A stretch of DNA of 64,000 bases from Pelagibacterium nitratireducens (GTDB lineage: Bacteria; Pseudomonadota; Alphaproteobacteria; Rhizobiales; Devosiaceae): assembly GCF_037044555.1 (NCBI RefSeq), contig NZ_CP146275.1, positions 62,001-126,000 of the forward strand. Reading direction: 5' to 3'. The translations under genes and the position numbers were made by a program. Within the stretch, counting starts at the first letter, position 1. Every line of letters begins with the position of its first letter. Shown here piece after piece: positions 1 to 64,000 of the stretch. Under the pieces are notes generated by a model that saw only the letters and a program-made list of their open reading frames with translations, did no database searches and was not told the origin of the DNA.

Positions 1-1356
<1,356 letters not shown>

Positions 1357-1378
1357 AACCTTTGCCCTGAAACCGATC

Positions 1379-1407
1379 AGTGCCGCCTTCGGGCGGCACT
1401 GTTATTT
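1379..1407 (+). terminator. Rho-independent terminator after dnaK
   Basis: A 9-bp perfect stem AGTGCCGCC / GGCGGCACT with a TTCG tetraloop, followed by GTTATTT. It lies 23 bp after the dnaK stop and probably ends or attenuates transcription before dnaJ. The T tract is short, so termination may be partial. Confidence 0.7.
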
Positions 1408-1416
1408 CCGGGCGCC

Positions 1417-1432
1417 AGTTTCACGTGAATCA
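1417..1432. promoter_or_regulatory. parS-like site (ParB binding), weak match
   Basis: The sequence AGTTTCACGTGAATCA differs at two positions from the 16-base parS consensus TGTTTCACGTGAAACA and keeps the full TCACGTGA core. It is intergenic between dnaK and dnaJ, about 22 kb from the putative oriC. Nearby at 1457-1478 is a small inverted repeat (GCTGCCT / AGGCAGC) of unknown role. ParB binding here is inference. Confidence 0.4.
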
Positions 1433-1628
1433 CCGGTGAGCGCTGGTCTTTTCGCCGCTGCCTATGGTAACAGGCAGCAACGATGATTACCTAAGCGCAC
1501 GACGGGTTCTGGCCGTTGCCGGTCCCAAGAGAGATGCGTCATGACAAGAACGGTTGGTTTGGCACAAGAGATGATCTTGCATCCGTCCATTTTCTGCCCC
1601 TGCCGTGACACGGGGATAAACTAATCTC

Positions 1629-2753
1629 ATGAGCAAAGCCGATTTCTATTCCGTGCTCGGGGTCGAAAAAACCTGTGACGCCGCCGGGCTCAAATCCGCC
1701 TATCGCAAGCTGGCCATGCAGTATCACCCGGATCGCAATCCGGGGGACACCGAGGCCGAGCACAAGTTCAAGGAAGTTTCCGAAGCCTACGACACGCTCA
1801 AGGACCCGCAAAAGCGCGCGGCCTATGACCGGTTTGGCCACGCGGCTTTCAATGGCGGCGGTGGCGGTGCCCAGGGGTTCGGGAATGATTTTTCCTCCTC
1901 GATGTCCGATATTTTCGAGGACATTTTCGGGGAATTCATGGGCGGCGCACGCGGCCAGCGTTCCCGCGACGGCCGCCAGCGCGGCTCGGATCTGCGCTAC
2001 AATCTCGAAATCACCCTCGAAGACGCCTTTGCGGGCACCACTGTCGATATCGACGTGCCATCCCTGATCGGGTGCGAGACGTGCGAGGGGACGGGCGCCA
2101 AGCCGGGCACCGGGTTTTCAACCTGCCGCATGTGCGGCGGGCACGGCAAGGTGCGCGCAGCGCAAGGATTCTTTACCATCCAGCAGACCTGCCCCCAATG
2201 CCACGGGCGCGGGGAAACCATGGACCAGCCCTGCACCGACTGCCACGGGCAAGGCCGCCGTCAAACCTCGCGCACGCTCTCGGTCGATGTTCCCAAGGGA
2301 ATCGAGGACGGCACGCGCATTCGTCTGGGTGGGGAAGGCGAGGCGGGATTGCGCGGCGGACCGGCCGGCGATCTCTACATCTTCGTTTCAGTCAGACCGC
2401 ACCAGCTGTTCCAGCGCGACGGCGCCGATCTTTTCGCCAAGGTGCCCATTTCGATGATCACAGCGGCCTTGGGCGGCGAGTTCGAAGTGCCGACGCTCGA
2501 AGGCAGCCGTGCCAAGGTCAAGGTCAACGAAGGCACCCAGCCCGGCCAGCGCGTGCGGCTCAAGGGCAAGGGCATGCCGGTGCTGCGCAGCCAGCAGGTT
2601 GGTGACCTTTACGTCCAGCTCGAGGTGGAAACCCCGCAAAAGCTCTCAAAGCGGCAGCGCGAACTGCTCGAAGAATTCGAAACGCTTTCCAACCGCGACA
2701 CCTCGCCGGGTTCGGAAGGGTTTTTCGACAAGCTCAAGACAATGTTCCACTGA
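1629..2753 (+). CDS. dnaJ: Chaperone protein DnaJ (Hsp40)
   Basis: Co-chaperone that delivers unfolded clients to DnaK and stimulates its ATPase. The 374-residue length is normal for type I DnaJ. Visible in order: an N-terminal J domain with the HPD tripeptide at residues 33-35, a Gly/Phe-rich linker (about 75-110), four zinc-binding CxxCxGxG-type repeats ([32 protein letters not shown]; about 148-210) and two C-terminal client-binding beta domains. The ATG at 1629 is the only sensible start because the J domain begins at once. It sits downstream of dnaK with its own 272-bp spacer and is followed by a terminator. Confidence 0.98.
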
Positions 2754-2777
2754 CGTCGGTTGGCTGGACCTTTTTTC

Positions 2778-2808
2778 AAAAGCCCTTCGCGTTGCGGAGG
2801 GCTTTTTG
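2778..2808 (+). terminator. Rho-independent terminator after dnaJ
   Basis: Stem AAAAGCCCT / AGGGCTTTT with an 11-base loop and a run of T directly after, 25 bp downstream of the dnaJ stop. A classic intrinsic terminator on the + strand. Confidence 0.85.
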
Positions 2809-2873
2809 TATGTGAGCGGTTGCGGCGATCCAAATGGCCCGCTTAACTGCCGCCCATCAACAAGGAGACACCA

Positions 2874-3425
2874 ATGGCTAGCGCCCTTACCCTTTGCGGC
2901 TCGATCCGCGCCGGATCGGTCAACAAGACGCTTCAGGACGCGGTGGACGCAAAGCTCAGCGAAGCCGGGGTCGCGGTCAATTCGATCACGCTCAAAGATT
3001 TCGAGATGCCGGTTTTCAATCAGGATCTCGAGCCTGACAATGTGCCCGAGGCCGCAGGACAACTGGCCGATCTGTTCCGATCCCACGACATCGTGTTTAT
3101 CGCCACGCCCGAATACAATGGCGGGCTGCCGCCGCTGGTCGTCAACACGATCGCATGGCTTTCCCGGCAAAAGCCTTCGCCCTTCCGGCATGCGGTGTTC
3201 GGGATCGGCGGGGTGTCCTCGGGGCGTCACGGGACCATATGGGCCCAGAGCCATTTGCGTGATTCGCTCTCCAAGATCGGCGCGCTGGTCGTGCCGACCC
3301 TGCTCGGCGTCGGTCCGGCTTCGAGCGCTTTCGCCGAGGACGGCTCGGTGGCAGAATCGGGGGTCAGCACCAAGATCGACCAGCTGGTCAAAGAACTCAC
3401 CCATTTTTCACGAGGCGGGATTTAG
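2874..3425 (+). CDS. NAD(P)H-dependent FMN reductase family protein
   Basis: Small flavodoxin-fold oxidoreductase (183 aa) of the NADPH-dependent FMN reductase family, which uses bound FMN to reduce quinones, azo dyes or free flavin in the cytosol. The start is ATG behind a good Shine-Dalgarno (AAGGAG). The phosphate-binding segment [11 protein letters not shown] lies near the N-terminus (about 7-17), and the FMN-contact motif PEYNGGLPP (about residue 80) and GVSSGRHG (about 115) are typical of the family. It stands alone between dnaJ and pyrF. The physiological substrate cannot be told from sequence. Confidence 0.88.
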
Positions 3426-3496
3426 AGCCGGAGCTTGCGCTCGGGCCCAACTCATGGCATCGAGCCTTGATACACCAAAGCACGCGGAGACATGGA

Positions 3497-4183
3497 ATGG
3501 CCGGTGACCTGATTGTCGGGCTCGATGTCGGGACACGCCGTGAAGCCGAGGACATGATTTCCCGGCTCGATGGCATCGTCGATTTCTACAAGATCGGCTA
3601 TCAGCTTTTCTATGGCGGCGACGGGCTGATCGTGGGCAAGGAATTGCTCAAGGCCGGCAAGCGCGTGTTTTTCGACCTCAAGCTCCTCGATATCGACAAC
3701 ACGATTGCAAAGGGCGTCGCGGCCATTGCCGAAACCGGCGCGACCATGCTCACGCTCCATGCCTATCCCAAGGCGATGGCGGCTGCAGTCAAGGCAGCCG
3801 AAGGGTCGTCGCTCTGCCTGCTGGGCGTCACCGTCCTCACCTCGATGGATCAGGCCGATCTCGATGATGCCGGCTATGGCGTTTCGGTTGCCGAGCTCGT
3901 GGCACGTCGGGCGCGCCAGGCACGCGATGCGGGCATGGGCGGCGTCGTGGCCTCGGCCTTCGAGGCGCGGGCGGTGCGTGAGATCGTCGGGCCCGACATG
4001 GCCGTGGTGACCCCCGGTATCCGACCTGCCGGGGCGGAGAGGGGCGACCAGAAGCGTGTGATGACACCGACCGATGCGCTGGCGGCGGGCGCATCCCATC
4101 TTGTTGTGGCGCGGCCCATTGTTGCCGCACCCAGCCCGCGCCAGAGCGCGCAGGCGGTGCTGGCCGAAATGCAGGCGGCGTAA
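3497..4183 (+). CDS. pyrF: Orotidine 5'-phosphate decarboxylase
   Basis: Catalyses the last step of UMP biosynthesis, decarboxylation of OMP, in the cytosol. It is a TIM-barrel protein of 228 aa, the usual length. The catalytic D-x-K-x-x-D motif reads [10 protein letters not shown], with Asp60, Lys62 and Asp65. The phosphate-binding C-terminal segment has [17 protein letters not shown] followed by the conserved SHLVVARPI. The reading frame also extends upstream to a TTG at 3467, but the ATG at 3497, preceded by GCGGAGA, matches the family start. It is followed 12 bp later by dapB, suggesting co-transcription. Confidence 0.97.
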
Positions 4184-4195
4184 GGGGAAAACAGC

Positions 4196-5002
4196 ATGCC
4201 ACTGAAGATCGGAGTTGTGGGCGCGGGCGGGCGCATGGGACAGACGGTTATCCGCGCCGTCGCGGCCCATGCCGGCATGACGCTCACAGCGGCTGCCGAC
4301 CGGGACAATTCGAGCGTTTTGGGCAAGGATGCCGGCAGCCTTGTGGGGCTCGAACCGCTGGGCGTTGCTATCGGGGACACGCCACTCGATATCGCCGACC
4401 ATGTCGATGCCATCATCGATTTCACGGCGCCGCAATTGAGCGTCGCGCTGGCCCGCCGGGCCGCAGAGCGCAAGCTGGTCCATATCATAGGGACAACAGG
4501 GTGTTCGCCCGAGGACGATGCAGCGATCGCCAGGGCAGGGCGCGAGGGCGCGCGGATCGTCAAATCGGGCAATATGAGCCTTGGGGTGAACCTTCTGGCC
4601 GCATTGGTCAAAAAGACAGCGGCGAGCCTCGACATCGATTTCGACATCGAGATCCTTGAAATGCACCACCGCCACAAGGTGGACGCGCCTTCGGGCACAG
4701 CGCTGCTTCTGGGCGAGGCGGCGGCCGAGGGGCGCGACATCGATCTGGCCGATCATTCGGTCAAGGTGCGCGACGGGCACACCGGCGCGCGCGAGCCCGG
4801 CTCCATCGGCTTTGCCACATTGCGCGGCGGCGGCATCGTGGGCGAGCATTCGGTTTTGTTTTCATCGATGGCCGAAACCATCACCCTGTCCCATTCTGCG
4901 CGCGACCGGACGCTGTTTGCCGATGGAGCGCTTCGGGCTGCGCTGTGGGCCGCAGAACAGCCGGCGGGCCTTTATTCCATGGCCGATGTGCTCGGCCTTT
5001 GA
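4196..5002 (+). CDS. dapB: 4-hydroxy-tetrahydrodipicolinate reductase
   Basis: Second committed step of the diaminopimelate/lysine pathway: NAD(P)H-dependent reduction to tetrahydrodipicolinate. Its 268 aa is normal. The N-terminal Rossmann glycine motif GAGGRMGQT lies at about residues 8-16, and the substrate-binding stretch [14 protein letters not shown], with the catalytic His pair and Lys, is near residue 155. The GTTGC segment (about 98) is also typical. A strong AAGGGGAA ribosome site precedes the ATG. It lies 12 bp after pyrF and 48 bp before gpmA, so pyrF-dapB-gpmA may be one transcript. Confidence 0.98.
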
Positions 5003-5050
5003 TCTGTAATGACCGCGTTATCGAACACGCTCAATGACAAGGACTGATTT

Positions 5051-5665
5051 ATGACCGGCACGCTGATCCTCGTTCGCCATGGCCAGAGCGAATGGAATTT
5101 GAAAAACCTGTTCACCGGCTGGAAGAATCCCGGGCTGACCGATCTGGGGATCGAGGAAGCCAAAAAAGCCGGACAGGCGCTCAAGGCACGCGGGATCGTG
5201 CCGGACGCCTATTTCACATCCGCGCTGAGCCGCGCCCAGCGCACGCTCGACCTGATGCTCGAGGAAATGGGGATCACCGATCTCACCATCGTGCGCAGTC
5301 ACAAGCTCAACGAGCGTGACTATGGCGACCTTTCGGGGCTCAACAAGGACGATGCGCGGGAAAAATGGGGCGAGGAGCAGGTCCATATCTGGCGCCGCTC
5401 CTATGACGTGCCCCCGCCGGGCGGCGAAAGCCTCAAAGACACCGCGGCGCGGGTTCTGCCCTATTACGAAGCCGAGATCGCGCCGCTGCTCAAGGCCGGC
5501 AAGACCGTTCTGGTCACGGCGCATGGCAATTCGCTGCGGGCGCTTGTCATGAAACTTGAAGGGCTCGACGAAGAAGCGATCCTCAAGCGCGAAATCGCCA
5601 CCGGGGCGCCCATCGTTTACGGGATCGACGAGAGCGGCGACCGGGTTTCGACCGAAGAGCTTTAA
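5051..5665 (+). CDS. gpmA: 2,3-bisphosphoglycerate-dependent phosphoglycerate mutase
   Basis: Interconverts 3- and 2-phosphoglycerate in glycolysis and gluconeogenesis. The phosphohistidine motif [10 protein letters not shown] is at about residues 7-16, SALSRAQRT follows near 57, and the second catalytic histidine is in VTAHGNSLR near 157. The 204 aa form is the short alphaproteobacterial type, shorter than the 250 aa E. coli enzyme. A clear AAGGA ribosome site precedes the ATG. It follows dapB, as in many Hyphomicrobiales, and is followed directly by a dispersed repeat element that probably acts as its terminator. Confidence 0.95.
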
Positions 5666-5764
5666 AGCGTGTCCAGCAAAAGTGGAAGCGGTTTTGCGGT
5701 TCGGACACGCGACAAAACAAGGGCTTAGAGCCAAGGATTTGATTGAATCAAATCCTTGGCTCTA
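5666..5764. repeat. Dispersed intergenic repeat, copy A
   Basis: A copy of a roughly 100-bp element seen at least eight times in this window. The first part starts AGCGTGTCCAGCAAAAGTGG and contains GCGGTTCGGACACGC. The second part (5726-5764) is a perfect hairpin with 19-bp arms, TAGAGCCAAGGATTTGATT and its complement, around a single G. The last bases CTA form the TAG stop of the convergent gene on the - strand. Because it separates two convergent genes it may serve as a bidirectional terminator. Confidence 0.9.
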
Positions 5765-6778
5765 GTCGACCTTTTCGGGCGTATCGCCCAGAACGTCACG
5801 GACATAAAGTTCAAGCACCAGCACGCGCAGCGCCGCAAGCAGGGGTGTGCCCAGCGCCACCCCGAGCGGCCCGAGGGCCACGCCCATGAACAGCAGGAAG
5901 ATGATGGTCAGGGCCGGGGCGAGATTGACCACCCGATCCTGGATCAGCGGGGTTGTGACATTGGCATCGAACTGCTGGATCAGGGTATAGCCGCCCAGAA
6001 CGATCAGTGCCGTCGTCCAGTCCTGGCCGATCATCGACAGACCGATGGGAACGAAGGCAAGTATCGGCCCGACAAAGGGGATGAAGTTGAGAAGCCCCGC
6101 GATCAGACCGAGCGTTAGCCCATAAGACACGCCCATCACTAAAAGCAGGACCGTTGTCAGACCTCCGACGATGGCCATCAGCGCCAACTGGCCGACCAGC
6201 CAATGCTGTAGCGTCGTGCCGGCCTTGGCCAGCACCTCACGCGCCCGCGGGCGTGCCTCGATGGGCAGCAGGATGGCAAGCCCGTCGCGATAGCGTTTGG
6301 GATCGATGGCAAGGAATATCCCTGTGAGAAAGACGATCACCATATTGGAGAGCAAACCAAACCCGGTGCCCAGCACGGCACCGGCCCCGCCAAAGATCGT
6401 CTGGGGTTCGGGAATGGCTTCGACGATGTCGGTGACATCAAAGGTGCGCGCCACCGGCAGACCCCAATCGTTGAGCTGGCTCGCCACCATGTCCCAGGCC
6501 TCGGCCAATGCTCTTGAAAGCGCATCGAACTGGGTGACAATGGTCACCCCGCCGCCAATCGCGGCGACAATGACGAGCACCACGACAAAAATCAGGGTCA
6601 GGATCACGGCGACGGCGCGCGGCAGAATGGGTACGAGCCGCATCAGGAGCCGGATGAGCGCGTCGAGAACAGCGGCTACCAGGACCGCCGCGAAAACGAG
6701 CATGATGATGTGCGCATAGAGCGCGGCAAGCACCAGCGCCAGAAGTCCGATAAATGCCAAAAAAATCGCGCGCGCCAA
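5762..6778 (-). CDS. AI-2E family transporter (UPF0118), putative permease
   Basis: Polytopic inner-membrane protein of 338 aa in the AI-2E/PerM family, whose members have been linked to autoinducer export or Na+/H+ antiport; the substrate is unknown here. The N-terminus shows three hydrophobic segments (about 5-95), then a soluble loop near 100-150 and further helices containing the family's LINFIPFVGPILA stretch (about 237-250) and a QQFDANVTTPLIQDR motif (about 270). Its TAG stop lies in the end of a repeat element. It is transcribed in the same direction as the alkyltransferase gene 60 bp upstream. Confidence 0.85.
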   Translation of the reverse strand: MARAIFLAFIGLLALVLAALYAHIIMLVFAAVLVAAVLDALIRLLMRLVPILPRAVAVILTLIFVVVLVIVAAIGGGVTIVTQFDALSRALAEAWDMVASQLNDWGLPVARTFDVTDIVEAIPEPQTIFGGAGAVLGTGFGLLSNMVIVFLTGIFLAIDPKRYRDGLAILLPIEARPRAREVLAKAGTTLQHWLVGQLALMAIVGGLTTVLLLVMGVSYGLTLGLIAGLLNFIPFVGPILAFVPIGLSMIGQDWTTALIVLGGYTLIQQFDANVTTPLIQDRVVNLAPALTIIFLLFMGVALGPLGVALGTPLLAALRVLVLELYVRDVLGDTPEKVD

Positions 6779-6838
6779 ATCAGCTCTCCGCCCCTTACGA
6801 AAAGCTAAGACTCGTGGGGCCCAAGAGTTCCAATTGCG

Positions 6839-7720
6839 CTATTGCGCCGAGACCAGCCCCGCTTCCCAGCCCAGAATGGCGCGCTTGCGCACGATGCCCC
6901 AATGGTAGCCGGTGAGCGCCCCGGTCGAACCCACGATGCGATGGCAGGGGACAACGAAGGAGATGGGATTGCGCCCCACCGCCCGGCCAATAGCGCGGGC
7001 AGCATTGGGCCGGCCGACGGCGCGGGCCACCTCGCCATAGGTCGCGGCACGCCCGGCCGGAACCTTGAGCAGGGTTTCCCAGACCTTGATTTCGAACTGG
7101 GAGCCGATCATCACCAACCGGATGGGCTGGTCGGGATCCCAGCGGTCGGGATCGAAGATGCGGGCGGCGATGGGGGCAATGGCGGCATCGTCGCGCTTGT
7201 AGGCGGCATTGGGCCAGCGATTGGCCAGATCCTCGAACGCGTATTGTTCCTTGCCATCATCGGCAAAGGAAATGCCGGCCACCCCATACTGGGTGACCAT
7301 CAGGCACACCTTTCCGAACGGGGAGGGCGCATAGCCCCAGGCGACCTCCAGCCCCGCGCCTTTGGCACGGTAAACGCCCGGTGGCACCGCATCATAGGTC
7401 ACGAACAGATCGTGAAGGCGTGACGGTCCGGAAAGACCCAGCTCGTAGGTCGTATCGAGCACGCTCATATTGTCACGCAGAAGTTTTCGCGCGTGGTCGA
7501 GGGCCACGGCCTGGGCAAAGCTTTTCGGCGTCAGCCCGCACCAGCGGCGGAACATATCGACCAGCTGGCGCTCGGTCATCGAGAGCGCATTGGCCAGTCC
7601 GGCGATATCGGATGCTTCGGGGCCGGGCATCGAGAGGTATTCGATGGCCTGCGCGATGGTGCGATAGGTCTCGTCGGTGGTCATATCGGGGAGCTGTGAA
7701 ATTGCTGTCATCTCGTTCAT
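6839..7720 (-). CDS. Ada-like protein: AraC-type HTH fused to methylated-DNA-protein cysteine methyltransferase
   Basis: A 293-aa two-domain DNA repair protein. Residues about 20-118 form an AraC-type helix-turn-helix domain; residues about 124-290 form an O6-alkylguanine-DNA alkyltransferase domain with the acceptor motif PCHR (Cys259) and the YGEVARAVG DNA-binding segment. It lacks the N-terminal zinc phosphotriester-repair domain of E. coli Ada, so it would accept alkyl groups from O6-alkylguanine only. Whether the HTH part regulates an adaptive response is not known. It lies 52 bp downstream of the DUF2244 gene and upstream of the AI-2E permease, all on the - strand. Confidence 0.9.
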   Translation of the reverse strand: MNEMTAISQLPDMTTDETYRTIAQAIEYLSMPGPEASDIAGLANALSMTERQLVDMFRRWCGLTPKSFAQAVALDHARKLLRDNMSVLDTTYELGLSGPSRLHDLFVTYDAVPPGVYRAKGAGLEVAWGYAPSPFGKVCLMVTQYGVAGISFADDGKEQYAFEDLANRWPNAAYKRDDAAIAPIAARIFDPDRWDPDQPIRLVMIGSQFEIKVWETLLKVPAGRAATYGEVARAVGRPNAARAIGRAVGRNPISFVVPCHRIVGSTGALTGYHWGIVRKRAILGWEAGLVSAQ

Positions 7721-7772
7721 GGGTTCACACTATCGACCGATGGCCCGCCCGACGACCCGATTTTTACACCGA

Positions 7773-8240
7773 TCAGCGCTTGGCCCTGCTCAGGGCATGA
7801 CCGAAGGCGTCGGCAAAGCTGGCCTTGTCGTCGGGGGTCAAGAACCGCCCGATTTCCACCTCGCCTTCGCGGGTTAGGATCTTGAGCGCGGTCACCCGGC
7901 CCTCATTGTCGCGGATCACCGAAAAGCGGATGAAAAACGGATTGAACGAGAGGGCGGTCTCACGCCCCTTCTTGGTGACATGGCGAATATCGAGGGTGTC
8001 GGGCCAGAGAGTGATCTCCTCGAACATGTCGGTATCCCCGAGCGAAGCGGTGAGCGCCCAATAGAGCAGGAGCACATCGAGCCCCAGAAGGCCGACGACG
8101 GGCCAGGCCCCCATGGCGTAAAACGTGATGCCGGGAATCGAGGCCATCACACAGGTGAACGCGATCACCCAGCGGATGCCCTTGGGCGAGAGGGAGCGAT
8201 GTGGGGTCAGCAATGCGGCAAAGAGCGGGCTTTGGGTCAT
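7773..8240 (-). CDS. DUF2244 domain-containing membrane protein
   Basis: A 155-aa protein matching DUF2244, a common alphaproteobacterial family without known function. Two adjacent hydrophobic segments (about residues 22-65) form a membrane hairpin, followed by a soluble beta-rich C-terminal half with a conserved IGRFLTPDDK stretch. It is divergent from nth, whose start lies 77 bp away, and is probably the first gene of the run DUF2244, Ada-like, AI-2E permease. In other Hyphomicrobiales this family also sits next to nth (recalled, not checked). Confidence 0.8.
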   Translation of the reverse strand: MTQSPLFAALLTPHRSLSPKGIRWVIAFTCVMASIPGITFYAMGAWPVVGLLGLDVLLLYWALTASLGDTDMFEEITLWPDTLDIRHVTKKGRETALSFNPFFIRFSVIRDNEGRVTALKILTREGEVEIGRFLTPDDKASFADAFGHALSRAKR

Positions 8241-8317
8241 CTCGACTTGCCTTTTGGCCTTGGCGCCATTCTAAGAGGATTGTCCGCACACAAATCAAAT
8301 CAATTATCGCCGCACCC

Positions 8318-8965
8318 ATGCCCAAGCCACTGACCCGGGCCGAGATCGAAAAGATCTTCGAAGCCTTCTCGCTTCACGATCCCGAGCCCAGGGGCGAGCT
8401 CGATTACGTCAATGTCTTTACACTGCTGGTCGCCGTGGTTCTGAGCGCTCAAGCCACCGATGTGGGGGTCAACAAGGCGACAAAGGCGCTGTTTGCCATT
8501 GCCGACACGCCCGAAAAGATGGTGGCCCTGGGTGAGGACGCCATCCGCGAGCACATAAAGACCATCGGGCTTTATCGCAACAAGGCCAAAAACGTCTTTC
8601 TTTTGAGCCAGATGCTGATCGAAAAGCACGCAAGTGAAGTCCCCGACACGCGCGAGGCGCTGGAAGCTTTACCCGGCGTGGGGCGAAAGACGGCCAATGT
8701 CGTGCTCAATATCGGGTTCGGCCAACCCACGATCGCTGTCGATACCCATCTGTTCCGGGTGGGAAACCGCACGGGGATCGCCCCGGGAAAAACGCCGCTG
8801 GCGGTGGAGCTGGCCCTGCTCAAGCGTGTCCCTAAGCACTATCTGTTGCACGCCCATCACTGGCTCATCCTGCATGGGCGTTATGTGTGCAAGGCGCGCA
8901 AGCCAGAATGTTATCGCTGCATCATTGCCCAGTGGTGCCGCTATCCGGCAAAGACCGCCGGCTAG
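8318..8965 (+). CDS. nth: Endonuclease III (DNA glycosylase / AP lyase)
   Basis: Base-excision repair enzyme that removes oxidised pyrimidines and nicks the abasic site. The helix-hairpin-helix LPGVGRKTANVVL carries the catalytic Lys124, and VDTHLFRV carries the catalytic Asp142. A C-terminal [4Fe-4S] cluster is given by Cys191, 198, 201 and 207 (C-x6-C-x2-C-x5-C). The ATG at 8318 gives a normal 215 aa; the frame stays open upstream to 8201 but that would overlap the divergent DUF2244 gene. The stop codon TAG lies inside the left end of an inverted-repeat element. Confidence 0.96.
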   Translation: MPKPLTRAEIEKIFEAFSLHDPEPRGELDYVNVFTLLVAVVLSAQATDVGVNKATKALFAIADTPEKMVALGEDAIREHIKTIGLYRNKAKNVFLLSQMLIEKHASEVPDTREALEALPGVGRKTANVVLNIGFGQPTIAVDTHLFRVGNRTGIAPGKTPLAVELALLKRVPKHYLLHAHHWLILHGRYVCKARKPECYRCIIAQWCRYPAKTAG

Positions 8966-9110
8966 GACCAATCGACATTCAGCTTAGGGTGAGCCGAAAA
9001 CGGCGGTTTTCGAGAACCGGAGCGGAGCGTACGTTCGGGTACGTGAGCACCGGAAGCGCAGAAAACTGCCATTTGCAGGCCGCCATCATCTGAATGTCGA
9101 TTGGTCCTAG
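8962..9110. repeat. 149-bp palindromic element with perfect 21-bp terminal inverted repeats
   Basis: The ends 8962-8982 and 9090-9110 are exact reverse complements, beginning CTAGGACCAATCG and ending CGATTGGTCCTAG. The interior has smaller hairpins: GAAAAC / GTTTTC near 8996-9011 and CGTAC / GTACG around a GTTCGG loop near 9029-9044. There is no open frame of note, so it resembles a MITE-like or structured-RNA repeat. The left end supplies the stop codon of nth. Only one copy is present in the window. Confidence 0.85.
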
Positions 9111-9180
9111 ACCGGTTGCGCCTCCGGCCGCTATGGCTTAAGCGGGGGGCAGTATCCATGACAGTTTATGCGGAGCGCCG

Positions 9181-10182
9181 ATGACCACGCGGTTCGACGT
9201 CCTGACCATCGGCAATGCCATCGTCGATGTGATCGCCCCGATCGATGACAAATTCCTTGTCGATGAGAGTTTACGCAAATCGATCATGCATCTTGTCGAT
9301 GCCGATCGCTCGGCGGACCTGTACGCCAAGATGCCCGAGACCAAGTCGATCATTCCCGGCGGCAGCTCGGCCAACACGGCAGCGGGCGTTGCGGCGCTCG
9401 GCGGGCGCGCGGCGTTTGTGGGCAAGGTTGCCGAAGACGAGCTTGGGCTTGTGTTCCGCGACGATTTCGACACCAAGGGCATTCACTACGAAACCGCGTT
9501 TCTGCGCGACGATGTGGCCACCGCCCGCTCGATGATTCTGGTCACGCCCGATGGCGAGCGCACCATGAACACCTATCTGGGCGCCTGCCAGCACCTGACC
9601 GAAGACGATATCGTCGAGGAAACGGTCGGTGCTTCGGCCATCACCTATATGGAAGGCTATCTGTGGGACCCCCCGCAGGCCAAGAAGGCCTTTATCATGG
9701 CGGCCCATTACGCCCACAAGAACGAGCGCGCCGCGGCGATCACGCTGTCGGACCCGTTCTGTGTCAACCGCTTCCGCAACGAGTTTCTCGATCTGATCAA
9801 GTCAAAGACCATGGATTACGTCTTTGCCAATATCGAAGAGGTCAAGGCGCTCTATGAGACCGACGACCTCAATGTCGCGGTGCGCCAGCTTGCCGAAGAC
9901 GCCGAAATCGCAGCGGTGACCATGGGCGCGCGCGGAGCCATGGCGATCAAGAACGGGGAAATCGTTTCCGTGCCGGCGTTTCCTGTCAGCAATGTTGTCG
10001 ATGTGACCGGCGCGGGCGATCTGTTCGCCTCGGGATTCCTTCTGGCCACGGCGCGCGGGCAATCGATGGAAGAAGCGCTCAAGCTGGGGTGTCTTGCCGC
10101 CTCGGAGGTGATTTCGCACTATGGCGCCCGCCCGGTCGCCGATCTCAAGGCGCTGGCACGAGGCGAGGGGATTGCGGTTTAG
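9181..10182 (+). CDS. Adenosine kinase (PfkB family sugar/nucleoside kinase)
   Basis: A 333-aa PfkB-family kinase resembling the rhizobial adenosine kinases, which convert adenosine to AMP with ATP. It has the N-terminal substrate motif GNAIVDV (about 11-17), the [17 protein letters not shown] segment (about 59-75) and the C-terminal PfkB signature [13 protein letters not shown] with the catalytic Asp (about 275-287). The ATG is preceded by GGAG at good spacing. Substrate choice rests on overall resemblance; another nucleoside or sugar is possible. Its stop overlaps the stop of the convergent coaA by a few bases. Confidence 0.85.
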
Positions 10183-11123
10183 ACCTTCCGCAACGCCACT
10201 TCGTGAATGGAGTGGTCGGCGCCTTTCTTGAGAATCAGATCTGCTCGCCCACGGGTGGGCAGAATGTTTTCGCGCAGGTTCGGCAAATTGATCGATTGCC
10301 AGATGGATTTGGCCGTCGAAATCGCCGTCAGTTCCGACAGTTCGGAAAAGCGTTTGAAAAAGCTTTGCGGATCGCGGAACGCGGTTTCGCGCAGCTTCAT
10401 GAAGCGCTCGACATACCAGGCCTCGAGCACATGCTCGTCGGCGTCGATATAGACCGAGAAATCGATGAAATCGGACGCAAAGACGATTGGATTGCCGGTT
10501 CTGGGCAATTCACCGGGCTGAAGAATGTTGAGCCCCTCGACGATCAGAATGTCGGGGCTTTCGACGACCACACGCTCGCCGGGCACAATGTCATAGACCA
10601 GGTGGGAATAGGTCGGCGCGCTGACACGGGGCTTGCCCGATTTGATCGCTGCAAGAAACTCGACGAAGGCAGACCGGTCATAGCTTTCGGGAAACCCCTT
10701 GCGCTGCATCAGCCCGCGTTTTTCCAGCACCGCGTTTGGATACAGAAACCCGTCGGTGGTGATGAGATCGACCTTGGGCGAACTCGGCCAGCGGCGCAGA
10801 AGGGCACTCAGAATGCGTGCGGTGGTCGATTTGCCGACGGCCACCGATCCGGCGACGCCGATGATGAACGGCACCTTGGCGCCATTGTGCCCGAGAAACC
10901 GGGTCGAGGCATGATGAATGGCCTGAATGGCTTCGACGTAAAACGAGAGCAGGCGGGTCAGCGGCAGATAGACGATTTCAGCTTCGGCGAGGGAAATCGG
11001 ATCGTTGAGCGCCCGAAGATGTTCGATGTCCTCGCGATCGAGCGTCATGGGCTCGTCGGCGCGCAACCGCGCCCATTCCTCGATCGTAAAGCTCAGATAG
11101 GGCGTGTAGGTAATCCTGGCCAT
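10179..11123 (-). CDS. coaA: Type I pantothenate kinase
   Basis: Phosphorylates pantothenate, the first and usually rate-setting step of coenzyme A synthesis. The 314 aa include a P-loop [12 protein letters not shown] (about 89-100) and the conserved [14 protein letters not shown] and EGLNILQ stretches of the bacterial CoaA type. The frame is open further upstream, but the ATG at 11123 lies 2 bp after hisE and gives the normal family length. It is the last gene of the his operon in this window, an arrangement (hisE-coaA) shared by many rhizobia. Confidence 0.96.
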
Positions 11124-11125
11124 TG

Positions 11126-11446
11126 TCAGTCCCCGGACCTTGCGGACTTTTCGGCCAGGCCCGATTGCGCCGTGCGCCGGTCGAGTTCCTCGGACACCTC
11201 CGAGAGCGCAACGCCCTCCGAGCGCAACAGCACCAAAAGATGATAGACCAGATCGGCGCTTTCCTTGACCAGCTCTTCGCGATCCCCGCTCATCGCCGCG
11301 ATCACGGTTTCGACCGCCTCTTCGCCAAGCTTCTGGGCACATTTGGCGGTGCCTTTAGCGATCAGCCTTGCCGTATAGGAGACCTCGGGCGAGGTGCCGG
11401 CCCGCTCGGCCAGACGCGCGTCAAGCGCTTCGATACTCAATGTCAT
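11126..11446 (-). CDS. hisE: Phosphoribosyl-ATP pyrophosphatase
   Basis: Second step of histidine biosynthesis: hydrolysis of phosphoribosyl-ATP to phosphoribosyl-AMP. At 106 aa it is the stand-alone HisE type. It shows the MazG-like metal-binding pattern [13 protein letters not shown] and the following [13 protein letters not shown] helix. The ATG at 11446 is chosen because the protein family begins with a short [16 protein letters not shown] helix; upstream in-frame codons translate to low-complexity Arg-rich sequence. It lies 72 bp after hisF and almost abuts coaA. Confidence 0.95.
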
Positions 11447-11518
11447 GAAATTGTGCCTCCGTCTCCGCGCCATCCGTCTAACCATTGCCGGGGGCGGGGT
11501 GCAAGCAATCAAAAAGGG

Positions 11519-12283
11519 TTAGTCGAGCCGCATGGGAATGCCGGCCGCCGCCATATGCGCCTTGGCCTGGCCAATGGTGAACGTGCCGAAATGGAAGATC
11601 GAGGCGGCCAGAACGGCCGTCGCATGACCCTCTTTTATGCCATCGACAAGATGATCGAGGGTGCCCACGCCACCCGAGGCAATGACCGGCACGTCCACGG
11701 CGTCGGCGATGGTGCGTGTCAATTCGAGATCGAAGCCCGATTTGGTCCCGTCGCGGTCCATGGAGGTGACCAGCAATTCGCCGGCGCCGCGCTCGACGGC
11801 GCCAATGGCAAACTCGAGGGCGTTAAGCCCGGTCGGCTTGCGCCCGCCATGGGTGAAAATTTCCCAGGTGCCGGAGTCGCCGCGCTTGGCATCGACCGAA
11901 ACGACGATACACTGATTGCCGAATTTGTCGGCGGCTCGTGCCACGAAATCGGGATCGTTGACCGCCGCCGAATTGATCGAGACCTTGTCGGCGCCGGACA
12001 ACAGCAGCTTGCGGATATCGTCATTGGTGCGCACGCCACCGCCCACGGTGACCGGCATGAAGCAATGTTCGGCGGTGCGGGCAACGACGTCGAAAATGGT
12101 ATCGCGGCCCTCGTGAGAGGCGGCGATATCGAGAAAGCAGAGTTCGTCCGCTCCGGCTGCGTCATAGGCGATGGCCGCTTGCACGGGATCGCCTGCGTCG
12201 ACCAAGTCGACGAAATTGATGCCCTTGACGACGCGGCCGTCCTTGACGTCAAGGCAGGGAATAATGCGAGCTTTAAGTGTCAT
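11519..12283 (-). CDS. hisF: Imidazole glycerol phosphate synthase cyclase subunit
   Basis: Forms the HisH-HisF complex that uses ammonia from glutamine to make imidazole glycerol phosphate and AICAR, linking histidine and purine synthesis. It is a 254-aa TIM barrel. The catalytic Asp in [12 protein letters not shown] (Asp11) and the second catalytic Asp in [10 protein letters not shown] (about 130) are present, as are the phosphate motifs [10 protein letters not shown] and ASGGVG. Its ATG overlaps the TGA of a small upstream frame that duplicates its own first 16 codons, so it may be translationally coupled to it. Confidence 0.97.
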
Positions 12284-12393
12284 CGGACGCCCGCTCCTTT
12301 TTTCGAATTCACTGTCCTCGCGGCTGCGCCACTGCGGGCAAGCTGGCCGTCCTTGACGTCAAGGCAGAGAATGATGCGGGCCTTGAGGGTCAT
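12280..12393 (-). pseudogene. Duplicated 5' end of hisF between hisA and hisF (37-codon remnant frame)
   Basis: The 107-bp spacer between hisA and hisF is an open frame of 37 codons. Its first 16 residues ([16 protein letters not shown]) copy the HisF N-terminus, with one change (Pro9 to Leu) and about six base differences in 49. After that it diverges into unrelated sequence and stops in TGA overlapping the hisF ATG. Its own ATG overlaps the hisA TGA. It is therefore coupled at both ends. It most likely arose by partial tandem duplication of hisF and now acts as a spacer or translational relay. The peptide itself has no expected function. Confidence 0.8.
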
Positions 12394-13124
12394 GCCGCTT
12401 CGCCCTTCAATATGGCCAGTGCTTCACGTGAATCAATGCGCCCGTCATAGAGCGCCCGGCCCGAAATCGCACCTTCGAGGATTTGCGCATCGGGCTCGGT
12501 CATGCGGCGGATGTCTTCTATTCCGGCCAGACCGCCAGAGGCGATGACCGGAATGGACATGGCATTGGCCAGTTCCAGCGTCGAGGGCCAGTTGATGCCC
12601 TTCAATACTCCGTCGCGATCGATATCGGTATAGATGATCGCTGCCACGCCGGCGCCCTCGAAGCGGCGGGCAAGGTCGATGGCAGAGAGTTCTGAGGTTT
12701 CCGCCCAGCCCTCGACGGCCACCTTGCCGCCCCGCGCATCGATGCCGACGGCGACCTGTCCGGGAAAGGCTTTGCAGGCGGCCTTGACCAGTCCGGGATC
12801 GCGCACGGCGACGGTGCCCAGGATCACCCGTGCCAGGCCTTTGTTGAGCCAGTTTTCAATATGGGCCAGCGTCCGGATGCCGCCGCCGAGCTGCACGGGA
12901 AAATCGACGGCCTTGAGGATCGCGTCCACAGCAGTGCCATTGACGCTCTCACCGGCAAACGCGCCATTGAGATCGACGACGTGCAGATACTCAAATCCCT
13001 GCCCCTCAAACAGCTTGGCCTGAGCGGCGGGATCGTCGTTGAAGACTGTCGCCTGCTCCATATCGCCGAGCTTGAGCCGGACGCATTGACCGTCCTTGAG
13101 ATCGATGGCGGGAAACAGGATCAT
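12390..13124 (-). CDS. hisA: Phosphoribosylformimino-5-aminoimidazole carboxamide ribotide isomerase
   Basis: Amadori isomerase of histidine biosynthesis and a close structural relative of HisF. The 244-aa TIM barrel has the catalytic Asp in [14 protein letters not shown] (Asp8), the phosphate loops LGGGIRT and ASGGLAG, and [12 protein letters not shown] with the second catalytic Asp. The ATG at 13124 overlaps the hisH stop (ATGA) and matches the family start; an in-frame ATG at 13133 is an alternative. The 3' end of the gene contains a parS-like sequence, TGCTTCACGTGAATCA at 12420-12435. Confidence 0.95.
12420..12435. promoter_or_regulatory. parS-like site inside hisA, weak match
   Basis: TGCTTCACGTGAATCA keeps the TCACGTGA core and matches 14 of 16 consensus parS positions. 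It lies in coding sequence near the end of hisA, about 11 kb left of the putative oriC. It could occur by chance or be a true minor ParB site. Confidence 0.35.
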
Positions 13125-13771
13125 GGGCGCCATTTCAGAAAGTTCGCGATCAGGGCCAGCCCGAGGGACTGGCTCTTTTCAGGGTGGAACTGGGTGCCGA
13201 AAATATTGTCGCGGCCGACAATGGCCGTGATGGCGCCACCGTAATCGGCGGTGGCGATCACCTCGCTAAGGTTCTCGGCTTTCATGTGATAGGAATGGAC
13301 GAAATAGGCGTGCAGTCCGGTTTCGCCTGTCTCTATGCCGTCGAGCAGGGCATGGGGACGGGAAACGCTCAGCGTGTTCCAGCCCATATGCGGCACCTTC
13401 AGTGCGGGGTCGGAGGGCTCGATCGTTTCGATGGCGCCAGCGATCCAGCCCAGCCCTTTCGTTACGATCTTTTCGCGACCGACGCTGGCTAAAAGCTGCA
13501 TGCCCACGCAGACGCCCAGGAACGGTGTGCCGCCGGCCATCACCTTTTCATTGAGCACGTCGTGCATCCCCGGCACCGCATCGAGCCCGGCCATGCAATC
13601 GGCAAAGGCGCCGACGCCGGGCAGAACGATCCGGTCGGCCTTGCGGACAAGATCGGCATCGGAGGTGACGATGATCTCGGCCCCGGTTCCCTCGGCGGCA
13701 CGGGCGAAGGCCTTTTGCGCCGATTTGAGATTGCCGGCGCCATAATCGATGATTGCAACGGTTTGGCTCAT
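13121..13771 (-). CDS. hisH: Imidazole glycerol phosphate synthase glutamine amidotransferase subunit
   Basis: Glutaminase half of the HisH-HisF synthase: releases ammonia from glutamine and channels it to HisF. The 216 aa form a class I amidotransferase. The nucleophile motif [10 protein letters not shown] contains the catalytic Cys (about 87), and the HPEKSQ motif near residue 196 gives the catalytic His-Glu pair. [11 protein letters not shown] at the N-terminus is typical. The ATG at 13771 overlaps the stop of the DUF2628 gene, and its own stop overlaps the hisA start, so translation is coupled through the operon. Confidence 0.96.
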
Positions 13772-14136
13772 GGGCGCGATCCGTAGTTTCGGTTCAACCA
13801 AATCCGCTCGGCAGAGACGGTGCTGTCGGCTGCAAGTTCGCCGCTGGGGATCCAGTTGCGGCCCTCCAGTGCGCGGCCGGCGATCGAAGCGGCTGCAAAG
13901 CCGGTCCACAGCGCAAAGATCAGATAAAGGAGCACTGCAAGTTCATCCCCGAATTGGGGCGCGAGCAGAACAAGGCCAAGCGTCACCACAAGCCAGAGCA
14001 CAAGATAGGCCATGGCGCCGCGGGCGAGCGCCCAGATCGGCGCAAACAGAAAGGCCGCCCAACTGAACTTCTCGGGCAGAACCCAAATGGCGTCGGGGCC
14101 GTTTTCCGGCTTGGCGTAGATTGTATAGAGGGTCAT
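13768..14136 (-). CDS. DUF2628 domain-containing membrane protein in the his operon
   Basis: A 122-aa protein with two or three hydrophobic segments (about residues 25-52 and 60-86) and an N-terminal part typical of DUF2628 ([18 protein letters not shown]). Function is unknown. It lies between hisB and hisH with an ATGA overlap to hisH. The same insertion occurs in the his operons of other Hyphomicrobiales as I recall, so co-expression rather than a role in histidine synthesis is the safest reading. Confidence 0.8.
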
Positions 14137-14175
14137 GAGACCGGTCCGTAACGGGGCCTTGCCCCAGCCTAAATC

Positions 14176-14763
14176 CTACAACACGCCCTTGGTCGAGGGC
14201 ACCTGATCGGCAGCGCGGGTGTCGATTTCGACCGCCTGACGCAACGCGCGCGCCAAAGCCTTGAACAGGCTTTCGGCGATATGGTGGTTGTTGTCGCCAT
14301 AGTGGGTTTCGGCGTGCAGCGTGATCCCGGCATTGATGGCAATTGCCTGGAAAAACTCGCGCACCAGTTCTGTATCGAAAGTGCCGATCGTGGGTGATGT
14401 GAACTGGACGCGCCAGACAAGGAACGGCCGGCCCGAAACATCGAGCGCCACCGTGGATTTGGTGCCGTCCATGACCAGGTCGCACGACCCGTAGCGGACA
14501 ATGCCTTTCTTGTCGCCCAGCGCATCCTTGAGCGCCTGACCGATGGCAATGCCCACATCCTCGACCGTGTGGTGATCGTCGATGTGCAGATCGCCCTTGG
14601 CGTGGATGGCCATGTCGATCAGGGAATGGCGCGAAAGCTGGTCGAGCATGTGATCGAAAAAGCCGACCCCGGTTTCGATCTGCCGCACGCCATTGCCATC
14701 GAGATCGACGGCGACGGCGATCTCGGTCTCGTTGGTCTTGCGATCGAGCTTTGCCTTGCGCAT
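14176..14763 (-). CDS. hisB: Imidazoleglycerol-phosphate dehydratase
   Basis: Manganese-dependent dehydration of imidazole glycerol phosphate in histidine biosynthesis. At 195 aa it is the monofunctional form, without the phosphatase domain of enteric HisB. The duplicated metal-binding motifs are seen: [13 protein letters not shown] in the first half and [16 protein letters not shown] in the second, plus [14 protein letters not shown]. The ATG at 14763 has AGGGG nine bases upstream; an ATG nine bases earlier (14772) has poor spacing. It is the first gene of the his run and is divergent from hslV. Confidence 0.96.
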
Positions 14764-14914
14764 TGGGTCCATCCCCTGGGAAACTCGGGCCTTGCATTAA
14801 CAGCTTGAGGGGCGGCGGGAAAGCCCAGCATGGTGCCCTCGCATTGCATTTAGCCCAGCCAGTCCTAAATAAAGGCCAACACGCGTTTTAATGTGAAAGG
14901 CATTTGAGTTTCAA

Positions 14915-15442
14915 ATGACGACAATCGTTTCAGTACGCAAGGGCAATCAGGTCGTGGTGGCGGGTGACGGGCAGGTCTCACTCGGCCAGACCGTCATGAA
15001 ACATTCCGCCAGGAAGGTCCGTCGGCTGGCAGGCGGCTCGGTGATCGCCGGATTTGCCGGCGCAACCGCCGACGCCTTCACACTTTCCGAGCGGCTCGAA
15101 GCCAAGCTCGAACAGTATCCCGGCCAGTTGATGCGCGCCTGCGTGGAGCTGGCCAAGGACTGGCGCACCGATCGGTATCTGCGCCGGCTCGAAGCCATGA
15201 TGATCGTGGTCGACAAGTCCGATTCGCTGATCCTGACGGGGACCGGTGACGTTCTGTCCCCCGAGGACGGGATCGCGGCCATCGGCTCGGGAGGCAATTA
15301 TGCCCTTTCGGCAGCGCGGGCGCTCATCGACAGCGACAAGAGTGCCGAAGATATCGCCCGCAGATCGATGGCGATCGCCGCCGACATCTGCGTTTACACC
15401 AATGCCGATGTGACCGTTGAAACGATCGAGCTCGAATCTTGA
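14915..15442 (+). CDS. hslV: ATP-dependent protease HslVU, peptidase subunit
   Basis: Proteasome-like threonine peptidase that forms a double hexamer and degrades proteins unfolded by HslU. After Met removal the mature protein begins with the catalytic Thr in [36 protein letters not shown] and the late [14 protein letters not shown] are family signatures. The 175 aa length is normal. The stop codon overlaps the TTG start of a GNAT gene, which in turn overlaps hslU, so the three genes form a tightly coupled operon. Confidence 0.97.
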
Positions 15443-15945
15443 GCCTTTCGATCCGCCAGATTGGACCTGATGAGGCCGAGGCCTATCGGACGATCAGGCT
15501 GATCGCGCTGGAGGGCGATCCGGCATCGTTTGCATCGGACGTCCAGACCGAGCGGGATCGCCCGCTCGACTGGTATGCGCAAGGCACGCGCGACGCGGCG
15601 ATCTTTGTGGCGTTCGAAGACGATCGACCGGTAGGGATGGCGGGATTGTTCGTTTCCGACCGGGACAAGACCAGCCATATCGGAACGATATTCGGCGTTT
15701 ACGTTCTCCCCCAATACCGGAGGGCCGGGCTGGCGGTCGCACTGATGGACACCGTCATCGCCCGTGCGAAAACCAAGGCCCGGCAGGTTCATCTCGGCGT
15801 CGCCGTGGACAATTGCGCCGCCCTCAAACTCTATCATCGGCTCGGTTTCCAGACCTATGGCACCGAGCCGCGCGCCCTCAATGTCGATGGGCGTTTCATC
15901 GACGAGCACCTGATGGTGCGGTTTCTGGACAAAGAAGACAGATAA
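15439..15945 (+). CDS. GNAT family N-acetyltransferase encoded between hslV and hslU
   Basis: A 168-aa acetyl-CoA-dependent acyltransferase of the GNAT superfamily. The CoA pyrophosphate-binding region appears as [16 protein letters not shown] (about residues 91-106), and [14 protein letters not shown] (about 129-142) is the usual C-terminal GNAT motif. It starts at TTG overlapping the hslV TGA (TTGA), and its TAA overlaps the hslU ATG. The acceptor substrate is unknown. The position suggests co-expression with the protease; whether it modifies protease clients or subunits is speculation. Confidence 0.88.
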
Positions 15946-17255
15946 TGACTGACAGAAGTTTTTCCCCCCGCGAGATCGTTTCCGAGCTTGACCGCTACAT
16001 CGTCGGGCAGTCCGACGCCAAGCGCGCCGTGGCCATTGCGCTGCGCAACCGCTGGCGCCGTCAGCAATTGCCCGAGGATATCCGCCGCGAGGTTTCCCCC
16101 AAGAACATCCTGATGATCGGGCCGACCGGCGTGGGCAAGACCGAAATTTCACGTCGCCTCGCCCGGCTGGCCCAGGCGCCCTTCGTCAAGGTCGAAGCCA
16201 CCAAGTTCACCGAGGTTGGCTATGTGGGCCGCGACGTCGAGCAGATGATCCGCGATCTTGTCGAAGCCGGCATCGTGATCCTCAAGGACCGCAAGCGGGC
16301 CGAAGTGAAGGCCAAGGCTCATCTCAACGCCGAGGAGCGGGTGATCGACGCGCTGGTGGGGCAGTCGGCGACGCCCTCGACCCGCGAGGCATTCCGCAAA
16401 AAACTGCGCGACAACGAACTTGACGACAAGGAAATCGAGATCGAGGTACCCGCAACTTCGGGCATGCCGATGTTCGATATTCCCGGCATGCCGGGTGCCG
16501 GGGCGGGGATGATCAACCTGTCCGACATGTTCGGCAAGGCGTTCGGCGGCAAGACCCAGAAGCGCAGCGTCAAGGTCAAGGACAGCTACGAAATCCTCAT
16601 CAATCAGGAGGCCGACAAGCTGCTTGATCAGGACAAGATCAATGCCGAGGCCATCGAGCTGGTGGAAAATCACGGCATCGTCTTTATCGACGAGATCGAC
16701 AAGGTGGCCGCCAAGGAAGGCGGAGTGACCGGTGGGCCGAGCCGGGAAGGCGTGCAGCGCGATCTGTTGCCGCTGATCGAAGGCACCACGGTTTCGACCA
16801 AATACGGTCCGGTCAACACCGACCATATCCTGTTCATCGCCTCGGGCGCCTTCCACGTTTCAAAGCCGTCCGATCTTCTGCCCGAACTTCAGGGCCGCCT
16901 GCCCATCCGGGTGGAGTTGCGGGCCCTGACGCGCGAGGATTTCATCAAGATCCTCTCGGACACCGAATATTCGCTGATCCGGCAATATGTGGCGCTGATG
17001 GGCACTGAAGGGGTGACGCTCGAATTTACCCCCGACGCCATCGAGGAAGTGGCCAGCATCGCGGTCTCGGTCAATTCGACCATCGAAAACATCGGCGCCC
17101 GGCGTTTGCAGACGGTGCTGGAAAAGCTGGTCGAGGACATCTCGTTTGAAGCCCCCGACAAGTCCGGAACCACGCTGACCATCGACGGCGAACGTGTGCG
17201 CGAGACCGTGGGCAAGATGGCCGGCGATACCGATCTGAGCCGGTATATTCTCTAG
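15945..17255 (+). CDS. hslU: ATP-dependent protease HslVU, ATPase/unfoldase subunit
   Basis: AAA+ ring ATPase that unfolds substrates and threads them into HslV. The P-loop GPTGVGKTE is at about residues 59-67 and Walker [11 protein letters not shown] at about 246. A large insertion (I domain, about 110-240) and the C-terminal sensor-2 segment with [12 protein letters not shown] are typical. The 436 aa length is normal. The ATG overlaps the GNAT stop (TAATG). Its stop codon TAG coincides with the first bases of a dispersed repeat element. Confidence 0.97.
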
Positions 17256-17355
17256 AGCCAAGGATTTGATTGAATCAAATCCTTGGCTCTAAGCCTTTGT
17301 TTTGTCGCGTGTCCGAACCGCAAAACCGTTTCCACTTTTGCTGGACACGCTCTAA
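17253..17355. repeat. Dispersed intergenic repeat, copy B
   Basis: Same element as copy A in opposite orientation. The perfect 19-bp-arm hairpin (TAGAGCC...GGCTCTA) is at 17253-17291 and the GGACACGC-containing half ends in GCTCTAAAGC. The first three bases TAG are the hslU stop codon. It lies between the convergent hslU and HTH-regulator genes. Confidence 0.9.
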
Positions 17356-17369
17356 AGCATGCCGGGTGG

Positions 17370-17741
17370 TCACGGCTTTGTCTTGACCGCCCGGCGCATG
17401 ACCTCGTCTCGGATGCTCCTGCAGTCTTCGGGCGAGAGCTTGGCAATCTCGCGGCCCAGAACATTTGTCAATTCGGTCGCCTCGGGCACCATGCCGGCGG
17501 TATCGATGGCCATTTTGGGGTCGGAGATTTCCGCCAGGCGCTGGATTTCCTCGGCCTCGTCCCAGATCACGTTGAAATAGGCGATCATGCGCTGCACCAG
17601 AAACCAGGTGGGCTTGCCGCGCTTGCCGTGTTCGAGGGCCGAAAGATAGGCGCTCGACACATTGAGGGCTTTGGCCATGTCCTTGAGCGCGATGCCGCGA
17701 TCAGCGCGCAGCTTGCGCAATTTGGCTCCCAGCGGGGTCAC
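17370..17741 (-). CDS. Helix-turn-helix transcriptional regulator (Xre type)
   Basis: A 123-aa cytosolic DNA-binding protein. The N-terminal 65 residues form an Xre/Cro-type HTH (GIALKDMAKALNVSSAYLSALEHGKRG, about residues 16-42). The C-terminal half has no domain I recognise. Its ATG overlaps the stop of the Smr gene (ATGA), so it belongs to the Tim44-Smr-HTH run. A gene of this type follows smr in many rhizobia as I recall. The target is unknown; autoregulation is possible but nothing in the sequence shows it. Confidence 0.85.
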   Translation of the reverse strand: MTPLGAKLRKLRADRGIALKDMAKALNVSSAYLSALEHGKRGKPTWFLVQRMIAYFNVIWDEAEEIQRLAEISDPKMAIDTAGMVPEATELTNVLGREIAKLSPEDCRSIRDEVMRRAVKTKP

Positions 17742-18349
17742 ATCTGCCTCTTGCGTTTGAGCCGGACATAAAGCGCGCCGCCTCCGCCATGGCTCTGGTG
17801 GGCGGGATCGATCCCGGCAACCATGGGGGCAAGCTCTTTGGCATTGAGCCAGAGCGGCACCATTTCGCGGAGCACGCCCTTTTGCTCGAGCTGCAGATAT
17901 CCGGTCTTTTTGATTCCCTTGCCGGTGATGACAAGTACCGTCCTGTCGCCGCGCGCCGCGCGGGCAGGGATGAAGCGCTCAAGGGCCGCGCGCGCCTGAT
18001 CCTGGGTCATGCCGTGCAGATCAAGGGTTGCATCGATCGGTTCGTGCCCGCGCGCCAGCCGCCGCTTGAGATTGGGCTCGATCGATTTTTCCCAGGCCGG
18101 GACCTTGGACGCCGCGATCATCGGGCCGGCCGAGGGCAGGGGCGGACGCGCGAACCGCGGAGCGGTGTCGATGGGCCTGGCCGCTTCGGGCTCCTCGGCT
18201 GCATTTTCGAGCGCTTCGAGCACGGCCTTGGGGTCGGTGCTCTTGCGCCGCAACAGCGGGTCGACTGTGTTGCCCACAGCATTCCACAGGTGCCAGTCGC
18301 GCACCGGCCCGGATTTTTTCGGGCGGGGTCCGGGCGGTTTGCGCGCCAT
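17738..18349 (-). CDS. Smr/MutS2-C domain protein
   Basis: A 203-aa protein with a basic, disordered N-terminal third and a C-terminal Smr domain, a nicking-endonuclease or RNA-binding fold. The hallmark TLDLHGMTQDQA motif is near residue 106, followed by VLVITGKGIKK (about 135) and a glycine-rich HGGGGALYVRL near the end. The stand-alone Smr proteins are related to the C-terminus of MutS2; the role in Alphaproteobacteria is not established. The ATG at 18349 removes a poorly conserved upstream extension. It lies 20 bp downstream of the Tim44-like gene. Confidence 0.85.
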   Translation of the reverse strand: MARKPPGPRPKKSGPVRDWHLWNAVGNTVDPLLRRKSTDPKAVLEALENAAEEPEAARPIDTAPRFARPPLPSAGPMIAASKVPAWEKSIEPNLKRRLARGHEPIDATLDLHGMTQDQARAALERFIPARAARGDRTVLVITGKGIKKTGYLQLEQKGVLREMVPLWLNAKELAPMVAGIDPAHQSHGGGGALYVRLKRKRQM

Positions 18350-18369
18350 GGCAGGTCTGCCTTTTTGGC

Positions 18370-19086
18370 CTAGTCGAGGTCGTTGGTCGCGACGAGCTTC
18401 CAGTTGGGATCGCGCGACCTTGTGTTGCGCATGAAGGTCCATTCGTCGGCGATCGCCACGACCTGGCCCGGCGTGCCCTCGACGATCTCGCCTTCGCGAT
18501 CCTTGGTGATCGAAACCACTTCGGCGTCGATCCTGAGGGTAACGACCGCATTGCGCTTGTCGAGTTCGGCTTCGACGAACGCAATGTTGGAAAGGCCCAC
18601 AAAGGTAAAGTCGACAGTATGACCCGCTGCTTCGCGTTCGGAGATGGCGCTGTCGAAACTGTCATAGACGTCCTTGTCGAGCAGCATCTTCAAATTCTTG
18701 CGGTCACCCGACGCATAGGCCGAAACGATCATTTCGTAGGCCGATTTGGCGCCTTCGAGGAACTGCTTGGGTGAAAAGGCGGGATCGGCGGCCGCGATGG
18801 CGCGCAGCCCTTCTTCGATCTCGGTCTTGCCGGATCCGAATTTTTCGATCTCGGCTTCGAGCTTGCGCTGGACCCTTTCAGCCTCCTCGGCATCCTGGGG
18901 ATTGCGCCGCGGCATCGGAACCACTGTATCGTCGTTGTCCGACTTGGTGCGCGATATCGACTCGTAGCGCGTCGAGGGCGGACGCTCATTGCCGGTGCGG
19001 GTGCCCAGAACCGAGCGGAGACGCAGGAGCACTACGATGGCCACCACGATGACGATAAGGGTGGGAAAGTCGAGAAATTCGCCCAT
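18370..19086 (-). CDS. Tim44/TimA family putative membrane adaptor protein
   Basis: A 238-aa protein with one N-terminal membrane helix (about residues 8-24), a charged linker and a C-terminal Tim44-like domain (about 95-235). Tim44 is the mitochondrial import motor adaptor; alphaproteobacterial relatives (TimA) bind membranes and are of uncertain function, perhaps in inner-membrane protein quality control. It is divergent from fxsA and secB and leads the run Tim44, Smr, HTH. In related genomes an mltA gene usually sits between Tim44 and Smr; here the gap is only 20 bp and mltA is missing. Confidence 0.85.
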   Translation of the reverse strand: MGEFLDFPTLIVIVVAIVVLLRLRSVLGTRTGNERPPSTRYESISRTKSDNDDTVVPMPRRNPQDAEEAERVQRKLEAEIEKFGSGKTEIEEGLRAIAAADPAFSPKQFLEGAKSAYEMIVSAYASGDRKNLKMLLDKDVYDSFDSAISEREAAGHTVDFTFVGLSNIAFVEAELDKRNAVVTLRIDAEVVSITKDREGEIVEGTPGQVVAIADEWTFMRNTRSRDPNWKLVATNDLD

Positions 19087-19212
19087 GAGTGAAATTCTGG
19101 CTCCAAAATGAAAGGTTCTGTCCACCGCCCGATCCGCAACACCAGTTGACTGGCGGGGGATCGGGGCGGTTCGCAATCTGGTTGTCGTGACCTATATATA
19201 TGCAAACGCGCC

Positions 19213-19230
19213 CTGCAAACCAGTTTGCAG
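19213..19230. repeat. Inverted repeat in the Tim44-fxsA divergent spacer
   Basis: CTGCAAAC-CA-GTTTGCAG is a perfect 8-bp inverted repeat with a two-base centre, 84 bp before the fxsA start and 127 bp before the Tim44-like start. The symmetry and position suit an operator for a dimeric regulator. An AT-rich TATATATAT lies just upstream on the + strand. Confidence 0.4.
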
Positions 19231-19313
19231 TGGCATTATTGTGATCGAAGGGTTTGCCCGGCACGATCGGTGCACGGTGGCGAACCCGACAAACCACAGG
19301 GAGCTTGCTCGGC

Positions 19314-19742
19314 GTGGGACGTTTCATACTTCTTGGAATTTTGCTGCTGCCATTTCTCGAAATCGCCGGATTCATCTGGGTCGGCGGGCAGATCGGTATT
19401 CTCTCGACCCTTGCCGCCATCGTCGGAACGGCCGTAGCCGGTGTCCTGATCGTCCGGTGGCAGGGGCTGGGCATGGTGCTCGACAGCCGGGCCATGATGG
19501 CGCGGGGCGAGATGCCACAGCGCCAGTTTGCTGAGATGATGATGATCGCGGTGGCGGGGCTGTTTCTTCTGGTCCCCGGTTTCATCACCGATGCCATCGG
19601 CTTTGCGCTGCTCATCCCGCCGGTGCGGCACTGGCTTTACGGACAGATGAGCCGGAACATGGTGGTGGTCACCACCTATCGGCCCTCCCAGCCCGGTCCG
19701 GCCCATAAATCGATCGACCTCGACAATGACGATTACCGCTAA
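19314..19742 (+). CDS. fxsA: FxsA family membrane protein
   Basis: A 142-aa integral membrane protein of the FxsA family, named for suppression of F-plasmid exclusion of phage T7 in E. coli. Hydrophobic segments lie at about residues 3-22, 30-48 and 75-100, and the PGFITDAIGFALLIPPVR stretch is diagnostic. The start is taken as GTG at 19314 with AGGGAG upstream; the frame remains open to 19254. It precedes secB on the same strand, the usual alphaproteobacterial order, but a decayed repeat lies between them. Confidence 0.85.
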   Translation: MGRFILLGILLLPFLEIAGFIWVGGQIGILSTLAAIVGTAVAGVLIVRWQGLGMVLDSRAMMARGEMPQRQFAEMMMIAVAGLFLLVPGFITDAIGFALLIPPVRHWLYGQMSRNMVVVTTYRPSQPGPAHKSIDLDNDDYR

Positions 19743-19750
19743 TGCGGGTC

Positions 19751-19852
19751 GAGCAGAACGGAACCGGGTTTGCGGCTCGGACACGCGAGAAATCAAAGGT
19801 TTGGAGCCGGGGACTTGATTCAATCAGATCCTGACACGCTCCAGCCGATTTT
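19751..19852. repeat. Dispersed intergenic repeat, decayed copy C
   Basis: A degenerate copy of the dispersed element, recognisable by TTTGCGGCTCGGACACGCGAGAAATCAAAGG and the remnant hairpin half GACTTGATTCAATCAGATCCTGA. It lies between fxsA and secB, both on the + strand. The long hairpin is no longer perfect, so any terminator function is probably lost. Confidence 0.7.
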
Positions 19853-19965
19853 GCGCGTCTGTGCGCCAAACCTTGTGAGCCGGCCACAAAAGTGCTAGCC
19901 AAACGGCAAATTTGCGGTCCTTGCCGGGCCGCTCTGGCGAACCGGAGATAGGGACATATTGGCCA

Positions 19966-20499
19966 ATGGCTGACGACAACACAAACAACGATGCGGCCGC
20001 CGCCGCCGGGCCGGAAGGAACTGCCCCCGCTTTTGGTATCGTGGGACAGTATGTGCGCGACCTGAGCTTTGAGAATCCCAATGCACCGGCTTCGCTCGTG
20101 CCTGGACAGGTCAATCCCGGTTCCAACGTCAACATCAACGTTCAGGTCAAAAAGCAGGGCGATGACGTTTATGCCGTCGAAATCGGGCTCAACGTCAAGA
20201 CCGAACGCGAGGGCACTGTGCTCTATGCGGTCGAGTTGGTCTATGGCGGCCTGTTCCGCACCCGCAACATACCGGAAAACCAGCTCGGCGCGCTTTTGAT
20301 GGTCGAAGCGCCGCGGCTGATCTTCCCGTTCGCGCGTCAGGTTCTGGCCTCGACGATCCAGGCGGGCGGCTTTCCGCCGCTGTTGCTCGAGCCTGTCGAT
20401 TTTCTTGCGCTTTACCGCCGCAATCTGGCAGCGGCAGCCGACAAGAACAAGACCGAGGGCACAGCCGACGCCACCGAGGTCAAGCCGACCGTCAACTGA
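19966..20499 (+). CDS. secB: Protein-export chaperone SecB
   Basis: Tetrameric cytosolic chaperone that keeps secretory preproteins unfolded and hands them to SecA. The 177 aa have an Ala- and Asn-rich N-terminal tail and a SecB core: GQYVRDLSFENPNAP (about 26-40), NINVQVKK and the late QAGGFPPLLLEPVDF segment, which are highly conserved. The ATG at 19966 follows a GATAGGGAC stretch. It is followed by a strong terminator shared with the convergent dnaQ. Confidence 0.96.
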   Translation: MADDNTNNDAAAAAGPEGTAPAFGIVGQYVRDLSFENPNAPASLVPGQVNPGSNVNINVQVKKQGDDVYAVEIGLNVKTEREGTVLYAVELVYGGLFRTRNIPENQLGALLMVEAPRLIFPFARQVLASTIQAGGFPPLLLEPVDFLALYRRNLAAAADKNKTEGTADATEVKPTVN

Positions 20500-20522
20500 G
20501 CGGTTTCAACCGCACAGATGCG

Positions 20523-20551
20523 AAAGCCCCGGGAAAACCGGGGCTTTTTTG
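20523..20551. terminator. Terminator between secB and dnaQ
   Basis: Perfect 10-bp stem AAAGCCCCGG / CCGGGGCTTT with a GAAAA loop and a following T run on the + strand; the preceding A residues also allow weak function for the convergent dnaQ. Confidence 0.85.
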
Positions 20552-20576
20552 TTTCCGGCCGGCAAAAAAGCCAGGC

Positions 20577-21293
20577 CTATTCGACCTCGACGTCCAGCGT
20601 TTCGTATTTGAGCCACACGGCGCTGTCCCCCATCTGAGCGATAAAGGCCGCATGTGCCAGCTTTTCTGGCGCCGTCAGGCGCGCAGGCAGGGGCGTGGGG
20701 CGCTGGCGGGCCGGCGGACGGGTTCCCGCCCCCCGTATCGAGGTTTCGGCCTCAGCGGACAGGGCAAGCGCCACCTGCCGGCCACCGATCAGCTCGAGAT
20801 AGACTTCGGCCAGGATCTCGCTGTCGAGCAGCGCGCCGTGCAAGCTGCGGCGTGAATTGTCGATGCCGTAATGCTTGCACAGGGCATCGAGGCTGACGCG
20901 GGCGCCGGGGTGAATCTTTCTGGCCAGCATCACCGTGTCGATGACTTCATTGGCAAGGCGCCCGCGGCCGGCCGCTTCGAGCTCGGCGTTCAAGAACCCC
21001 ATGTCAAAGGGCGCATTGTGGATGATGAGGGTGTCTTCGCCGACAAAGTCGGCAAAGGCCTGCGCCACCTCGGCGAATTTGGGCTTGTCGCGCAGGAAGT
21101 CTTCGGACAGCCCGTGCACGCGAAACGCCTCTTCGGGCATGTCGCGCTCGGGATTGATATAGACATGGTAGTGACGGCCGGTCGGAACGTGGTTGATCAG
21201 CTCGACGCAGCCGATTTCCACCAGCCTGTCGCCATTGGCCGCCGAAAGGCCGGTGGTTTCGGTGTCGAGGACGATTTCGCGCAAAAGGCTCAT
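20577..21293 (-). CDS. dnaQ: DNA polymerase III epsilon subunit (proofreading exonuclease)
   Basis: 3'-5' exonuclease of the replicative polymerase core. The 238 aa include the three DEDDh exonuclease motifs: Exo I VLDTETTGLS (about 9-18), Exo II HNAPFDMGFLNAEL (about 96-109) and Exo III RSLHGALLDSEILAEVYL (about 148-165, with the catalytic His and Asp). The C-terminal tail is divergent and would bind the alpha subunit. Its ATG overlaps the coaE stop, so coaE-dnaQ are translationally coupled; the maf-aroE-coaE-dnaQ block runs away from the putative origin. Confidence 0.96.
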   Translation of the reverse strand: MSLLREIVLDTETTGLSAANGDRLVEIGCVELINHVPTGRHYHVYINPERDMPEEAFRVHGLSEDFLRDKPKFAEVAQAFADFVGEDTLIIHNAPFDMGFLNAELEAAGRGRLANEVIDTVMLARKIHPGARVSLDALCKHYGIDNSRRSLHGALLDSEILAEVYLELIGGRQVALALSAEAETSIRGAGTRPPARQRPTPLPARLTAPEKLAHAAFIAQMGDSAVWLKYETLDVEVE

Positions 21294-21883
21294 GCCCGGA
21301 CCTCTTCAAGCAGGGCGTCGATGACGGCATCGCTGCGCGCGATGGTGTCGTCCATGGTTCCCGAGGTATCGATGGCGTAATCGGCCCTTGCCCGTTTTTC
21401 GTCCTGGCTGAGTTGGCGCGAGAGGATGAGATCGAGCTTTTCGCTGCTCATGCCCGGGCGGGCAAGCACTCGCTGGCGCTGGATCTGGGGATCACAATGG
21501 ATGGTCACGACCTTGTCGATGGAATATTTGACGCCGGTTTCAAAAAACAGCGGGATTTCGATGACGGCCAGATCATGGCCTGCCGCTTCAACCTCGTCCA
21601 TGAATTCAAGCGCCTTTTCGCGCACCATCGGGTGGATGACTTCCTCGAGTTCGGAAATCCGGTGGGGTTCTGCCGCAATCGCGGCGCTGAGCGCTTTGCG
21701 ATCCACCATGCCGTCGCGCACGGTGCCGGGGAACAGCGTCTCGACCAGCGCTGCGGCCTGTCCTGCGTAAAGTTCGTGGACGGCCTGGTCTGCCGAATAG
21801 GTTGGAAAACCCCGCTCGCCAAAGCGGGCAAGCACTGTCGATTTCCCCGTGGCGATGGAACCGGTGACCACAACGCGCAGCAT
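21290..21883 (-). CDS. coaE: Dephospho-CoA kinase
   Basis: Last step of CoA biosynthesis: phosphorylates the 3'-hydroxyl of dephospho-CoA. The 197 aa have an N-terminal P-loop GSIATGKST (8-16), the nucleotide/substrate region YSADQAVHELY (about 30-40) and the lid-region LILSRQLSQDEKRARADY (about 153-170). The ATG at 21883 starts directly at the beta strand before the P-loop; the frame is open 16 codons further upstream without family support. It overlaps dnaQ by four bases (ATGA). Confidence 0.95.
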   Translation of the reverse strand: MLRVVVTGSIATGKSTVLARFGERGFPTYSADQAVHELYAGQAAALVETLFPGTVRDGMVDRKALSAAIAAEPHRISELEEVIHPMVREKALEFMDEVEAAGHDLAVIEIPLFFETGVKYSIDKVVTIHCDPQIQRQRVLARPGMSSEKLDLILSRQLSQDEKRARADYAIDTSGTMDDTIARSDAVIDALLEEVRA

Positions 21884-21905
21884 TTTTCCCTCGAAAACTT
21901 CTCTC

Positions 21906-22733
21906 TTACTGCCCGAGTGCGGCCAGAACACGGTTTCTGAGCGTTTCGGTTACGGCCGGCGCAACGCCGAACCACGCGCGAAACCCCGGAACCGCCTGAT
22001 GGAGCAGCATACCCAGCCCATCGACGCTGGCAAACCCCTCGGCCCGAGCCTGGGCCAAAAGGGGGGTAATGAGCGGTGTATAAACGATATCTGTGACCAC
22101 CGCCCCCTGCGCCAGAGGCGACAGATCGAGCCCATTGAACTGTGTGCCCTTCATGCCGACCGCGCTCGTGTTGACGAGCAGCCCCGCTCCCGCCATTCGC
22201 GAGCCGATCTCAGAAAGAGGCCCCGGAACGATCGTCGGGCCGAATTCGTCTGCCAGCGCCTGGGCCCGGCCCAATGTGCGGTTGATGAGCTCTATACGCG
22301 GCACGCCGCGGTCGACCAGGGCGGCCAGGATGGCCCGCGATGCGCCGCCGGCCCCGATCACCACCGCCGATCCAAGCGCCTCGTCCCAGCCCGATGCCTG
22401 GGCATCGAGATTGGCGAGAAACCCTATATAATCGGTGTTCGTTCCCCAGATCTTGCCGTTGTCGGCCACCAGGGTATTAACCGCACCGATCCGTCTGGCC
22501 AGCGGATCGACCTCATCGATCAGCCCCATCACCGCTTCCTTGTGGGGGATGGTGACATTGCCGCCCACGAATTCACCCCCGCGCAGCCGGGCTACCAAGC
22601 CGGCAAGATCGGACGGCGCAATTTCGATCGCTTCATAGCTGGCCTCGAGCCCATGCTCGGCAATCCAGCTCTGATGGATCAGAGGGGATTGGGAATGGGC
22701 GATGGGGTGACCGATGACAAAGGCTTTTTTCAT
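21906..22733 (-). CDS. aroE: Shikimate dehydrogenase (NADP+)
   Basis: Reduces 3-dehydroshikimate to shikimate in the chorismate pathway. The 275 aa show the substrate motif GHPIAHSQSPLIHQ (about 8-21), the catalytic Lys in NVTIPHKEAV (about 59-68) and the Rossmann motif GAGGASRAI (about 127-135). The NRT segment that follows the second beta strand is the usual NADP-specificity element. Its start overlaps the maf stop and its stop is 22 bp before coaE. Confidence 0.96.
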   Translation of the reverse strand: MKKAFVIGHPIAHSQSPLIHQSWIAEHGLEASYEAIEIAPSDLAGLVARLRGGEFVGGNVTIPHKEAVMGLIDEVDPLARRIGAVNTLVADNGKIWGTNTDYIGFLANLDAQASGWDEALGSAVVIGAGGASRAILAALVDRGVPRIELINRTLGRAQALADEFGPTIVPGPLSEIGSRMAGAGLLVNTSAVGMKGTQFNGLDLSPLAQGAVVTDIVYTPLITPLLAQARAEGFASVDGLGMLLHQAVPGFRAWFGVAPAVTETLRNRVLAALGQ

Positions 22734-23332
22734 GATCCCGGCTCAAAGCTTTCCGGCGCATGCTGTTCGAGCGCTGCCAGAAGCGGCAGAAGCGGCAGGC
22801 CCAGAATGGTGAAATAATCACCCTCGATGCGCTCGAACAGGCGGATTGAGGGCCCTTCGAGCCTATAGGCAGCGACCGAATCAAAAATTGCCTCGCCCTC
22901 GAGATCGAGCACGCGATCAACGGTTTTTCGGGTAAAGGGCTTAAAGGTCAGCACCGCGGTTTCGACAGCGCTCCAGACGATTTTTCCCCCGCGGGCCAGC
23001 GCAACACCCGAATGGAGCTGATGGGACTTGCCCGCCATGGCCATCAGCCGCTCGGCGGCATCTTGGCGGTCAAGCGGCTTGTGGAGGCCCTGGTGCTGGA
23101 AAGCAATCGTCTGATCGGCCCCGATTACAAGCGCCTGGGGTGTCATGGCGCTAACGGCAAGCGCCTTGGCCTGTGCCAAAAGAGATGCAAGGCCGGCGCG
23201 ATTCTCGCCGCTGGTCAAGGCCGCCTGTTCGATTTCACGCTCATCGACCCCGGCGCTGGCCACCGAAAACCGCAAGCCCGCGTTCTCGAGAAGGCTTTTC
23301 CGCGTTGTGCTTTTGGAGGCAAGGATCAACAT
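22730..23332 (-). CDS. maf: Maf family nucleotide pyrophosphatase
   Basis: House-cleaning pyrophosphatase that hydrolyses non-canonical or modified NTPs. The 200 aa begin with LILASKSTTRKSLLENAGL, equivalent to the LASxSxxR phosphate-binding motif but with Lys in place of the more usual small residue. GADQTIAF (about 75) and KPLDRQDAAERL (about 88) are also present. Maf subgroups differ in base preference; I cannot assign one. It is the first gene on the left of the putative oriC and is co-directional and overlapping with aroE. Confidence 0.9.
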   Translation of the reverse strand: MLILASKSTTRKSLLENAGLRFSVASAGVDEREIEQAALTSGENRAGLASLLAQAKALAVSAMTPQALVIGADQTIAFQHQGLHKPLDRQDAAERLMAMAGKSHQLHSGVALARGGKIVWSAVETAVLTFKPFTRKTVDRVLDLEGEAIFDSVAAYRLEGPSIRLFERIEGDYFTILGLPLLPLLAALEQHAPESFEPGS

Positions 23333-23533
23333 GGCCGGGCTTTTGCGATTGAAGATGGAACGAGCTTTTCCACATGCGCTCTCACAGTTAAAGCCCATTT
23401 CGGGTTCCGGCCGTTCGGGGGCGGAGTTTTCCCCAAAGGGCGATATTGGGTTAACAGTTGGTGAACTGGGGACAGCGCAGCGGCCCTGGGGACAAGACCG
23501 GGGAAAACCGTTCGCTGCGGCACCGGCTCAACG

Positions 23534-23548
23534 TTAATCTTTCATTAA
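23534..23548. promoter_or_regulatory. CtrA box 1 in putative oriC
   Basis: TTAA-TCTTTCA-TTAA matches the full CtrA consensus TTAA-N7-TTAA. In Caulobacter, CtrA bound at such sites blocks DnaA-driven initiation. Confidence 0.7.
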
Positions 23549-23568
23549 GGATGTGCACAGGCGATCTC

Positions 23569-23584
23569 TTAACGAAACGTTAAC
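23569..23584. promoter_or_regulatory. CtrA box 2 in putative oriC
   Basis: TTAA-CGAAACG-TTAAC matches TTAA-N7-TTAAC exactly. It begins 35 bp after box 1, so the two sites lie on nearly the same helical face. Confidence 0.7.
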
Positions 23585-23776
23585 GAAACCGGCGCGCCCT
23601 GATCTTTCGTCCCCGTTTTTCCGACAGGGTCCACACCCGTTCTGCCGCGCGAAACTGACGCAAGCCGATTTGGACGGGCCCGGTTGTGGGCTCGAAACAA
23701 TTGGTGCAAAACACAGCTATAAAGAAGAAGAAGACTCTTAAAGATAGATTCCTTACAGACCGAAGAGTTCAGGCAA

Positions 23777-24826
23777 TTGCAGTCTCCCTTACCCAAAATT
23801 CCAAGCGGAAAGCCGCTTCTCGATGCAGCGCATGGGATTCGGCAAAACCGCCCCCCTGTCTGGATCATGCGCCAGGCGGGACGCTACCTTCCCGAATATC
23901 GAGAGGTGCGCGAAAAGGCCGGAAGCTTTCTCGATCTTTGCTATTCGCCTGCTCTTGCCACCGAAGTCACGCTCCAGCCGTTACGCCGCTTCGATCTTGA
24001 TGCGGCGATCCTTTTTTCCGATATCCTGGTGATCCCCCATGCACTGGGCCAGGATGTCCGCTTTGCGCCGGGCGAAGGACCGATCCTCGATCCGATCGAC
24101 GAGACCACGATTGCAACGCTCAGGCCGGAAAAGGCTCTGGACAATCTCGAGAAGGTCCTTGAAGCGATTGATCGGATCAAGCTGGCTCTGAGCGAAAACA
24201 AGACGTTGATCGGGTTCTGTGGCGCCCCCTGGACGGTAGCGACCTACATGATCGGCGGCCGCGGCTCGCCCGACCAGGCTGCGGCGCGCCTGTTTGCGCT
24301 CCACCACCCGAAGGCCTTTGCCGCGCTGATCGATATTCTTGTCGAGGTTTCGGCCCAATACCTTGTCGCCCAGTTTCGCGCCGGAGCGGACATGGTGCAG
24401 CTTTTTGAAAGCTGGGCGCTCAACCTCGATGAAGACGCCTTTCGCACCCATGTGATCGAACCCAACCGGCGGATCGTCGAAAAGGTGCGCAGTTTTGTTC
24501 CCGATGCTCCGATCACCGGATTTCCGCGCGGCGCGGCAGGCATGCTTGCCGAATATGCGCAAAAGACGGGGGTGAGCGTGTTGGGGCTCGATTTTGCTAC
24601 GCCTCTGGCTTTCGCGTCATCGAACCTGCCCAAAACGTTGCCCGTACAGGGCAATCTCGATCCCCTGCGACTGGTTGCGGGCGGCGCGCAGATGGAAGAG
24701 CGCACCAACGCGATCATCGAGGCGTTTTCCGACCGGCCGCATATCTTCAATCTGGGCCATGGCATTGTGCCGCAAACCCCGATTGCACATGTTTCACGCC
24801 TTGTCGATGTCGTTCACGGGCGCTAA
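23777..24826 (+). CDS. hemE: Uroporphyrinogen decarboxylase
   Basis: Converts uroporphyrinogen III to coproporphyrinogen III in heme biosynthesis. The 349 aa include the signature PPVWIMRQAGRYLPEYREVR near the N-terminus and GFCGAPWTVATYMIGG (about 141-156). The only usable start is TTG at 23777: no ATG or GTG lies before the conserved region in this frame, and a stop occurs upstream (the TAA at about 23720). A rare start and a weak ribosome site suggest low expression. It is the first gene on the right of the putative origin, as in Caulobacter. Confidence 0.95.
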   Translation: MQSPLPKIPSGKPLLDAAHGIRQNRPPVWIMRQAGRYLPEYREVREKAGSFLDLCYSPALATEVTLQPLRRFDLDAAILFSDILVIPHALGQDVRFAPGEGPILDPIDETTIATLRPEKALDNLEKVLEAIDRIKLALSENKTLIGFCGAPWTVATYMIGGRGSPDQAAARLFALHHPKAFAALIDILVEVSAQYLVAQFRAGADMVQLFESWALNLDEDAFRTHVIEPNRRIVEKVRSFVPDAPITGFPRGAAGMLAEYAQKTGVSVLGLDFATPLAFASSNLPKTLPVQGNLDPLRLVAGGAQMEERTNAIIEAFSDRPHIFNLGHGIVPQTPIAHVSRLVDVVHGR

Positions 24827-24853
24827 GCAGGCGCATGATCAAGGGAGAGCACG

Positions 24854-25282
24854 ATGCTGGAATGGGTCAAGGCGCTTCACGTGATTTCGGTCATCGCCTG
24901 GATGGCGGGAATGCTCTATCTGCCGCGGCTGTTCGTCTATCACGCCGACGCCGAAAAAGGTTCTGCCCAGTCTGAAACCTTCAAGGTGATGGAACGCCGG
25001 CTCTACCGGGCCATCATGACGCCGGCAATGATTGCCACCTGGGTGTTCGGGCTGTGGATGATCCACCTTTACGGCATGGGCATTTTCGCCATGGGCTGGA
25101 TCTGGGTCAAACTGGCTTTCGTTTTTGCACTTTCCGGCTTTCACGGCTTTCTGGGCAAAAACCTGCGGGCCTTTGCCGGCGACGAGAATGCGCGGCCGGC
25201 CAAATTCTTCCGCGCCATCAACGAAGTGCCCACGGTGATGATGATCGTCATCGTCATCATGGTGATCGTAAAGCCATTCTAG
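24854..25282 (+). CDS. hemJ: Protoporphyrinogen oxidase HemJ
   Basis: Membrane enzyme that oxidises protoporphyrinogen IX to protoporphyrin IX, found where HemG and HemY are absent. The 142 aa have four hydrophobic helices. The conserved His10 in WVKALHVISVIAWMAGMLYLPRLF, a heme ligand, and the RLYRAIMTPAMIATW helix are typical. A good AAGGGAGAG ribosome site precedes the ATG. It follows hemE by 27 bp and is probably co-transcribed. The early part of the gene holds a TCACGTGA core (24877-24884), too degenerate in its flanks to call parS. Confidence 0.93.
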   Translation: MLEWVKALHVISVIAWMAGMLYLPRLFVYHADAEKGSAQSETFKVMERRLYRAIMTPAMIATWVFGLWMIHLYGMGIFAMGWIWVKLAFVFALSGFHGFLGKNLRAFAGDENARPAKFFRAINEVPTVMMIVIVIMVIVKPF

Positions 25283-25338
25283 CCCCTTTGGCCGTCAGGT
25301 TCCGGTTCTGCTTGCAATGGACGCCCTGAATGGTTTAT

Positions 25339-25412
25339 GAGAAGCGGGCAACTCACCCGTTCGCGGTGAGATGGGTGGCAAATTGCTCCGCCCCGCTTCT
25401 CCCTCCTTTTTT
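25339..25412 (+). promoter_or_regulatory. Structured leader upstream of rho, possible attenuator
   Basis: GAGAAGCGGG (25339-25348) pairs perfectly with CCCGCTTCTC (25392-25401), enclosing a second hairpin CTCACC / GGTGAG (25352-25357 and 25365-25370). The outer stem is followed after five bases by six T residues. This has the form of an intrinsic terminator between hemJ and rho. rho genes are often autoregulated by attenuation in their leaders; whether this hairpin takes part is inference. Confidence 0.5.
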
Positions 25413-25448
25413 AAGTTTATCCCGACCATCCCCCTAAGAAGGCTGATC

Positions 25449-26714
25449 ATGGAATTCATGAAGCTCAGGGACCTCAAGGCCAAATCACCGGCCGAGTTGC
25501 AGTCCTTTGCCGAAGAGCTCGACGTCGAAAATGCCAATACACTGCGCAAGCAGGAATTGATGTTCGCCATCCTCAAGCAATTGGCGACCCGCGATGTGGA
25601 AATAACCGGCGAAGGCGTTGTCGAGGTCCTGCCCGATGGTTTCGGCTTCCTGCGCTCTCCCGATGCCAATTATCTGCCCGGTCCTGACGACATCTATGTC
25701 AGCCCCTCCCAGATTCGCCGTTTCGGGCTGCGCACCGGCGACACGGTCGAGGGCCAGATCCGCTCTCCCAAGGAAGGCGAGCGCTATTTTGCGCTGCTCA
25801 AGGTCAACACAATCAATTTCGAGGACCCCGAACGGGTCCGCCACAAGATCAATTTCGACAACCTCACCCCGCTCTATCCCGATGAGCGGCTGAACATGGA
25901 ACTTGCCGATCCCACAACCAAGGATCGCTCGGCCCGCGTCATCGATCTGGTTGCACCGCTCGGCAAGGGCCAGCGCGCCCTGATCGTTGCTCCGCCGCGT
26001 ACCGGTAAAACGGTATTGTTGCAAAATATTGCACAATCGATCGCCACCAATCATCCCGAATGCTATCTGATCGTGCTTCTGATCGACGAACGTCCCGAAG
26101 AAGTGACCGACATGCAGCGCTCGGTGAAGGGGGAAGTGATTTCCTCGACCTTTGACGAGCCGGCTTCGCGCCACGTTCAAGTTGCTGAAATGGTTATCGA
26201 AAAGGCCAAGCGACTTGTCGAGCACAAGCGCGACGTCGTAATTCTCCTCGATTCGATCACGCGCCTTGGCCGTGCCTACAACACCGTCGTTCCATCATCG
26301 GGGAAGGTTTTGACCGGTGGTGTGGATGCCAATGCGCTTCAGCGTCCCAAGCGCTTTTTCGGTGCGGCGCGCAATATCGAGGACGGTGGCTCGCTGACCA
26401 TCATTTCGACGGCGCTGATCGACACCGGCAGCCGTATGGACGAGGTGATCTTTGAAGAGTTCAAGGGTACCGGCAACTCCGAAATCGTGCTTGACCGCAA
26501 GGTTTCCGACAAGCGCGTCTTCCCGGCCATCGACGTTACAAAGTCGGGCACCCGCAAGGAAGAACTGCTGGTCGAATCCGATATCTTGCGCAAGATGTAT
26601 GTGCTGCGCCGGATCCTCAATCCGATGGGCACCGTCGATGCCATGGAATTCCTGCTCGACAAGCTGCGGCAGACCAAGACAAATGCCGAGTTCTTCGAGT
26701 CGATGAACACCTGA
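25449..26714 (+). CDS. rho: Transcription termination factor Rho
   Basis: Hexameric RNA-DNA helicase that ends transcription at unstructured C-rich RNA. The 421 aa begin with the Rho N-terminal helical domain ([20 protein letters not shown]), then the cold-shock-like RNA-binding domain with GFGFLRSP (about 66-73), and a RecA-like ATPase with Walker [12 protein letters not shown] (about 180) and Walker [17 protein letters not shown] (about 260). The ATG at 25449 has AAGAAGG upstream at good spacing. Position right of hemE-hemJ near the origin is conserved in related genomes. Confidence 0.98.
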
Positions 26715-26793
26715 TTTCGACCCGCTTCGGCTACATTTTTGAGGCCGCGCGTGGCGTTGACACGGCGCGGCCTTGCTGCATTCTGACCCCGGA

Positions 26794-28113
26794 ATGACTT
26801 TGATGCAGACCAGCACAACCATTGCCGCGCTATCCACCGGCAGCCTGCCTTCGGGCGTTGCAATTATCAGGCTGTCCGGTCCAAAGACCTTTGCGGCGGT
26901 CGAGGCTCTGTGCGGCAGTCTGCCGGCGTCCCGCACTCTGGCACGCAAGACGCTGATCCATCCGGAAACCGGGGAAGCCCTCGACCAGGGCCTCGTTGCC
27001 GTTTTCCCCGGGCCTCATTCCTTCACCGGGCAGGATTGTGCCGAGCTTCAGGTTCATGGTTCACCGGCCGGCGTAAAGGCCATTCTGTCCACGCTGACCA
27101 CCTGTTGCGGCCTTGAATTGGCCGGGGCCGGCGATTTCACCCGCCGCGCCTTTGAAAACGGCAAGCTCGATCTTACGGCCGTTGAGGGTCTTGGTGACCT
27201 CTTGGCGGCCGAAACCGAATCCCAGCGACGTCAGGCCCTCTCGCGCCTGGAAGGCGGTCTGGCCGATCAAGTTATGATCTGGCGGGCGTTGTTGCTGGAC
27301 GCGCGAGCCGAGATCGAAGCGCGTCTCGATTTTTCAGACGAAGACGACGTACCATTCGCCCTACCGCATCATTTTATCGCCGATTTGCAGGCGCTTGGCC
27401 GCAAGCTCGCCGACGCACTGGCGAGCTATGACAGGGGCCGCATCGTCCGGGAGGGTTTCCGAATCGTCCTGGCTGGCGCACCCAACGCCGGCAAATCGAG
27501 CCTGCTCAATCGCCTGGCCGGCTCCGAGGTCGCGATCGTCACCGCCGAAGCGGGTACCACGCGCGATACCAAGGATGTCGCCATCGATCTCGGTGGTCAG
27601 CTCATCACGCTCACCGATACCGCCGGATTGCGCGAGACAGACAGTCTGGCGGAAGGCGAAGGCATCAGACGGGCAAAAAGGGCTATGGAAAGCGCCGATC
27701 TCGTCCTCTGGCTGCTTGCTCCGGACGCAGTAAGTGCACCGGACATTGAAATGGACGTTCCCGTCTGGCGCCTGGGCACCAAATCGGATCTCGGGCGGGG
27801 GGCCCTTGTGGTCGATCTGTCGCTGTCGGTCACCAGCGGAGAGGGTATCGAAACCTTGCTAAAGCGCATCGAAAGCCATATTGAAGGCCGCCTCGGTGCG
27901 AGTGAATCAAGCCTGGTCAGCCATCTGCGCGACAAAGACGCGCTCGAGCGGGCGATCGTCAGCGTTGAAACGGCATTGGAGCGGATCGACCAGCCCGAAC
28001 TCTGCGCTGAAGACTTGCGCCGGGCTGCCGACACTCTGGCCGGACTGATCGGACTTATGGACAATGAAGCGGTATTGGACCAACTGTTTGCCGGTTTTTG
28101 CATCGGGAAGTGA
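26794..28113 (+). CDS. mnmE: tRNA uridine-5-carboxymethylaminomethyl(34) synthesis GTPase MnmE
   Basis: With MnmG it modifies U34 of tRNAs reading NNA/NNG codons. About 439 aa. The N-terminal folate-binding domain starts with TIAALSTGSLPSGVAIIRLSG; the embedded G domain has P-loop GAPNAGKSSLLN (about 229-240) and DTAGLRE (about 276); the C-terminal motif CIGK (C-x-G-K) at the very end carries the catalytic Cys. ATG at 26794 or 26803 are both possible, with no clear ribosome site. It directly precedes mnmG with a spacer that holds three parS-like sites. Confidence 0.96.
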   Translation: MTLMQTSTTIAALSTGSLPSGVAIIRLSGPKTFAAVEALCGSLPASRTLARKTLIHPETGEALDQGLVAVFPGPHSFTGQDCAELQVHGSPAGVKAILSTLTTCCGLELAGAGDFTRRAFENGKLDLTAVEGLGDLLAAETESQRRQALSRLEGGLADQVMIWRALLLDARAEIEARLDFSDEDDVPFALPHHFIADLQALGRKLADALASYDRGRIVREGFRIVLAGAPNAGKSSLLNRLAGSEVAIVTAEAGTTRDTKDVAIDLGGQLITLTDTAGLRETDSLAEGEGIRRAKRAMESADLVLWLLAPDAVSAPDIEMDVPVWRLGTKSDLGRGALVVDLSLSVTSGEGIETLLKRIESHIEGRLGASESSLVSHLRDKDALERAIVSVETALERIDQPELCAEDLRRAADTLAGLIGLMDNEAVLDQLFAGFCIGK

Positions 28114-28126
28114 TTCACGTGAAACA
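28111..28126. promoter_or_regulatory. parS site 1 (mnmE-mnmG spacer)
   Basis: TGATTCACGTGAAACA matches 15 of 16 positions of the parS consensus TGTTTCACGTGAAACA. It starts on the TGA stop of mnmE. Confidence 0.75.
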
Positions 28127-28146
28127 CGCCGCATCCTCGTCGCGAG

Positions 28147-28162
28147 GGATTCACGTGAAACA
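28147..28162. promoter_or_regulatory. parS site 2 (mnmE-mnmG spacer)
   Basis: GGATTCACGTGAAACA matches 14 of 16 consensus positions and lies 36 bp after site 1. Confidence 0.75.
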
Positions 28163-28183
28163 GTGGGCGCCAATGCGGGCAAG

Positions 28184-28199
28184 AGATTCACGTGAAACA
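28184..28199. promoter_or_regulatory. parS site 3 (mnmE-mnmG spacer)
   Basis: AGATTCACGTGAAACA keeps the 12-base ATTCACGTGAAA unit and lies 37 bp after site 2, just before the mnmG start. The three sites share the same ATTCACGTGAAACA unit. Confidence 0.75.
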
Positions 28200-28216
28200 C
28201 CATCGAGAGTGCAATC

Positions 28217-30082
28217 ATGACTGACTATGGCGTCATCATCGTTGGCGGGGGACACGCGGGAGCGGAAGCGGCCGCCGCTTCGGCACGCCTGGGGGTGGCA
28301 ACCGCGCTGGTCACGCATCGGTTCGCAACCATTGGTGAAATGAGCTGTAATCCGGCAATCGGTGGTCTAGGCAAAGGCCATCTGGTCCGCGAGATCGACG
28401 CCCTCGATGGGGTCATGGGCCGCATCGCCGACAAGGGCGGCATTCAGTTCCGTGTGCTCAATCGCCGAAAAGGTCCGGCCGTGCGTGGGCCCCGTGCGCA
28501 GCAGGACCGCAAGCTTTATCGCGAGGCCATGCAGGCCGAACTGTCCGCAACGCCCAATCTCGACATTATCGAAGGCGAAGTCGACGATCTCATGGTGACC
28601 GATGGCGTGGTCAGCGGCGTCGTTCTGCTCGACGGTCGCCAGATTTCGACCAGAGCCGTGGTTCTGACGACCGGCACATTCCTGCGCGGTCTTATCCATC
28701 GTGGTGAGGAAACCATTCCGGCGGGCCGGGCCGGGGAAAAGCCGGTTCTGGGCCTTTCGGTCCGTCTTGAAGCGCTCGGGCTCAAGCTGGGCCGCCTCAA
28801 GACCGGCACGCCGCCGCGGCTCGATGCCAACACCATAGATTTCTCGGTGCTGAACGAACAGCTTGGCGACGAACCGCCCGAGCCGTTTTCAGCACTGACC
28901 GACGCCATCACAACCCGGCAGATTTCGTGTTTTGAAACCCGCACGACACCCGAGGCGCATCGGATCATCGCCGATAATCTTTCAAAATCAGCGATGTATT
29001 CGGGACGAATCCAGTCGCGCGGGCCGCGCTATTGCCCTTCGATCGAAGACAAGATCGTACGCTTTGCCGACAAAGACAGTCATCTGGTTTTCCTCGAGCC
29101 CGAGGGGCTCGACGATCCCACGATCTATCCCAATGGCCTTTCGACGTCCCTGCCGGCCGATGTGCAGCTGAAATTCCTGCAGGCCATGCCAGGGCTTGAA
29201 AATGTGGTGATCAAGCGTCCCGGCTATGCCATCGAATATGATCACGTTGATCCGCGGGAACTGGCGCCAAGCCTCATGCTGCGCGCCCTGCCGGGGCTTT
29301 ACCTGGCAGGTCAGATCAATGGCACGACGGGCTATGAAGAGGCTGCCGCGCAGGGCCTTTTGGCCGGTGCCAACGCTGCATTGGCCGCGCTCGGGCGCAT
29401 CCCACTCATCCTCTCGCGCACCAATTCCTATCTTGGCGTCATGATCGACGATCTGATTTCCCGCGGGGTGACCGAGCCTTATCGCATGTTCACCTCGCGC
29501 GCCGAGTTCCGTCTGCAGCTGAGGGTCGACAACGCCGACCAGCGCCTGACGCAGCTTGGAATAGACACCGGCATCGTCTCCAAAGAGCGTGAGCAGCATT
29601 TCCGCGCCCGTATGGAGCGGCTGGACGGAGCCAAGGCGCTTTTGCATTCCCTATGGGTAACCCCGACCGAAGCGCGCAAAGTCGGCGTGAACGTCAATGC
29701 GGATGGCGTGCGGCGTACCGCCTTTGAACTGATGAGCTACCCAACCACCACGCGGCAAGATCTTGAAGCCGTATGGCCTGAGATTTCAGACATGGAATCA
29801 AAGACTTATGAGCAGGTGGCCATCGACGCGCAATATGCTGTCTATCTGGAGCGCCAGAAGGCGGACGTTGAGGCCGTAAAGCGAGACGAAGCGCGTGCAA
29901 TTCCCGAATGGCTCGATTACAGCCTCCTGCCCGGGCTGTCGAACGAAATGAAGCAAAAGCTCATTGCGGCTCGTCCCCAAACCATCGCCCAGGCCCAGCG
30001 CATCGAGGGCGTGACTCCGGCGGCACTGACATTGGTCCTGGCGGTTATCCGTCGTGGCCGTATCGACCGGAAGGCGTCATGA
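28217..30082 (+). CDS. mnmG: tRNA uridine-5-carboxymethylaminomethyl(34) synthesis enzyme MnmG
   Basis: FAD-dependent partner of MnmE in wobble-uridine modification. The 621 aa are normal. The dinucleotide-binding motif [11 protein letters not shown] is at about residues 7-17, the conserved [13 protein letters not shown] (about 154) and [15 protein letters not shown] (about 261) follow, and the C-terminal helical domain binds MnmE. Starts at ATG after GAGAG. Its stop overlaps the rsmG start (ATGA), the classic gidA-gidB pair next to an origin and parAB. Confidence 0.97.
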
Positions 30083-30738
30083 CCGGTGATTCGCAGCGCT
30101 TGGCGGACCTTGAGCGCCACGGTGCGTCAATGTTCGGCAATGTTGAGGCCACTTTCACTCAACTCCATAGATTTTCGGACCATCTTTTGCGCTGGCAGAA
30201 GGTTCAGAATCTGGTTTCACGTGAAACACCGGGGGATCTGTGGTCGCGCCATATCCTTGATTCGCTTCAGATTTTGCCGCTGATCGGCCCAATTTCCGGG
30301 CCATTGCGCATTCTCGATATCGGCAGCGGCGGGGGTTTTCCCGCGATTCCCCTGGCCATCGCGTTGCAGGACGTCGATTTTTCCATGCATCTGATCGAAT
30401 CCAACACACGAAAATGTGCGTTCCTGCGGGCCACGGCGCGCGAATTTGACCTGCCGATAACAGTTCATACTGCCAGAATAGAGGCGGTTCCGCCCGAAAT
30501 TGTTGGGGTAGTGGATCTTTTTACCTCCCGGGCCCTGGCGCCCTTACCCTTGCTCTTGACCTATATCCACCGTTTTTGGAGCCCGCAAAGCCGCGCCATT
30601 CTGCATAAAGGGCGCGAAAATGGGGAAGAACTGAAATCAGCGGATTCAGATTGGGTTTACGATGTGTTAAAGCATCAAAGTGCGACGGACAAAGACGGCG
30701 TTCTGCTCGAGTTTTCCCATCTGAGGCCTCGCACCTAA
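30079..30738 (+). CDS. rsmG: 16S rRNA (guanine(527)-N7)-methyltransferase RsmG
   Basis: Methylates G527 of 16S rRNA using S-adenosylmethionine. The 219 aa contain the SAM-binding motif [16 protein letters not shown] (about 76-91) preceded by the conserved [20 protein letters not shown]. The codons for VSRET are themselves the parS palindrome, so this stretch carries two kinds of information. The start overlaps mnmG. The frame is open upstream inside mnmG but conserved sequence begins at this ATG. It is followed by parA 37 bp later. Confidence 0.95.
30213..30228. promoter_or_regulatory. parS site 4, inside rsmG, perfect palindrome
   Basis: GGTTTCACGTGAAACA contains the perfect 14-base palindrome GTTTCACGTGAAAC (30214-30227) and matches 15 of 16 consensus positions. 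It encodes Val-Ser-Arg-Glu-Thr in rsmG and lies about 550 bp before parA. Confidence 0.8.
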
Positions 30739-30775
30739 CCTAAGTGTTTGAAGCCGTGACGGTTTCGGAGGTCAG

Positions 30776-31576
30776 ATGCATCCGCGTATCATTACACTCG
30801 CCAATCAAAAGGGTGGTGTCGGCAAGACGACGACGGCCATTAACCTTGCAACTGCCCTCGCCGCGATTGGCGAGCGTGTTCTGATCGTCGATCTCGATCC
30901 GCAGGGCAATGCCTCCACCGGGCTTGGGCTCGGCCGCCAGCAGCGTGAACGCTCGTCCTATGACCTGCTGCTCAACGAATCGACCGTCAAGGACGCGGCG
31001 GTGCTTACCAATGTACCCAACGTCGCGATCGTTCCCTCGACCATGGATCTGCTGGGTGTGGAATTGACGATCGCCGCCGAGCGGGATCGGGCCTTTCGTT
31101 TGAAGTCGGCATTGGATAACGTTGCCGAAGTGACCATCGATAACAAGCCGATCACCTATGTGCTGATCGACTGCCCGCCGTCGCTGAATCTGCTCACCAT
31201 CAACGCGCTCACCGCTGCCGACGCGGTGCTTGTGCCGTTACAGTGCGAATTTTTCGCGCTGGAGGGTCTGAGCCAATTGCTTCAAACCATTGAGCAAATC
31301 CGCTCGACACTCAATCCGCGCCTGTCGATCCAGGGCGTGGTGATGACCATGTTCGACAAACGCAACAATCTGTCCGAGCAGGTGCTCAGCGATGTGCGCG
31401 AGCATATGGGAACGCTGGTCTACGACACCGTCATTCCCCGCAATGTGCGGCTTTCCGAGGCGCCCAGCTATGGTAAGCCGGCTTTGCTGTATGACCTTAA
31501 ATGCGCCGGAAGTCAGGCCTATCTTCGATTGGCCACCGAAGTAATCAAGCGCGAACGCCAGTTGCGGGCGGCCTGA
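30776..31576 (+). CDS. parA: Chromosome partitioning ATPase ParA
   Basis: Deviant Walker-type ATPase that binds DNA non-specifically and drives segregation of ParB-parS complexes. The 266 aa have the Walker A motif KGGVGKTTT (12-20) with the signature Lys, switch segment IVDLDPQGNAS (about 40-50) and VLIDCPPSL (about 126). A strong GGAGG ribosome site precedes the ATG. Its TGA overlaps an upstream in-frame ATG of parB, consistent with coupled translation. Confidence 0.97.
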   Translation: MHPRIITLANQKGGVGKTTTAINLATALAAIGERVLIVDLDPQGNASTGLGLGRQQRERSSYDLLLNESTVKDAAVLTNVPNVAIVPSTMDLLGVELTIAAERDRAFRLKSALDNVAEVTIDNKPITYVLIDCPPSLNLLTINALTAADAVLVPLQCEFFALEGLSQLLQTIEQIRSTLNPRLSIQGVVMTMFDKRNNLSEQVLSDVREHMGTLVYDTVIPRNVRLSEAPSYGKPALLYDLKCAGSQAYLRLATEVIKRERQLRAA

Positions 31577-31587
31577 TGGAGAAGACC

Positions 31588-32472
31588 ATGAACGATAAAC
31601 CCACTCGTCTCGGCCGCGGTCTGGCCGCTCTGATCGGCGATATGCAGCCTCTTGAAGCGGCGCCCCGCCAGGCAGAAGCCTCCACAGGCACCCGCCGGCT
31701 GCCCGTCGAATTCATAATTGCCAACCGGGCCAATCCGCGTAAGGATTTCGACGCCGAGCTGCTTGAGGATCTGACCAATTCGATCCGTGAAAAAGGCGTA
31801 ATGCAGCCGCTTCTGGTGCGCCCGAGCGATCAGGGGCCCGATGTCTTTGAAATCATCGCGGGAGAGCGGCGCTGGCGCGCGGCGCAGCGCGCAGGACTGC
31901 ACGAGGTTCCCGTCATCATCCGTGAGGTCGATGACAAGGAAGCGCTTGAGCTGGCAATCATCGAAAACGTCCAGCGCGCCGACCTCAATCCGCTTGAAGA
32001 AGCCCAAGGCTATGGGCAGCTGATCGAACAGTTCGACTATACCCAAAACGATCTGGCGCACGTCATTGGCAAGTCCCGCTCCCATGTTGCCAACACGCTC
32101 AGGTTGTTGCGGCTGCCCGACGAGGTCCAGCACATGCTCGAGCGCGGCGAGCTTACCGCGGGGCATGCCAGAACGTTGATTACCTCGGATGATCCATTGG
32201 CTTTGGCACGCCGAATCGTTGACGCCGGGCTGTCGGTGCGCGAGGCCGAAGCGTTGCATCAGCAGGGGGCGGAAGCGCGTCGGCCGCAACCGGCCGGCGA
32301 AAAGCGGCCGGCGTCGAAAGATGCGGACACACTGGCCCTGGAAAAGCAGCTGTCGGACGCCTTGGGCCTTTCGGTGACGCTCGATCACAAGGATCGTGGC
32401 GGCAAACTGGAAATCCGCTACAAAACGCTTGAGCAGCTCGACGGAATTTGCGCGCGCCTCATGCCGCATTGA
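31588..32472 (+). CDS. parB: Chromosome partitioning protein ParB
   Basis: CTP-dependent DNA clamp that loads at parS and spreads on flanking DNA. The 294 aa start with the ParA-stimulating RLGRGLAALIGD motif; the N-terminal CTP-binding domain has GERRWRAAQRAG (about 90-101) and ENVQRADLNPLEEAQGY (about 124-140); the HTH follows (LAHVIGKSRSHVANTLRLLRLP, about 155-176); the C-terminal dimerisation segment ends the protein. ATG at 31588 has GGAGAAG upstream and fits the family; an ATG at 31576 overlapping the parA stop is an alternative. Confidence 0.97.
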   Translation: MNDKPTRLGRGLAALIGDMQPLEAAPRQAEASTGTRRLPVEFIIANRANPRKDFDAELLEDLTNSIREKGVMQPLLVRPSDQGPDVFEIIAGERRWRAAQRAGLHEVPVIIREVDDKEALELAIIENVQRADLNPLEEAQGYGQLIEQFDYTQNDLAHVIGKSRSHVANTLRLLRLPDEVQHMLERGELTAGHARTLITSDDPLALARRIVDAGLSVREAEALHQQGAEARRPQPAGEKRPASKDADTLALEKQLSDALGLSVTLDHKDRGGKLEIRYKTLEQLDGICARLMPH

Positions 32473-32476
32473 GCGG

Positions 32477-32492
32477 CGTTGCACGTGAAACA
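32477..32492. promoter_or_regulatory. parS-like site downstream of parB, weak match
   Basis: CGTTGCACGTGAAACA retains one intact half site (CACGTGAAACA) and has two mismatches to the consensus. It begins five bases after the parB stop codon. Confidence 0.5.
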
Positions 32493-32554
32493 TTTGCCTA
32501 AGTTGCTGATATCTCTTGATCCATTCTGGACATAATAGCTCGGATCGCCGACTC

Positions 32555-32642
32555 TAGAATTTTGTTTTGTCCCGTATCCGAGCCGCACAACCGATTCCAT
32601 GCGCGATGGCGTCGAGGACAGGTTTTTGCTCGACAGGTTCTA
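32555..32642. repeat. Dispersed intergenic repeat, decayed copy D
   Basis: A degenerate copy lacking the long hairpin, recognisable by TTGTTTTGTCCCGTATCCGAG, ACAACCGATTCCATGC and GCGTCGAGGACA. The final CTA is the TAG stop of holA on the - strand. It shares the GATNGCGTCGAG insert with copies E and F. Confidence 0.65.
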
Positions 32643-33662
32643 TCGTCTGGCCGCGGCCATGCATATGGCAAGCAGCGCCTGGCGGCCTATGGCCGGGGCC
32701 AGTGGCCCCGATTTGCGGCTGTCGAGGATGGCGGCGGCCAGACGATTGCAGGCTGCCGCCAGCCCATCATCGTTCCAGAGCCTGAGCTGTTGCTCGAAAC
32801 CGGCCTTGCGCGAAAAATGGATGCGTGGCGTTGCCCGGCTGACGATCTGGTCGACGCTTGCTCCGGCATCGATTTCAGCACGCATGGCACGCAGCCTCGA
32901 AAAATGCTGCATTGCGACGATCAGCAGGCGCTGTGCGTCGGTTCCGGCGGCCGCCGCGCGCGTCATGGCATCGTCGAAGCGACGGGCGTGGCCGGTGGCG
33001 ATGGAATCGACGACAGCATCGATGGCCAGGGCCGCGTTATCACCGCACAATCGCATGACGTCGTCCCGGGTCAACCTGCCACCATCCCCGGCATAAAGAA
33101 CGAGTTTTTGCAGTTCGCTGCGCGTTACCTGGCGGTCGTTGCCAAGCATGTCGCGCAGCATCGGCGCCAGATCGGCCTCCAGCGCAATATTGGCCGCGGC
33201 AAATGTTTCGCGGATCAATGTATCGATAGTCTGGCCGGTGTCGGCATAACAGGGCAATGCCCTGGCATCTTTGCGCGCTTCGGCATGCTTGCGCAGGGCG
33301 TCGGAGGGCTTTAGATCCGCGCCTTCCACGACGAAGAGGGCCTGGGCTCCTTCGTCGAGGAGTTCGACAAGGGTGGGCGCCAGTTTGTTTGTCGCCGCGC
33401 GAATGCGAATAGTGGTCTGACCGCCAAACAAGGATGGGCTGCGCGCCAGAATACCCAGTCTTTGGGGATCGGCGTCGATCTCGCTCATATGCAATTGCGA
33501 CAGGCTTTCGGGATCTGGCGGATCGCCGGCGAAATACTTGACCAGCCGCGCCGCATTCTCGCTGACCAGACCGGTATCGGGACCATAAACCAGTACAAGG
33601 CCCGAGGTCAGGTCGGGGCGCGCGAGAAACTTCTCGATGTCGCGCCCCTTGAGTGCGCTCAT
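32640..33662 (-). CDS. holA: DNA polymerase III delta subunit
   Basis: Clamp-loader subunit that opens the beta sliding clamp. The 340 aa match HolA in layout: an N-terminal ATPase-like domain with VYGPDTGLVSENA (about 24-36), a middle domain, and a C-terminal helical collar with FSRKAGFEQQLRLW (about 283). The P-loop is degenerate, as expected for delta. Its ATG overlaps the lptE stop (ATGA), and its TAG stop lies in the end of repeat copy D. The order parB, holA, lptE, leuS is usual in rhizobia. Confidence 0.92.
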   Translation of the reverse strand: MSALKGRDIEKFLARPDLTSGLVLVYGPDTGLVSENAARLVKYFAGDPPDPESLSQLHMSEIDADPQRLGILARSPSLFGGQTTIRIRAATNKLAPTLVELLDEGAQALFVVEGADLKPSDALRKHAEARKDARALPCYADTGQTIDTLIRETFAAANIALEADLAPMLRDMLGNDRQVTRSELQKLVLYAGDGGRLTRDDVMRLCGDNAALAIDAVVDSIATGHARRFDDAMTRAAAAGTDAQRLLIVAMQHFSRLRAMRAEIDAGASVDQIVSRATPRIHFSRKAGFEQQLRLWNDDGLAAACNRLAAAILDSRKSGPLAPAIGRQALLAICMAAARR

Positions 33663-34153
33663 CGTGCCTGCAGGACGGCCAGTAAAGCCAGACGAACAGT
33701 TTCTGCTGCTGCCTTTGCCGCCTGTTCTTCCGCTGCCGTCCGAGCGGCATCATCGGCGATGCTTTGGCCCGTCGTGCGATAGCCGGTGGTGGCCGAGCGC
33801 GTGCCGCCGGCGACGCTCATGCCATCGTCGACTACGAGATAAGTTATTGTGATCGTGAGCTGATTTTCCGCTATTGGCCCCGATATACTGGATAGGCCAA
33901 TGCGCGTGGTGTTGGACGAAACCTGGGCAGAAAACTGCGGTGCGCCCGCGACGTTCGGCCCAAGTCGATCCGAAAGCGTGCGATAAACCACTTGCTCCAG
34001 GCGCGTTTCCGGTTCCGCATAGCTCAGGGCGAGGCTCGCGTTCGCCGCGTTCGCACCGCCGTAAATCGGCGTCAGTGTGCAGCCGGCCAAAGAGGCGGCC
34101 GCTGTTAGGGCAGCACCAAGGCACAAGGCACGAAGACCTCTAGCAAACCACAT
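33659..34153 (-). CDS. lptE: LPS assembly lipoprotein LptE
   Basis: Outer-membrane lipoprotein that plugs the LptD barrel and helps insert lipopolysaccharide. The 164 aa begin with a signal peptide and lipobox LAGC (Cys25), followed by TLTPIYGG, typical of alphaproteobacterial LptE. The rest is weakly conserved. It overlaps the 3' end of leuS by 14 bases and couples to holA. Identification depends on the lipobox, length and the leuS-lptE-holA context. Confidence 0.88.
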
Positions 34154-36761
34154 TGACGATCCTGTTGGGCACGACGATCACCTTTCGGGGTGGATTGCCT
34201 TCGAGAATGCGGACAACCGCGTCCAGTGACAAGGCCGCAGCTTCGGCCTGGGCCGAAGGCGCGTCTTTGGGCATTTCGATCTCACCACGCCGTTTGCCGT
34301 TGACCTGAACTGCCAAAACAACCGTGTCATCAACAAGATAGTCCGGGTCGGCTTCCGGCCAGGGCGTGTCGCAGATCATCGTCTGATGACCCAGATTGGC
34401 CCAACAGCTTTCGGCCAGATGAGGCATCATGGGAGCGATGAACTGCACGAAGCGTTCGATGGCCGTGCGCAGCGCAGTGATATTGGCCAGAGAGGGTGAT
34501 CTGCTCACGGCCGGAATGAACTTCTGAATCGCATTGGCCAGCTCGTAGATCTGGGCGACGGCGCGATTGAACCGCAGCCCCGCCAGATCGGCCTCGATCA
34601 GGGCCGTGGCCTTATGGGCGGCCTTGAGGATTTCGACAGTGTGCGGCTCCTCACCGTCGATTATGGCCGGGTCGAGCGAAAGCAGCTCGCGCGCCTCGAC
34701 GACCAGCTTGTAGGCCCGTTGAGTAAAGCGCCAAGCACCCTCGATGCCCGCTTCGGTCCACTGCACGTCGCGTTCGGGTGGCGAATCGGAAAGCACGAAC
34801 CAGCGCACCGTATCGGCGCCATACGTGGCGATCATATCGTCGGGATCGATGACGTTGCGCTTGGATTTACTCATCTTTTCGATCGAGCCGATGACCACAG
34901 GCTCGCCGGTCACCGAAGAGGTTGCCACGCGCTGGCCATCGGATGCCTGCACCATGACTTCGGTAGGCGGCACCCAATTGCCCTGGGCGTCCTTGTAGGT
35001 CTCGTGAGTCACCATGCCCTGGGTGAACAGGCCCTTGAAGGGCTCATCGACATCCATGTGGCCTGTCTGGCTCATGGCGCGGGCGAAAAAGCGCGAATAC
35101 AGCAGGTGCAAAATGGCGTGTTCGATGCCGCCGATGTACTGATCGACCGGCAGCCATTCGTTGGCCATCTCCGGAATCGTCGGATTGTCGGCGTGCGGTG
35201 CTGTAAAGCGAGCGAAATACCACGAGGAATCGACAAATGTATCCATCGTGTCGGTTTCCCGGCGCGCCTTGGAGCCGCATGATGGGCAATCGACGTATTT
35301 GAAGCTCGGGTGGCGGTCCAGCGGATTACCCGGCGTGTCGAACTCGACATCGGCCGGCAGACGGACCGGCAATTGATCCTTGGGCACGGGAACGATGCCG
35401 CAGGTGTCGCAATGGATGACAGGGATCGGGCAACCCCAGTAGCGCTGACGCGAGATGCCCCAGTCGCGCAGGCGATAATTGACCTGGCGGACACCCTGAG
35501 GCTTGCCTTCGACCTTTTCGGTTTCCAGAAAGCGGGCGATCGCATCCTTGGCGGCGTCGACATCCATACCGTCGAGAAATCCGGAATTAAAAGCGACCCC
35601 GGGACCGGTATAGGCTTCATCTTCAACGGAAAACACCTCGGCATCCGTGTTTGGCGGCAAAACGACGGGGATGACCGGGAGGTCGTATTTGCGGGCAAAA
35701 TCGAGGTCGCGCTGGTCATGGGCCGGACAGCCGAAAATTGCGCCCGTGCCGTAATCCATCAAGACGAAATTGGCGACATAGACGGGCAGGGTTGCGCCTT
35801 CTATTACCGGATGGGTCACGGTAATTGTCGTGCGATAGCCCCGCTTTTCGGCAGTTTCGATCACTTCGGCCGAGGTGCCCATGCGGTGACACTCGGCGAT
35901 GAATTCGGCCAGAGCCGGATCGGACTGGGCCAGATGGGCAGCCATGGGGTGGTCGGGCGAAAGGGCAACAAAGGAAGCGCCAAACAGCGTATCGGGCCGC
36001 GTGGTAAAAATCTCGACGCTGTCCTGACCCGCATCACCCGAAGCGACGCCAAACAGGATGCGCAGCCCTTCGGATCGTCCGATCCAGTTGCGCTGCATCA
36101 GTCGGACTTTTTCGGGCCAATCGGTCAGGCCGTCGATCGCGGAGAGCAGATCTTCGGCAAAATCGGAAATCTTGAAGAACCACTGGGTCAATTCGCGCTG
36201 TTCGACCAGCGCGCCCGAGCGCCAACCGCGGCCGTCGATCACCTGTTCGTTGGCCAGAACCGTATGGTCGACGGGGTCCCAGTTGACCTTGGAAGACTTG
36301 CGCGTGACCAGACCCGCTTCAAGCATATCGATGAACAGCATTTGCTGGCGGTGGTAATATTGTTCGTCACAGGTCGCAAATTCCCTGCTCCAGTCGAGCG
36401 AAAAACCCATAGATTGCAATTGCTTGCGCATTGCCGCGATATTGTCATAGGTCCACTCGCGCGGGTGGACCTTGTTGGCCATCGCCGCGTTTTCGGCGGG
36501 CATGCCGAACGCATCCCAACCCATTGGGTGGAGGACTTTTTTACCCTTGGCCCGCTGGAACCGTGCAACCACGTCGCCCATGGTGTAGTTGCGCACATGG
36601 CCGACATGGATGCGGCCCGAGGGGTAGGGAAACATCTCGAGCACATAGTAGGGCTCACGCGGATCGTCGTTGGACGTTTCGAAGGTTTTGTTCTCCGCCC
36701 AGACCTTTTGCCAATGAGGTTCTTGTTCGCGCGGATTGTAGCGCTCGGAAGCGTTTGCCAT
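34140..36761 (-). CDS. leuS: Leucyl-tRNA synthetase
   Basis: Charges tRNA-Leu. The 873 aa class I synthetase has the HIGH-type motif [14 protein letters not shown] (about 50-63), a CP1 editing domain (about 230-420), a zinc-type insert with CDTCGIVP and CPSCGSK, and KMSKS in [14 protein letters not shown] (about 625). The ATG at 36761 is followed by [16 protein letters not shown], the usual N-terminus; an in-frame ATG at 36824 would overlap the divergent promoter region. It is divergent from the YggS gene 93 bp away. Confidence 0.97.
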
Positions 36762-36854
36762 AGAAAGTACCGGTGGCCGCCCTATACTTGAGAAGAGATG
36801 AGAAATTGGGTAGGCGACCATCACCAGAAAAGCGCCGGAAGGTCAACCATTGCC

Positions 36855-37529
36855 ATGAGCCCAAACGCCCCGGAAACCGCTGCCCAACGGCTCGCGGACA
36901 TCAAGACCCGCATGGATCGAGCCGCCGGGCGGCTTGAAGGGGGCGCTCGCGCCAATCTGGTAGCCGTTTCCAAGACCTTCGATGCTTCGGCGATCGCTCC
37001 GGTCATTGAGGCCGGACAGCGTCATTTCGGTGAAAACCGTGTCCAGGAGGCGCAGGGCAAATGGCCCGCCCTGAAATCGGCATATCGCGATATCGTATTG
37101 CATCTGATTGGGCCGCTGCAGACCAACAAGGCGGGCGATGCGGTTGGATTGTTCGATGTCATCGAAAGCGTGGACCGCGACAAGTTGGCCAGGGTGCTCT
37201 CGGGTGAGATGGAAAAACAGAATCGGCATCTGCCTTGCTTCGTGCAGGTCAATATCGGGGGCGAAGCGCAAAAAGCGGGGGTGGCGGTATCGGAAACAGT
37301 CGCCTTCGTTGCCCGCTGCAGGGATCAATATGGGCTCGATATCGTTGGTTTGATGTGTATTCCCCCGGTCGAGGACGCTCCAGGGCCCTATTTTGCGCAG
37401 CTGGCGCGTTTGGCAAGAGAGGCCGGCGTTTCTCAATTGTCCATGGGGATGAGTTCGGATTTCGAGACGGCAATATTGATGGGAGCAACGCAGGTTCGGG
37501 TGGGTTCGGCGCTTTTCGGGGCTCGATAA
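36855..37529 (+). CDS. YggS family pyridoxal phosphate-binding protein (PLPBP)
   Basis: A 224-aa single-domain PLP protein related to alanine racemase N-terminal barrels, involved in vitamin B6 and amino acid homeostasis. The PLP-Lys motif LVAVSKTFDA is at about 35-44, HFGENRVQEAQGKW (about 57-70) is diagnostic, and the phosphate-binding end shows LSMGMSSDFETAI (about 197) and VRVGSALFG. It is divergent from leuS and lies 105 bp upstream of a response regulator. No catalytic activity is established for the family. Confidence 0.92.
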   Translation: MSPNAPETAAQRLADIKTRMDRAAGRLEGGARANLVAVSKTFDASAIAPVIEAGQRHFGENRVQEAQGKWPALKSAYRDIVLHLIGPLQTNKAGDAVGLFDVIESVDRDKLARVLSGEMEKQNRHLPCFVQVNIGGEAQKAGVAVSETVAFVARCRDQYGLDIVGLMCIPPVEDAPGPYFAQLARLAREAGVSQLSMGMSSDFETAILMGATQVRVGSALFGAR

Positions 37530-37634
37530 CGCGCATGTGATTGGCGAATGCCTCACTCAAGCTAGATTGAATCGTATGTCACTTCGAAAGACAGGTGTTT
37601 GCCGCTTGTCAGGAAAGAAGCGGGAGTTTTGCTG

Positions 37635-38318
37635 ATGAACAAGCGCCGTTTGCTGGTCGTCGACGACGACACCGATCTGCGGGCCGCATTGGTGGGGCAG
37701 CTCGAACCCTATCGCGAGTTCGACATCACGGAAGCGGGAACGGCCTCCGGAGCGCGTGAAACCGCCCGGGCGGGCCATTTCGATCTTATGCTGCTTGATG
37801 TTGGCCTGCCCGACATGGATGGCCGGGAAGCCCTCAAGATCATGCGCAGCGACGGATTTAGGGCGCCGGTCATCATGCTGACGGGGCAGGACAGCGAGTC
37901 CGACGAAATTCTTGGACTTGAAAGCGGTGCAAATGACTATGTCACCAAGCCATTCCGCTTTTCGGTGCTTCTGGCGCGCATGCGTGCCGCGCTGCGCCAG
38001 CACGATCAGAGCGAGGATGTGGTTTTCACCATCGGGCCCTACAGCTTCCAGCCTGCGGCCAAGACACTGGAAAATGGCGATGGTTCGAAGATCCGTCTGA
38101 CCGACAAGGAAACCTCGATCCTCAAATTCTTGTACCGGCAGGGTGCCAAGACCATTTCACGCGATGTCCTGCTCGCCGAAGTCTGGGGATACAACAATCG
38201 CGTCACAACCCATACGCTCGAGACCCATATCTACCGTTTGCGCCAAAAGATCGAACGCGACCCGTCAAATGCACGTCTTTTGGTCACTGAAGAAGGCGGA
38301 TACCGGCTGGTTCCCTGA
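37635..38318 (+). CDS. OmpR-family response regulator (CenR/OtpR-like)
   Basis: A 227-aa two-component regulator. The receiver domain (about 5-118) shows the acidic pair VVDDD near residue 10, the phosphoacceptor Asp in MLLDVGLPDMDG (about Asp56) and the switch Lys in VTKPFR (about 106). The C-terminal winged helix (about 130-227) includes LLAEVWGYNNRVTTHTLETHIYRLRQKIE. No kinase gene is nearby. The neighbouring cNMP-domain gene and the leuS/xth context recall Brucella OtpR and rhizobial CenR, envelope regulators; that orthology is inferred from memory and context. Confidence 0.85.
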   Translation: MNKRRLLVVDDDTDLRAALVGQLEPYREFDITEAGTASGARETARAGHFDLMLLDVGLPDMDGREALKIMRSDGFRAPVIMLTGQDSESDEILGLESGANDYVTKPFRFSVLLARMRAALRQHDQSEDVVFTIGPYSFQPAAKTLENGDGSKIRLTDKETSILKFLYRQGAKTISRDVLLAEVWGYNNRVTTHTLETHIYRLRQKIERDPSNARLLVTEEGGYRLVP

Positions 38319-38402
38319 TTTCCTCGGGGCCAGATCGGTCTAAGTCTTTGCGCGCGCGGTAATATATGCCAATCATACGCCCTCAACGCGCCGGGGGCAT
38401 GT

Positions 38403-38855
38403 ATGGACGAAGCGGCGGCAGTGGCCGCGTTGGCAGAACTCGATTTTTTTTCCAGCTTTTCTGATGAACAGCTGCGCCTTCTGGCGTTCGTTTGCGAAGA
38501 CGTTTCGCTTTCTCCTGGTGATGTTCTCTATACGGCAGGTGATGTTGCCGACGGCGGCTATGTCCTTGTGTCCGGCGCTCTTGAGACAACGGACTCGCCA
38601 GTTGAGGACAGTGGGCGGTTTCGCATCGATCCCGTTGCGCTGGTGGGAGAGCTCGGCCTGATGCTGACCCGTCCGCGCGGCGCATCGCTCCGGGCGGCGC
38701 GATCGAGCACATTACTGTTTGTGCCGCGCGGACCTTTTCTGAAACTGCTGAGAAGCCATCCCGAACTTGCCGAAGATGTCGCGGCAACAATCAGGGCCGA
38801 ACTTTCGCGCTATCTCGATTCCATTACCCGTCTGGGCGAGCGGTTTTCAGACTGA
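38403..38855 (+). CDS. Cyclic nucleotide-binding domain protein without HTH
   Basis: A 150-aa protein that consists of a cNMP-binding (CAP-ED) beta-roll: FFSSFSDEQLRLLAFVCEDVSLSPGDVLYTAGD (about 14-46) and ALVGELGLMLTRPRGASLRA (about 78-97), followed by a helical tail. The Crp-type C-terminal DNA-binding domain is absent. The PBC-like region is GELGLMLTRPRGAS, so ligand binding is possible but unproven. It lies 84 bp after the response regulator on the same strand and may modulate that pathway; a similar pair is known in Brucella (recalled). Confidence 0.8.
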   Translation: MDEAAAVAALAELDFFSSFSDEQLRLLAFVCEDVSLSPGDVLYTAGDVADGGYVLVSGALETTDSPVEDSGRFRIDPVALVGELGLMLTRPRGASLRAARSSTLLFVPRGPFLKLLRSHPELAEDVAATIRAELSRYLDSITRLGERFSD

Positions 38856-38859
38856 CATC

Positions 38860-38988
38860 TAGAGCCGTTCAGGATTTGATTAAATCAAATCCTCGGCTCC
38901 AAACCCTTGCTTTGTCGCGTGTCCGAACCGCAAAATCGTTTCCATCCCCGATCGCGTCGAGGACATGCTTTTGCTGGATACGCTCTAG
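38860..38988. repeat. Dispersed intergenic repeat, copy E
   Basis: Copy with a partly conserved hairpin (GAGCCGTTCAGGATTTGAT against ATCAAATCCTCGGCTC) and an extra stretch ATCCCCGATCGCGTCGAGGACATG not present in copies A and B. It begins TAGAGCC and ends CTCTAG. The closing CTA is the stop of xth on the - strand. It lies between two convergent genes. Confidence 0.85.
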
Positions 38989-39785
38989 GCGAAATCAACG
39001 ATTACCGGCACATGGTCGGAGGGTTTTTCCGACCATCCGCGGGCCGGGCGCAGGATATGGGCTGCTTTTGCGTGGGCCGCGATGTCGCGTGTCGCCCATA
39101 TGTGATCGAGCCGGCGGCCGCGGTCGGACATGTCCCAATCCTTGGCTCTGTAGCTCCACCAGGAATAGACTTTTTCCTCGATCGGTATGTGCTGGCGCAC
39201 AAGATCGACCCAATTGCGCCGGGAGAGCAGGCGGTCGAGGGCTTCGGTTTCGACTGGCGTATGGGAAACCACTTTGAGGAGCTGCTTATGGCTCCAGACG
39301 TCGTTTTCATGGGGCGCCACGTTGAAATCGCCGCAAATCAGCTGGCGCTCGTCGAAAACCAGATCGTCGAACCAATCTTCCATCTCGGCCAGAAAGTCGA
39401 GCTTGTGGCGGAATTTGGGGTTGATTTCGGGGTTTGGCTCGTCGCCGCCAGCGGGAACGTAGAAATTGTGTACGGTGAACGGGCCTTTGCCGAAGTCGAG
39501 CCGGGCCGAAACGTGGCGGCAGTCAGGGATGTCGCAAAAGCCGCGCGCCGTGATTTCGTCAAGGGGATGTTTCGAAAGTATGGCCACCCCGTGATAGCCT
39601 TTTTGCCCGTGAACGGCCTGGTGGGGATAGCCGGCATCGGCGAGGGCTGAGCGGGGGAACTGATCGTTCATGCATTTGATCTCCTGCAGACACAGGACAT
39701 CAGGGCCGTACTGGGAGAGAAAATCGAGGACGATGGGCAGGCGCAGCCGCACCGAGTTGATGTTCCAGGTGGCAAGCGAAGGCAT
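38985..39785 (-). CDS. xth: Exodeoxyribonuclease III (AP endonuclease)
   Basis: Cuts DNA 5' of abasic sites and removes 3' blocking groups in base-excision repair. The 266 aa exonuclease-endonuclease-phosphatase fold has ATWNINSVRLR (about 5-15), LQEIKC with the metal-binding Glu (about 34), CGDFNVAPHENDVW (about 155) and the terminal SDHVPVIVDF with the catalytic Asp-His. The ATG at 39785 is the start used by the family. It ends in the repeat element copy E. Close relatives are named XthA; some act mainly as AP endonucleases. Confidence 0.95.
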   Translation of the reverse strand: MPSLATWNINSVRLRLPIVLDFLSQYGPDVLCLQEIKCMNDQFPRSALADAGYPHQAVHGQKGYHGVAILSKHPLDEITARGFCDIPDCRHVSARLDFGKGPFTVHNFYVPAGGDEPNPEINPKFRHKLDFLAEMEDWFDDLVFDERQLICGDFNVAPHENDVWSHKQLLKVVSHTPVETEALDRLLSRRNWVDLVRQHIPIEEKVYSWWSYRAKDWDMSDRGRRLDHIWATRDIAAHAKAAHILRPARGWSEKPSDHVPVIVDFA

Positions 39786-39866
39786 AAGCGACTCTGAAGG
39801 ACGGGTAGGGGTGACGCCTTTATGACGGCCCGACCCGGTGCGGTAAAGCCCCGAGCCCATTCTCTC

Positions 39867-40496
39867 TCAGTTCGCGTTGACCGACCGGTAGGTGGGATCG
39901 ATGCGGAAATACTGATCGGGAATATCGACGCCCTTTTCGGTCTCGGTAATCGAAAACGTGGTTTCCACTCCGGAGGGCTCTATTAGGCTCCACTGTACGA
40001 GATCGAGTGACTCGCGATCAAAGATCAGCGAAACCTGCACGGTACCGATGGGGCTTTCATCAACAATCATTACCGATACGTGGGTTTCCGAGAGCACGAC
40101 GTCGGAGAGGTTGGAGTTGATCAGGCTGACCTCATCGCCGAGAAACTGGCGCAGCGGCACATTGTCCTGCGGATAGGCGTATTGGGTGCGCTCCTGACGG
40201 TCGATGACATAAAATCCGCGACCCTGCGAAATGATCTCTTCCCGACTTGGCGGGGCATAGCGGAAGCGCACCATGTCGGGGCGCTTGAGCCAGAATGTGC
40301 CCTCGATTTGCCCGCCCTGGCTGTCGATCTGGACAAAGCGACCAGCCATGGTGCGAATTTCGGTGTTGTGGGCCGAAATCTCTTGAAGGAGAAACTCTTC
40401 ATCCGGGGTCAGAACGCGTGACTGCGCATTGACGGGCATGGCCAGTGCGAGCGCGCAAATGCCTGCTGTCAAGAGTGCGGCGACAATGCGAATCAT
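39867..40496 (-). CDS. LolA-like outer-membrane lipoprotein carrier protein
   Basis: A 209-aa periplasmic protein of the LolA/LolA-like family, which shuttles lipoproteins from the inner to the outer membrane. A signal peptide with probable cleavage after VNA (about residue 24) starts the protein. QGGQIEGTFWLKRPDMVRFRYAPP (about 72-95) is the typical LolA strand region, and a C-terminal YFRIDP appears. It lies downstream of ftsK on the same strand, the usual place in rhizobia. A true LolA role is likely but not certain. Confidence 0.85.
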   Translation of the reverse strand: MIRIVAALLTAGICALALAMPVNAQSRVLTPDEEFLLQEISAHNTEIRTMAGRFVQIDSQGGQIEGTFWLKRPDMVRFRYAPPSREEIISQGRGFYVIDRQERTQYAYPQDNVPLRQFLGDEVSLINSNLSDVVLSETHVSVMIVDESPIGTVQVSLIFDRESLDLVQWSLIEPSGVETTFSITETEKGVDIPDQYFRIDPTYRSVNAN

Positions 40497-40660
40497 TTCA
40501 GGACTCCGTTTCGGTACAACAAGGGTCTGCCCCTTGAATGGTCGAGGTAAATCCCAATTGCGGCAAGAGCGCGAAACCGGACGACCGGGCGGTAAACTCA
40601 TCGTGTGACGGTGAGGTTCCTTGTCGGGGTCAGAGCATGTCCGCTTTTCTCCGTATCGCG

Positions 40661-40748
40661 AAAATCCTCCAAGTCTTTGTTTTGGCGCGTTTCCGAACCG
40701 CAAAACCGTTTCCATCCCCGATCGCGTCGAGTGCTGGACACACCCTAG
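40661..40748. repeat. Dispersed intergenic repeat, copy F (hairpin lost)
   Basis: Carries GTTTTGGCGCGTTTCCGAAC, CGCAAAACCGTTTCCATCCC and ATCGCGTCGAG before GTGCTGGACACACCCTAG. The long hairpin half is lost. The CTA at 40745-40747 is the TAG stop of ftsK. It lies between ftsK and the LolA-like gene. Confidence 0.75.
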
Positions 40749-43348
40749 TAGCCGTCGGCGTTGTCGCCAATCAGCACTTCGCGTTTGCCCGCATGGTTGG
40801 CAGGGGAAATGATGCCTTCGTGCTCCATGCGTTCGATCAGTGTCGCGGCCTTGTTGTAGCCCACCGAAAGTCGGCGCTGAATGTAGGAGGTCGATGCCTT
40901 CTTGTCGGAGAGCACGATGTTGACGGCCTTGTCGTAAAGCTCGTCGCCCGATCCGCCGAAGCCGCCGTCTTCGTCGATGCTGCTCTGGCCGTCATCGTCC
41001 TCGGCGGTTATCGATTCGAGATATTCGGGCGTACCCTGGCTCTTGAGATGGGCGACGATGTCCTCGACTTCGTTGTCGGCCACGAAGGCGCCATGGAGTC
41101 GCTTTATGCGCCCGCCACCGGCCATGTAGAGCATGTCGCCATTGCCAAGCAGTTGCTCGGCCCCCTGCTCGCCCAGGATAGTGCGCGAATCGATCTTGGA
41201 GGTCACCTGGAACGAGACGCGGGTGGGGAAGTTGGCCTTGATGGTGCCGGTGATCACGTCGACCGAGGGGCGTTGAGTCGCCATGATGATGTGGATGCCG
41301 GCGGCGCGCGCCATCTGGGCCAGCCGCTGGATCGTGCCTTCGATGTCCTTTCCCGCCACCATCATCAGGTCGGCCATTTCATCGACAATGACCACGATGA
41401 AGGGGAGCGGTTCGAGATCGAATTGTTCGCTCTCAAAGATCGCTTCGCCGGTTTCACGATCAAACCCGGTCTGAACGGTGCGCGTGAGCACTTCCCCCTT
41501 GGCGGCCGATTCGGCAACGCGGGCGTTGAACCCATCGATGTTGCGCACACCGATCTTGCTCATCTTCTTGTAGCGGTCTTCCATCTCGCGGACGGCCCAT
41601 TTGAGGGCGACGACCGCCTTGGCGGGGTCGGTGACGACTGGGGTCAAAAGGTGTGGAATGCCGTCATAGACCGAGAGCTCGAGCATCTTGGGGTCGATCA
41701 TGATGAGCCGGCACTGTTCCGGGCTCATCTTGTAGAGCAGGGAAAGGATCATCGTGTTGATCCCGACCGACTTGCCCGAGCCGGTGGTGCCGGCGATGAG
41801 CAGATGGGGCATGCGCGCCAGATCGACAATGATCGGTTCGCCGCCAATGGTCTTGCCCAGACAGATGGGCAGCTTGGCCTTGGCCTTGTCGAAATCGTTG
41901 GAGGCCAGAAGTTCGCGCAGAAACACGGTTTCGCGCGTCTTGTTGGGCAATTCGATGCCGATGGCGTTGCGGCCGGGGACGACGGCCACACGGGCGGAAA
42001 TGGCGCTCATTGAGCGCGCAATGTCGTCGGCCAGCGAGATGACGCGGCTCGATTTGATGCCCGGCGCAGGTTCGAGTTCGTAGAGCGTGACAACCGGGCC
42101 AGGACGCACATTGATGATATCGCCCTTGACGCCAAAATCTTCCAGAACGCCTTCGAGGCGCTTGGCATTGGCTTCGAGCGCTTCAGGATTGTGCTCCGGC
42201 AGGACCTGCGTCGAGCTGGGAGCAGCGAGCAGTTCGAGCGGCGGCAGTTCGAACCCGTCGGTTGGCAGAAATGACGCCTGGGCCTCGCGTATCTGGCGCG
42301 GGGAGGGGGCGGGACGGGGAGCCGGCGCCGCCACGCGGGCGCGTCCCCCCGAAGGTTGCTCGACGATCATGCGGGCAATGTCGTCAGCCTCGCGTCGAGG
42401 AGATGCTTCGGGCGCGTGTGCGTCCTCATAATCGTCGTAGGCGCTTTCGTCCCAATCGCGAGGGGACTGGGGTTCAGGATCTGATTGTTGCCGATCAAAT
42501 GGGATGGATTTGTCGAGCTGGGGTTCGAAATCATTGGTTTGCCAGTTGCGGGCCGGCATCTGCTCGGATGGCTTGCGGCGGAAAACCCGTTTTATCGCGG
42601 CCCGGGCACCATAGAGGGTATGGGCAAGAAAGCCGATCGTAATATCGAAAAGCCCGTTGGAATCGGGTGTGTCGTCAATTTCAGGCTCGGGCTCGGCGGC
42701 TTTCTTCCGGCGCGCAGTGGTCTTGGCCGGAACCGGCAAATCGCTCTCGAATGCGGGCCGCGACCGCGCCGAAAGCCAGACCAGCCCAAGCGCGGGAATG
42801 CCAAGCAGAACCGCATAAAGAATAGCGCCCCAGCCCTGCGGCGCATCGCCGGCCAGGGTGATGAACAGATTTGTGAATCCGGTGCCCACAAACCCGCCCA
42901 GACCAAGCGGCAGGGGCCAGCTTTCCGGCGAAGGAAAGCAGGCAAACATGCCCGTTGCCAGCACCGTGCCAAGCAGCCAGCCCGTCAGGCGCAGGCCGAG
43001 ATAGGAGGGAACGATGCGACGGATCATCGACCAGGACCACAACAGCGGCGGCAAAAGCAACAGCGGCGCGCCAAGCCCCAGAAGCTGAAAGCCGATATCG
43101 GCGATCGCCGCGCCGGCAAAGCCCAGCCAGTTTTCGACAGGTTTGTCGGTGGCATAGGAAAAGGACGGGTCATCGACCGACCAGGATGCCAGGGCCACGA
43201 GCGCCAGTGCACAGACCAGCGCGACCACGATACCGATGATTCGCACGGGGATGGTGATCGAAAGCACCGGGGTTGAGCGGTGGCTGTCGTCCAGATGCGG
43301 AGAAGGATGCAGGGTCATCGAGCGGCCGGTCGGTTTACGCAATACCAT
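40745..43348 (-). CDS. ftsK: DNA translocase FtsK
   Basis: Membrane-anchored motor that pumps DNA through the division septum and activates XerCD at dif. The 867 aa have four N-terminal membrane segments (about 30-190), a Pro- and charged-rich linker (about 200-370), and the motor with Walker [11 protein letters not shown] (about 526), Walker [18 protein letters not shown] (about 650) and [13 protein letters not shown]. The C-terminal gamma winged-helix (about 800-867), with [21 protein letters not shown], reads KOPS. ATG at 43348 preferred; ATG at 43318 possible. A CtrA-like site lies 23 bp upstream of the start codon. Confidence 0.97.
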
Positions 43349-43370
43349 TTGGCGACAACCCTAGTCGTGC

Positions 43371-43389
43371 ATGGTTAACCTTGGATTAG
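43371..43389. promoter_or_regulatory. CtrA-like site upstream of ftsK
   Basis: ATGGTTAACCTTGGATTAG contains TTAA-N7-TTAG (one mismatch to TTAA-N7-TTAA) and, on the - strand, the CtrA half site TTAACCAT. It lies 23-41 bp before the ftsK start. Cell-cycle control of ftsK by CtrA is known in Caulobacter; here it is inference. Confidence 0.45.
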
Positions 43390-43411
43390 CGCATCGAGGT
43401 AATTTGACACC

Positions 43412-43442
43412 AAAACAAGGCCCCGCCGGGACGGGCGGGGCC
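43412..43442 (-). terminator. Terminator downstream of amt
   Basis: On the - strand, a 9-bp stem GGCCCCGCC / GGCGGGGCC with a 6-base loop followed by TTGTTTTG. It is the likely end of the glnK-amt transcript before ftsK. Confidence 0.7.
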
Positions 43443-43448
43443 AGCAGG

Positions 43449-43543
43449 CGCTGAAGAGGGGATGCAGCCCATATCATTTGCGAGTGGGAAGGCCTCTATG
43501 ATGTGGGGTCAAGAGGGATATGGGCTGCATGCCGTCTTCAGCG
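43449..43543. repeat. Long imperfect inverted repeat between amt and ftsK
   Basis: Outer arms CGCTGAAGA (43449-43457) and TCTTCAGCG (43535-43543), inner arms ATGCAGCCCATATC (43462-43475) and GATATGGGCTGCAT (43517-43530) are exact complements. The loop is 41 bases. It could fold into one long hairpin in the 3' region of the amt transcript. No second copy is visible in the window. Confidence 0.7.
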
Positions 43544-43581
43544 GGCAAGGCCCGGGCTTGCGCCCGGACCTTGGGGTTCGA

Positions 43582-44955
43582 TTACCGGAATTCGGGATAG
43601 GCTTCGACGCCGACTTCGGCCTTGTCGAGCCCCAGAACTTCGTCATCTTCCGTGGGCCGCAGGCCCATGGTCGCCTTGAGGATCAGCCACACGACGAAGC
43701 TGGCCACGAAGGTGAAGATGCCCACCACGATGATCGAGAGAAGTTGAACGCCAAGGTTCGCATCGGAGTTGGTGAAGATAACCGCGATGGTGCCCCAGAT
43801 GCCGGCCAGCAGATGCACCGGAATGGCGCCGACGACGTCGTCGATCTTGAGCCTGTCGAGGAGCGGGACCGCAAAGACGACGATGACGCCGCCGACTGCA
43901 CCGATCAGCGAGGCAGTGCCCAGGCCCGGGGTCAGAGGCTCGGCGGTAACCGAAACCAGGCCGGCAAGAGCCCCGTTGAGCACGAAGGTCAGATCGACCT
44001 TCTTGTAGATGATTGCGGTGAGGATCAGAGCGGCAATCGCGCCGCCGGCCGCACCGGCATTGGTGTTTGCCATGATCCGGCCCACGTCGGCCACGTCGCC
44101 GACCGAGCCCATCGCCAGCTGGGATGCGCCGTTAAACCCGAACCAGCCCATCCAGAGGATGAAGGTGCCGAGCGTGGCCAGAGGCATGGACGACCCGGGC
44201 ATCGCATTTACGGTGCCGTCCGGGTTGTACTTGCCGATGCGGGCACCAAGCAGGATGGCGCCGGCCAGGGCAGCCCAGCCGCCGACCGAGTGAACGACGG
44301 TCGAGCCGGCAAAATCGAGAAAGCCCATCGCATCGAGGAAGCCGCCGCCCCACTTCCAGGAAGCCTGGATCGGGTAGATCAGACCCGTCAGGACGACGGT
44401 GAAGATCAGGAACGGCAGGATCTTGATCCGTTCAGCCAGCGTGCCCGATACGATCGAGGCTGTGGTGGCGCAGAACATGACCTGGAAGAAGAAGTCCGAG
44501 CTGGTCGCGGCATACCCGAAATCGTCTGCACCATCGGCCGTGACGCCGACAGCTTCGAGAATACCAATACCGAAGGCACCCAGATATCCACCGGTATCAT
44601 CGGAGCCGATGGTCCAGTTGCCGAGCGGATACATCAGGTTATAGCCGATGAGGTAGTAAAAGATCGCAGCGATCGCAAAGAGCGAAATGTTCTTCAAAAG
44701 CTGCATCGATACGTTCTTGGTGCGCACCAGACCGGCTTCGAGCATGGCAAAGCCGGCAGCCATCCACATCACCAGCACGCCGCCGAAGATCATCAGGAAC
44801 GAATTGAGAATGAACACAACGTCGGCCGAGACACCCTCGGACACGGTTTCGACCACTTCCTCGGCCGCCGCGGCGTCCTGCCCCAGCGCGGGCAGTGCAA
44901 TGAGCAGGGAGGCTAGCGCCGCCGCACCCAGCAATTTGCTTGTCTTGAAATTCAT
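43582..44955 (-). CDS. amtB: Ammonium transporter (Amt family)
   Basis: Trimeric inner-membrane ammonium channel. The 457 aa begin with a signal-like leader that ends near ALGQDAAAAE, as in many Amt proteins, then 11 membrane helices with FAGSTVVHSVGGWAALAGAILLGAR (about 213-237, pore His) and HLLAGIWGTIAV (second pore His, about 379). It lies 32 bp downstream of glnK, the standard nitrogen-regulated pair. GlnK binds the cytoplasmic face and blocks the channel when nitrogen is plentiful. Confidence 0.96.
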   Translation of the reverse strand: MNFKTSKLLGAAALASLLIALPALGQDAAAAEEVVETVSEGVSADVVFILNSFLMIFGGVLVMWMAAGFAMLEAGLVRTKNVSMQLLKNISLFAIAAIFYYLIGYNLMYPLGNWTIGSDDTGGYLGAFGIGILEAVGVTADGADDFGYAATSSDFFFQVMFCATTASIVSGTLAERIKILPFLIFTVVLTGLIYPIQASWKWGGGFLDAMGFLDFAGSTVVHSVGGWAALAGAILLGARIGKYNPDGTVNAMPGSSMPLATLGTFILWMGWFGFNGASQLAMGSVGDVADVGRIMANTNAGAAGGAIAALILTAIIYKKVDLTFVLNGALAGLVSVTAEPLTPGLGTASLIGAVGGVIVVFAVPLLDRLKIDDVVGAIPVHLLAGIWGTIAVIFTNSDANLGVQLLSIIVVGIFTFVASFVVWLILKATMGLRPTEDDEVLGLDKAEVGVEAYPEFR

Positions 44956-44987
44956 GATTGTCCTTCTCCTAGTTGGACGCCAGGCTC

Positions 44988-45326
44988 TCAGAGGGCTTCC
45001 GTTCCGGTTTCACCGGTACGGATGCGGATGGCCTGTTCGAGATCGAGAATGAAAATCTTGCCGTCGCCGATACGACCCGTCTGCGCGGAGTCCTTGATGG
45101 CGCTGGCAACCGCGTCGATCTGAGCGGCGTCAACGGCGATCTCAACCTTGAGCTTGGGGAGGAAGTGAACGGCGTATTCAGTACCGCGGTAGATCTCGGA
45201 GTGACCCTTCTGACGTCCATACCCCTTGACCTCTGTTACGGTCATGCCGTGCACATCGAGCGAATTGAGGGCCTGACGGACCTCCTCGAGCCGCGATGGC
45301 TTAATAATGGCTATTAGCAGTTTCAT
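44988..45326 (-). CDS. glnK: Nitrogen regulatory protein PII (GlnK)
   Basis: Trimeric signal protein that reports 2-oxoglutarate and ATP/ADP levels and gates AmtB. The 112 aa are canonical: T loop GRQKGHSEIYRGTEYAVHFLPK with the uridylylation Tyr51, and C-terminal signature TGRIGDGKIFILDLEQA. A strong AAAGGAG ribosome site precedes the ATG at 45326. It is the first gene of glnK-amtB. A sigma-54-like promoter lies about 45 bp upstream. Confidence 0.97.
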   Translation of the reverse strand: MKLLIAIIKPSRLEEVRQALNSLDVHGMTVTEVKGYGRQKGHSEIYRGTEYAVHFLPKLKVEIAVDAAQIDAVASAIKDSAQTGRIGDGKIFILDLEQAIRIRTGETGTEAL

Positions 45327-45370
45327 GGGTGCTCCTTTCCGAATTCCGCACCTGACACGGGACACATGGA

Positions 45371-45387
45371 CTCAAGAGCCGTGCCAA
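45371..45387 (-). promoter_or_regulatory. Sigma-54 (RpoN)-like promoter for glnK-amtB
   Basis: On the - strand TTGGCACGGCTCTTGAG has a perfect -24 element (TTGGCACG) and a -12 element TTGA in place of TTGC. It ends 45 bp before the glnK start. NtrC/RpoN control of glnK-amtB is standard in rhizobia; the -12 mismatch lowers confidence. The rest of the 293-bp gap to the next gene is AT-rich, with nothing else I can name. Confidence 0.5.
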
Positions 45388-45619
45388 CCTGCTTTTTTTC
45401 TGATTAAGCATTTGATGAATAAGGCATTTTTCCGTGGCCGATGATGGCGTCAAATTCCTGACACAATTCGGCATGCCTAAAAAACAGGCAAGTTTGGTTC
45501 GATCTTTTAACGAATGGTGAATTTAAATGCACGGATGCCGATAGCGGTGCGGCAATCGTTTCCTTGCGTCATGGCGACTGCAGACGCATGCTCGGACCAA
45601 ACGATCGGGAGCATGCATC

Positions 45620-46843
45620 ATGGCAGGCAGCAATCAGGTACAATCGTTCGACGTTCTGATTGTCGGCGGTGGGCCGGTTGGCCTTTCGCTGGGCATCGCA
45701 TTGGCGCGATTTGTTCCCGGCATAAATGTGGGCCTGCTTGACCGGCGCGCCCTCACGGTGCCCAGGGATTCGCGGGCTTCGGCGATCGCGGCAGGCGTGC
45801 GGCATCTGTTTACGGCTATCGGGGTCTGGGATGGTATGGCTCAAGCGGCCAATCCGATCGCGGAAATGAAAATCACCGATTCGGGGCGTGCCGATATCAG
45901 CCGCCCCGTACTTCTCGATTTTGTCGGGCCACGGGTCCCGGGCAAACCCTTTGCGCACATGGTGCCCAATACAGCCAGTGCCGCCAGCCTCATCGCAGCG
46001 GCTCAGGACCACGTGACCATTGTCGAGCCAGGTGCTGTTTCCGCTTTCAGTGCCGGGCCAGCGCATGGCCTGGTTACCCTCGACGATGGGCGAAGCCTCT
46101 CGGCCGGGTTGATCGTGGCCGCCGATGGCGGCAGGTCGATGCTGCGCGGCCTGGCTGGAATCAGGACGCTTTCCCATGACTATCGTCAGTCGGGGCTGGT
46201 AACGACGATCAGTCATGCCCAGCCGCATCATGACGTTGCCTATGAGCATTTCCGGCCCGCCGGCCCCTTTGCTTCGCTGCCTTTGGCGGGCAACCAGTCG
46301 TCATTGGTATGGACCGAAAAACCCGAGACCGCGCAGGATCTTATGGCCATGTCGCGCGGTGATCTGGCGCATCGCATCGAATCGGCCATGGGCTCTGTTC
46401 TTGGACCGGTCGAAATCGTTGAAACCGTTCAAAGCTTTCCCCTGAACCTGGTTCTTGCTCATCGGCTCGCCGCCCCACGGCTGGCACTGGTGGGCGATGC
46501 GGCTCACGTGATCCATCCCCTCGCGGGGCAGGGGCTCAATCTGGGATTGCGCGATGTTGCGGTTCTCGCCGAGGTTCTGGTCGATGCCATCAGGCTGGGC
46601 CAAGATCCGGGATCGATGGCGGTGCTCGAGCGCTATGAGGGCCGACGGCGCACCGATACCGCGCTTATGGCGCTGGCGACGGATGGGCTCAACCGTCTGT
46701 TTTCCAACGATGTTGCGCCTGTCAGGGCTGTGCGTGATTTCGGCCTTTCGCTTGTCGATCGTATCGATCCGCTCAAGGATGGCTTCATGACCCAGGCGGC
46801 AGGTGCGTCTGGCGCCAAGCTGCTCAAGGGCATCGCGCTCTAG
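45620..46843 (+). CDS. UbiH/UbiF family FAD-dependent hydroxylase
   Basis: A 407-aa flavoprotein monooxygenase of the ubiquinone-ring hydroxylase family. The N-terminal FAD motif VLIVGGGPVGLSLGIAL is at about residues 12-28, and the second FAD motif GDAAHVIHPLAGQGLNLGLRD is at about 293-313. It begins with ATG after GGGAG. Which ring position (C5, C6 or C1) it hydroxylates cannot be told, because alphaproteobacterial UbiH, UbiF and UbiL are hard to separate by eye. It is divergent from glnK and convergent with Trm112. Confidence 0.9.
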   Translation: MAGSNQVQSFDVLIVGGGPVGLSLGIALARFVPGINVGLLDRRALTVPRDSRASAIAAGVRHLFTAIGVWDGMAQAANPIAEMKITDSGRADISRPVLLDFVGPRVPGKPFAHMVPNTASAASLIAAAQDHVTIVEPGAVSAFSAGPAHGLVTLDDGRSLSAGLIVAADGGRSMLRGLAGIRTLSHDYRQSGLVTTISHAQPHHDVAYEHFRPAGPFASLPLAGNQSSLVWTEKPETAQDLMAMSRGDLAHRIESAMGSVLGPVEIVETVQSFPLNLVLAHRLAAPRLALVGDAAHVIHPLAGQGLNLGLRDVAVLAEVLVDAIRLGQDPGSMAVLERYEGRRRTDTALMALATDGLNRLFSNDVAPVRAVRDFGLSLVDRIDPLKDGFMTQAAGASGAKLLKGIAL

Positions 46844-46852
46844 GTCTCGAAT

Positions 46853-47110
46853 CTAGTTGTCGGGACCGGGACGGGTGCGCAGCGCTTCAGCTTCTTCTTC
46901 ATCGATGCGCCGCGCGGCATCGATCACGAGCAATGGGACACCTTTGCGGATGGGAAAGGCGTAGCGGGCGACAATCGAGATCAGCTCCGTTCCGTCTGCA
47001 GAGAGGGTCAAACGTGTCTTGGTGACCGGACAAACCAGCATTTCGATAGTGCGGGGATCGACCCTGTAGCGTGGATTGCCCTCCGGTGACGGCGCGTCGT
47101 CGGATGTCAT
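46853..47110 (-). CDS. Trm112 family protein
   Basis: An 85-aa small protein with the Trm112-like core VDPRTIEMLVCPVTKTRLTL (about 17-36) and YAFPIRKGVPLLV (about 51-63). Eukaryotic and archaeal Trm112 activates methyltransferases; bacterial members (YcaR type) are of unclear role and often have lost part of the zinc site. Only one Cys is seen here. The start overlaps the stop of the LonN gene (ATGA). Confidence 0.85.
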   Translation of the reverse strand: MTSDDAPSPEGNPRYRVDPRTIEMLVCPVTKTRLTLSADGTELISIVARYAFPIRKGVPLLVIDAARRIDEEEAEALRTRPGPDN

Positions 47111-47766
47111 TGCAAGACGACACCCGACCGGGCCCGCGCCATTTCGATTTCCGCCAGGGCCATCAGGGTTTCCGCGCGTTCGACAAGGGTGCGCGCTTCG
47201 AGCAGGGCCTGCTTTTCGGGTGCACCATAGGGGCCGAGCATGGCAGCAAGATCGACCAGTTCGCCGGTCGCCATGTCCTCGATTTCATCCCAGTCGACCT
47301 CGATGTCGGAAAATTCGGCATGCGCCCGCAACACTTTGAGCAGGCGCGGGCGGTCCACGGCGTCTTCGCCCAGCTCGGGGGTAAAGTCTGCGGAAAATTG
47401 GGACGTGTCGATCCGGGCCTGCCGATACGGCGTCGCAGTGGTCAATTCCTCGATCGGCGCAAAGCGGCAAACACCTTCGAGAATTATGAAATAGCGGCCC
47501 TCGGCCTGTTCCTCAAAATGGGTGATGCGACCGATGCAGCCCACTTTTTCCAATGGCACCTGGCCACGCGGTGCTTCCTCGGCAGTGTCGCGCGGCTGAA
47601 TCAGGCCGATCATGCGGTTTCCCGCCAACGCATCATCGACCAGCGCGACGAAGCGTGGTTCGAAAACGTTGAGCGGTCGGTGCGAGCCGGGCAGGAGCAG
47701 GGCGCGGCTCAAGGGAAAGAGCGCGAGCATGTCCGGCAGTTCCGATATAGAGGCCGGGCGGCGCAT
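47107..47766 (-). CDS. LON peptidase substrate-binding (N) domain protein
   Basis: A 219-aa protein with only the N-terminal domain of Lon protease: LALFPLSRALLLPGSHRPLNVFEPRF (about 14-39) and GRITHFEEQAEGRYFIILEGVCRF (about 83-106). The ATPase and protease domains are absent. The family is widespread in Alphaproteobacteria beside thioredoxin and Trm112 genes; its role is unknown but may be in substrate recognition. It lies 87 bp after the YbbN-like gene and overlaps Trm112. Confidence 0.88.
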   Translation of the reverse strand: MRRPASISELPDMLALFPLSRALLLPGSHRPLNVFEPRFVALVDDALAGNRMIGLIQPRDTAEEAPRGQVPLEKVGCIGRITHFEEQAEGRYFIILEGVCRFAPIEELTTATPYRQARIDTSQFSADFTPELGEDAVDRPRLLKVLRAHAEFSDIEVDWDEIEDMATGELVDLAAMLGPYGAPEKQALLEARTLVERAETLMALAEIEMARARSGVVLQ

Positions 47767-47853
47767 GGCATATCCTCTCTTGCTTGTGTCCTGAAGCCGT
47801 TCCGAATTTTACGAAACCAGACGACCAGGTCCAATCTTGTTGCCCGTTTCGCC

Positions 47854-48789
47854 CTAGCGAAACAGGAGCGCGGACAACATGCGACGCCCCTTGAGCGTCG
47901 CAGGATCCTTAGGCCCCCAGGCTTCGAAAAATTCGAGCAGTTTCTTGCGCGCGCCATCGTCTTGCCATTCGCGATCGCGCTCCATGATGGCGATCAACGA
48001 CTGCACAGCGGCAAGCCTGTCGCCCTTGGCGTTGCGAATCATCGCCAGGTCGAAACGGGCCTGATGGTCATCGGGGTCGGCCGCAAGCGCTGCTTCGAGC
48101 TGGGTCGCATCGCCGAGCTTTTCGGCTTCCTGCTCAAGCGACATGGCCTTTTCCAGCGCGTCCGCGCCGGCGTGGCTCTTGTCCTCGGGCAGCATCGATA
48201 GCGTTTCGCGAGCGCCGTCGCGATCGCCGGTCCGGAACAGAACGGTAGCCACACCGACCAGCGCATCGAGATTGTCAGGAGCATGGCGCAATACGGTGGC
48301 AAAAATCTGGTAGGCGCGCTCGAAATCTTCGGCCTCGAGTGCCGCCTGGGCCGCTTCCATGGCGGCTGCGATCTGGCTTTCTTCTTCCGACGGACCTCCG
48401 ATACCGGCCTTGGCCGCCATGTCGAGGAGCTTTTGAGCAAAACGGGCGACTTCGCTTTCCGGTAGCGCACCCATAAAACCATCGGCCGGGCGGCCGCCGA
48501 CAAAGCCAAAGACCGCAGGGATCGACTGTACGCCCATCTGTCCGGCAAGGGCCTGGTTTTCGTCGACATTGATCTTAACGAGCGCGACCTTGCCGCCGAG
48601 AGATGTGACCACTTTCTCCAATGCGGGGGTCAGCTGCTTGCAGGGGCCGCACCAGGGCGCCCAGAAATCGACGAGGACCGGGCGCTGCATGGACGCCTCA
48701 AGCACGTCGGCCTGAAAGCGTGCCGTCGAGGATTCGATGATCAGCCCTTCGTGGGTCTGAGCCTGTGGTGCGTTGAGATTGAGGTCCAT
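47854..48789 (-). CDS. Thioredoxin-fold co-chaperone, YbbN/CnoX-like
   Basis: A 311-aa protein. An N-terminal thioredoxin domain (about 15-125) has the active-site motif WCGPC (Cys47, Cys50); the C-terminal two thirds hold TPR-like helices (about 140-300), as in E. coli YbbN (CnoX), a holdase linked to DnaK and GroEL. Unlike E. coli YbbN, whose motif is SQHC, the CGPC motif is intact, so redox activity is likely. The ATG at 48789 is the first after a 218-bp spacer. It heads the run thioredoxin, LonN, Trm112. Confidence 0.92.
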   Translation of the reverse strand: MDLNLNAPQAQTHEGLIIESSTARFQADVLEASMQRPVLVDFWAPWCGPCKQLTPALEKVVTSLGGKVALVKINVDENQALAGQMGVQSIPAVFGFVGGRPADGFMGALPESEVARFAQKLLDMAAKAGIGGPSEEESQIAAAMEAAQAALEAEDFERAYQIFATVLRHAPDNLDALVGVATVLFRTGDRDGARETLSMLPEDKSHAGADALEKAMSLEQEAEKLGDATQLEAALAADPDDHQARFDLAMIRNAKGDRLAAVQSLIAIMERDREWQDDGARKKLLEFFEAWGPKDPATLKGRRMLSALLFR

Positions 48790-49007
48790 CGGGTGTTGCC
48801 TTTTCTGGCCCTTCGGTTGCGTGCCGATATTTGCGACGAGCCTTACACCAAGGTGGGCGCCGGTGCAAAAGCCCAAAGCGATCGCCGGTCTTGTGTCGCG
48901 TCATCGCCGTTGCGGCAAAGGGCAAAAATATGGGTTGCAATTGTCATTTCGGTTGGGCATATAGGCGCCCATCGCGGTGCCGCCAAGAGGCGGGCCGGGA
49001 TTGGAGT

Positions 49008-49082
49008 GCGGGCGTAGCTCAGGGGTAGAGCATAACCTTGCCAAGGTTAGGGTCGTGAGTTCGAATCTCATCGCCCGCTCCA
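49008..49082 (+). tRNA. tRNA-Gly (GCC)
   Basis: The acceptor GCGGGCG (49008-49014) pairs with CGCCCGC (49072-49078), the discriminator is T and CCA is encoded. D arm GCTCAGGGGTAGAGC, anticodon stem TAACC / GGTTA with loop TTGCCAA (anticodon GCC at 49040-49042), and T arm with GTTCGAATC are all present. It reads GGC and GGU codons. Confidence 0.96.
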
Positions 49083-49112
49083 AAAATTCCAAGGCGTGAA
49101 AGCCTTGAGATC

Positions 49113-49140
49113 AAAGGGCCGAAAGGCCCTTTTTGCTTTT
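49113..49140 (+). terminator. Terminator downstream of tRNA-Gly
   Basis: Stem AAAGGGCC / GGCCCTTT with a GAAA tetraloop and a T-rich tail TTGCTTTT. A smaller hairpin AAGGC / GCCTT precedes it at 49091-49106. The further 300 bp to the cold-shock gene hold a GC-rich palindrome and an AT-rich TATATATA. Confidence 0.85.
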
Positions 49141-49305
49141 CCGGATTAGGGGAGGCTGGCGCTACTTCAGGCAATGCGATGGTGCTGCCCCATGGATCCA
49201 GGCGGTCCTTTAGTGTGTGATCGTGCCTTGATCCTGTCGGCCCTTGTTTATCGGACCGCAGTTACCTATATATAGAAGTACGTTTTCGGTCGATCATTGG
49301 CTTTC

Positions 49306-49329
49306 CCTGCACCGGCGCGCCGGTGCAGG
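49306..49329. repeat. 24-bp perfect palindrome in the cspA leader
   Basis: The first half CCTGCACCGGCG (49306-49317) is followed directly by its exact complement (49318-49329), ending 107 bp before the cspA start. As RNA it would give a GC-rich hairpin; as DNA it is a perfect dyad. Cold-shock mRNAs are known for long structured leaders, which suits this location. TTTTTT follows 12 bases later. Confidence 0.6.
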
Positions 49330-49436
49330 AACATCTCCTGATTTTTTGCGAACGTTCTAGATCCGATCCGCGTGTTGCGGGCCGGAAACATGCCCGTATG
49401 TCCGCTTTGGACCGGGCCACACGAAAAGACACTTTC

Positions 49437-49643
49437 ATGATCAACGGTACCGTTAAGTTCTTCAATGCCACCAAAGGCTTTGGTTTTATCTCGCCTTCTG
49501 ACGGCAGCAAGGACGCCTTCGTCCACATTTCAGCGGTGGAGCGCGCCGGTCTTTCGGGTCTCGCCGAAGGTCAGGCTGTCAGCTATGAGCTGGAAAATGG
49601 CCGTGACGGCAAGGCATCAGCAGTAAATCTGCAGGTTTCCTGA
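49437..49643 (+). CDS. cspA: Cold-shock protein (CspA family)
   Basis: A 68-aa single cold-shock domain that binds single-stranded RNA and DNA and melts structures. RNP1 is KGFGFISP (about 13-20) and RNP2 is DAFVHIS (about 26-32). It begins MINGTVKFFN, the normal start; the frame is open upstream without family support. A long 5' leader with a perfect palindrome precedes it. A GC-rich hairpin (GCCGGGGC / GCCCCGGC, 49651-49676) follows the stop. Several paralogues are usual in a genome, so the symbol is generic. Confidence 0.95.
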   Translation: MINGTVKFFNATKGFGFISPSDGSKDAFVHISAVERAGLSGLAEGQAVSYELENGRDGKASAVNLQVS

Positions 49644-49694
49644 CGATTTCGCCGGGGCTGAGTTTTCGGCCCCGGCCTTCAAGGTGAAACGCCA

Positions 49695-49871
49695 GTGATA
49701 AAGACACCTCTTGAGGTTGCCGAGAGCAAGGTCCGATCAATCTCGGTCACTGAAAAGAACGGGCAATTTGCGGCCATTCGCCAGGTCTTTCTGGATCGCG
49801 AGCGTAAATTGAGAGCCGTTCAGACGGCGCAGCGCCTTTATGACGGGGTGCGACCCGACAAGGGCGAATGA
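49695..49871 (+). CDS. Small hypothetical protein after cspA
   Basis: A 58-residue frame with a GTG start at 49695, beginning MIKTPLEVAE and ending YDGVRPDKGE. It is charged, soluble and predicted mostly helical (VFLDRERKLRAVQTAQRLYD). I do not recognise it. It lies 51 bp after cspA and 16 bp before the next small gene, with codon use like its neighbours (C or G at many third positions). It is likely part of a cspA-linked transcript, but no homologue is known to me. Confidence 0.55.
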   Translation: MIKTPLEVAESKVRSISVTEKNGQFAAIRQVFLDRERKLRAVQTAQRLYDGVRPDKGE

Positions 49872-49887
49872 CGCCGGAGAAAGCACA

Positions 49888-50139
49888 ATGAAAACCAACA
49901 TCGACGGATTTGATTATACGGCCAGCGCAGAACTTTATCCGGGCAAGCGCTCGACGCGGTTCCGCACGGTTCGCTACCGCCGCTTTGACAGCACGGCAAA
50001 GGCGTTGCGCTATCTTATGGAGGAAATGCCGTCCGAACTTCTGGCCGGCGCTATCCTTGAAACCGAGGAACGACGCTTCGGAGCCGATCAGATTACTGCG
50101 CTCTACAAGGACAAAGCCTACCCCTTGCCCAGAGCGTAA
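49888..50139 (+). CDS. Hypothetical protein, 83 aa, cspA-linked
   Basis: An 83-aa soluble protein of mixed charge, MKTNIDGFDYTASAELYP at the N-terminus and LETEERRFGADQITALYKDK towards the end. The FDYTASAELYPGKRSTR and YRRFDSTAKALRYLMEE segments look like a compact fold with a helix. Related small proteins occur next to cold-shock genes in Alphaproteobacteria as I recall, but I know no function. It begins with ATG after GGAGAAAGC, a good ribosome site. Confidence 0.75.
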   Translation: MKTNIDGFDYTASAELYPGKRSTRFRTVRYRRFDSTAKALRYLMEEMPSELLAGAILETEERRFGADQITALYKDKAYPLPRA

Positions 50140-50150
50140 CCCAAAAAAGG

Positions 50151-50351
50151 ATGAAGCTGATGCATATGTTGAGCAAAGTGATCGCTTTTCCTGTTTCATC
50201 GAGACGCAGCGGACGCTTCAGCGCCGTCGCCTTTCCCCGTTTTGCCGTTGCGTTCGGTGACCGCGATACGGCTCCGCTGAGCATCGTCGCCCAACCCAAT
50301 ACTGCGTCCAGGCTACCGGCAGATGCACCGAGCGCGTCACCCTCACGCTGA
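50151..50351 (+). CDS. Possible small hypothetical protein, 66 aa
   Basis: A frame of 66 codons beginning MKLMHMLSKVIAFPV 11 bp after the preceding gene, with an AAAAAGGA ribosome-like site. It is basic and Ser/Ala/Pro-rich with no recognisable domain. It might be a real short product or a chance frame in the 3' region of the cspA transcript. A terminator begins 96 bp after it. Confidence 0.35.
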   Translation: MKLMHMLSKVIAFPVSSRRSGRFSAVAFPRFAVAFGDRDTAPLSIVAQPNTASRLPADAPSASPSR

Positions 50352-50447
50352 GGCTTCCGAACCCGGTCCGGGATTTTCAGAAACCACGCAATGCCGCAGA
50401 CACCCGATAGGTCGCCACAAGGCCGACCTGCGGACTGCTGAAAACGA

Positions 50448-50469
50448 AGGGCCGACAGGCCCTTTTTGT
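50448..50469 (+). terminator. Terminator at the end of the cspA-linked small genes
   Basis: Stem AGGGCC / GGCCCT with a GACA loop followed by TTTTGTTT. It resembles the terminator after the tRNA gene at 49113. It also separates these genes from the convergent TSUP gene. Confidence 0.75.
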
Positions 50470-50489
50470 TTGGCTGGCTTTGTCCTGCC

Positions 50490-51314
50490 CTAGAAAATGC
50501 TGGTAATCATGCGGATCGAGGTGATGGCCAGAAATCCGGCAAAACACCAGCGCAGGGCCAGTTGCGGAATGGCGTGGGCCAGTTTGACGCCCAGCGGCGC
50601 CGTCAGCATGGATGTGGGAATGATGGCGACCAGGCCTGCCAGGTTGACATAGCCGAGCGAGAATGGCGGCAGACCGGATACGCCGAGACCGAACAGCGCA
50701 TAGCCGATCGTGCCGGGGATGGCGATGATGAGCCCGATCGCTGCGGCGGTGCCGACTGCAAGCCGGATCGGATAGGTGAAAAAGGACAGGATGGGGACCG
50801 CCAGCGTCCCTCCGCCGATGCCCATCATCACCGAAATCAGCCCGATGGTCGTTGAAAGAATCTGCTTGAGTGGTGTGCCCGGCATGGGGCGGGGCTTTGC
50901 CAAGTCGGCCGGCTTGAAGGCCATGTTGATCGCCACAAGCGCTGCGATGGCGGCGAACACGAGCGTGAGCACGGTGCCCGAGACGTTGCCGCCGATCACC
51001 GTTCCCGCAACGACGCCAAAGGCGATCCAAGGTCCCCAGCTGCGCAGCAGGCTCGTATCGACGCTTCCGCGCTTCCAGTGCGAGCGCGCAGACATAAAGC
51101 CTGTAAAGATGATGGTGGCAAGTGAGGTGCCGACCGCAACGTGCATGCGCACGGTCTCGGATACATCGAGCGCCAGAAAGACAAAGAACAGCACTGGCAC
51201 GATGACAATGCCGCCGCCGACGCCCAGAAGGCCCGATATGACGCCGGCGATTGCGCCGGTGGCCAGCAGGGTGACGAGCAGGAAAAGAGCCTGCCCCGGA
51301 TCGACGTTCAACAT
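50490..51314 (-). CDS. TSUP family transporter (TauE/SafE), first copy
   Basis: A 274-aa polytopic inner-membrane protein of the sulfite exporter TauE/SafE family. About eight hydrophobic helices are visible, and the family's glycine-rich motif GVISGLLGVGGGIVIVP (about 24-40) is repeated in the second half as ISVMMGIGGGTLAVP (about 165-180). Members export sulfite, sulfoacetate or other small organic anions. It is the last gene of a six-gene run on the - strand with an FAH hydrolase and an ABC transporter. The substrate is not known. Start at ATG 51314. Confidence 0.87.
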   Translation of the reverse strand: MLNVDPGQALFLLVTLLATGAIAGVISGLLGVGGGIVIVPVLFFVFLALDVSETVRMHVAVGTSLATIIFTGFMSARSHWKRGSVDTSLLRSWGPWIAFGVVAGTVIGGNVSGTVLTLVFAAIAALVAINMAFKPADLAKPRPMPGTPLKQILSTTIGLISVMMGIGGGTLAVPILSFFTYPIRLAVGTAAAIGLIIAIPGTIGYALFGLGVSGLPPFSLGYVNLAGLVAIIPTSMLTAPLGVKLAHAIPQLALRWCFAGFLAITSIRMITSIF

Positions 51315-51384
51315 ATAGCTTTTGTCCCCTGATTGCCCGAAAATATGCGGAGCGCGCACATGGTCGCGCTCCGCCCGATCTCTA

Positions 51385-52098
51385 TTAGACCACGTTGATC
51401 TTTATTTCACCTACCCCCTGGACGCTTGCCGCGATCATATCGCCGCGGGAGACGGCGCCGACGCCCGATGGGGTTCCGCTCATGATAATGTCGCCGGGCT
51501 GCAGGGCAAAAAAGCGCGAAAGGATCGAGATCATCTCTGGTACTTTCCAGAGCATCTGGTTGAGATCGCCTTGCTGGCGCGTTTCGCCATTGACCTTGAG
51601 GACAACCGCCCCCTGATCGGGGTGACCGATGCGGCTGGCAGGAACCAGCGGCCCACAAGGCGCCGAGGCCTCGAAGCTCTTGGCCACTTCCCAGGGACGC
51701 CCAAGCTTCTTGGCGTCGGCTTGCAGATCCCTGCGGGTCATATCAAGGCCCACGCCGTAGCCAAAGACGTGATCGAGAGCGTCTTCGACCGCGATATCGG
51801 TGCCGCCCTTGCCCAGAGCCACGATCATCTCGACCTCGTGGTGCACGTCGGAAGTTTCGGTGGGATAGGGGAAAGTGCCATCCGAAATCACCGCTCCGCC
51901 ATGCTTGAAAAAGAAGAAAGGCGGCTCTTTGTCCGGGTCGTGGCCCATTTCAACGGCGTGGGCGGCATAGTTGCGGCCGATGCAGAAAATCCGGTTGACC
52001 GGGAAGACATCCGATGTGCCTTCGACCGGAAGGGTGGGGACCGGATTGGGGGCGACGACGAAGTTGGCGCCGGCGGGTTTAAGTGCACTCTCGTTCAT
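51385..52098 (-). CDS. Fumarylacetoacetate hydrolase (FAH) family protein
   Basis: A 237-aa metal-dependent hydrolase of the FAH superfamily, closest in layout to fumarylpyruvate hydrolases of gentisate catabolism. Conserved elements are FCIGRNYAAHAVEMG (about 37-51), the metal-binding HHEVEMIVALGKGG (Glu pair, about 85-98), a DMTRRDLQADAKKLGRPWEVAKSF stretch (about 122-145) and MSGTPSGVGAVSRGD (about 208-222). The family cleaves C-C bonds in beta-diketo acids or decarboxylates oxaloacetate. Substrate unknown; the ABC transporter 4 bp upstream suggests it handles an imported acid or its breakdown product. Confidence 0.87.
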   Translation of the reverse strand: MNESALKPAGANFVVAPNPVPTLPVEGTSDVFPVNRIFCIGRNYAAHAVEMGHDPDKEPPFFFFKHGGAVISDGTFPYPTETSDVHHEVEMIVALGKGGTDIAVEDALDHVFGYGVGLDMTRRDLQADAKKLGRPWEVAKSFEASAPCGPLVPASRIGHPDQGAVVLKVNGETRQQGDLNQMLWKVPEMISILSRFFALQPGDIIMSGTPSGVGAVSRGDMIAASVQGVGEIKINVV

Positions 52099-52102
52099 TA
52101 TT

Positions 52103-52855
52103 TCAACTCCTAACGTGTGCGTAGTATTCGATGCGCTTTTCCAGTCGGCCGATCAGGTCCGCCATGGTCAGGGCAAAGGTGAATAAAAGGACGATCAGGG
52201 CCCAGAAGTGGGACATGAGGAAGTTCTGCTGGTACAGCGCGAACAGGGCGCCAACCCCGATGATCGAGACCAGAAGCTGGCCGATGACGACGCCCTTGAC
52301 GCCGCGGATCATGCCGAGCCGGATACCGGCGAGAATTTCCGGCAATGCGGCAAAAAGCACGATCCTGGCGCGTTCGAAGCGGTTGGCGCCGAAGGAATGG
52401 GACATTTCCATCAGCGAGGGAGAAATGTTTTGGACACCCGCCCTTGTATCAAGCACAATGATCCAGACGGCGAACATGAAAACGGTAACGACAACTGTCG
52501 GCGTGCCCAATCCGAACAGGATCATGAAGATCGGGACCAGCGCCGAGAGGGGCGCTGACAGGAAAACGTTGACCCACATGTTGAGCATGTCGTCGACCGG
52601 CTTGAACAGGCCCATGAGGACGCCGATCGTGATGCCGACGGCCAACGCAAGCCCCATGCCCATCGCGTAGCACGAAAGGGTGATCCAGACCGCATTGCCA
52701 AAGCTGCGCGAGGTCACCACCTCGCCCATGGCCATCAGCACCGACGAGAAGGGCGGGAACAGCATGAGCAGGTCGAACTGCCCGACCAGTTCCCAGACCA
52801 CCAGCCAGACGACCAGCGCAGCCATCTTGGGGAGTTTGAAACCATTGATCGTCAT
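52103..52855 (-). CDS. ABC transporter permease (second of two)
   Basis: A 250-aa permease of the nitrate/sulfonate/taurine (SsuC/TauC) type with about six membrane helices. The cytoplasmic EAA loop reads EMSHSFGANRFERARIVLFAALPEILAGIRLGM (about 148-180). It lies 3 bp downstream of the ATPase gene and 4 bp upstream of the FAH gene. A second, different permease is encoded in the same operon, so the transporter is probably a heterodimer. The substrate is unknown. Confidence 0.9.
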   Translation of the reverse strand: MTINGFKLPKMAALVVWLVVWELVGQFDLLMLFPPFSSVLMAMGEVVTSRSFGNAVWITLSCYAMGMGLALAVGITIGVLMGLFKPVDDMLNMWVNVFLSAPLSALVPIFMILFGLGTPTVVVTVFMFAVWIIVLDTRAGVQNISPSLMEMSHSFGANRFERARIVLFAALPEILAGIRLGMIRGVKGVVIGQLLVSIIGVGALFALYQQNFLMSHFWALIVLLFTFALTMADLIGRLEKRIEYYAHVRS

Positions 52856-52858
52856 GGC

Positions 52859-53671
52859 TCACTCCACATATTTCTTGATGCCGTGCCAGATGCTCTCGAC
52901 CGTTTCGAGATAGACCTCGTTGCGGCGCAGTTCATCTGGACCGATATCGCCGGGGATGTCGGGGTCGATGATCTCGGACACCCGGCCGGGGCGCGGCGAA
53001 AGCAGGATGATGCGATCGGAAACATAGACCGCTTCCTCGATGGAATGGGTCACGAAGATGAAGGTCTTTTTCTCCACTTCGCGCAGACGGATCAGGTCTT
53101 CCTGAAACTTGCGCCGGGTCTGCTCGTCGACGGCCGAGAAGGGCTCGTCCATCAACAGGACTTCGGCATTGACCGAGAGGGCGCGGGCCAGGCCGACCCG
53201 TTGGCGCATGCCGCCAGAGAGCTGGTGGGGATAGCTTTTTTCGAAACCATCAAGGCCCACTTCCCTTATATAATGGTTGGCGATCTCCTCGCGCTCGGAT
53301 TTTCCCATGCCCTGCATTTTGAGGCCGAAAGCGGCATTGTCGAGAACGCTGGCCCAGGGCAGCAGCGCGAAATCCTGAAAGACGAAAGCCCGCTCGGGTC
53401 CGGGTCCGGAAATTTTTTCGCCGTTGACCAGCACTTCGCCCTGTGTCGCCGGCAGCAGTCCGGCAATGATCTTGAGCAGGGTGGTCTTGCCGCAGCCGGA
53501 CGGCCCGAGCAGACTCGTGAGCTGGCCAGTCTGGAAATCGAGATTGATGTCCTTGAGGGCCACGACCTCGGTTCCGTAGACTTTCGAGACGTTCTTGACT
53601 TCGATGATCTTGCTGGATGCACCCACTGGGGAAGCTCCTTTTTCAAGCATATCGGGGGTCGCGATTTTCAT
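52859..53671 (-). CDS. ABC transporter ATP-binding protein (SsuB/TauB type)
   Basis: A 270-aa nucleotide-binding subunit. Walker A is GPSGCGKTT (about 56-64), the signature is LSGGMRQR (about 148) and Walker B is VLLMDEPFSAVD (about 170). The D-loop and H-loop (FVTHSIEEAVY) follow. The length and FALLPWASVLDN stretch are typical for sulfonate, taurine or nitrate importers. The ATG at 53671 overlaps the stop of the first permease gene (ATGA). The frame stays open far upstream through the permease gene in another phase; that is a shadow. Confidence 0.93.
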   Translation of the reverse strand: MKIATPDMLEKGASPVGASSKIIEVKNVSKVYGTEVVALKDINLDFQTGQLTSLLGPSGCGKTTLLKIIAGLLPATQGEVLVNGEKISGPGPERAFVFQDFALLPWASVLDNAAFGLKMQGMGKSEREEIANHYIREVGLDGFEKSYPHQLSGGMRQRVGLARALSVNAEVLLMDEPFSAVDEQTRRKFQEDLIRLREVEKKTFIFVTHSIEEAVYVSDRIILLSPRPGRVSEIIDPDIPGDIGPDELRRNEVYLETVESIWHGIKKYVE

Positions 53672-54495
53672 TTCACACTCCGTTTTTCCGGGCGGAACAG
53701 CAGTGTTTCGACCCATTGCAGGAGGCCCACGGCGATCACCGCAAACAACACGATGGAAGCGATTGTCGCGTACATATGGGCAAAATTGGCCACCGAGCGG
53801 TGGAAGGTGATCAGATCGCCGATGCCGGTCGGTGTGATCAGCAATTCGGCGAGGACCACACCAGAAAAGCCCTCGGCAACGCCGAGCCGCAATCCGGCGA
53901 ACATCATGGGGCTGGCTGCGGGAACAACAACGTACCAGATCTGCTGGCGGCGGGTGCCCATGAAGGAATGGCACATGGAGACCAGCGATCCGGGGACGTT
54001 TCGCACCGCCTTGTAGGAATTGATTGTGATAACCGGCATGGCGAGCATGACCACAGCGATCACCTTGGCCGTCAGGCTGATGCCGTAGATAAAGGTCACC
54101 AGCGGGATCAGCGCCGCCATGGGGGCGGCTTGCATGACGATGAATATGGGCAGGGCGAGCCATTCGACGTCTTCGCGCAGGCCCATGGCTACGCCCATCG
54201 TCACCCCCACGATCAGGGAAAAAGCGAGCCCAATGAGCAGCGGTTCGAGGGTGCGCAGATAGGCCATGCCCATCGAGCCGTCCACCACCATTTCCCAAAA
54301 GGCAGATACAGTCGCCGAAAACGTGGGGAAGGAAAAGTTGAAGCCCGAACGGCCGGCCATTTCCCAGGCCAGAGCGAAAAGAGCCACCGAAAGCAGTTTC
54401 CAGATCAGCGGGATCTGGGCCAGGCGCGAGGCGAAACCGGGCGCGTCTGTCCGGTTGTGCAGCAGTGCGGCGTCGGCCGTGTTCAGTGTCGACAT
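53668..54495 (-). CDS. ABC transporter permease (first of two)
   Basis: A 275-aa permease with about six membrane helices and an EAA loop VSMCHSFMGTRRQQIWYVVVPAASPMMFAGLRLGVAEGFSG (about 190-230). It resembles SsuC/TauC-type permeases of the binding-protein-dependent family. It is encoded 70 bp downstream of the substrate-binding protein gene and overlaps the ATPase gene. Having two unlike permease genes in one operon differs from the homodimeric TauC and SsuC systems. Confidence 0.9.
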   Translation of the reverse strand: MSTLNTADAALLHNRTDAPGFASRLAQIPLIWKLLSVALFALAWEMAGRSGFNFSFPTFSATVSAFWEMVVDGSMGMAYLRTLEPLLIGLAFSLIVGVTMGVAMGLREDVEWLALPIFIVMQAAPMAALIPLVTFIYGISLTAKVIAVVMLAMPVITINSYKAVRNVPGSLVSMCHSFMGTRRQQIWYVVVPAASPMMFAGLRLGVAEGFSGVVLAELLITPTGIGDLITFHRSVANFAHMYATIASIVLFAVIAVGLLQWVETLLFRPEKRSVK

Positions 54496-54565
54496 GATTA
54501 TACCTGGGTGTGTTTGACCGATGGAATCGCGCGGGGGATTTTCTCCCCCGCACGCTCATCCTTAC

Positions 54566-55549
54566 CTACTGGCGAGCAGCGTCCAGGGCGCTGAAGTCCC
54601 AGTACATCGAGACATCCACATCCCCGTCGGGGGCTTCGACCTGACCGGCCGCCGAGAGGAAAGCGAGATCGTCGATGACGTCCTCGGGCATGCCGCCGCC
54701 AAGCGGCAATACGCCGCCTTCGGCCGCTTCGGTGTAGAACTGCTCGATGTCACCAGCCGCTTCGGCCGGAAGATCGGGCAGCAGGTCGTATTGCGCCCGC
54801 CACTCGGCCACCATTGCAGGATTTTCGTTGATCTCCTGCCAGGTGCCGAGCAGCTCCTCGACGAACACCGCTAGATCATCGGTGCGGCTTTCGAGGAAGC
54901 TTGTGTTGGCGTAGAGCGCCTCGTCGGTGGCATTTACACCTTCGACAGGAAGCTGCATGAATTTGCCGGGCGCCTGATCCTCGAGCAGCCGCATGGATGC
55001 CGCGTCAACGATCGTGGCATTGACCGTGCCCTGCAACAGGGCGCCGGCTCGCACTTCGGCGCCCGGAACATAGCTGAGGTTGGAAAAGGTTATGCCCTCG
55101 TTCTGCTCCATGAGCCGCATCAGGGCCTCGGTACCCGATCCGCGCGAGTGCACGGTCATTTCCTCGCCGTCAAGGTCGGCCCAGCTCGAATAAACCTCTG
55201 AATTGACGACAGGGAAGAACAGAAGCGTCGTCATGCGGTAGAACATGCGGATCGGGGCGTTCGAATTCTGAATGAAGGCATAAGGCGCTCCCACCCCGAT
55301 ATCGGCCTGCCCGCCGACGACCGCCTGGGTCGCGACGTCTTCAGAGTTAAAGAACGTCAATTCCATGGGCACGCCGCGTTCCTTGGTGCGCTCGATGGCA
55401 ACGAGCAATCCGAGGCTTTCGACGCTGGCAATGTCGCCCATGGCCACCCGTATGGGGGCATTTTGGGCCAGAGCCGGCACGGCGCCGAGCGAAATGCTCA
55501 GCGCAATTGCGGCGCTGGCGATGGTAAACAGTCTGCGCGTGATCTTCAT
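54566..55549 (-). CDS. ABC transporter substrate-binding protein (NMT1/TauA-like)
   Basis: A 327-aa periplasmic binding protein. The signal peptide has a twin-arginine-like start (KITRRLFTIA) and ends ALA-QN near residue 28. VVGGQADIGVGAPYAFIQ (about 80-97) is typical of the NMT1/taurine/sulfonate-binding superfamily. The ATG at 55549 with AGGAGAAA upstream is the best start. It leads the operon and is divergent from the FadR-type regulator, with a shared 307-bp spacer holding a palindromic operator candidate. The ligand cannot be predicted. Confidence 0.88.
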   Translation of the reverse strand: MKITRRLFTIASAAIALSISLGAVPALAQNAPIRVAMGDIASVESLGLLVAIERTKERGVPMELTFFNSEDVATQAVVGGQADIGVGAPYAFIQNSNAPIRMFYRMTTLLFFPVVNSEVYSSWADLDGEEMTVHSRGSGTEALMRLMEQNEGITFSNLSYVPGAEVRAGALLQGTVNATIVDAASMRLLEDQAPGKFMQLPVEGVNATDEALYANTSFLESRTDDLAVFVEELLGTWQEINENPAMVAEWRAQYDLLPDLPAEAAGDIEQFYTEAAEGGVLPLGGGMPEDVIDDLAFLSAAGQVEAPDGDVDVSMYWDFSALDAARQ

Positions 55550-55856
55550 AAGTTTCTCCTCCCTTGTGAAAATCGGCTTCCGGTTCAGGAAACAGCCCTC
55601 CTTGCCGCAACCAAATCCAGAATGGTTTAGTTTTTTCACGAAATTGGTTTAACGTCAATGTCTCGTGGGTTGTCGTGTTTGAGGGCTTCGCATCAAACAT
55701 AAATAGCTGAAAAATAATGCATAATGTTGCTACAGGCAGAGCCCACTAAGGTGGCAGCGCCAGAAATTTTGCGGAATTGGCTGCAAAAAGCGGATTGACT
55801 TGCCGAAATTACCTGTCTTAGGTATCAAACCAATTCCAATTGGTTTCGAGGTGCTG
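55550..55856. promoter_or_regulatory. Divergent regulatory spacer of the ABC/FAH operon and the FadR-type gene
   Basis: A gene-free 307 bp with notably high A/T for this genome. It holds a perfect 9-bp inverted repeat AAACCAATT-CC-AATTGGTTT at 55827-55846, and an isolated half site AATTGGTTT at 55642-55650 with a related ATGGTTTAG at 55622. These are probable binding sites of the neighbouring FadR-type regulator. I see no other element in it. Confidence 0.6.
55827..55846. promoter_or_regulatory. Palindromic operator candidate for the FadR-type regulator
   Basis: AAACCAATTCCAATTGGTTT is a perfect dyad with 9-bp arms and a two-base centre, ending 10 bp before the regulator ATG. GntR-family regulators bind such sites as dimers, and a site overlapping its own start suggests autorepression. 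Confidence 0.55.
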
Positions 55857-56561
55857 ATGTCTGACGATACGCAGGAAATCGAAGAGGGGAATGGCGCGAC
55901 ACTGGTTCAATTGCGGGCCTGGCTGACGCGCCACAACTTTCCGCCCGATACCAGGCTGCCAGCGGAACGTGAGCTTTCCGAACAGCTTGGCGTCTCGCGG
56001 GCCGATCTGCGCAAGGCGTTGGCGACGCTGGAAGCGGAGGGCCAGCTCTGGCGCCATGTGGGCAAGGGCACGTTCACCGGCAGCCGGGCCATCGAAGTGC
56101 TCAGCCTTGCGGAAATCGACAGGGAAACCAATCCCGCCGAAGTCATGCGAACCCGCCTGCTGATCGAGCCGATTATTGCCCGGGAGGCCGCGCTCAACGC
56201 GACCTCACGTCATGTGGAGGCCATGCATCGCTGTATCCAAAGGACACACAGGGCGGGCACCTGGCGGCAATATGAAGCGGCCGATAACGAGTTTCACCGG
56301 TGCATTGCCGAGGCAACCGACAATCGATTGTTGTTGGCGCTTTTCGATGCATTGAACGCGGTGCGCCGTGCGGTGGTCTGGGGATTGCTGCGGTCCAGCT
56401 CGGACCGTCCCCCGCACGATCACCATTCCTTTGCCGAACATGATCTGATCATTGCGGCCATCGAGCAGCGCGATCTCGATGGCGCCAGCCGTGCCATGTA
56501 TCAGCATTTGCGTCAGGTCGAGCGACATCTCATGGAGGCGCCCGAGGTCAGGTCCCGCTGA
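55857..56561 (+). CDS. GntR/FadR-family transcriptional regulator (FCD domain)
   Basis: A 234-aa regulator. The N-terminal winged helix has the GntR signature LPAERELSEQLGVSRADLRKALATLEAEGQL (about 36-66); the C-terminal all-helical FCD domain binds an organic acid and often a metal, with DNEFHRCIAEATDNRLL (about 143), HHSFAEHDLIIAAIEQRD (about 184) and a late His in MYQHLRQVERHL. Such proteins repress catabolic operons until their substrate appears. ATG at 55857 fits the family. It is divergent from the ABC/FAH operon and 100 bp upstream of a second TSUP gene. Confidence 0.9.
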   Translation: MSDDTQEIEEGNGATLVQLRAWLTRHNFPPDTRLPAERELSEQLGVSRADLRKALATLEAEGQLWRHVGKGTFTGSRAIEVLSLAEIDRETNPAEVMRTRLLIEPIIAREAALNATSRHVEAMHRCIQRTHRAGTWRQYEAADNEFHRCIAEATDNRLLLALFDALNAVRRAVVWGLLRSSSDRPPHDHHSFAEHDLIIAAIEQRDLDGASRAMYQHLRQVERHLMEAPEVRSR

Positions 56562-56661
56562 CCGCTTACGCTGCGCCTATCAAAGTCCGATTGTTTCGGG
56601 CAGGCAACTGGTCTAGCAAGAACGCCACCTCCCCTTCTTGTCCCCCGGACTTTGCCTTTCC

Positions 56662-57402
56662 ATGGATTTCATCACACTCGCCATCATTTTTGCCGCGGTC
56701 GGTGCCGGCGCCATCTCCAAGGGCGCCACCGGGATGGGAATGCCGCTTATCGCCGTCCCCTTCCTGGCGGCGACGTTCGGGCTACAGCATGCCATTGCCG
56801 TGCTGCTGATCCCCATCCTGGTTTCCAACGCCTTTCAGCTCTATCGCTTTCGGCATGCCAGGGGCGATGCGCGATTGCGCTTTCTTCCATCCATGCTGGC
56901 GCTTTGCGTGGTCGGGGTGATCGGCGGAACCTGGTTTTTGACAGCGACCCCTGAACGGGGACTGGCGCTGACCCTGGGCATTCTATTGCTCGGCTATCTG
57001 GCGCTGCGGGTCCTGAATCCGCACTTTATAGTCGGCCCGGAGGCGGCGAAGCGCTGGGCCATGCCGGCTGGCCTGGGGGCGGGACTCCTGCATGGGGCGA
57101 CGGGCATTTCGGCGCCGATCGGGGTGACCTTCATTCATGCCATGCGGTTCGAGCGCAACGCGCATGTTTATGCGGTTTCAGCGATGTTTATGGCTCTGGC
57201 CACTTTTCAGGCACCTTCGCTCTGGGTGGCGGGCGTTCTACGCCCTGAATGGCTGCTGCAAGGGGTGTTTGCGCTGATCCCGACCTTTCTGTTCATGCCG
57301 GTCGGGCAATGGCTTTCGGGCAAGCTCAGTCAGACCGCCTTCGATCGGATGATCCTGATCTTTCTCGGCCTTATCGGGCTCAAGATGGTGCTCGGCATCT
57401 AG
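56662..57402 (+). CDS. TSUP family transporter, second copy
   Basis: A 246-aa inner-membrane protein of the TauE/SafE family with about eight hydrophobic segments. GAGAISKGATGMGMPLIAVPFLAATFG (about 15-41) and the second-half GAGLLHGATGISAPIGVTF (about 138-156) are the paired motifs. It differs clearly from the first copy at 50490, so it is not a recent duplicate. It probably exports an anion formed in the same pathway. The TAG stop is the first triplet of repeat copy G. Confidence 0.86.
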   Translation: MDFITLAIIFAAVGAGAISKGATGMGMPLIAVPFLAATFGLQHAIAVLLIPILVSNAFQLYRFRHARGDARLRFLPSMLALCVVGVIGGTWFLTATPERGLALTLGILLLGYLALRVLNPHFIVGPEAAKRWAMPAGLGAGLLHGATGISAPIGVTFIHAMRFERNAHVYAVSAMFMALATFQAPSLWVAGVLRPEWLLQGVFALIPTFLFMPVGQWLSGKLSQTAFDRMILIFLGLIGLKMVLGI

Positions 57403-57504
57403 AGCGTATCCAGCAAAAGTGGAAACGGTCTTGCGGTTCGGACACACGACAAAACAAGGGCTTAGAGCCAAGGATTTGATTCAATCAAATCCTGAACGGC
57501 TCTA
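57400..57504. repeat. Dispersed intergenic repeat, copy G
   Basis: Starts TAGAGCGTATCCAGCAAAAG (the TAG is the stop of the TSUP gene), contains CTTGCGGTTCGGACACACG and ends TTAGAGCCAAGGATTTGATT...AATCAAATCCTGAACGGCTCTAA; the hairpin has decayed on one side. It lies between the convergent TSUP and acnA genes. Confidence 0.88.
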
Positions 57505-57526
57505 AGCCTTCTCGATCTCGGGTAAC

Positions 57527-57550
57527 AAAAAAAGGCGGCCGAAGGCCGCC
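57527..57550 (-). terminator. Terminator downstream of acnA
   Basis: On the - strand GGCGGCC-TTC-GGCCGCC followed by a run of seven T residues. A classic intrinsic terminator 25 bp after the acnA stop. Confidence 0.9.
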
Positions 57551-57574
57551 CCTTGTTTATCGTTTCGATGCCTT

Positions 57575-60340
57575 TTATGCGGCGACGAGGTTGCGCAGCA
57601 CATATTGCAGGATACCGCCATGGCGATAGTACTCGAGTTCGTCCAGCGTATCGATGCGCAGGAGAACCGGCACGATTTCATTTCGGCCGTCACCGAAGGT
57701 GATATCGAGTTCAAGCGTCTGGCGCGGCTCGATTTCCGTCAATCCGCGGATTGAAACCGTCTCATCGCCGGTGATACCGAGCGACTGCCATGAGGTGCCC
57801 TCGTTAAAGACCAGCGGAAGGACGCCCATGCCGACCAGGTTGGAGCGGTGGATACGCTCGAAGCTCTGGGCAATTACGGCGCGAACGCCGAGCAGGGTCG
57901 TGCCCTTTGCCGCCCAGTCGCGTGACGAGCCCGTGCCATACTCCTTGCCGGCAAAGATCACCAGCGGGGTGCCCTGAGCCTTGTATTCCATGGCTGCGTC
58001 ATAGATCGGTACCACTTCGCCCGAAGGCGACTTGGTAAAGCCACCCTCGACGCCATCGAGCATCTGGTTCTTGATGCGGATATTGGCAAAAGTGCCCCGC
58101 ATCATCACTTCGTGGTTGCCGCGACGCGCGCCGAACGAGTTGAAGTCGATTGGCTTGACCTGGCGTTCCATCAGGTACTTGCCGGCAGGCGTGCCCGACT
58201 TGAACGAGCCGGCCGGGGAAATGTGATCGGTGGTGATCGAATCGAGGAAGATCGAAAGAACCCGGGCGTTCTCGATGTCGGTCACCGGCTTGGGGTCCAT
58301 GGTCATGCCCTCGAAATAGGGCGGGTTCTGAACATATGTGGACGCCGAGTTCCACTTGTAGGTTTCCCCACCGTCGACCTTGATTTCCTGCCAGCGCTTG
58401 TCGCCCTTGAACACGTCGCCATAGCGGCGCCTGAACATGTCCACCGAAATCGCCGAGCGCAGAACGTCGGCCACTTCAGTCGAAGTGGGCCAGATGTCTT
58501 TCAGATAGACGGGCTGTCCGTCCGATCCGGTGCCGAGCGGCTGGGTGGTAATATCGCCGGTCATTTTACCGAGCAGCGAATAGGCGACAACCAGCGGGGG
58601 CGAGGCGAGATAGTTGGCGCGCACGTCGGGGTTGACGCGGCCCTCGAAGTTACGGTTCCCCGACAGCACCGAGACGGCAACCAGATCGTTGTCGTTGATG
58701 CATTTGGAGATGTTTTCATCGAGCGGGCCGGAATTGCCGATGCAGGTGGTGCACCCATAGCCGACAGTGTTGAACCCCATGGCGTCGAGGTCTTCCTGCA
58801 GGCCGGATTTTTCGAGGTATTCGGTGACGACCTGCGAACCGGGAGCCAGTGATGTCTTGACCCAGGGCTGGGGTTTCAATCCCTTTTCGCGTGCCTTGCG
58901 GGCCACGAGGCCGGCCGCGATCAGCACCGACGGATTGGACGTGTTCGTGCACGAGGTGATCGCGGCAATCACCACATCGCCATCGGAAATCCGATAGTCC
59001 GCACCATTGACGACATAGCCATGGTTTTCGTTGTCCTCGGGCGTATCATGGACGCCGGTGGCACCCTCATCGATATAGCGCGAATCGCCCTTGGAGTCGG
59101 GCTCGGGCGAAACCTTGCGGCCGCCGGCAATCTCTTCGAGTGCCTTGACGAACGCGGTCGAAGCGTCGGTCAGGGCCACACGATCCTGCGGGCGCTTGGG
59201 ACCGGCCAGCGAGGGCACGACGGTAGAAAGATCGAGTTCGAGCGTGTCGGTGAAGATCGGATCCTGGTCATTGTCGGCCCGGAACATGCCCTGTTCCTTG
59301 GCATAGGCTTCGACCAGTGCCACGCGATCGGGTTCGCGGCCCGAATCGGTGAGGTATTTGATGGTTTCCTTGTCGATCGGGAAGAAGCCGCAGGTCGCGC
59401 CATATTCGGGCGCCATGTTGGCGATGGTTGCCTTGTCTTCGAGCGAGAGGTTGGAGAGGCCGGCGCCGAAAAATTCGACGAATTTTCCGACCACGCCTTT
59501 CTTGCGCAGCATTTCGACGACGTGCAGCACAAGGTCGGTTGCTGTCGTGCCTTCGGGCAACTTGCCAGTGAACTTGAACCCGATCACTTCAGGGATGAGC
59601 ATGGAAATGGGCTGGCCGAGCATTGCAGCTTCGGCCTCGATGCCGCCCACACCCCAGCCAAGGACGGCCAGTCCGTTGACCATCGTGGTGTGGCTGTCGG
59701 TGCCGACAAGCGTATCGGGATAGGCGATTTCCTCGCCGTTTTCCTGTTTCGTCCAGACGGTCTGGGCCAGATATTCGAGATTCACCTGGTGGCAGATGCC
59801 GGTTCCGGGAGGCACGACGCGGAAATTTTCAAACGCCGACTGGCCCCAACGCAGGAATTCATAGCGCTCGCCATTGCGTTCATATTCGCGCGTCACGTTC
59901 TGCTCGAACGCGCCGGGGGTGCCGAAATAATCGACCATCACCGAGTGATCGATGACCAGGTCGACGGGGACCAGCGGGTTGATCTTCTGGGGATCCGCAC
60001 CGAGCTTTGCGGTGGCATCGCGCATGGCGGCCAGATCGACAACGGCGGGGACGCCGGTGAAATCCTGCATCAGGACGCGGGCAGGGCGGTAGGAGATTTC
60101 GTGCCCGGCCCGGCCGCGATCGTCGAGCCATGCCTTTACAGCCCTGATGTCGGCGGCCTTGACGGTGCGGTCGTCTTCGAAACGCAGCAGGTTTTCGAGG
60201 ACCACCTTCAATGAATGGGGCAGGCGGGAAATGCCATCCAGTCCGTTCTTTTCTGCTTCGGCGAGCGAAAAGATCGTATAGGCCTTGTTTCCAACGGTGA
60301 GGTTCGTCTTGGTCTTAAAGCTATTGGATGTCTCGGTCAC
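57575..60340 (-). CDS. acnA: Aconitate hydratase
   Basis: [4Fe-4S] enzyme of the TCA cycle that isomerises citrate and isocitrate via cis-aconitate. At 921 aa it is the AcnA/IRP1 type. Cluster and active-site cysteines lie in [15 protein letters not shown] (about 445) and [14 protein letters not shown] (about 510), with [14 protein letters not shown] (about 727) and [16 protein letters not shown] (about 797) in the swivel domain. Such proteins can also bind RNA when the cluster is lost. It is transcribed alone and is divergent from ccmA. Confidence 0.97.
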
Positions 60341-60559
60341 GCGGTCCGCCTTGTCTCAATAAGGTTGCGGGTACCCCCGATTGAGACCGGGCCAAACGGC
60401 CAATTTCGCGTCGAAAACAATGCGACGCTGCAATGGCCACCGGCTCGTCCGGAGGCATGAAGCGAGAAAGCATAACTTCTCCCCCGCCTTTTTCGCCCTC
60501 TCTATAATGAATCCAATTTGCACTTGCCAGCCCGGACTTTGGTTCAATAGAGCTTTGGC

Positions 60560-61204
60560 ATGAACATTGAAGGGCTTTCCCGCATGCCGGAAACCGGGCT
60601 TGGCGTTAACGCCCTGTCGCTGAGCAGGGGCGGGCGGACCATTGTGACAGCGTTGAGCTTTTCTCTGGAGGCGGGAACGGCGCTTATGCTGCGGGGGCCC
60701 AATGGGGCCGGCAAGAGCACATTGTTGATGGCGCTGGCCGGGCTGCTGGATCCCGTTGCGGGGCGTATAGAATATCTGCAAACCGATCCCGAGGCTCCGA
60801 AATACGGGCATCTGCACTATGTCGCGCATGCACCGGCCATAAAATCGGGACTCAGCGTCGCCGAGAATCTCAAATTCTGGGCCGATGTGCTCGATGCAGA
60901 ACCAGCCGATGTCGAAACCGCCTTGTCCCGGGCCGGGCTGGGAGAATTGGGCAGCATAGATGCCGGGCTTCTTTCTGCCGGTCAGACCAGGCGCCTGGCG
61001 TTGGCGCGCCTGATTGCCGTTCGCCGCCCGCTCTGGCTGCTCGATGAGCCGACCAGTGCGCTCGACACCGCCGGCGCGGCATGGGTCGGTGCGCTGATTT
61101 CCAGTCATTTGCAACAAGGTGGGCTGGCGGTCATTGCCACCCACCTCGACATCGCCGTTGACGGCAATGTGAAGACGCTCGAATTGGGCGGATCGGCGCA
61201 ATGA
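60560..61204 (+). CDS. ccmA: Heme exporter ATP-binding protein CcmA
   Basis: ATPase of the CcmABCD complex that releases heme-loaded CcmE for cytochrome c maturation. The 214 aa have Walker A GPNGAGKST (46-54), signature LSAGQTRRLALARL (about 138-151) and Walker B LWLLDEPTSALD (about 158-169). ATG at 60560 follows GAGCTTT. It starts the ccmABCDG run; its TGA overlaps the ccmB ATG. Divergent from acnA across a 219-bp gap where I see nothing notable. Confidence 0.95.
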   Translation: MNIEGLSRMPETGLGVNALSLSRGGRTIVTALSFSLEAGTALMLRGPNGAGKSTLLMALAGLLDPVAGRIEYLQTDPEAPKYGHLHYVAHAPAIKSGLSVAENLKFWADVLDAEPADVETALSRAGLGELGSIDAGLLSAGQTRRLALARLIAVRRPLWLLDEPTSALDTAGAAWVGALISSHLQQGGLAVIATHLDIAVDGNVKTLELGGSAQ

Positions 61205-61863
61205 AGGTTCTGGGCGCAATCATCGCTCGCGACCTCCGGCTCGGTCTGCGCCAGGGTGGGGACATTCTCACCCTCGTGCTGTTCTTTGTCATTGTTGGCG
61301 TGCTCATGCCGTTCGCCGTTGGGCCCGACCGTCCGCTTCTTGCCCAGCTTGCCCCCGCCATTATCTGGGTAGCGGCGCTTCTGGCGCAGCTCTTGTCCAA
61401 TGAACGTCTGTTTCGCGGCGATTTCGACGATGGGAGCCTGGCCGTTTTCCGCCATGGTATCGTCCCGCTCGAGATGGTGGTCGCCGCAAAACTCGTTGCG
61501 CACTGGCTGCTCACCGGATTGCCACTGATTGTGGCGATGCCCATTCTGGCCCTGATGCTGGGGCTTGATGGGCAGGGGTTCTGGCTGGCCGTTTGTTCGC
61601 TGGCGCTGGGCACGCCGGCGCTGGCTGCGTTCGGCGCCATCGGGGCTGCTGTGACAGTTGGCCTCAAGCGTGGGGGGCTGGTTGCACCGGTTCTTGTCTT
61701 GCCGCTGAGCCTGCCAGTGCTTATTTTCGGTGCCGGTGCGTTCGACGTGGCGCGGCTGGGCGGATCGGCCCAGGCCCTGCTGCTGCTCGGCGCGATCAGT
61801 CTTTTAAGCGTAACGCTTGCACCGTTCGCCGCGGCGCTGGCGCTGAAGATTTCCGGGGAATAG
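61201..61863 (+). CDS. ccmB: Heme exporter membrane protein CcmB
   Basis: Six-helix inner-membrane partner of CcmA. The 220 aa start MKVLGAIIARDLRLGLRQGGD, a typical CcmB N-terminus, and contain LLAQLLSNERLFRGDFDDG (about 60-78) and the late GGLVAPVLVLPLSLPVLIFG (about 158-177). It overlaps ccmA by four bases and abuts ccmC directly, so the three are translationally linked. Confidence 0.95.
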   Translation: MKVLGAIIARDLRLGLRQGGDILTLVLFFVIVGVLMPFAVGPDRPLLAQLAPAIIWVAALLAQLLSNERLFRGDFDDGSLAVFRHGIVPLEMVVAAKLVAHWLLTGLPLIVAMPILALMLGLDGQGFWLAVCSLALGTPALAAFGAIGAAVTVGLKRGGLVAPVLVLPLSLPVLIFGAGAFDVARLGGSAQALLLLGAISLLSVTLAPFAAALALKISGE

Positions 61864-62634
61864 ATGGTTCAGACCCAACCCAAACCCGCCGAGCCGGGAT
61901 GGTTCACCCGCATCGCCCATCCGGGGATGTTTATGGGGTGGTCGCGCCATCTCGTCGTTCCGCTCTCTGTCGTGACCGGGCTGGCCTTTGCGGTGGGGCT
62001 CTATTTTTCGTTCCTTGCCTCGCCGGCCGATTATCAGATGGGGGACACAGTGCGCATGATGTATGTGCACGTCCCCAGCGCCTGGCTGAGCCAGTTCTGT
62101 TACGCCGTGATGTTTTTTTCGGCCATCGGCACGCTGGTCTGGCGCCATCCCATGGCCGATGTCAGCCAGAAGGCCGCCGTTCCTCTTGGTGCCGCCTTTA
62201 CCGCGCTTGCCCTTTTCACCGGCTCGATGTGGGGCCGGCCCACATGGGGCACGTTCTGGGAATGGGATGGGCGCATGACCTCGACGCTGGTCCTGCTGTT
62301 CATCTATCTCGGCCTTATCGCCCTGTGGCGGGCGTTTGACGATCAGCTCAAGGCGGCTCGGATCGTTGCGGTGCTGACTTTGGTGGGCGCCATCAATATC
62401 CCCATCATCAAGTTTTCCGTCGATTGGTGGCAGACCCTGCACCAGCCCGCGTCCGTGTTCAGAACCGATGGTCCGACGGTCGATGGCTCGATCCTCGTGC
62501 CGCTGCTCGTGATGACGCTGGCGTTTTCTCTACTGTTCTTGACTTTGCATCTTGTGCGCATGCGGACCGAAGTCACCAAGCGTCGCATCCGCTCGCTCGA
62601 GTTGGCGCAGGCCCGCGCGGGAGAAGGTGCATGA
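61864..62634 (+). CDS. ccmC: Heme exporter protein CcmC (heme-handling protein)
   Basis: Inner-membrane protein that presents heme to CcmE in the periplasm. The 256 aa contain the Trp-rich heme-binding motif WGRPTWGTFWEWDGRMTS (about 121-138), the flanking heme-ligand histidines MMYVHVPSAW (about 60-69) and the SVDWWQTLHQPASVF segment (about 180-194). Six membrane helices are seen. The start follows the ccmB stop with no gap; the stop overlaps the ccmD ATG. Confidence 0.96.
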   Translation: MVQTQPKPAEPGWFTRIAHPGMFMGWSRHLVVPLSVVTGLAFAVGLYFSFLASPADYQMGDTVRMMYVHVPSAWLSQFCYAVMFFSAIGTLVWRHPMADVSQKAAVPLGAAFTALALFTGSMWGRPTWGTFWEWDGRMTSTLVLLFIYLGLIALWRAFDDQLKAARIVAVLTLVGAINIPIIKFSVDWWQTLHQPASVFRTDGPTVDGSILVPLLVMTLAFSLLFLTLHLVRMRTEVTKRRIRSLELAQARAGEGA

Positions 62635-62792
62635 TCGATCTGGGCCAGCATTGGGAATTTATCACTGCAGCCTATGCCGGCACGATTGTCGTTGTCGGTG
62701 CGCTGATCGGCTGGACCGTGATTTCGGCGCGGTCGGCCAAGGCGCGGGTGGCTATGCTCGAAGCGGCGCGGCAGGCGCGCAGGCAGAAATGA
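62631..62792 (+). CDS. ccmD: Heme exporter protein CcmD
   Basis: A 53-aa single-helix membrane peptide needed to release holo-CcmE from CcmABC. One hydrophobic helix lies at about residues 13-33, preceded by HWEFITAAY and followed by a basic cytoplasmic tail (AARQARRQK). Sequence conservation in CcmD is low; position between ccmC and ccmG with ATGA overlaps on both sides makes the call firm. Confidence 0.88.
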   Translation: MIDLGQHWEFITAAYAGTIVVVGALIGWTVISARSAKARVAMLEAARQARRQK

Positions 62793-63340
62793 AACCATCG
62801 GTCAGGATCGGCCTGGCGGTTTTGCCGCTCATTGTCCTTGCGGCTCTTCTGGGGGTGTTTGCTTCGCAGATGGGGCGCTCGACGAGCTTTGTGCCCTCCG
62901 CGCTCATCGACAAACCGGTGCCACAATTCAATCTCGCCTCGGTCGAGGGGCATGGCCAGCCCGGATTTTCAGCGGCCGATCTCGCCGGCAATGGCGTCGT
63001 TATCGTCAACGTCTTTGCGTCCTGGTGTGTGCCGTGCCGCGCCGAACATCCGTTCCTTATGGAATTGGCAAACGAACCGGTCGAAATCTATGGGCTCAAT
63101 TATGACGATCCGGCGGAAAACGCCCGGGCGTTTCTGGCCGAGCTTGGCAATCCTTACGATCGGATCGGCGCGGACCGGGATCGTCGGGTGGGCATCGAAT
63201 GGGGCGTTTACGGCGTGCCGGAAACCTTTGTCGTCGATAATGACGGCGTCATCCGGTTCAAACATGTCGGCCCGATCGACCAGGAGAGCTACCAGAACAC
63301 GCTTCTCCCGGCCATCGAAGCGGCGCGCTCGCCGGCCTGA
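62789..63340 (+). CDS. ccmG: Thiol:disulfide interchange protein CcmG/DsbE
   Basis: Membrane-anchored periplasmic thioredoxin that reduces apocytochrome c for heme attachment. The 183 aa have an N-terminal anchor (about 7-26), active site WCVPC (Cys80, Cys83), and the cis-Pro YGVPETFVVD (about 144-153) typical of CcmG. It overlaps ccmD. ccmE, ccmF and ccmH are not in this window. The stop is followed within a few bases by a dispersed repeat. Confidence 0.94.
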   Translation: MKPSVRIGLAVLPLIVLAALLGVFASQMGRSTSFVPSALIDKPVPQFNLASVEGHGQPGFSAADLAGNGVVIVNVFASWCVPCRAEHPFLMELANEPVEIYGLNYDDPAENARAFLAELGNPYDRIGADRDRRVGIEWGVYGVPETFVVDNDGVIRFKHVGPIDQESYQNTLLPAIEAARSPA

Positions 63341-63343
63341 ACC

Positions 63344-63448
63344 TAGAGCGTGTCCAGCAAAAGTGGAAACGGTTTTGCGGTTCGGACACGCGACAAAGCA
63401 ATGGCTTAGAGCCAAGGATTTGATTCAATCAAATCTTGAATGGCTCTA
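63344..63448. repeat. Dispersed intergenic repeat, copy H
   Basis: Begins TAGAGCGTGTCCAGCAAAAG and carries GTTTTGCGGTTCGGACACGC, then TTAGAGCCAAGGATTTGATT...AATCAAATCTTGAATGGCTCTA. The last CTA is the TAG stop of the yciB-like gene on the - strand. It lies between the convergent ccmG and yciB. Confidence 0.88.
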
Positions 63449-64000
63449 GACCTCGGTCTGGGCGCCTTCCGCTGCCGTTTTTACAGGGCTCGGCGCCGGC
63501 TCATCGTGCGGCGCGTATCTGTTGAGCAGGGGCAATTGGCTCATGGCGAAAACCATGGTCAGCGGCATGATGCCCCAGACCTTGAAGGCTACCCAGAAAT
63601 CGTCGGAAAAATTGCGCCAAACGATCTCGTTGATCGCGGCGAGCACGAAAAAGAAGAGGCCCCAGCGCAGGGTCATCAGATACCAGCCACGATCCTGAAG
63701 CTTGTAGACCTCGCCAAATACATAGCGCAGCAGGGAGTGGCCAAAGGCCAACCCACCGAGCAGCACCGATCCGAACAGCACATTGGTGATCGTGGGCTTG
63801 AGCTTTATGAAAAGCGCATCCTGAAAATAAAGCGTCATCCCGCCGAAAACCAGGACCACGACCCCTGTGACCAGCGGCATGACAGGAATGGATTTAAGGA
63901 TCAGCTTGGAGAGCACCAGCGAAATGGCCATGGCGACCATGAAGACGGCGGTGGCAAAGATGATCGGCTGGCTGAACCAGGTTTGAAGCACAGGGAACGC
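63446..64000 (-). CDS. Septation protein A / inner membrane protein YciB (IspZ), 5' end missing
   Basis: About 184 codons of a polytopic inner-membrane protein of the YciB/IspZ family, linked to cell-envelope synthesis and septation. FATAVFMVAMAISLVLS (about 15-31 of the fragment), VVLVFGGMTLYFQDALFIKLKPTITNVLFG (about 48-77) and WRNFSDDFWVAFKVWGIMPLTMVFAMSQLPLL are diagnostic. The frame is open to the window edge and family members have another helix before this point, so the 5' end lies outside; the GTG at 63991 is probably internal. A Pro/Ala-rich tail follows the last helix. Confidence 0.9.
   Translation of the reverse strand, partial: AFPVLQTWFSQPIIFATAVFMVAMAISLVLSKLILKSIPVMPLVTGVVVLVFGGMTLYFQDALFIKLKPTITNVLFGSVLLGGLAFGHSLLRYVFGEVYKLQDRGWYLMTLRWGLFFFVLAAINEIVWRNFSDDFWVAFKVWGIMPLTMVFAMSQLPLLNRYAPHDEPAPSPVKTAAEGAQTEV

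Follow-up and report, generated by a model that had tools for sequence, protein, structure and literature searches.

CtrA is regarded as the alphaproteobacterial "master regulator," yet CtrA sites at origins of replication have been reported almost only in Caulobacters. The Caulobacter crescentus origin, Cori, lies between hemE and a DUF299 gene, and the cited excerpt of a 2015 review describes weak G and W DnaA boxes from which CtrA excludes DnaA (PMC4468827). CtrA sites were unseen in origins outside Caulobacter, Rickettsia prowazekii possibly apart, according to the same excerpt (PMC4468827). In the passages cited here, the Sinorhizobium meliloti origin lacks a CtrA motif and was unbound in ChIP-Seq (PMC4433202), Brucella abortus CtrA showed no binding at its origin (PMC2877005), and CtrA of Hyphomonas neptunium bound DNA adjoining the origin in ChIP-seq (PMC7200025). 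The hemE-type origins of the Rickettsiales (Rickettsia and Wolbachia) were predicted in silico from hemE together with DnaA and CtrA sites, again as given in part of the source (PMC1914354). Among the papers listed by a literature search, none concerned Devosiaceae origins, judging by titles.

We analyzed a 64,000-nucleotide stretch of DNA (the window; positions 62001 to 126000 of contig C1) from a Devosiaceae bacterium near Pelagibacterium. Judging from sequence comparisons, its 444-bp maf-hemE gap is very probably the chromosomal origin (oriC), and very probably a Caulobacter-type hemE origin that bears CtrA boxes. We place a probability of roughly three in four on the joint claim that the gap is oriC and that CtrA would restrain initiation there.

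The gap resembles Cori, as far as the latter is described in our source, in its hemE side, weak DnaA boxes, several CtrA boxes, and A/T-rich part. It differs in that maf directly borders it and in having two exact CtrA boxes and one degenerate box, compared with five CtrA boxes in Cori. It also has no TGATCCACA G-box and no IHF site that might overlap a CtrA site: WATCAANNNNTTR, which we take to be the IHF consensus, is absent from the gap and occurs in 2 of 39 Devosiaceae loci. The hemE-side gene neighborhood is presumably the one found at the hemE-type origins of S. meliloti and other Rhizobiaceae. The 64 other Hyphomicrobiales loci that we compared show an equal enrichment of DnaA boxes, whereas 58 of these non-Devosiaceae loci lack an exact CtrA box. 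The likeness to H. neptunium, CtrA at the origin, is one of description, drawn from an excerpt of the source. For the Rickettsiales, origins were predicted in silico from this set of features, and the part of the source cited describes CtrA sites as patchy there too (PMC1914354).

The maf-hemE gap and its elements

The genome comprises 3.85 Mb (3,854,867 bases) in two contigs, C1 of 3,695,125 bases and C2 of 159,742 bases. Among the named hemE matches listed, identity was highest to UBA3584 (91%), followed by Pelagibacterium luteolum (74%) and then several Devosia. The gap, at C1 85333 to 85776, begins beside the maf start at 23332 (minus strand) and ends at the TTG start of hemE at 23777 (plus strand). 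It is a hemE-bordered intergenic region in a conserved neighborhood, as expected of a hemE-type oriC, with the NCBIfam gene order dnaQ-coaE-aroE-maf, gap, hemE-rho-mnmE-mnmG-parA-like-parB. The features of the locus are collected in Table 1.

Table 1. Features of the proposed origin and its surroundings (window coordinates)
Feature	Position	Strand	Sequence or remark
maf, Maf-like nucleotide pyrophosphatase, left flank	22730..23332	-	NCBIfam, best E 7.8e-64, below the model's cut-off
Proposed oriC	23333..23776	.	444 bp separating the divergent genes maf (minus) and hemE (plus)
DnaA-box-like, by maf start	23366..23374	+	TTTTCCACA, one mismatch to TTATCCACA
Degenerate DnaA box	23427..23435	+	TTTTCCCCA; first-pass word TTTTCCCC also at 23427
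Third, degenerate CtrA box	23451..23465	.	TTAACAGTTGGTGAA
Repeat, two copies	23466..23494	-	CTGGGGACA at 23466 and 23486, 20-bp spacing
Degenerate DnaA box	23487..23495	-	TTGTCCCCA, overlaps second CTGGGGACA copy
Degenerate DnaA box	23499..23507	-	TTTTCCCCG; plus-strand reading CGGGGAAAA
CtrA box 1	23534..23548	.	TTAATCTTTCATTAA; no mismatch in 9 of the 11 congeneric loci, one in each of the remaining 2
Weak DnaA-box-like CACAG word between CtrA boxes 1 and 2	23552..23561	+	TGTGCACAGG
CtrA box 2	23569..23583	.	TTAACGAAACGTTAA; no mismatch in any of the 11 congeneric loci
hemE-side core	23684..23716	+	TTGTGG, nine bases, AATTGGTGCAAAACACAG (23699-23716)
A/T-rich probable unwinding element	23717..23776	+	AAGAAGAAGAAG at 23722-23733; GANTC sites at 23733 and 23747
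hemE, uroporphyrinogen decarboxylase, right flank	23777..24826	+	NCBIfam TIGR01464, E 2e-119
parS-like site	28111..28126	.	TGATTCACGTGAAACA, one mismatch; C1:90111
parS-like site	30213..30228	.	GGTTTCACGTGAAACA, one mismatch; C1:92213
ParA-like gene	30776..31576	+	NCBIfam matches below cut-off
ParB-domain gene	31579..32472	+	NCBIfam TIGR00180, above cut-off

A letter-for-letter check recovered every sequence word that the first-pass annotation had placed in the gap, including GGGGAAAA at 23500. The exact DnaA box TTATCCACA is absent from the 444 bp in either orientation and only degenerate boxes occur, which supports the earlier suggestion that initiation may use such boxes. Several are retained among 11 congeneric loci: TTTT[CT]CACA occupies the aligned place of the 23366 box in 10 of them, and TTATCCCCA that of the 23427 box in two (L087 and L091). 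The two exact TTAA-N7-TTAA sites (a Cori-type oriC has two or more) lie 35 bp apart here and 34 to 40 bp apart across the congeneric loci, with CACAG between them in nine; the degenerate box at 23451 aligns with an exact TTAAN7TTAA in four. The A/T-rich end noted earlier was confirmed, with 62% A+T in 23700 to 23776 compared with 46% for the whole gap. AAGAAGAAGAAG and the A-rich trinucleotides beside the core are, we assume, DnaA-trio-like, and the hemE-adjacent core with these trinucleotides is the probable unwinding side of the origin.

The genome (3,854,867 bases) contains 27 copies of the motif TTAAN7TTAA and 23 of a reversed control pattern; two or more copies arose in 1 of 3,000 dinucleotide shuffles of the gap. 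Four boxes of the class TTDTCCMCR, defined only after the gap's boxes had been seen, are present in the gap where 0.098 are expected, a number reached in none of 3,000 dinucleotide shuffles. In a scan for this class over 1.55 Mb (42%) of C1, the gap was the single best 444-bp window (4 boxes, compared with 3 in the next independent windows and a mean of 0.049), and among the 12 windows listed only the two inside the gap contain any CtrA box. A plain scan for TTATCCACA with one or two mismatches gave the gap a score of 4.0, tied for places 8 to 14 of the 15 windows listed, the best scoring 5.0. The ranking within the genome is therefore partly post hoc, since the gap comes first only with the class chosen after its boxes were seen. 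The DnaA-box counts across species used plain mismatch thresholds and hence are not post hoc.

The position of hemE relative to the replication terminus also fits an origin. Each of the nine Devosiaceae chromosomes assembled as one main contig has a dif-like site, TTCGCATAATATATATTATG (with two mismatches in G030). By hand calculation, the two hemE-to-dif arms differ by a ratio of 1.00 to 1.14 in all nine, which places hemE opposite the terminus. The right and left arms, in kilobases, are 1908/1787 in the genome studied (G000, dif at 1.994 Mb of C1), 1904/1984 in G001, 1895/2050 in G008, 2004/1926 in G009, 1640/1667 in G012, 2161/2468 in G017, 1670/1668 in G019, 2105/2326 in G026, and 1902/1879 in G030; the longer arm is the right one in four and the left one in five. 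Only two sites in the genome match, with at most one mismatch, what we take to be the parS consensus, and they lie 4.3 and 6.4 kb from hemE. The 160-kb contig C2 carries its own dif-like site (C2:42260-42279). The single chromosome of G001 has a second such site with two mismatches (C1:3353530-3353549), possibly from a fused secondary replicon.

Conservation of the hemE locus among relatives

We compared 30 hemE loci from the organism's own family with the best 80 of 587 matches; removal of those with identical 500 bp upstream reduced the 110 loci to 103, of which 39 are from Devosiaceae and 64 from other Hyphomicrobiales. Two loci titled only as Hyphomicrobiales (L122 and L126) were counted as Devosiaceae by hemE identity (70% and 67%). 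With at most one mismatch, the Devosiaceae gaps contain 1.85 DnaA boxes each, compared with 0.062 in shuffles, an approximately 30-fold enrichment, and the 64 other loci contain 2.25, compared with 0.074. A cluster of DnaA boxes beyond chance, as in a hemE-type oriC, is thus a property of the 39 Devosiaceae gaps taken together.

Exact CtrA boxes number 1.54 per gap in Devosiaceae, compared with 0.006 in shuffles, and are present in 36 of the 39 loci. They are kept although most of the sequence around them has diverged. The other Hyphomicrobiales loci average 0.11 (0.009 in shuffles), with a box in only six: two Bartonella, three Cohaesibacter, and one uncultured. The count of 6 of 64 rests on an uneven sample of the order, taken from the best 80 of 587 matches and mostly Rhizobiaceae- or Phyllobacteriaceae-like by title. 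Elsewhere in the order, 19 further families were sampled by one genome each, and 7 of them have an exact CtrA box in the 700 bp preceding hemE, a count made without a shuffle control. The 19 are the 20 fetched minus L262, which has 12 bp of upstream sequence; three further order-level genomes, G048, G056, and G057, each with a hemE match, fall outside this sample. Given these two counts, CtrA boxes at the hemE origin are no Devosiaceae invention: as read from the sequences, they are scarce in the 64 other loci and patchily distributed.

Other elements are shared more widely or less. GANTC occurs 4.23 times per Devosiaceae locus (1.37 in shuffles) and 4.38 times per locus elsewhere in the order (1.92), and the last 100 bp before hemE contain it in 37 of 39 and 55 of 64 loci, respectively. 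The core word AATTNNTGCAAAACACNG, allowing up to three mismatches, is found in 38 of 39 Devosiaceae loci but in 2 of 64 others; in most Devosiaceae loci it is preceded by TTGTGG, which is missing or altered in some, and followed by A-rich trinucleotides. Many of the other Hyphomicrobiales (L128 to L191) have at the corresponding place beside hemE a block like ...CACAGACTCTAAGAATCAGAA, rich in GANTC (CcrM) sites.

Strand composition and competing locations for the origin

The first-pass reading of the gap as oriC is well supported by synteny, the position of hemE opposite dif, the nearby parS-like sites, DnaA-box enrichment, and the conserved core, but its expectation of a GC-skew minimum at the gap failed, and a minimum elsewhere was among the outcomes that it had named as refuting. 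GC skew is positive in 70 of 83 segments of C1 (mean, +0.045), and after detrending its maximum lies at 2.01 Mb, close to dif, and its minimum near 460 kb, compared with 85 kb for the gap. We rejected GC skew as an origin finder because its sign is positive almost everywhere, and we judge the test uninformative in Devosiaceae rather than fatal to an oriC at hemE. The skew is positive in both replichores (+0.051 and +0.034), gene orientation does not explain the departure from strand parity, and third-position skew corrected for coding strand shows no sign change between the arms, being positive on average in both. In all nine Devosiaceae genomes named above, plasmids and second contigs included in the count, GGGNNGGG is 1.21- to 1.67-fold more frequent on the hemE strand than on the other. 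Three other Hyphomicrobiales show an excess of the same sign, weak in two (1.06 and 1.09) and within the Devosiaceae range in G052 (1.24).

Locally, A/T skew turns from plus to minus at hemE in 20-kb bins in all four genomes (the right bin of G009 covers only 5 kb), to which divergent local gene orientation could contribute. Whole-chromosome GC skew, combined skew, and the polarity of the FtsK-type word GGGNAGGG do not favor hemE. In scans with dif fixed, the A/T contrast was best at about 3.42 Mb (0.821, compared with 0.793 at hemE), and the GC plus A/T contrast was best at 3.36 to 3.40 Mb (2.046, compared with 1.696 at 3.625 Mb and 1.556 at hemE). These scans slightly to clearly favor 3.36 to 3.42 Mb and count against an oriC at hemE.

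The polarity of GGGNAGGG switches twice in the genome studied, once exactly around dif (1,991,353 to 1,996,545) and once at C1 3,622,176 to 3,630,604 (addB/addA-accD), approximately 155 kb from hemE in the direction of maf. The true origin might then lie at this second switch (C1 3.622 to 3.631 Mb) or elsewhere on the maf side, leaving the hemE gap as a conserved relic or regulatory region. We regard this as quite improbable, despite the sharpness of the switch, its occurrence at the same genes in G009, the preference of combined skew for a site on that side, and the rank of GGGCAGGG, a form of GGGNAGGG, as the 8-mer with the strongest polarity over the two arms in the sequence examined. Among the windows listed from a scan that fully covered 3.558 to 3.695 Mb, none is a DnaA-box cluster at that place (one lone exact TTATCCACA lies at 3,591,931), and an origin there would give arms of 2.06 and 1.63 Mb (hand calculation). 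The switch also falls at other genes in G030 (about -78 to -104 kb) and G017 (near -40 kb, noisy). In four Devosiaceae genomes, GGGNAGGG keeps the right-arm sign across the 40 kb left of hemE (18:2 and 14:2). Near-origin polarity of this word is nevertheless weak evidence, because within 6 kb right of hemE it runs 10:20 against the right-arm sign (16 Devosiaceae loci) and within 60 kb of hemE in Mesorhizobium it is unpolarized (left, 5:3; right, 3:4).

Origins adjacent to dnaA are common in bacteria, and in the plain mismatch scan a window near dnaA, inside an ORF at C1 4263, scores as high as the gap. The first-pass annotation had named a strong cluster of DnaA boxes at dnaA as a result that would speak against the gap. 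A cluster stronger than that of the gap was not clearly found there: the 600 bp upstream of dnaA contain no degenerate DnaA box and no CtrA box. The distance of dnaA from hemE varies (about -86 kb in G000, -115 kb in G009, and -140 kb with inversion in G017), and dnaA was not found in the stretch of G030 examined, whereas hemE is constantly opposite dif. An origin at dnaA, at the start of C1, therefore seems very improbable indeed, and the maf-hemE gap is the location that we prefer.

Three further indicators were set aside as origin finders. The polarity of GGGNAGGG pinpoints dif but switches again 155 kb away from hemE, at a place that varies among genera. Among 6- and 7-mers, those with the strongest polarity were mostly rich in G/C and mainly reflected the one-signed skew, and hence were uninformative. 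The search for the 16S rRNA family, intended for its orientation, came back empty in all 12 genomes and also missed 5 of 14 control genomes, and hence was uninformative.

In Devosiaceae, G is in excess on the hemE-coding strand along most or all of the chromosome, with the same sign in the three other Hyphomicrobiales, and in four Devosiaceae genomes the FtsK-type polarity turns 40 to 180 kb to the maf side of hemE. On these grounds we raise, as a long shot, the idea that Devosiaceae chromosomes are copied by two nonequivalent forks, a long-standing asymmetry in which the rightward fork could copy more or initiation could be displaced to the maf side of hemE. If the forks are unequal, CtrA boxes at oriC would gate an unequal pair.

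CtrA and the proposed control of initiation

The genome encodes a CtrA orthologue (C1:944821-945486) with 84% identity to the query, which we take to be the Caulobacter CtrA sequence. In the sequence examined, 11 of 13 TTAAN7TTAA sites are not within a called ORF; nine of the 11 are beyond the gap, and each of these nine is 15 to 84 bp from a gene start. The neighboring genes encode FliX, a GGDEF protein, a GGDEF-EAL protein, a sigma-54-type response regulator, a cell-wall hydrolase (two sites), an Antibiotic_NAT-family acetyltransferase back to back with a lytic transglycosylase, a metallo-beta-lactamase-fold protein back to back with a protein without a Pfam match, and one more protein without a match. 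CtrA controls flagellar, cyclic-di-GMP, and cell-wall genes in Caulobacter. The flagellar, cyclic-di-GMP, and cell-wall neighbors thus support TTAAN7TTAA as the CtrA box of this organism, the remaining neighbors being neutral. Exact CtrA boxes form just one other close pair, with 17-bp spacing, at C1 3607215 and 3607232 (L060:3215-3246); it lies 67 to 84 bp before a 203-amino-acid cell-wall hydrolase gene.

The placement of these nine sites would also suit another role for the boxes in the gap: the gap could be oriC while the boxes serve as promoter operators through which CtrA controls hemE or maf transcription, any effect on initiation being indirect. The distance of the gap's boxes from the hemE start, however, is 208 and 243 bp, and from the maf start no less than 200 bp; the boxes have the DnaA boxes on one side and the conserved unwinding-side core on the other, and hemE is a housekeeping gene. 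We consider a purely transcriptional role unlikely and favor direct restraint of initiation by CtrA. The earlier proposal that CtrA gates replication is accordingly plausible, and is strengthened by the boxes in 36 of 39 Devosiaceae loci, although gating itself is something we infer from sequence.

We propose that DnaA would be recruited by the weak maf-side boxes TTTTCCACA, TTTTCCCCA, TTGTCCCCA, and TTTTCCCCG and would open the A/T-rich stretch by the TTGTGG / TGCAAAACACAG core adjoining hemE. Phosphorylated CtrA would occupy the two TTAA-N7-TTAA boxes, and probably also the degenerate third; the two boxes flank the CACAG word and separate the DnaA boxes from the unwinding side. Bound CtrA~P may then hinder DnaA assembly, by analogy with Caulobacter, where CtrA excludes DnaA from weak boxes, so that initiation would be restrained until CtrA is removed. 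In Caulobacter, loss of CtrA binding at the origin disturbed the normal cycle only slightly and had consequences chiefly under nutrient and antibiotic stress, in the account excerpted here (PMC4468827), and the phenotype to be expected may therefore be subtle.

A CtrA-box origin in Devosiaceae matters because CtrA is reported not to bind the origins of S. meliloti and B. abortus and because the 2015 review saw almost no such sites elsewhere. With a Hyphomicrobiales family that has kept the boxes, and boxes in 7 of 19 further families sampled, the question of retention or repeated gain of CtrA control at the origin becomes testable in Devosia and Pelagibacterium.
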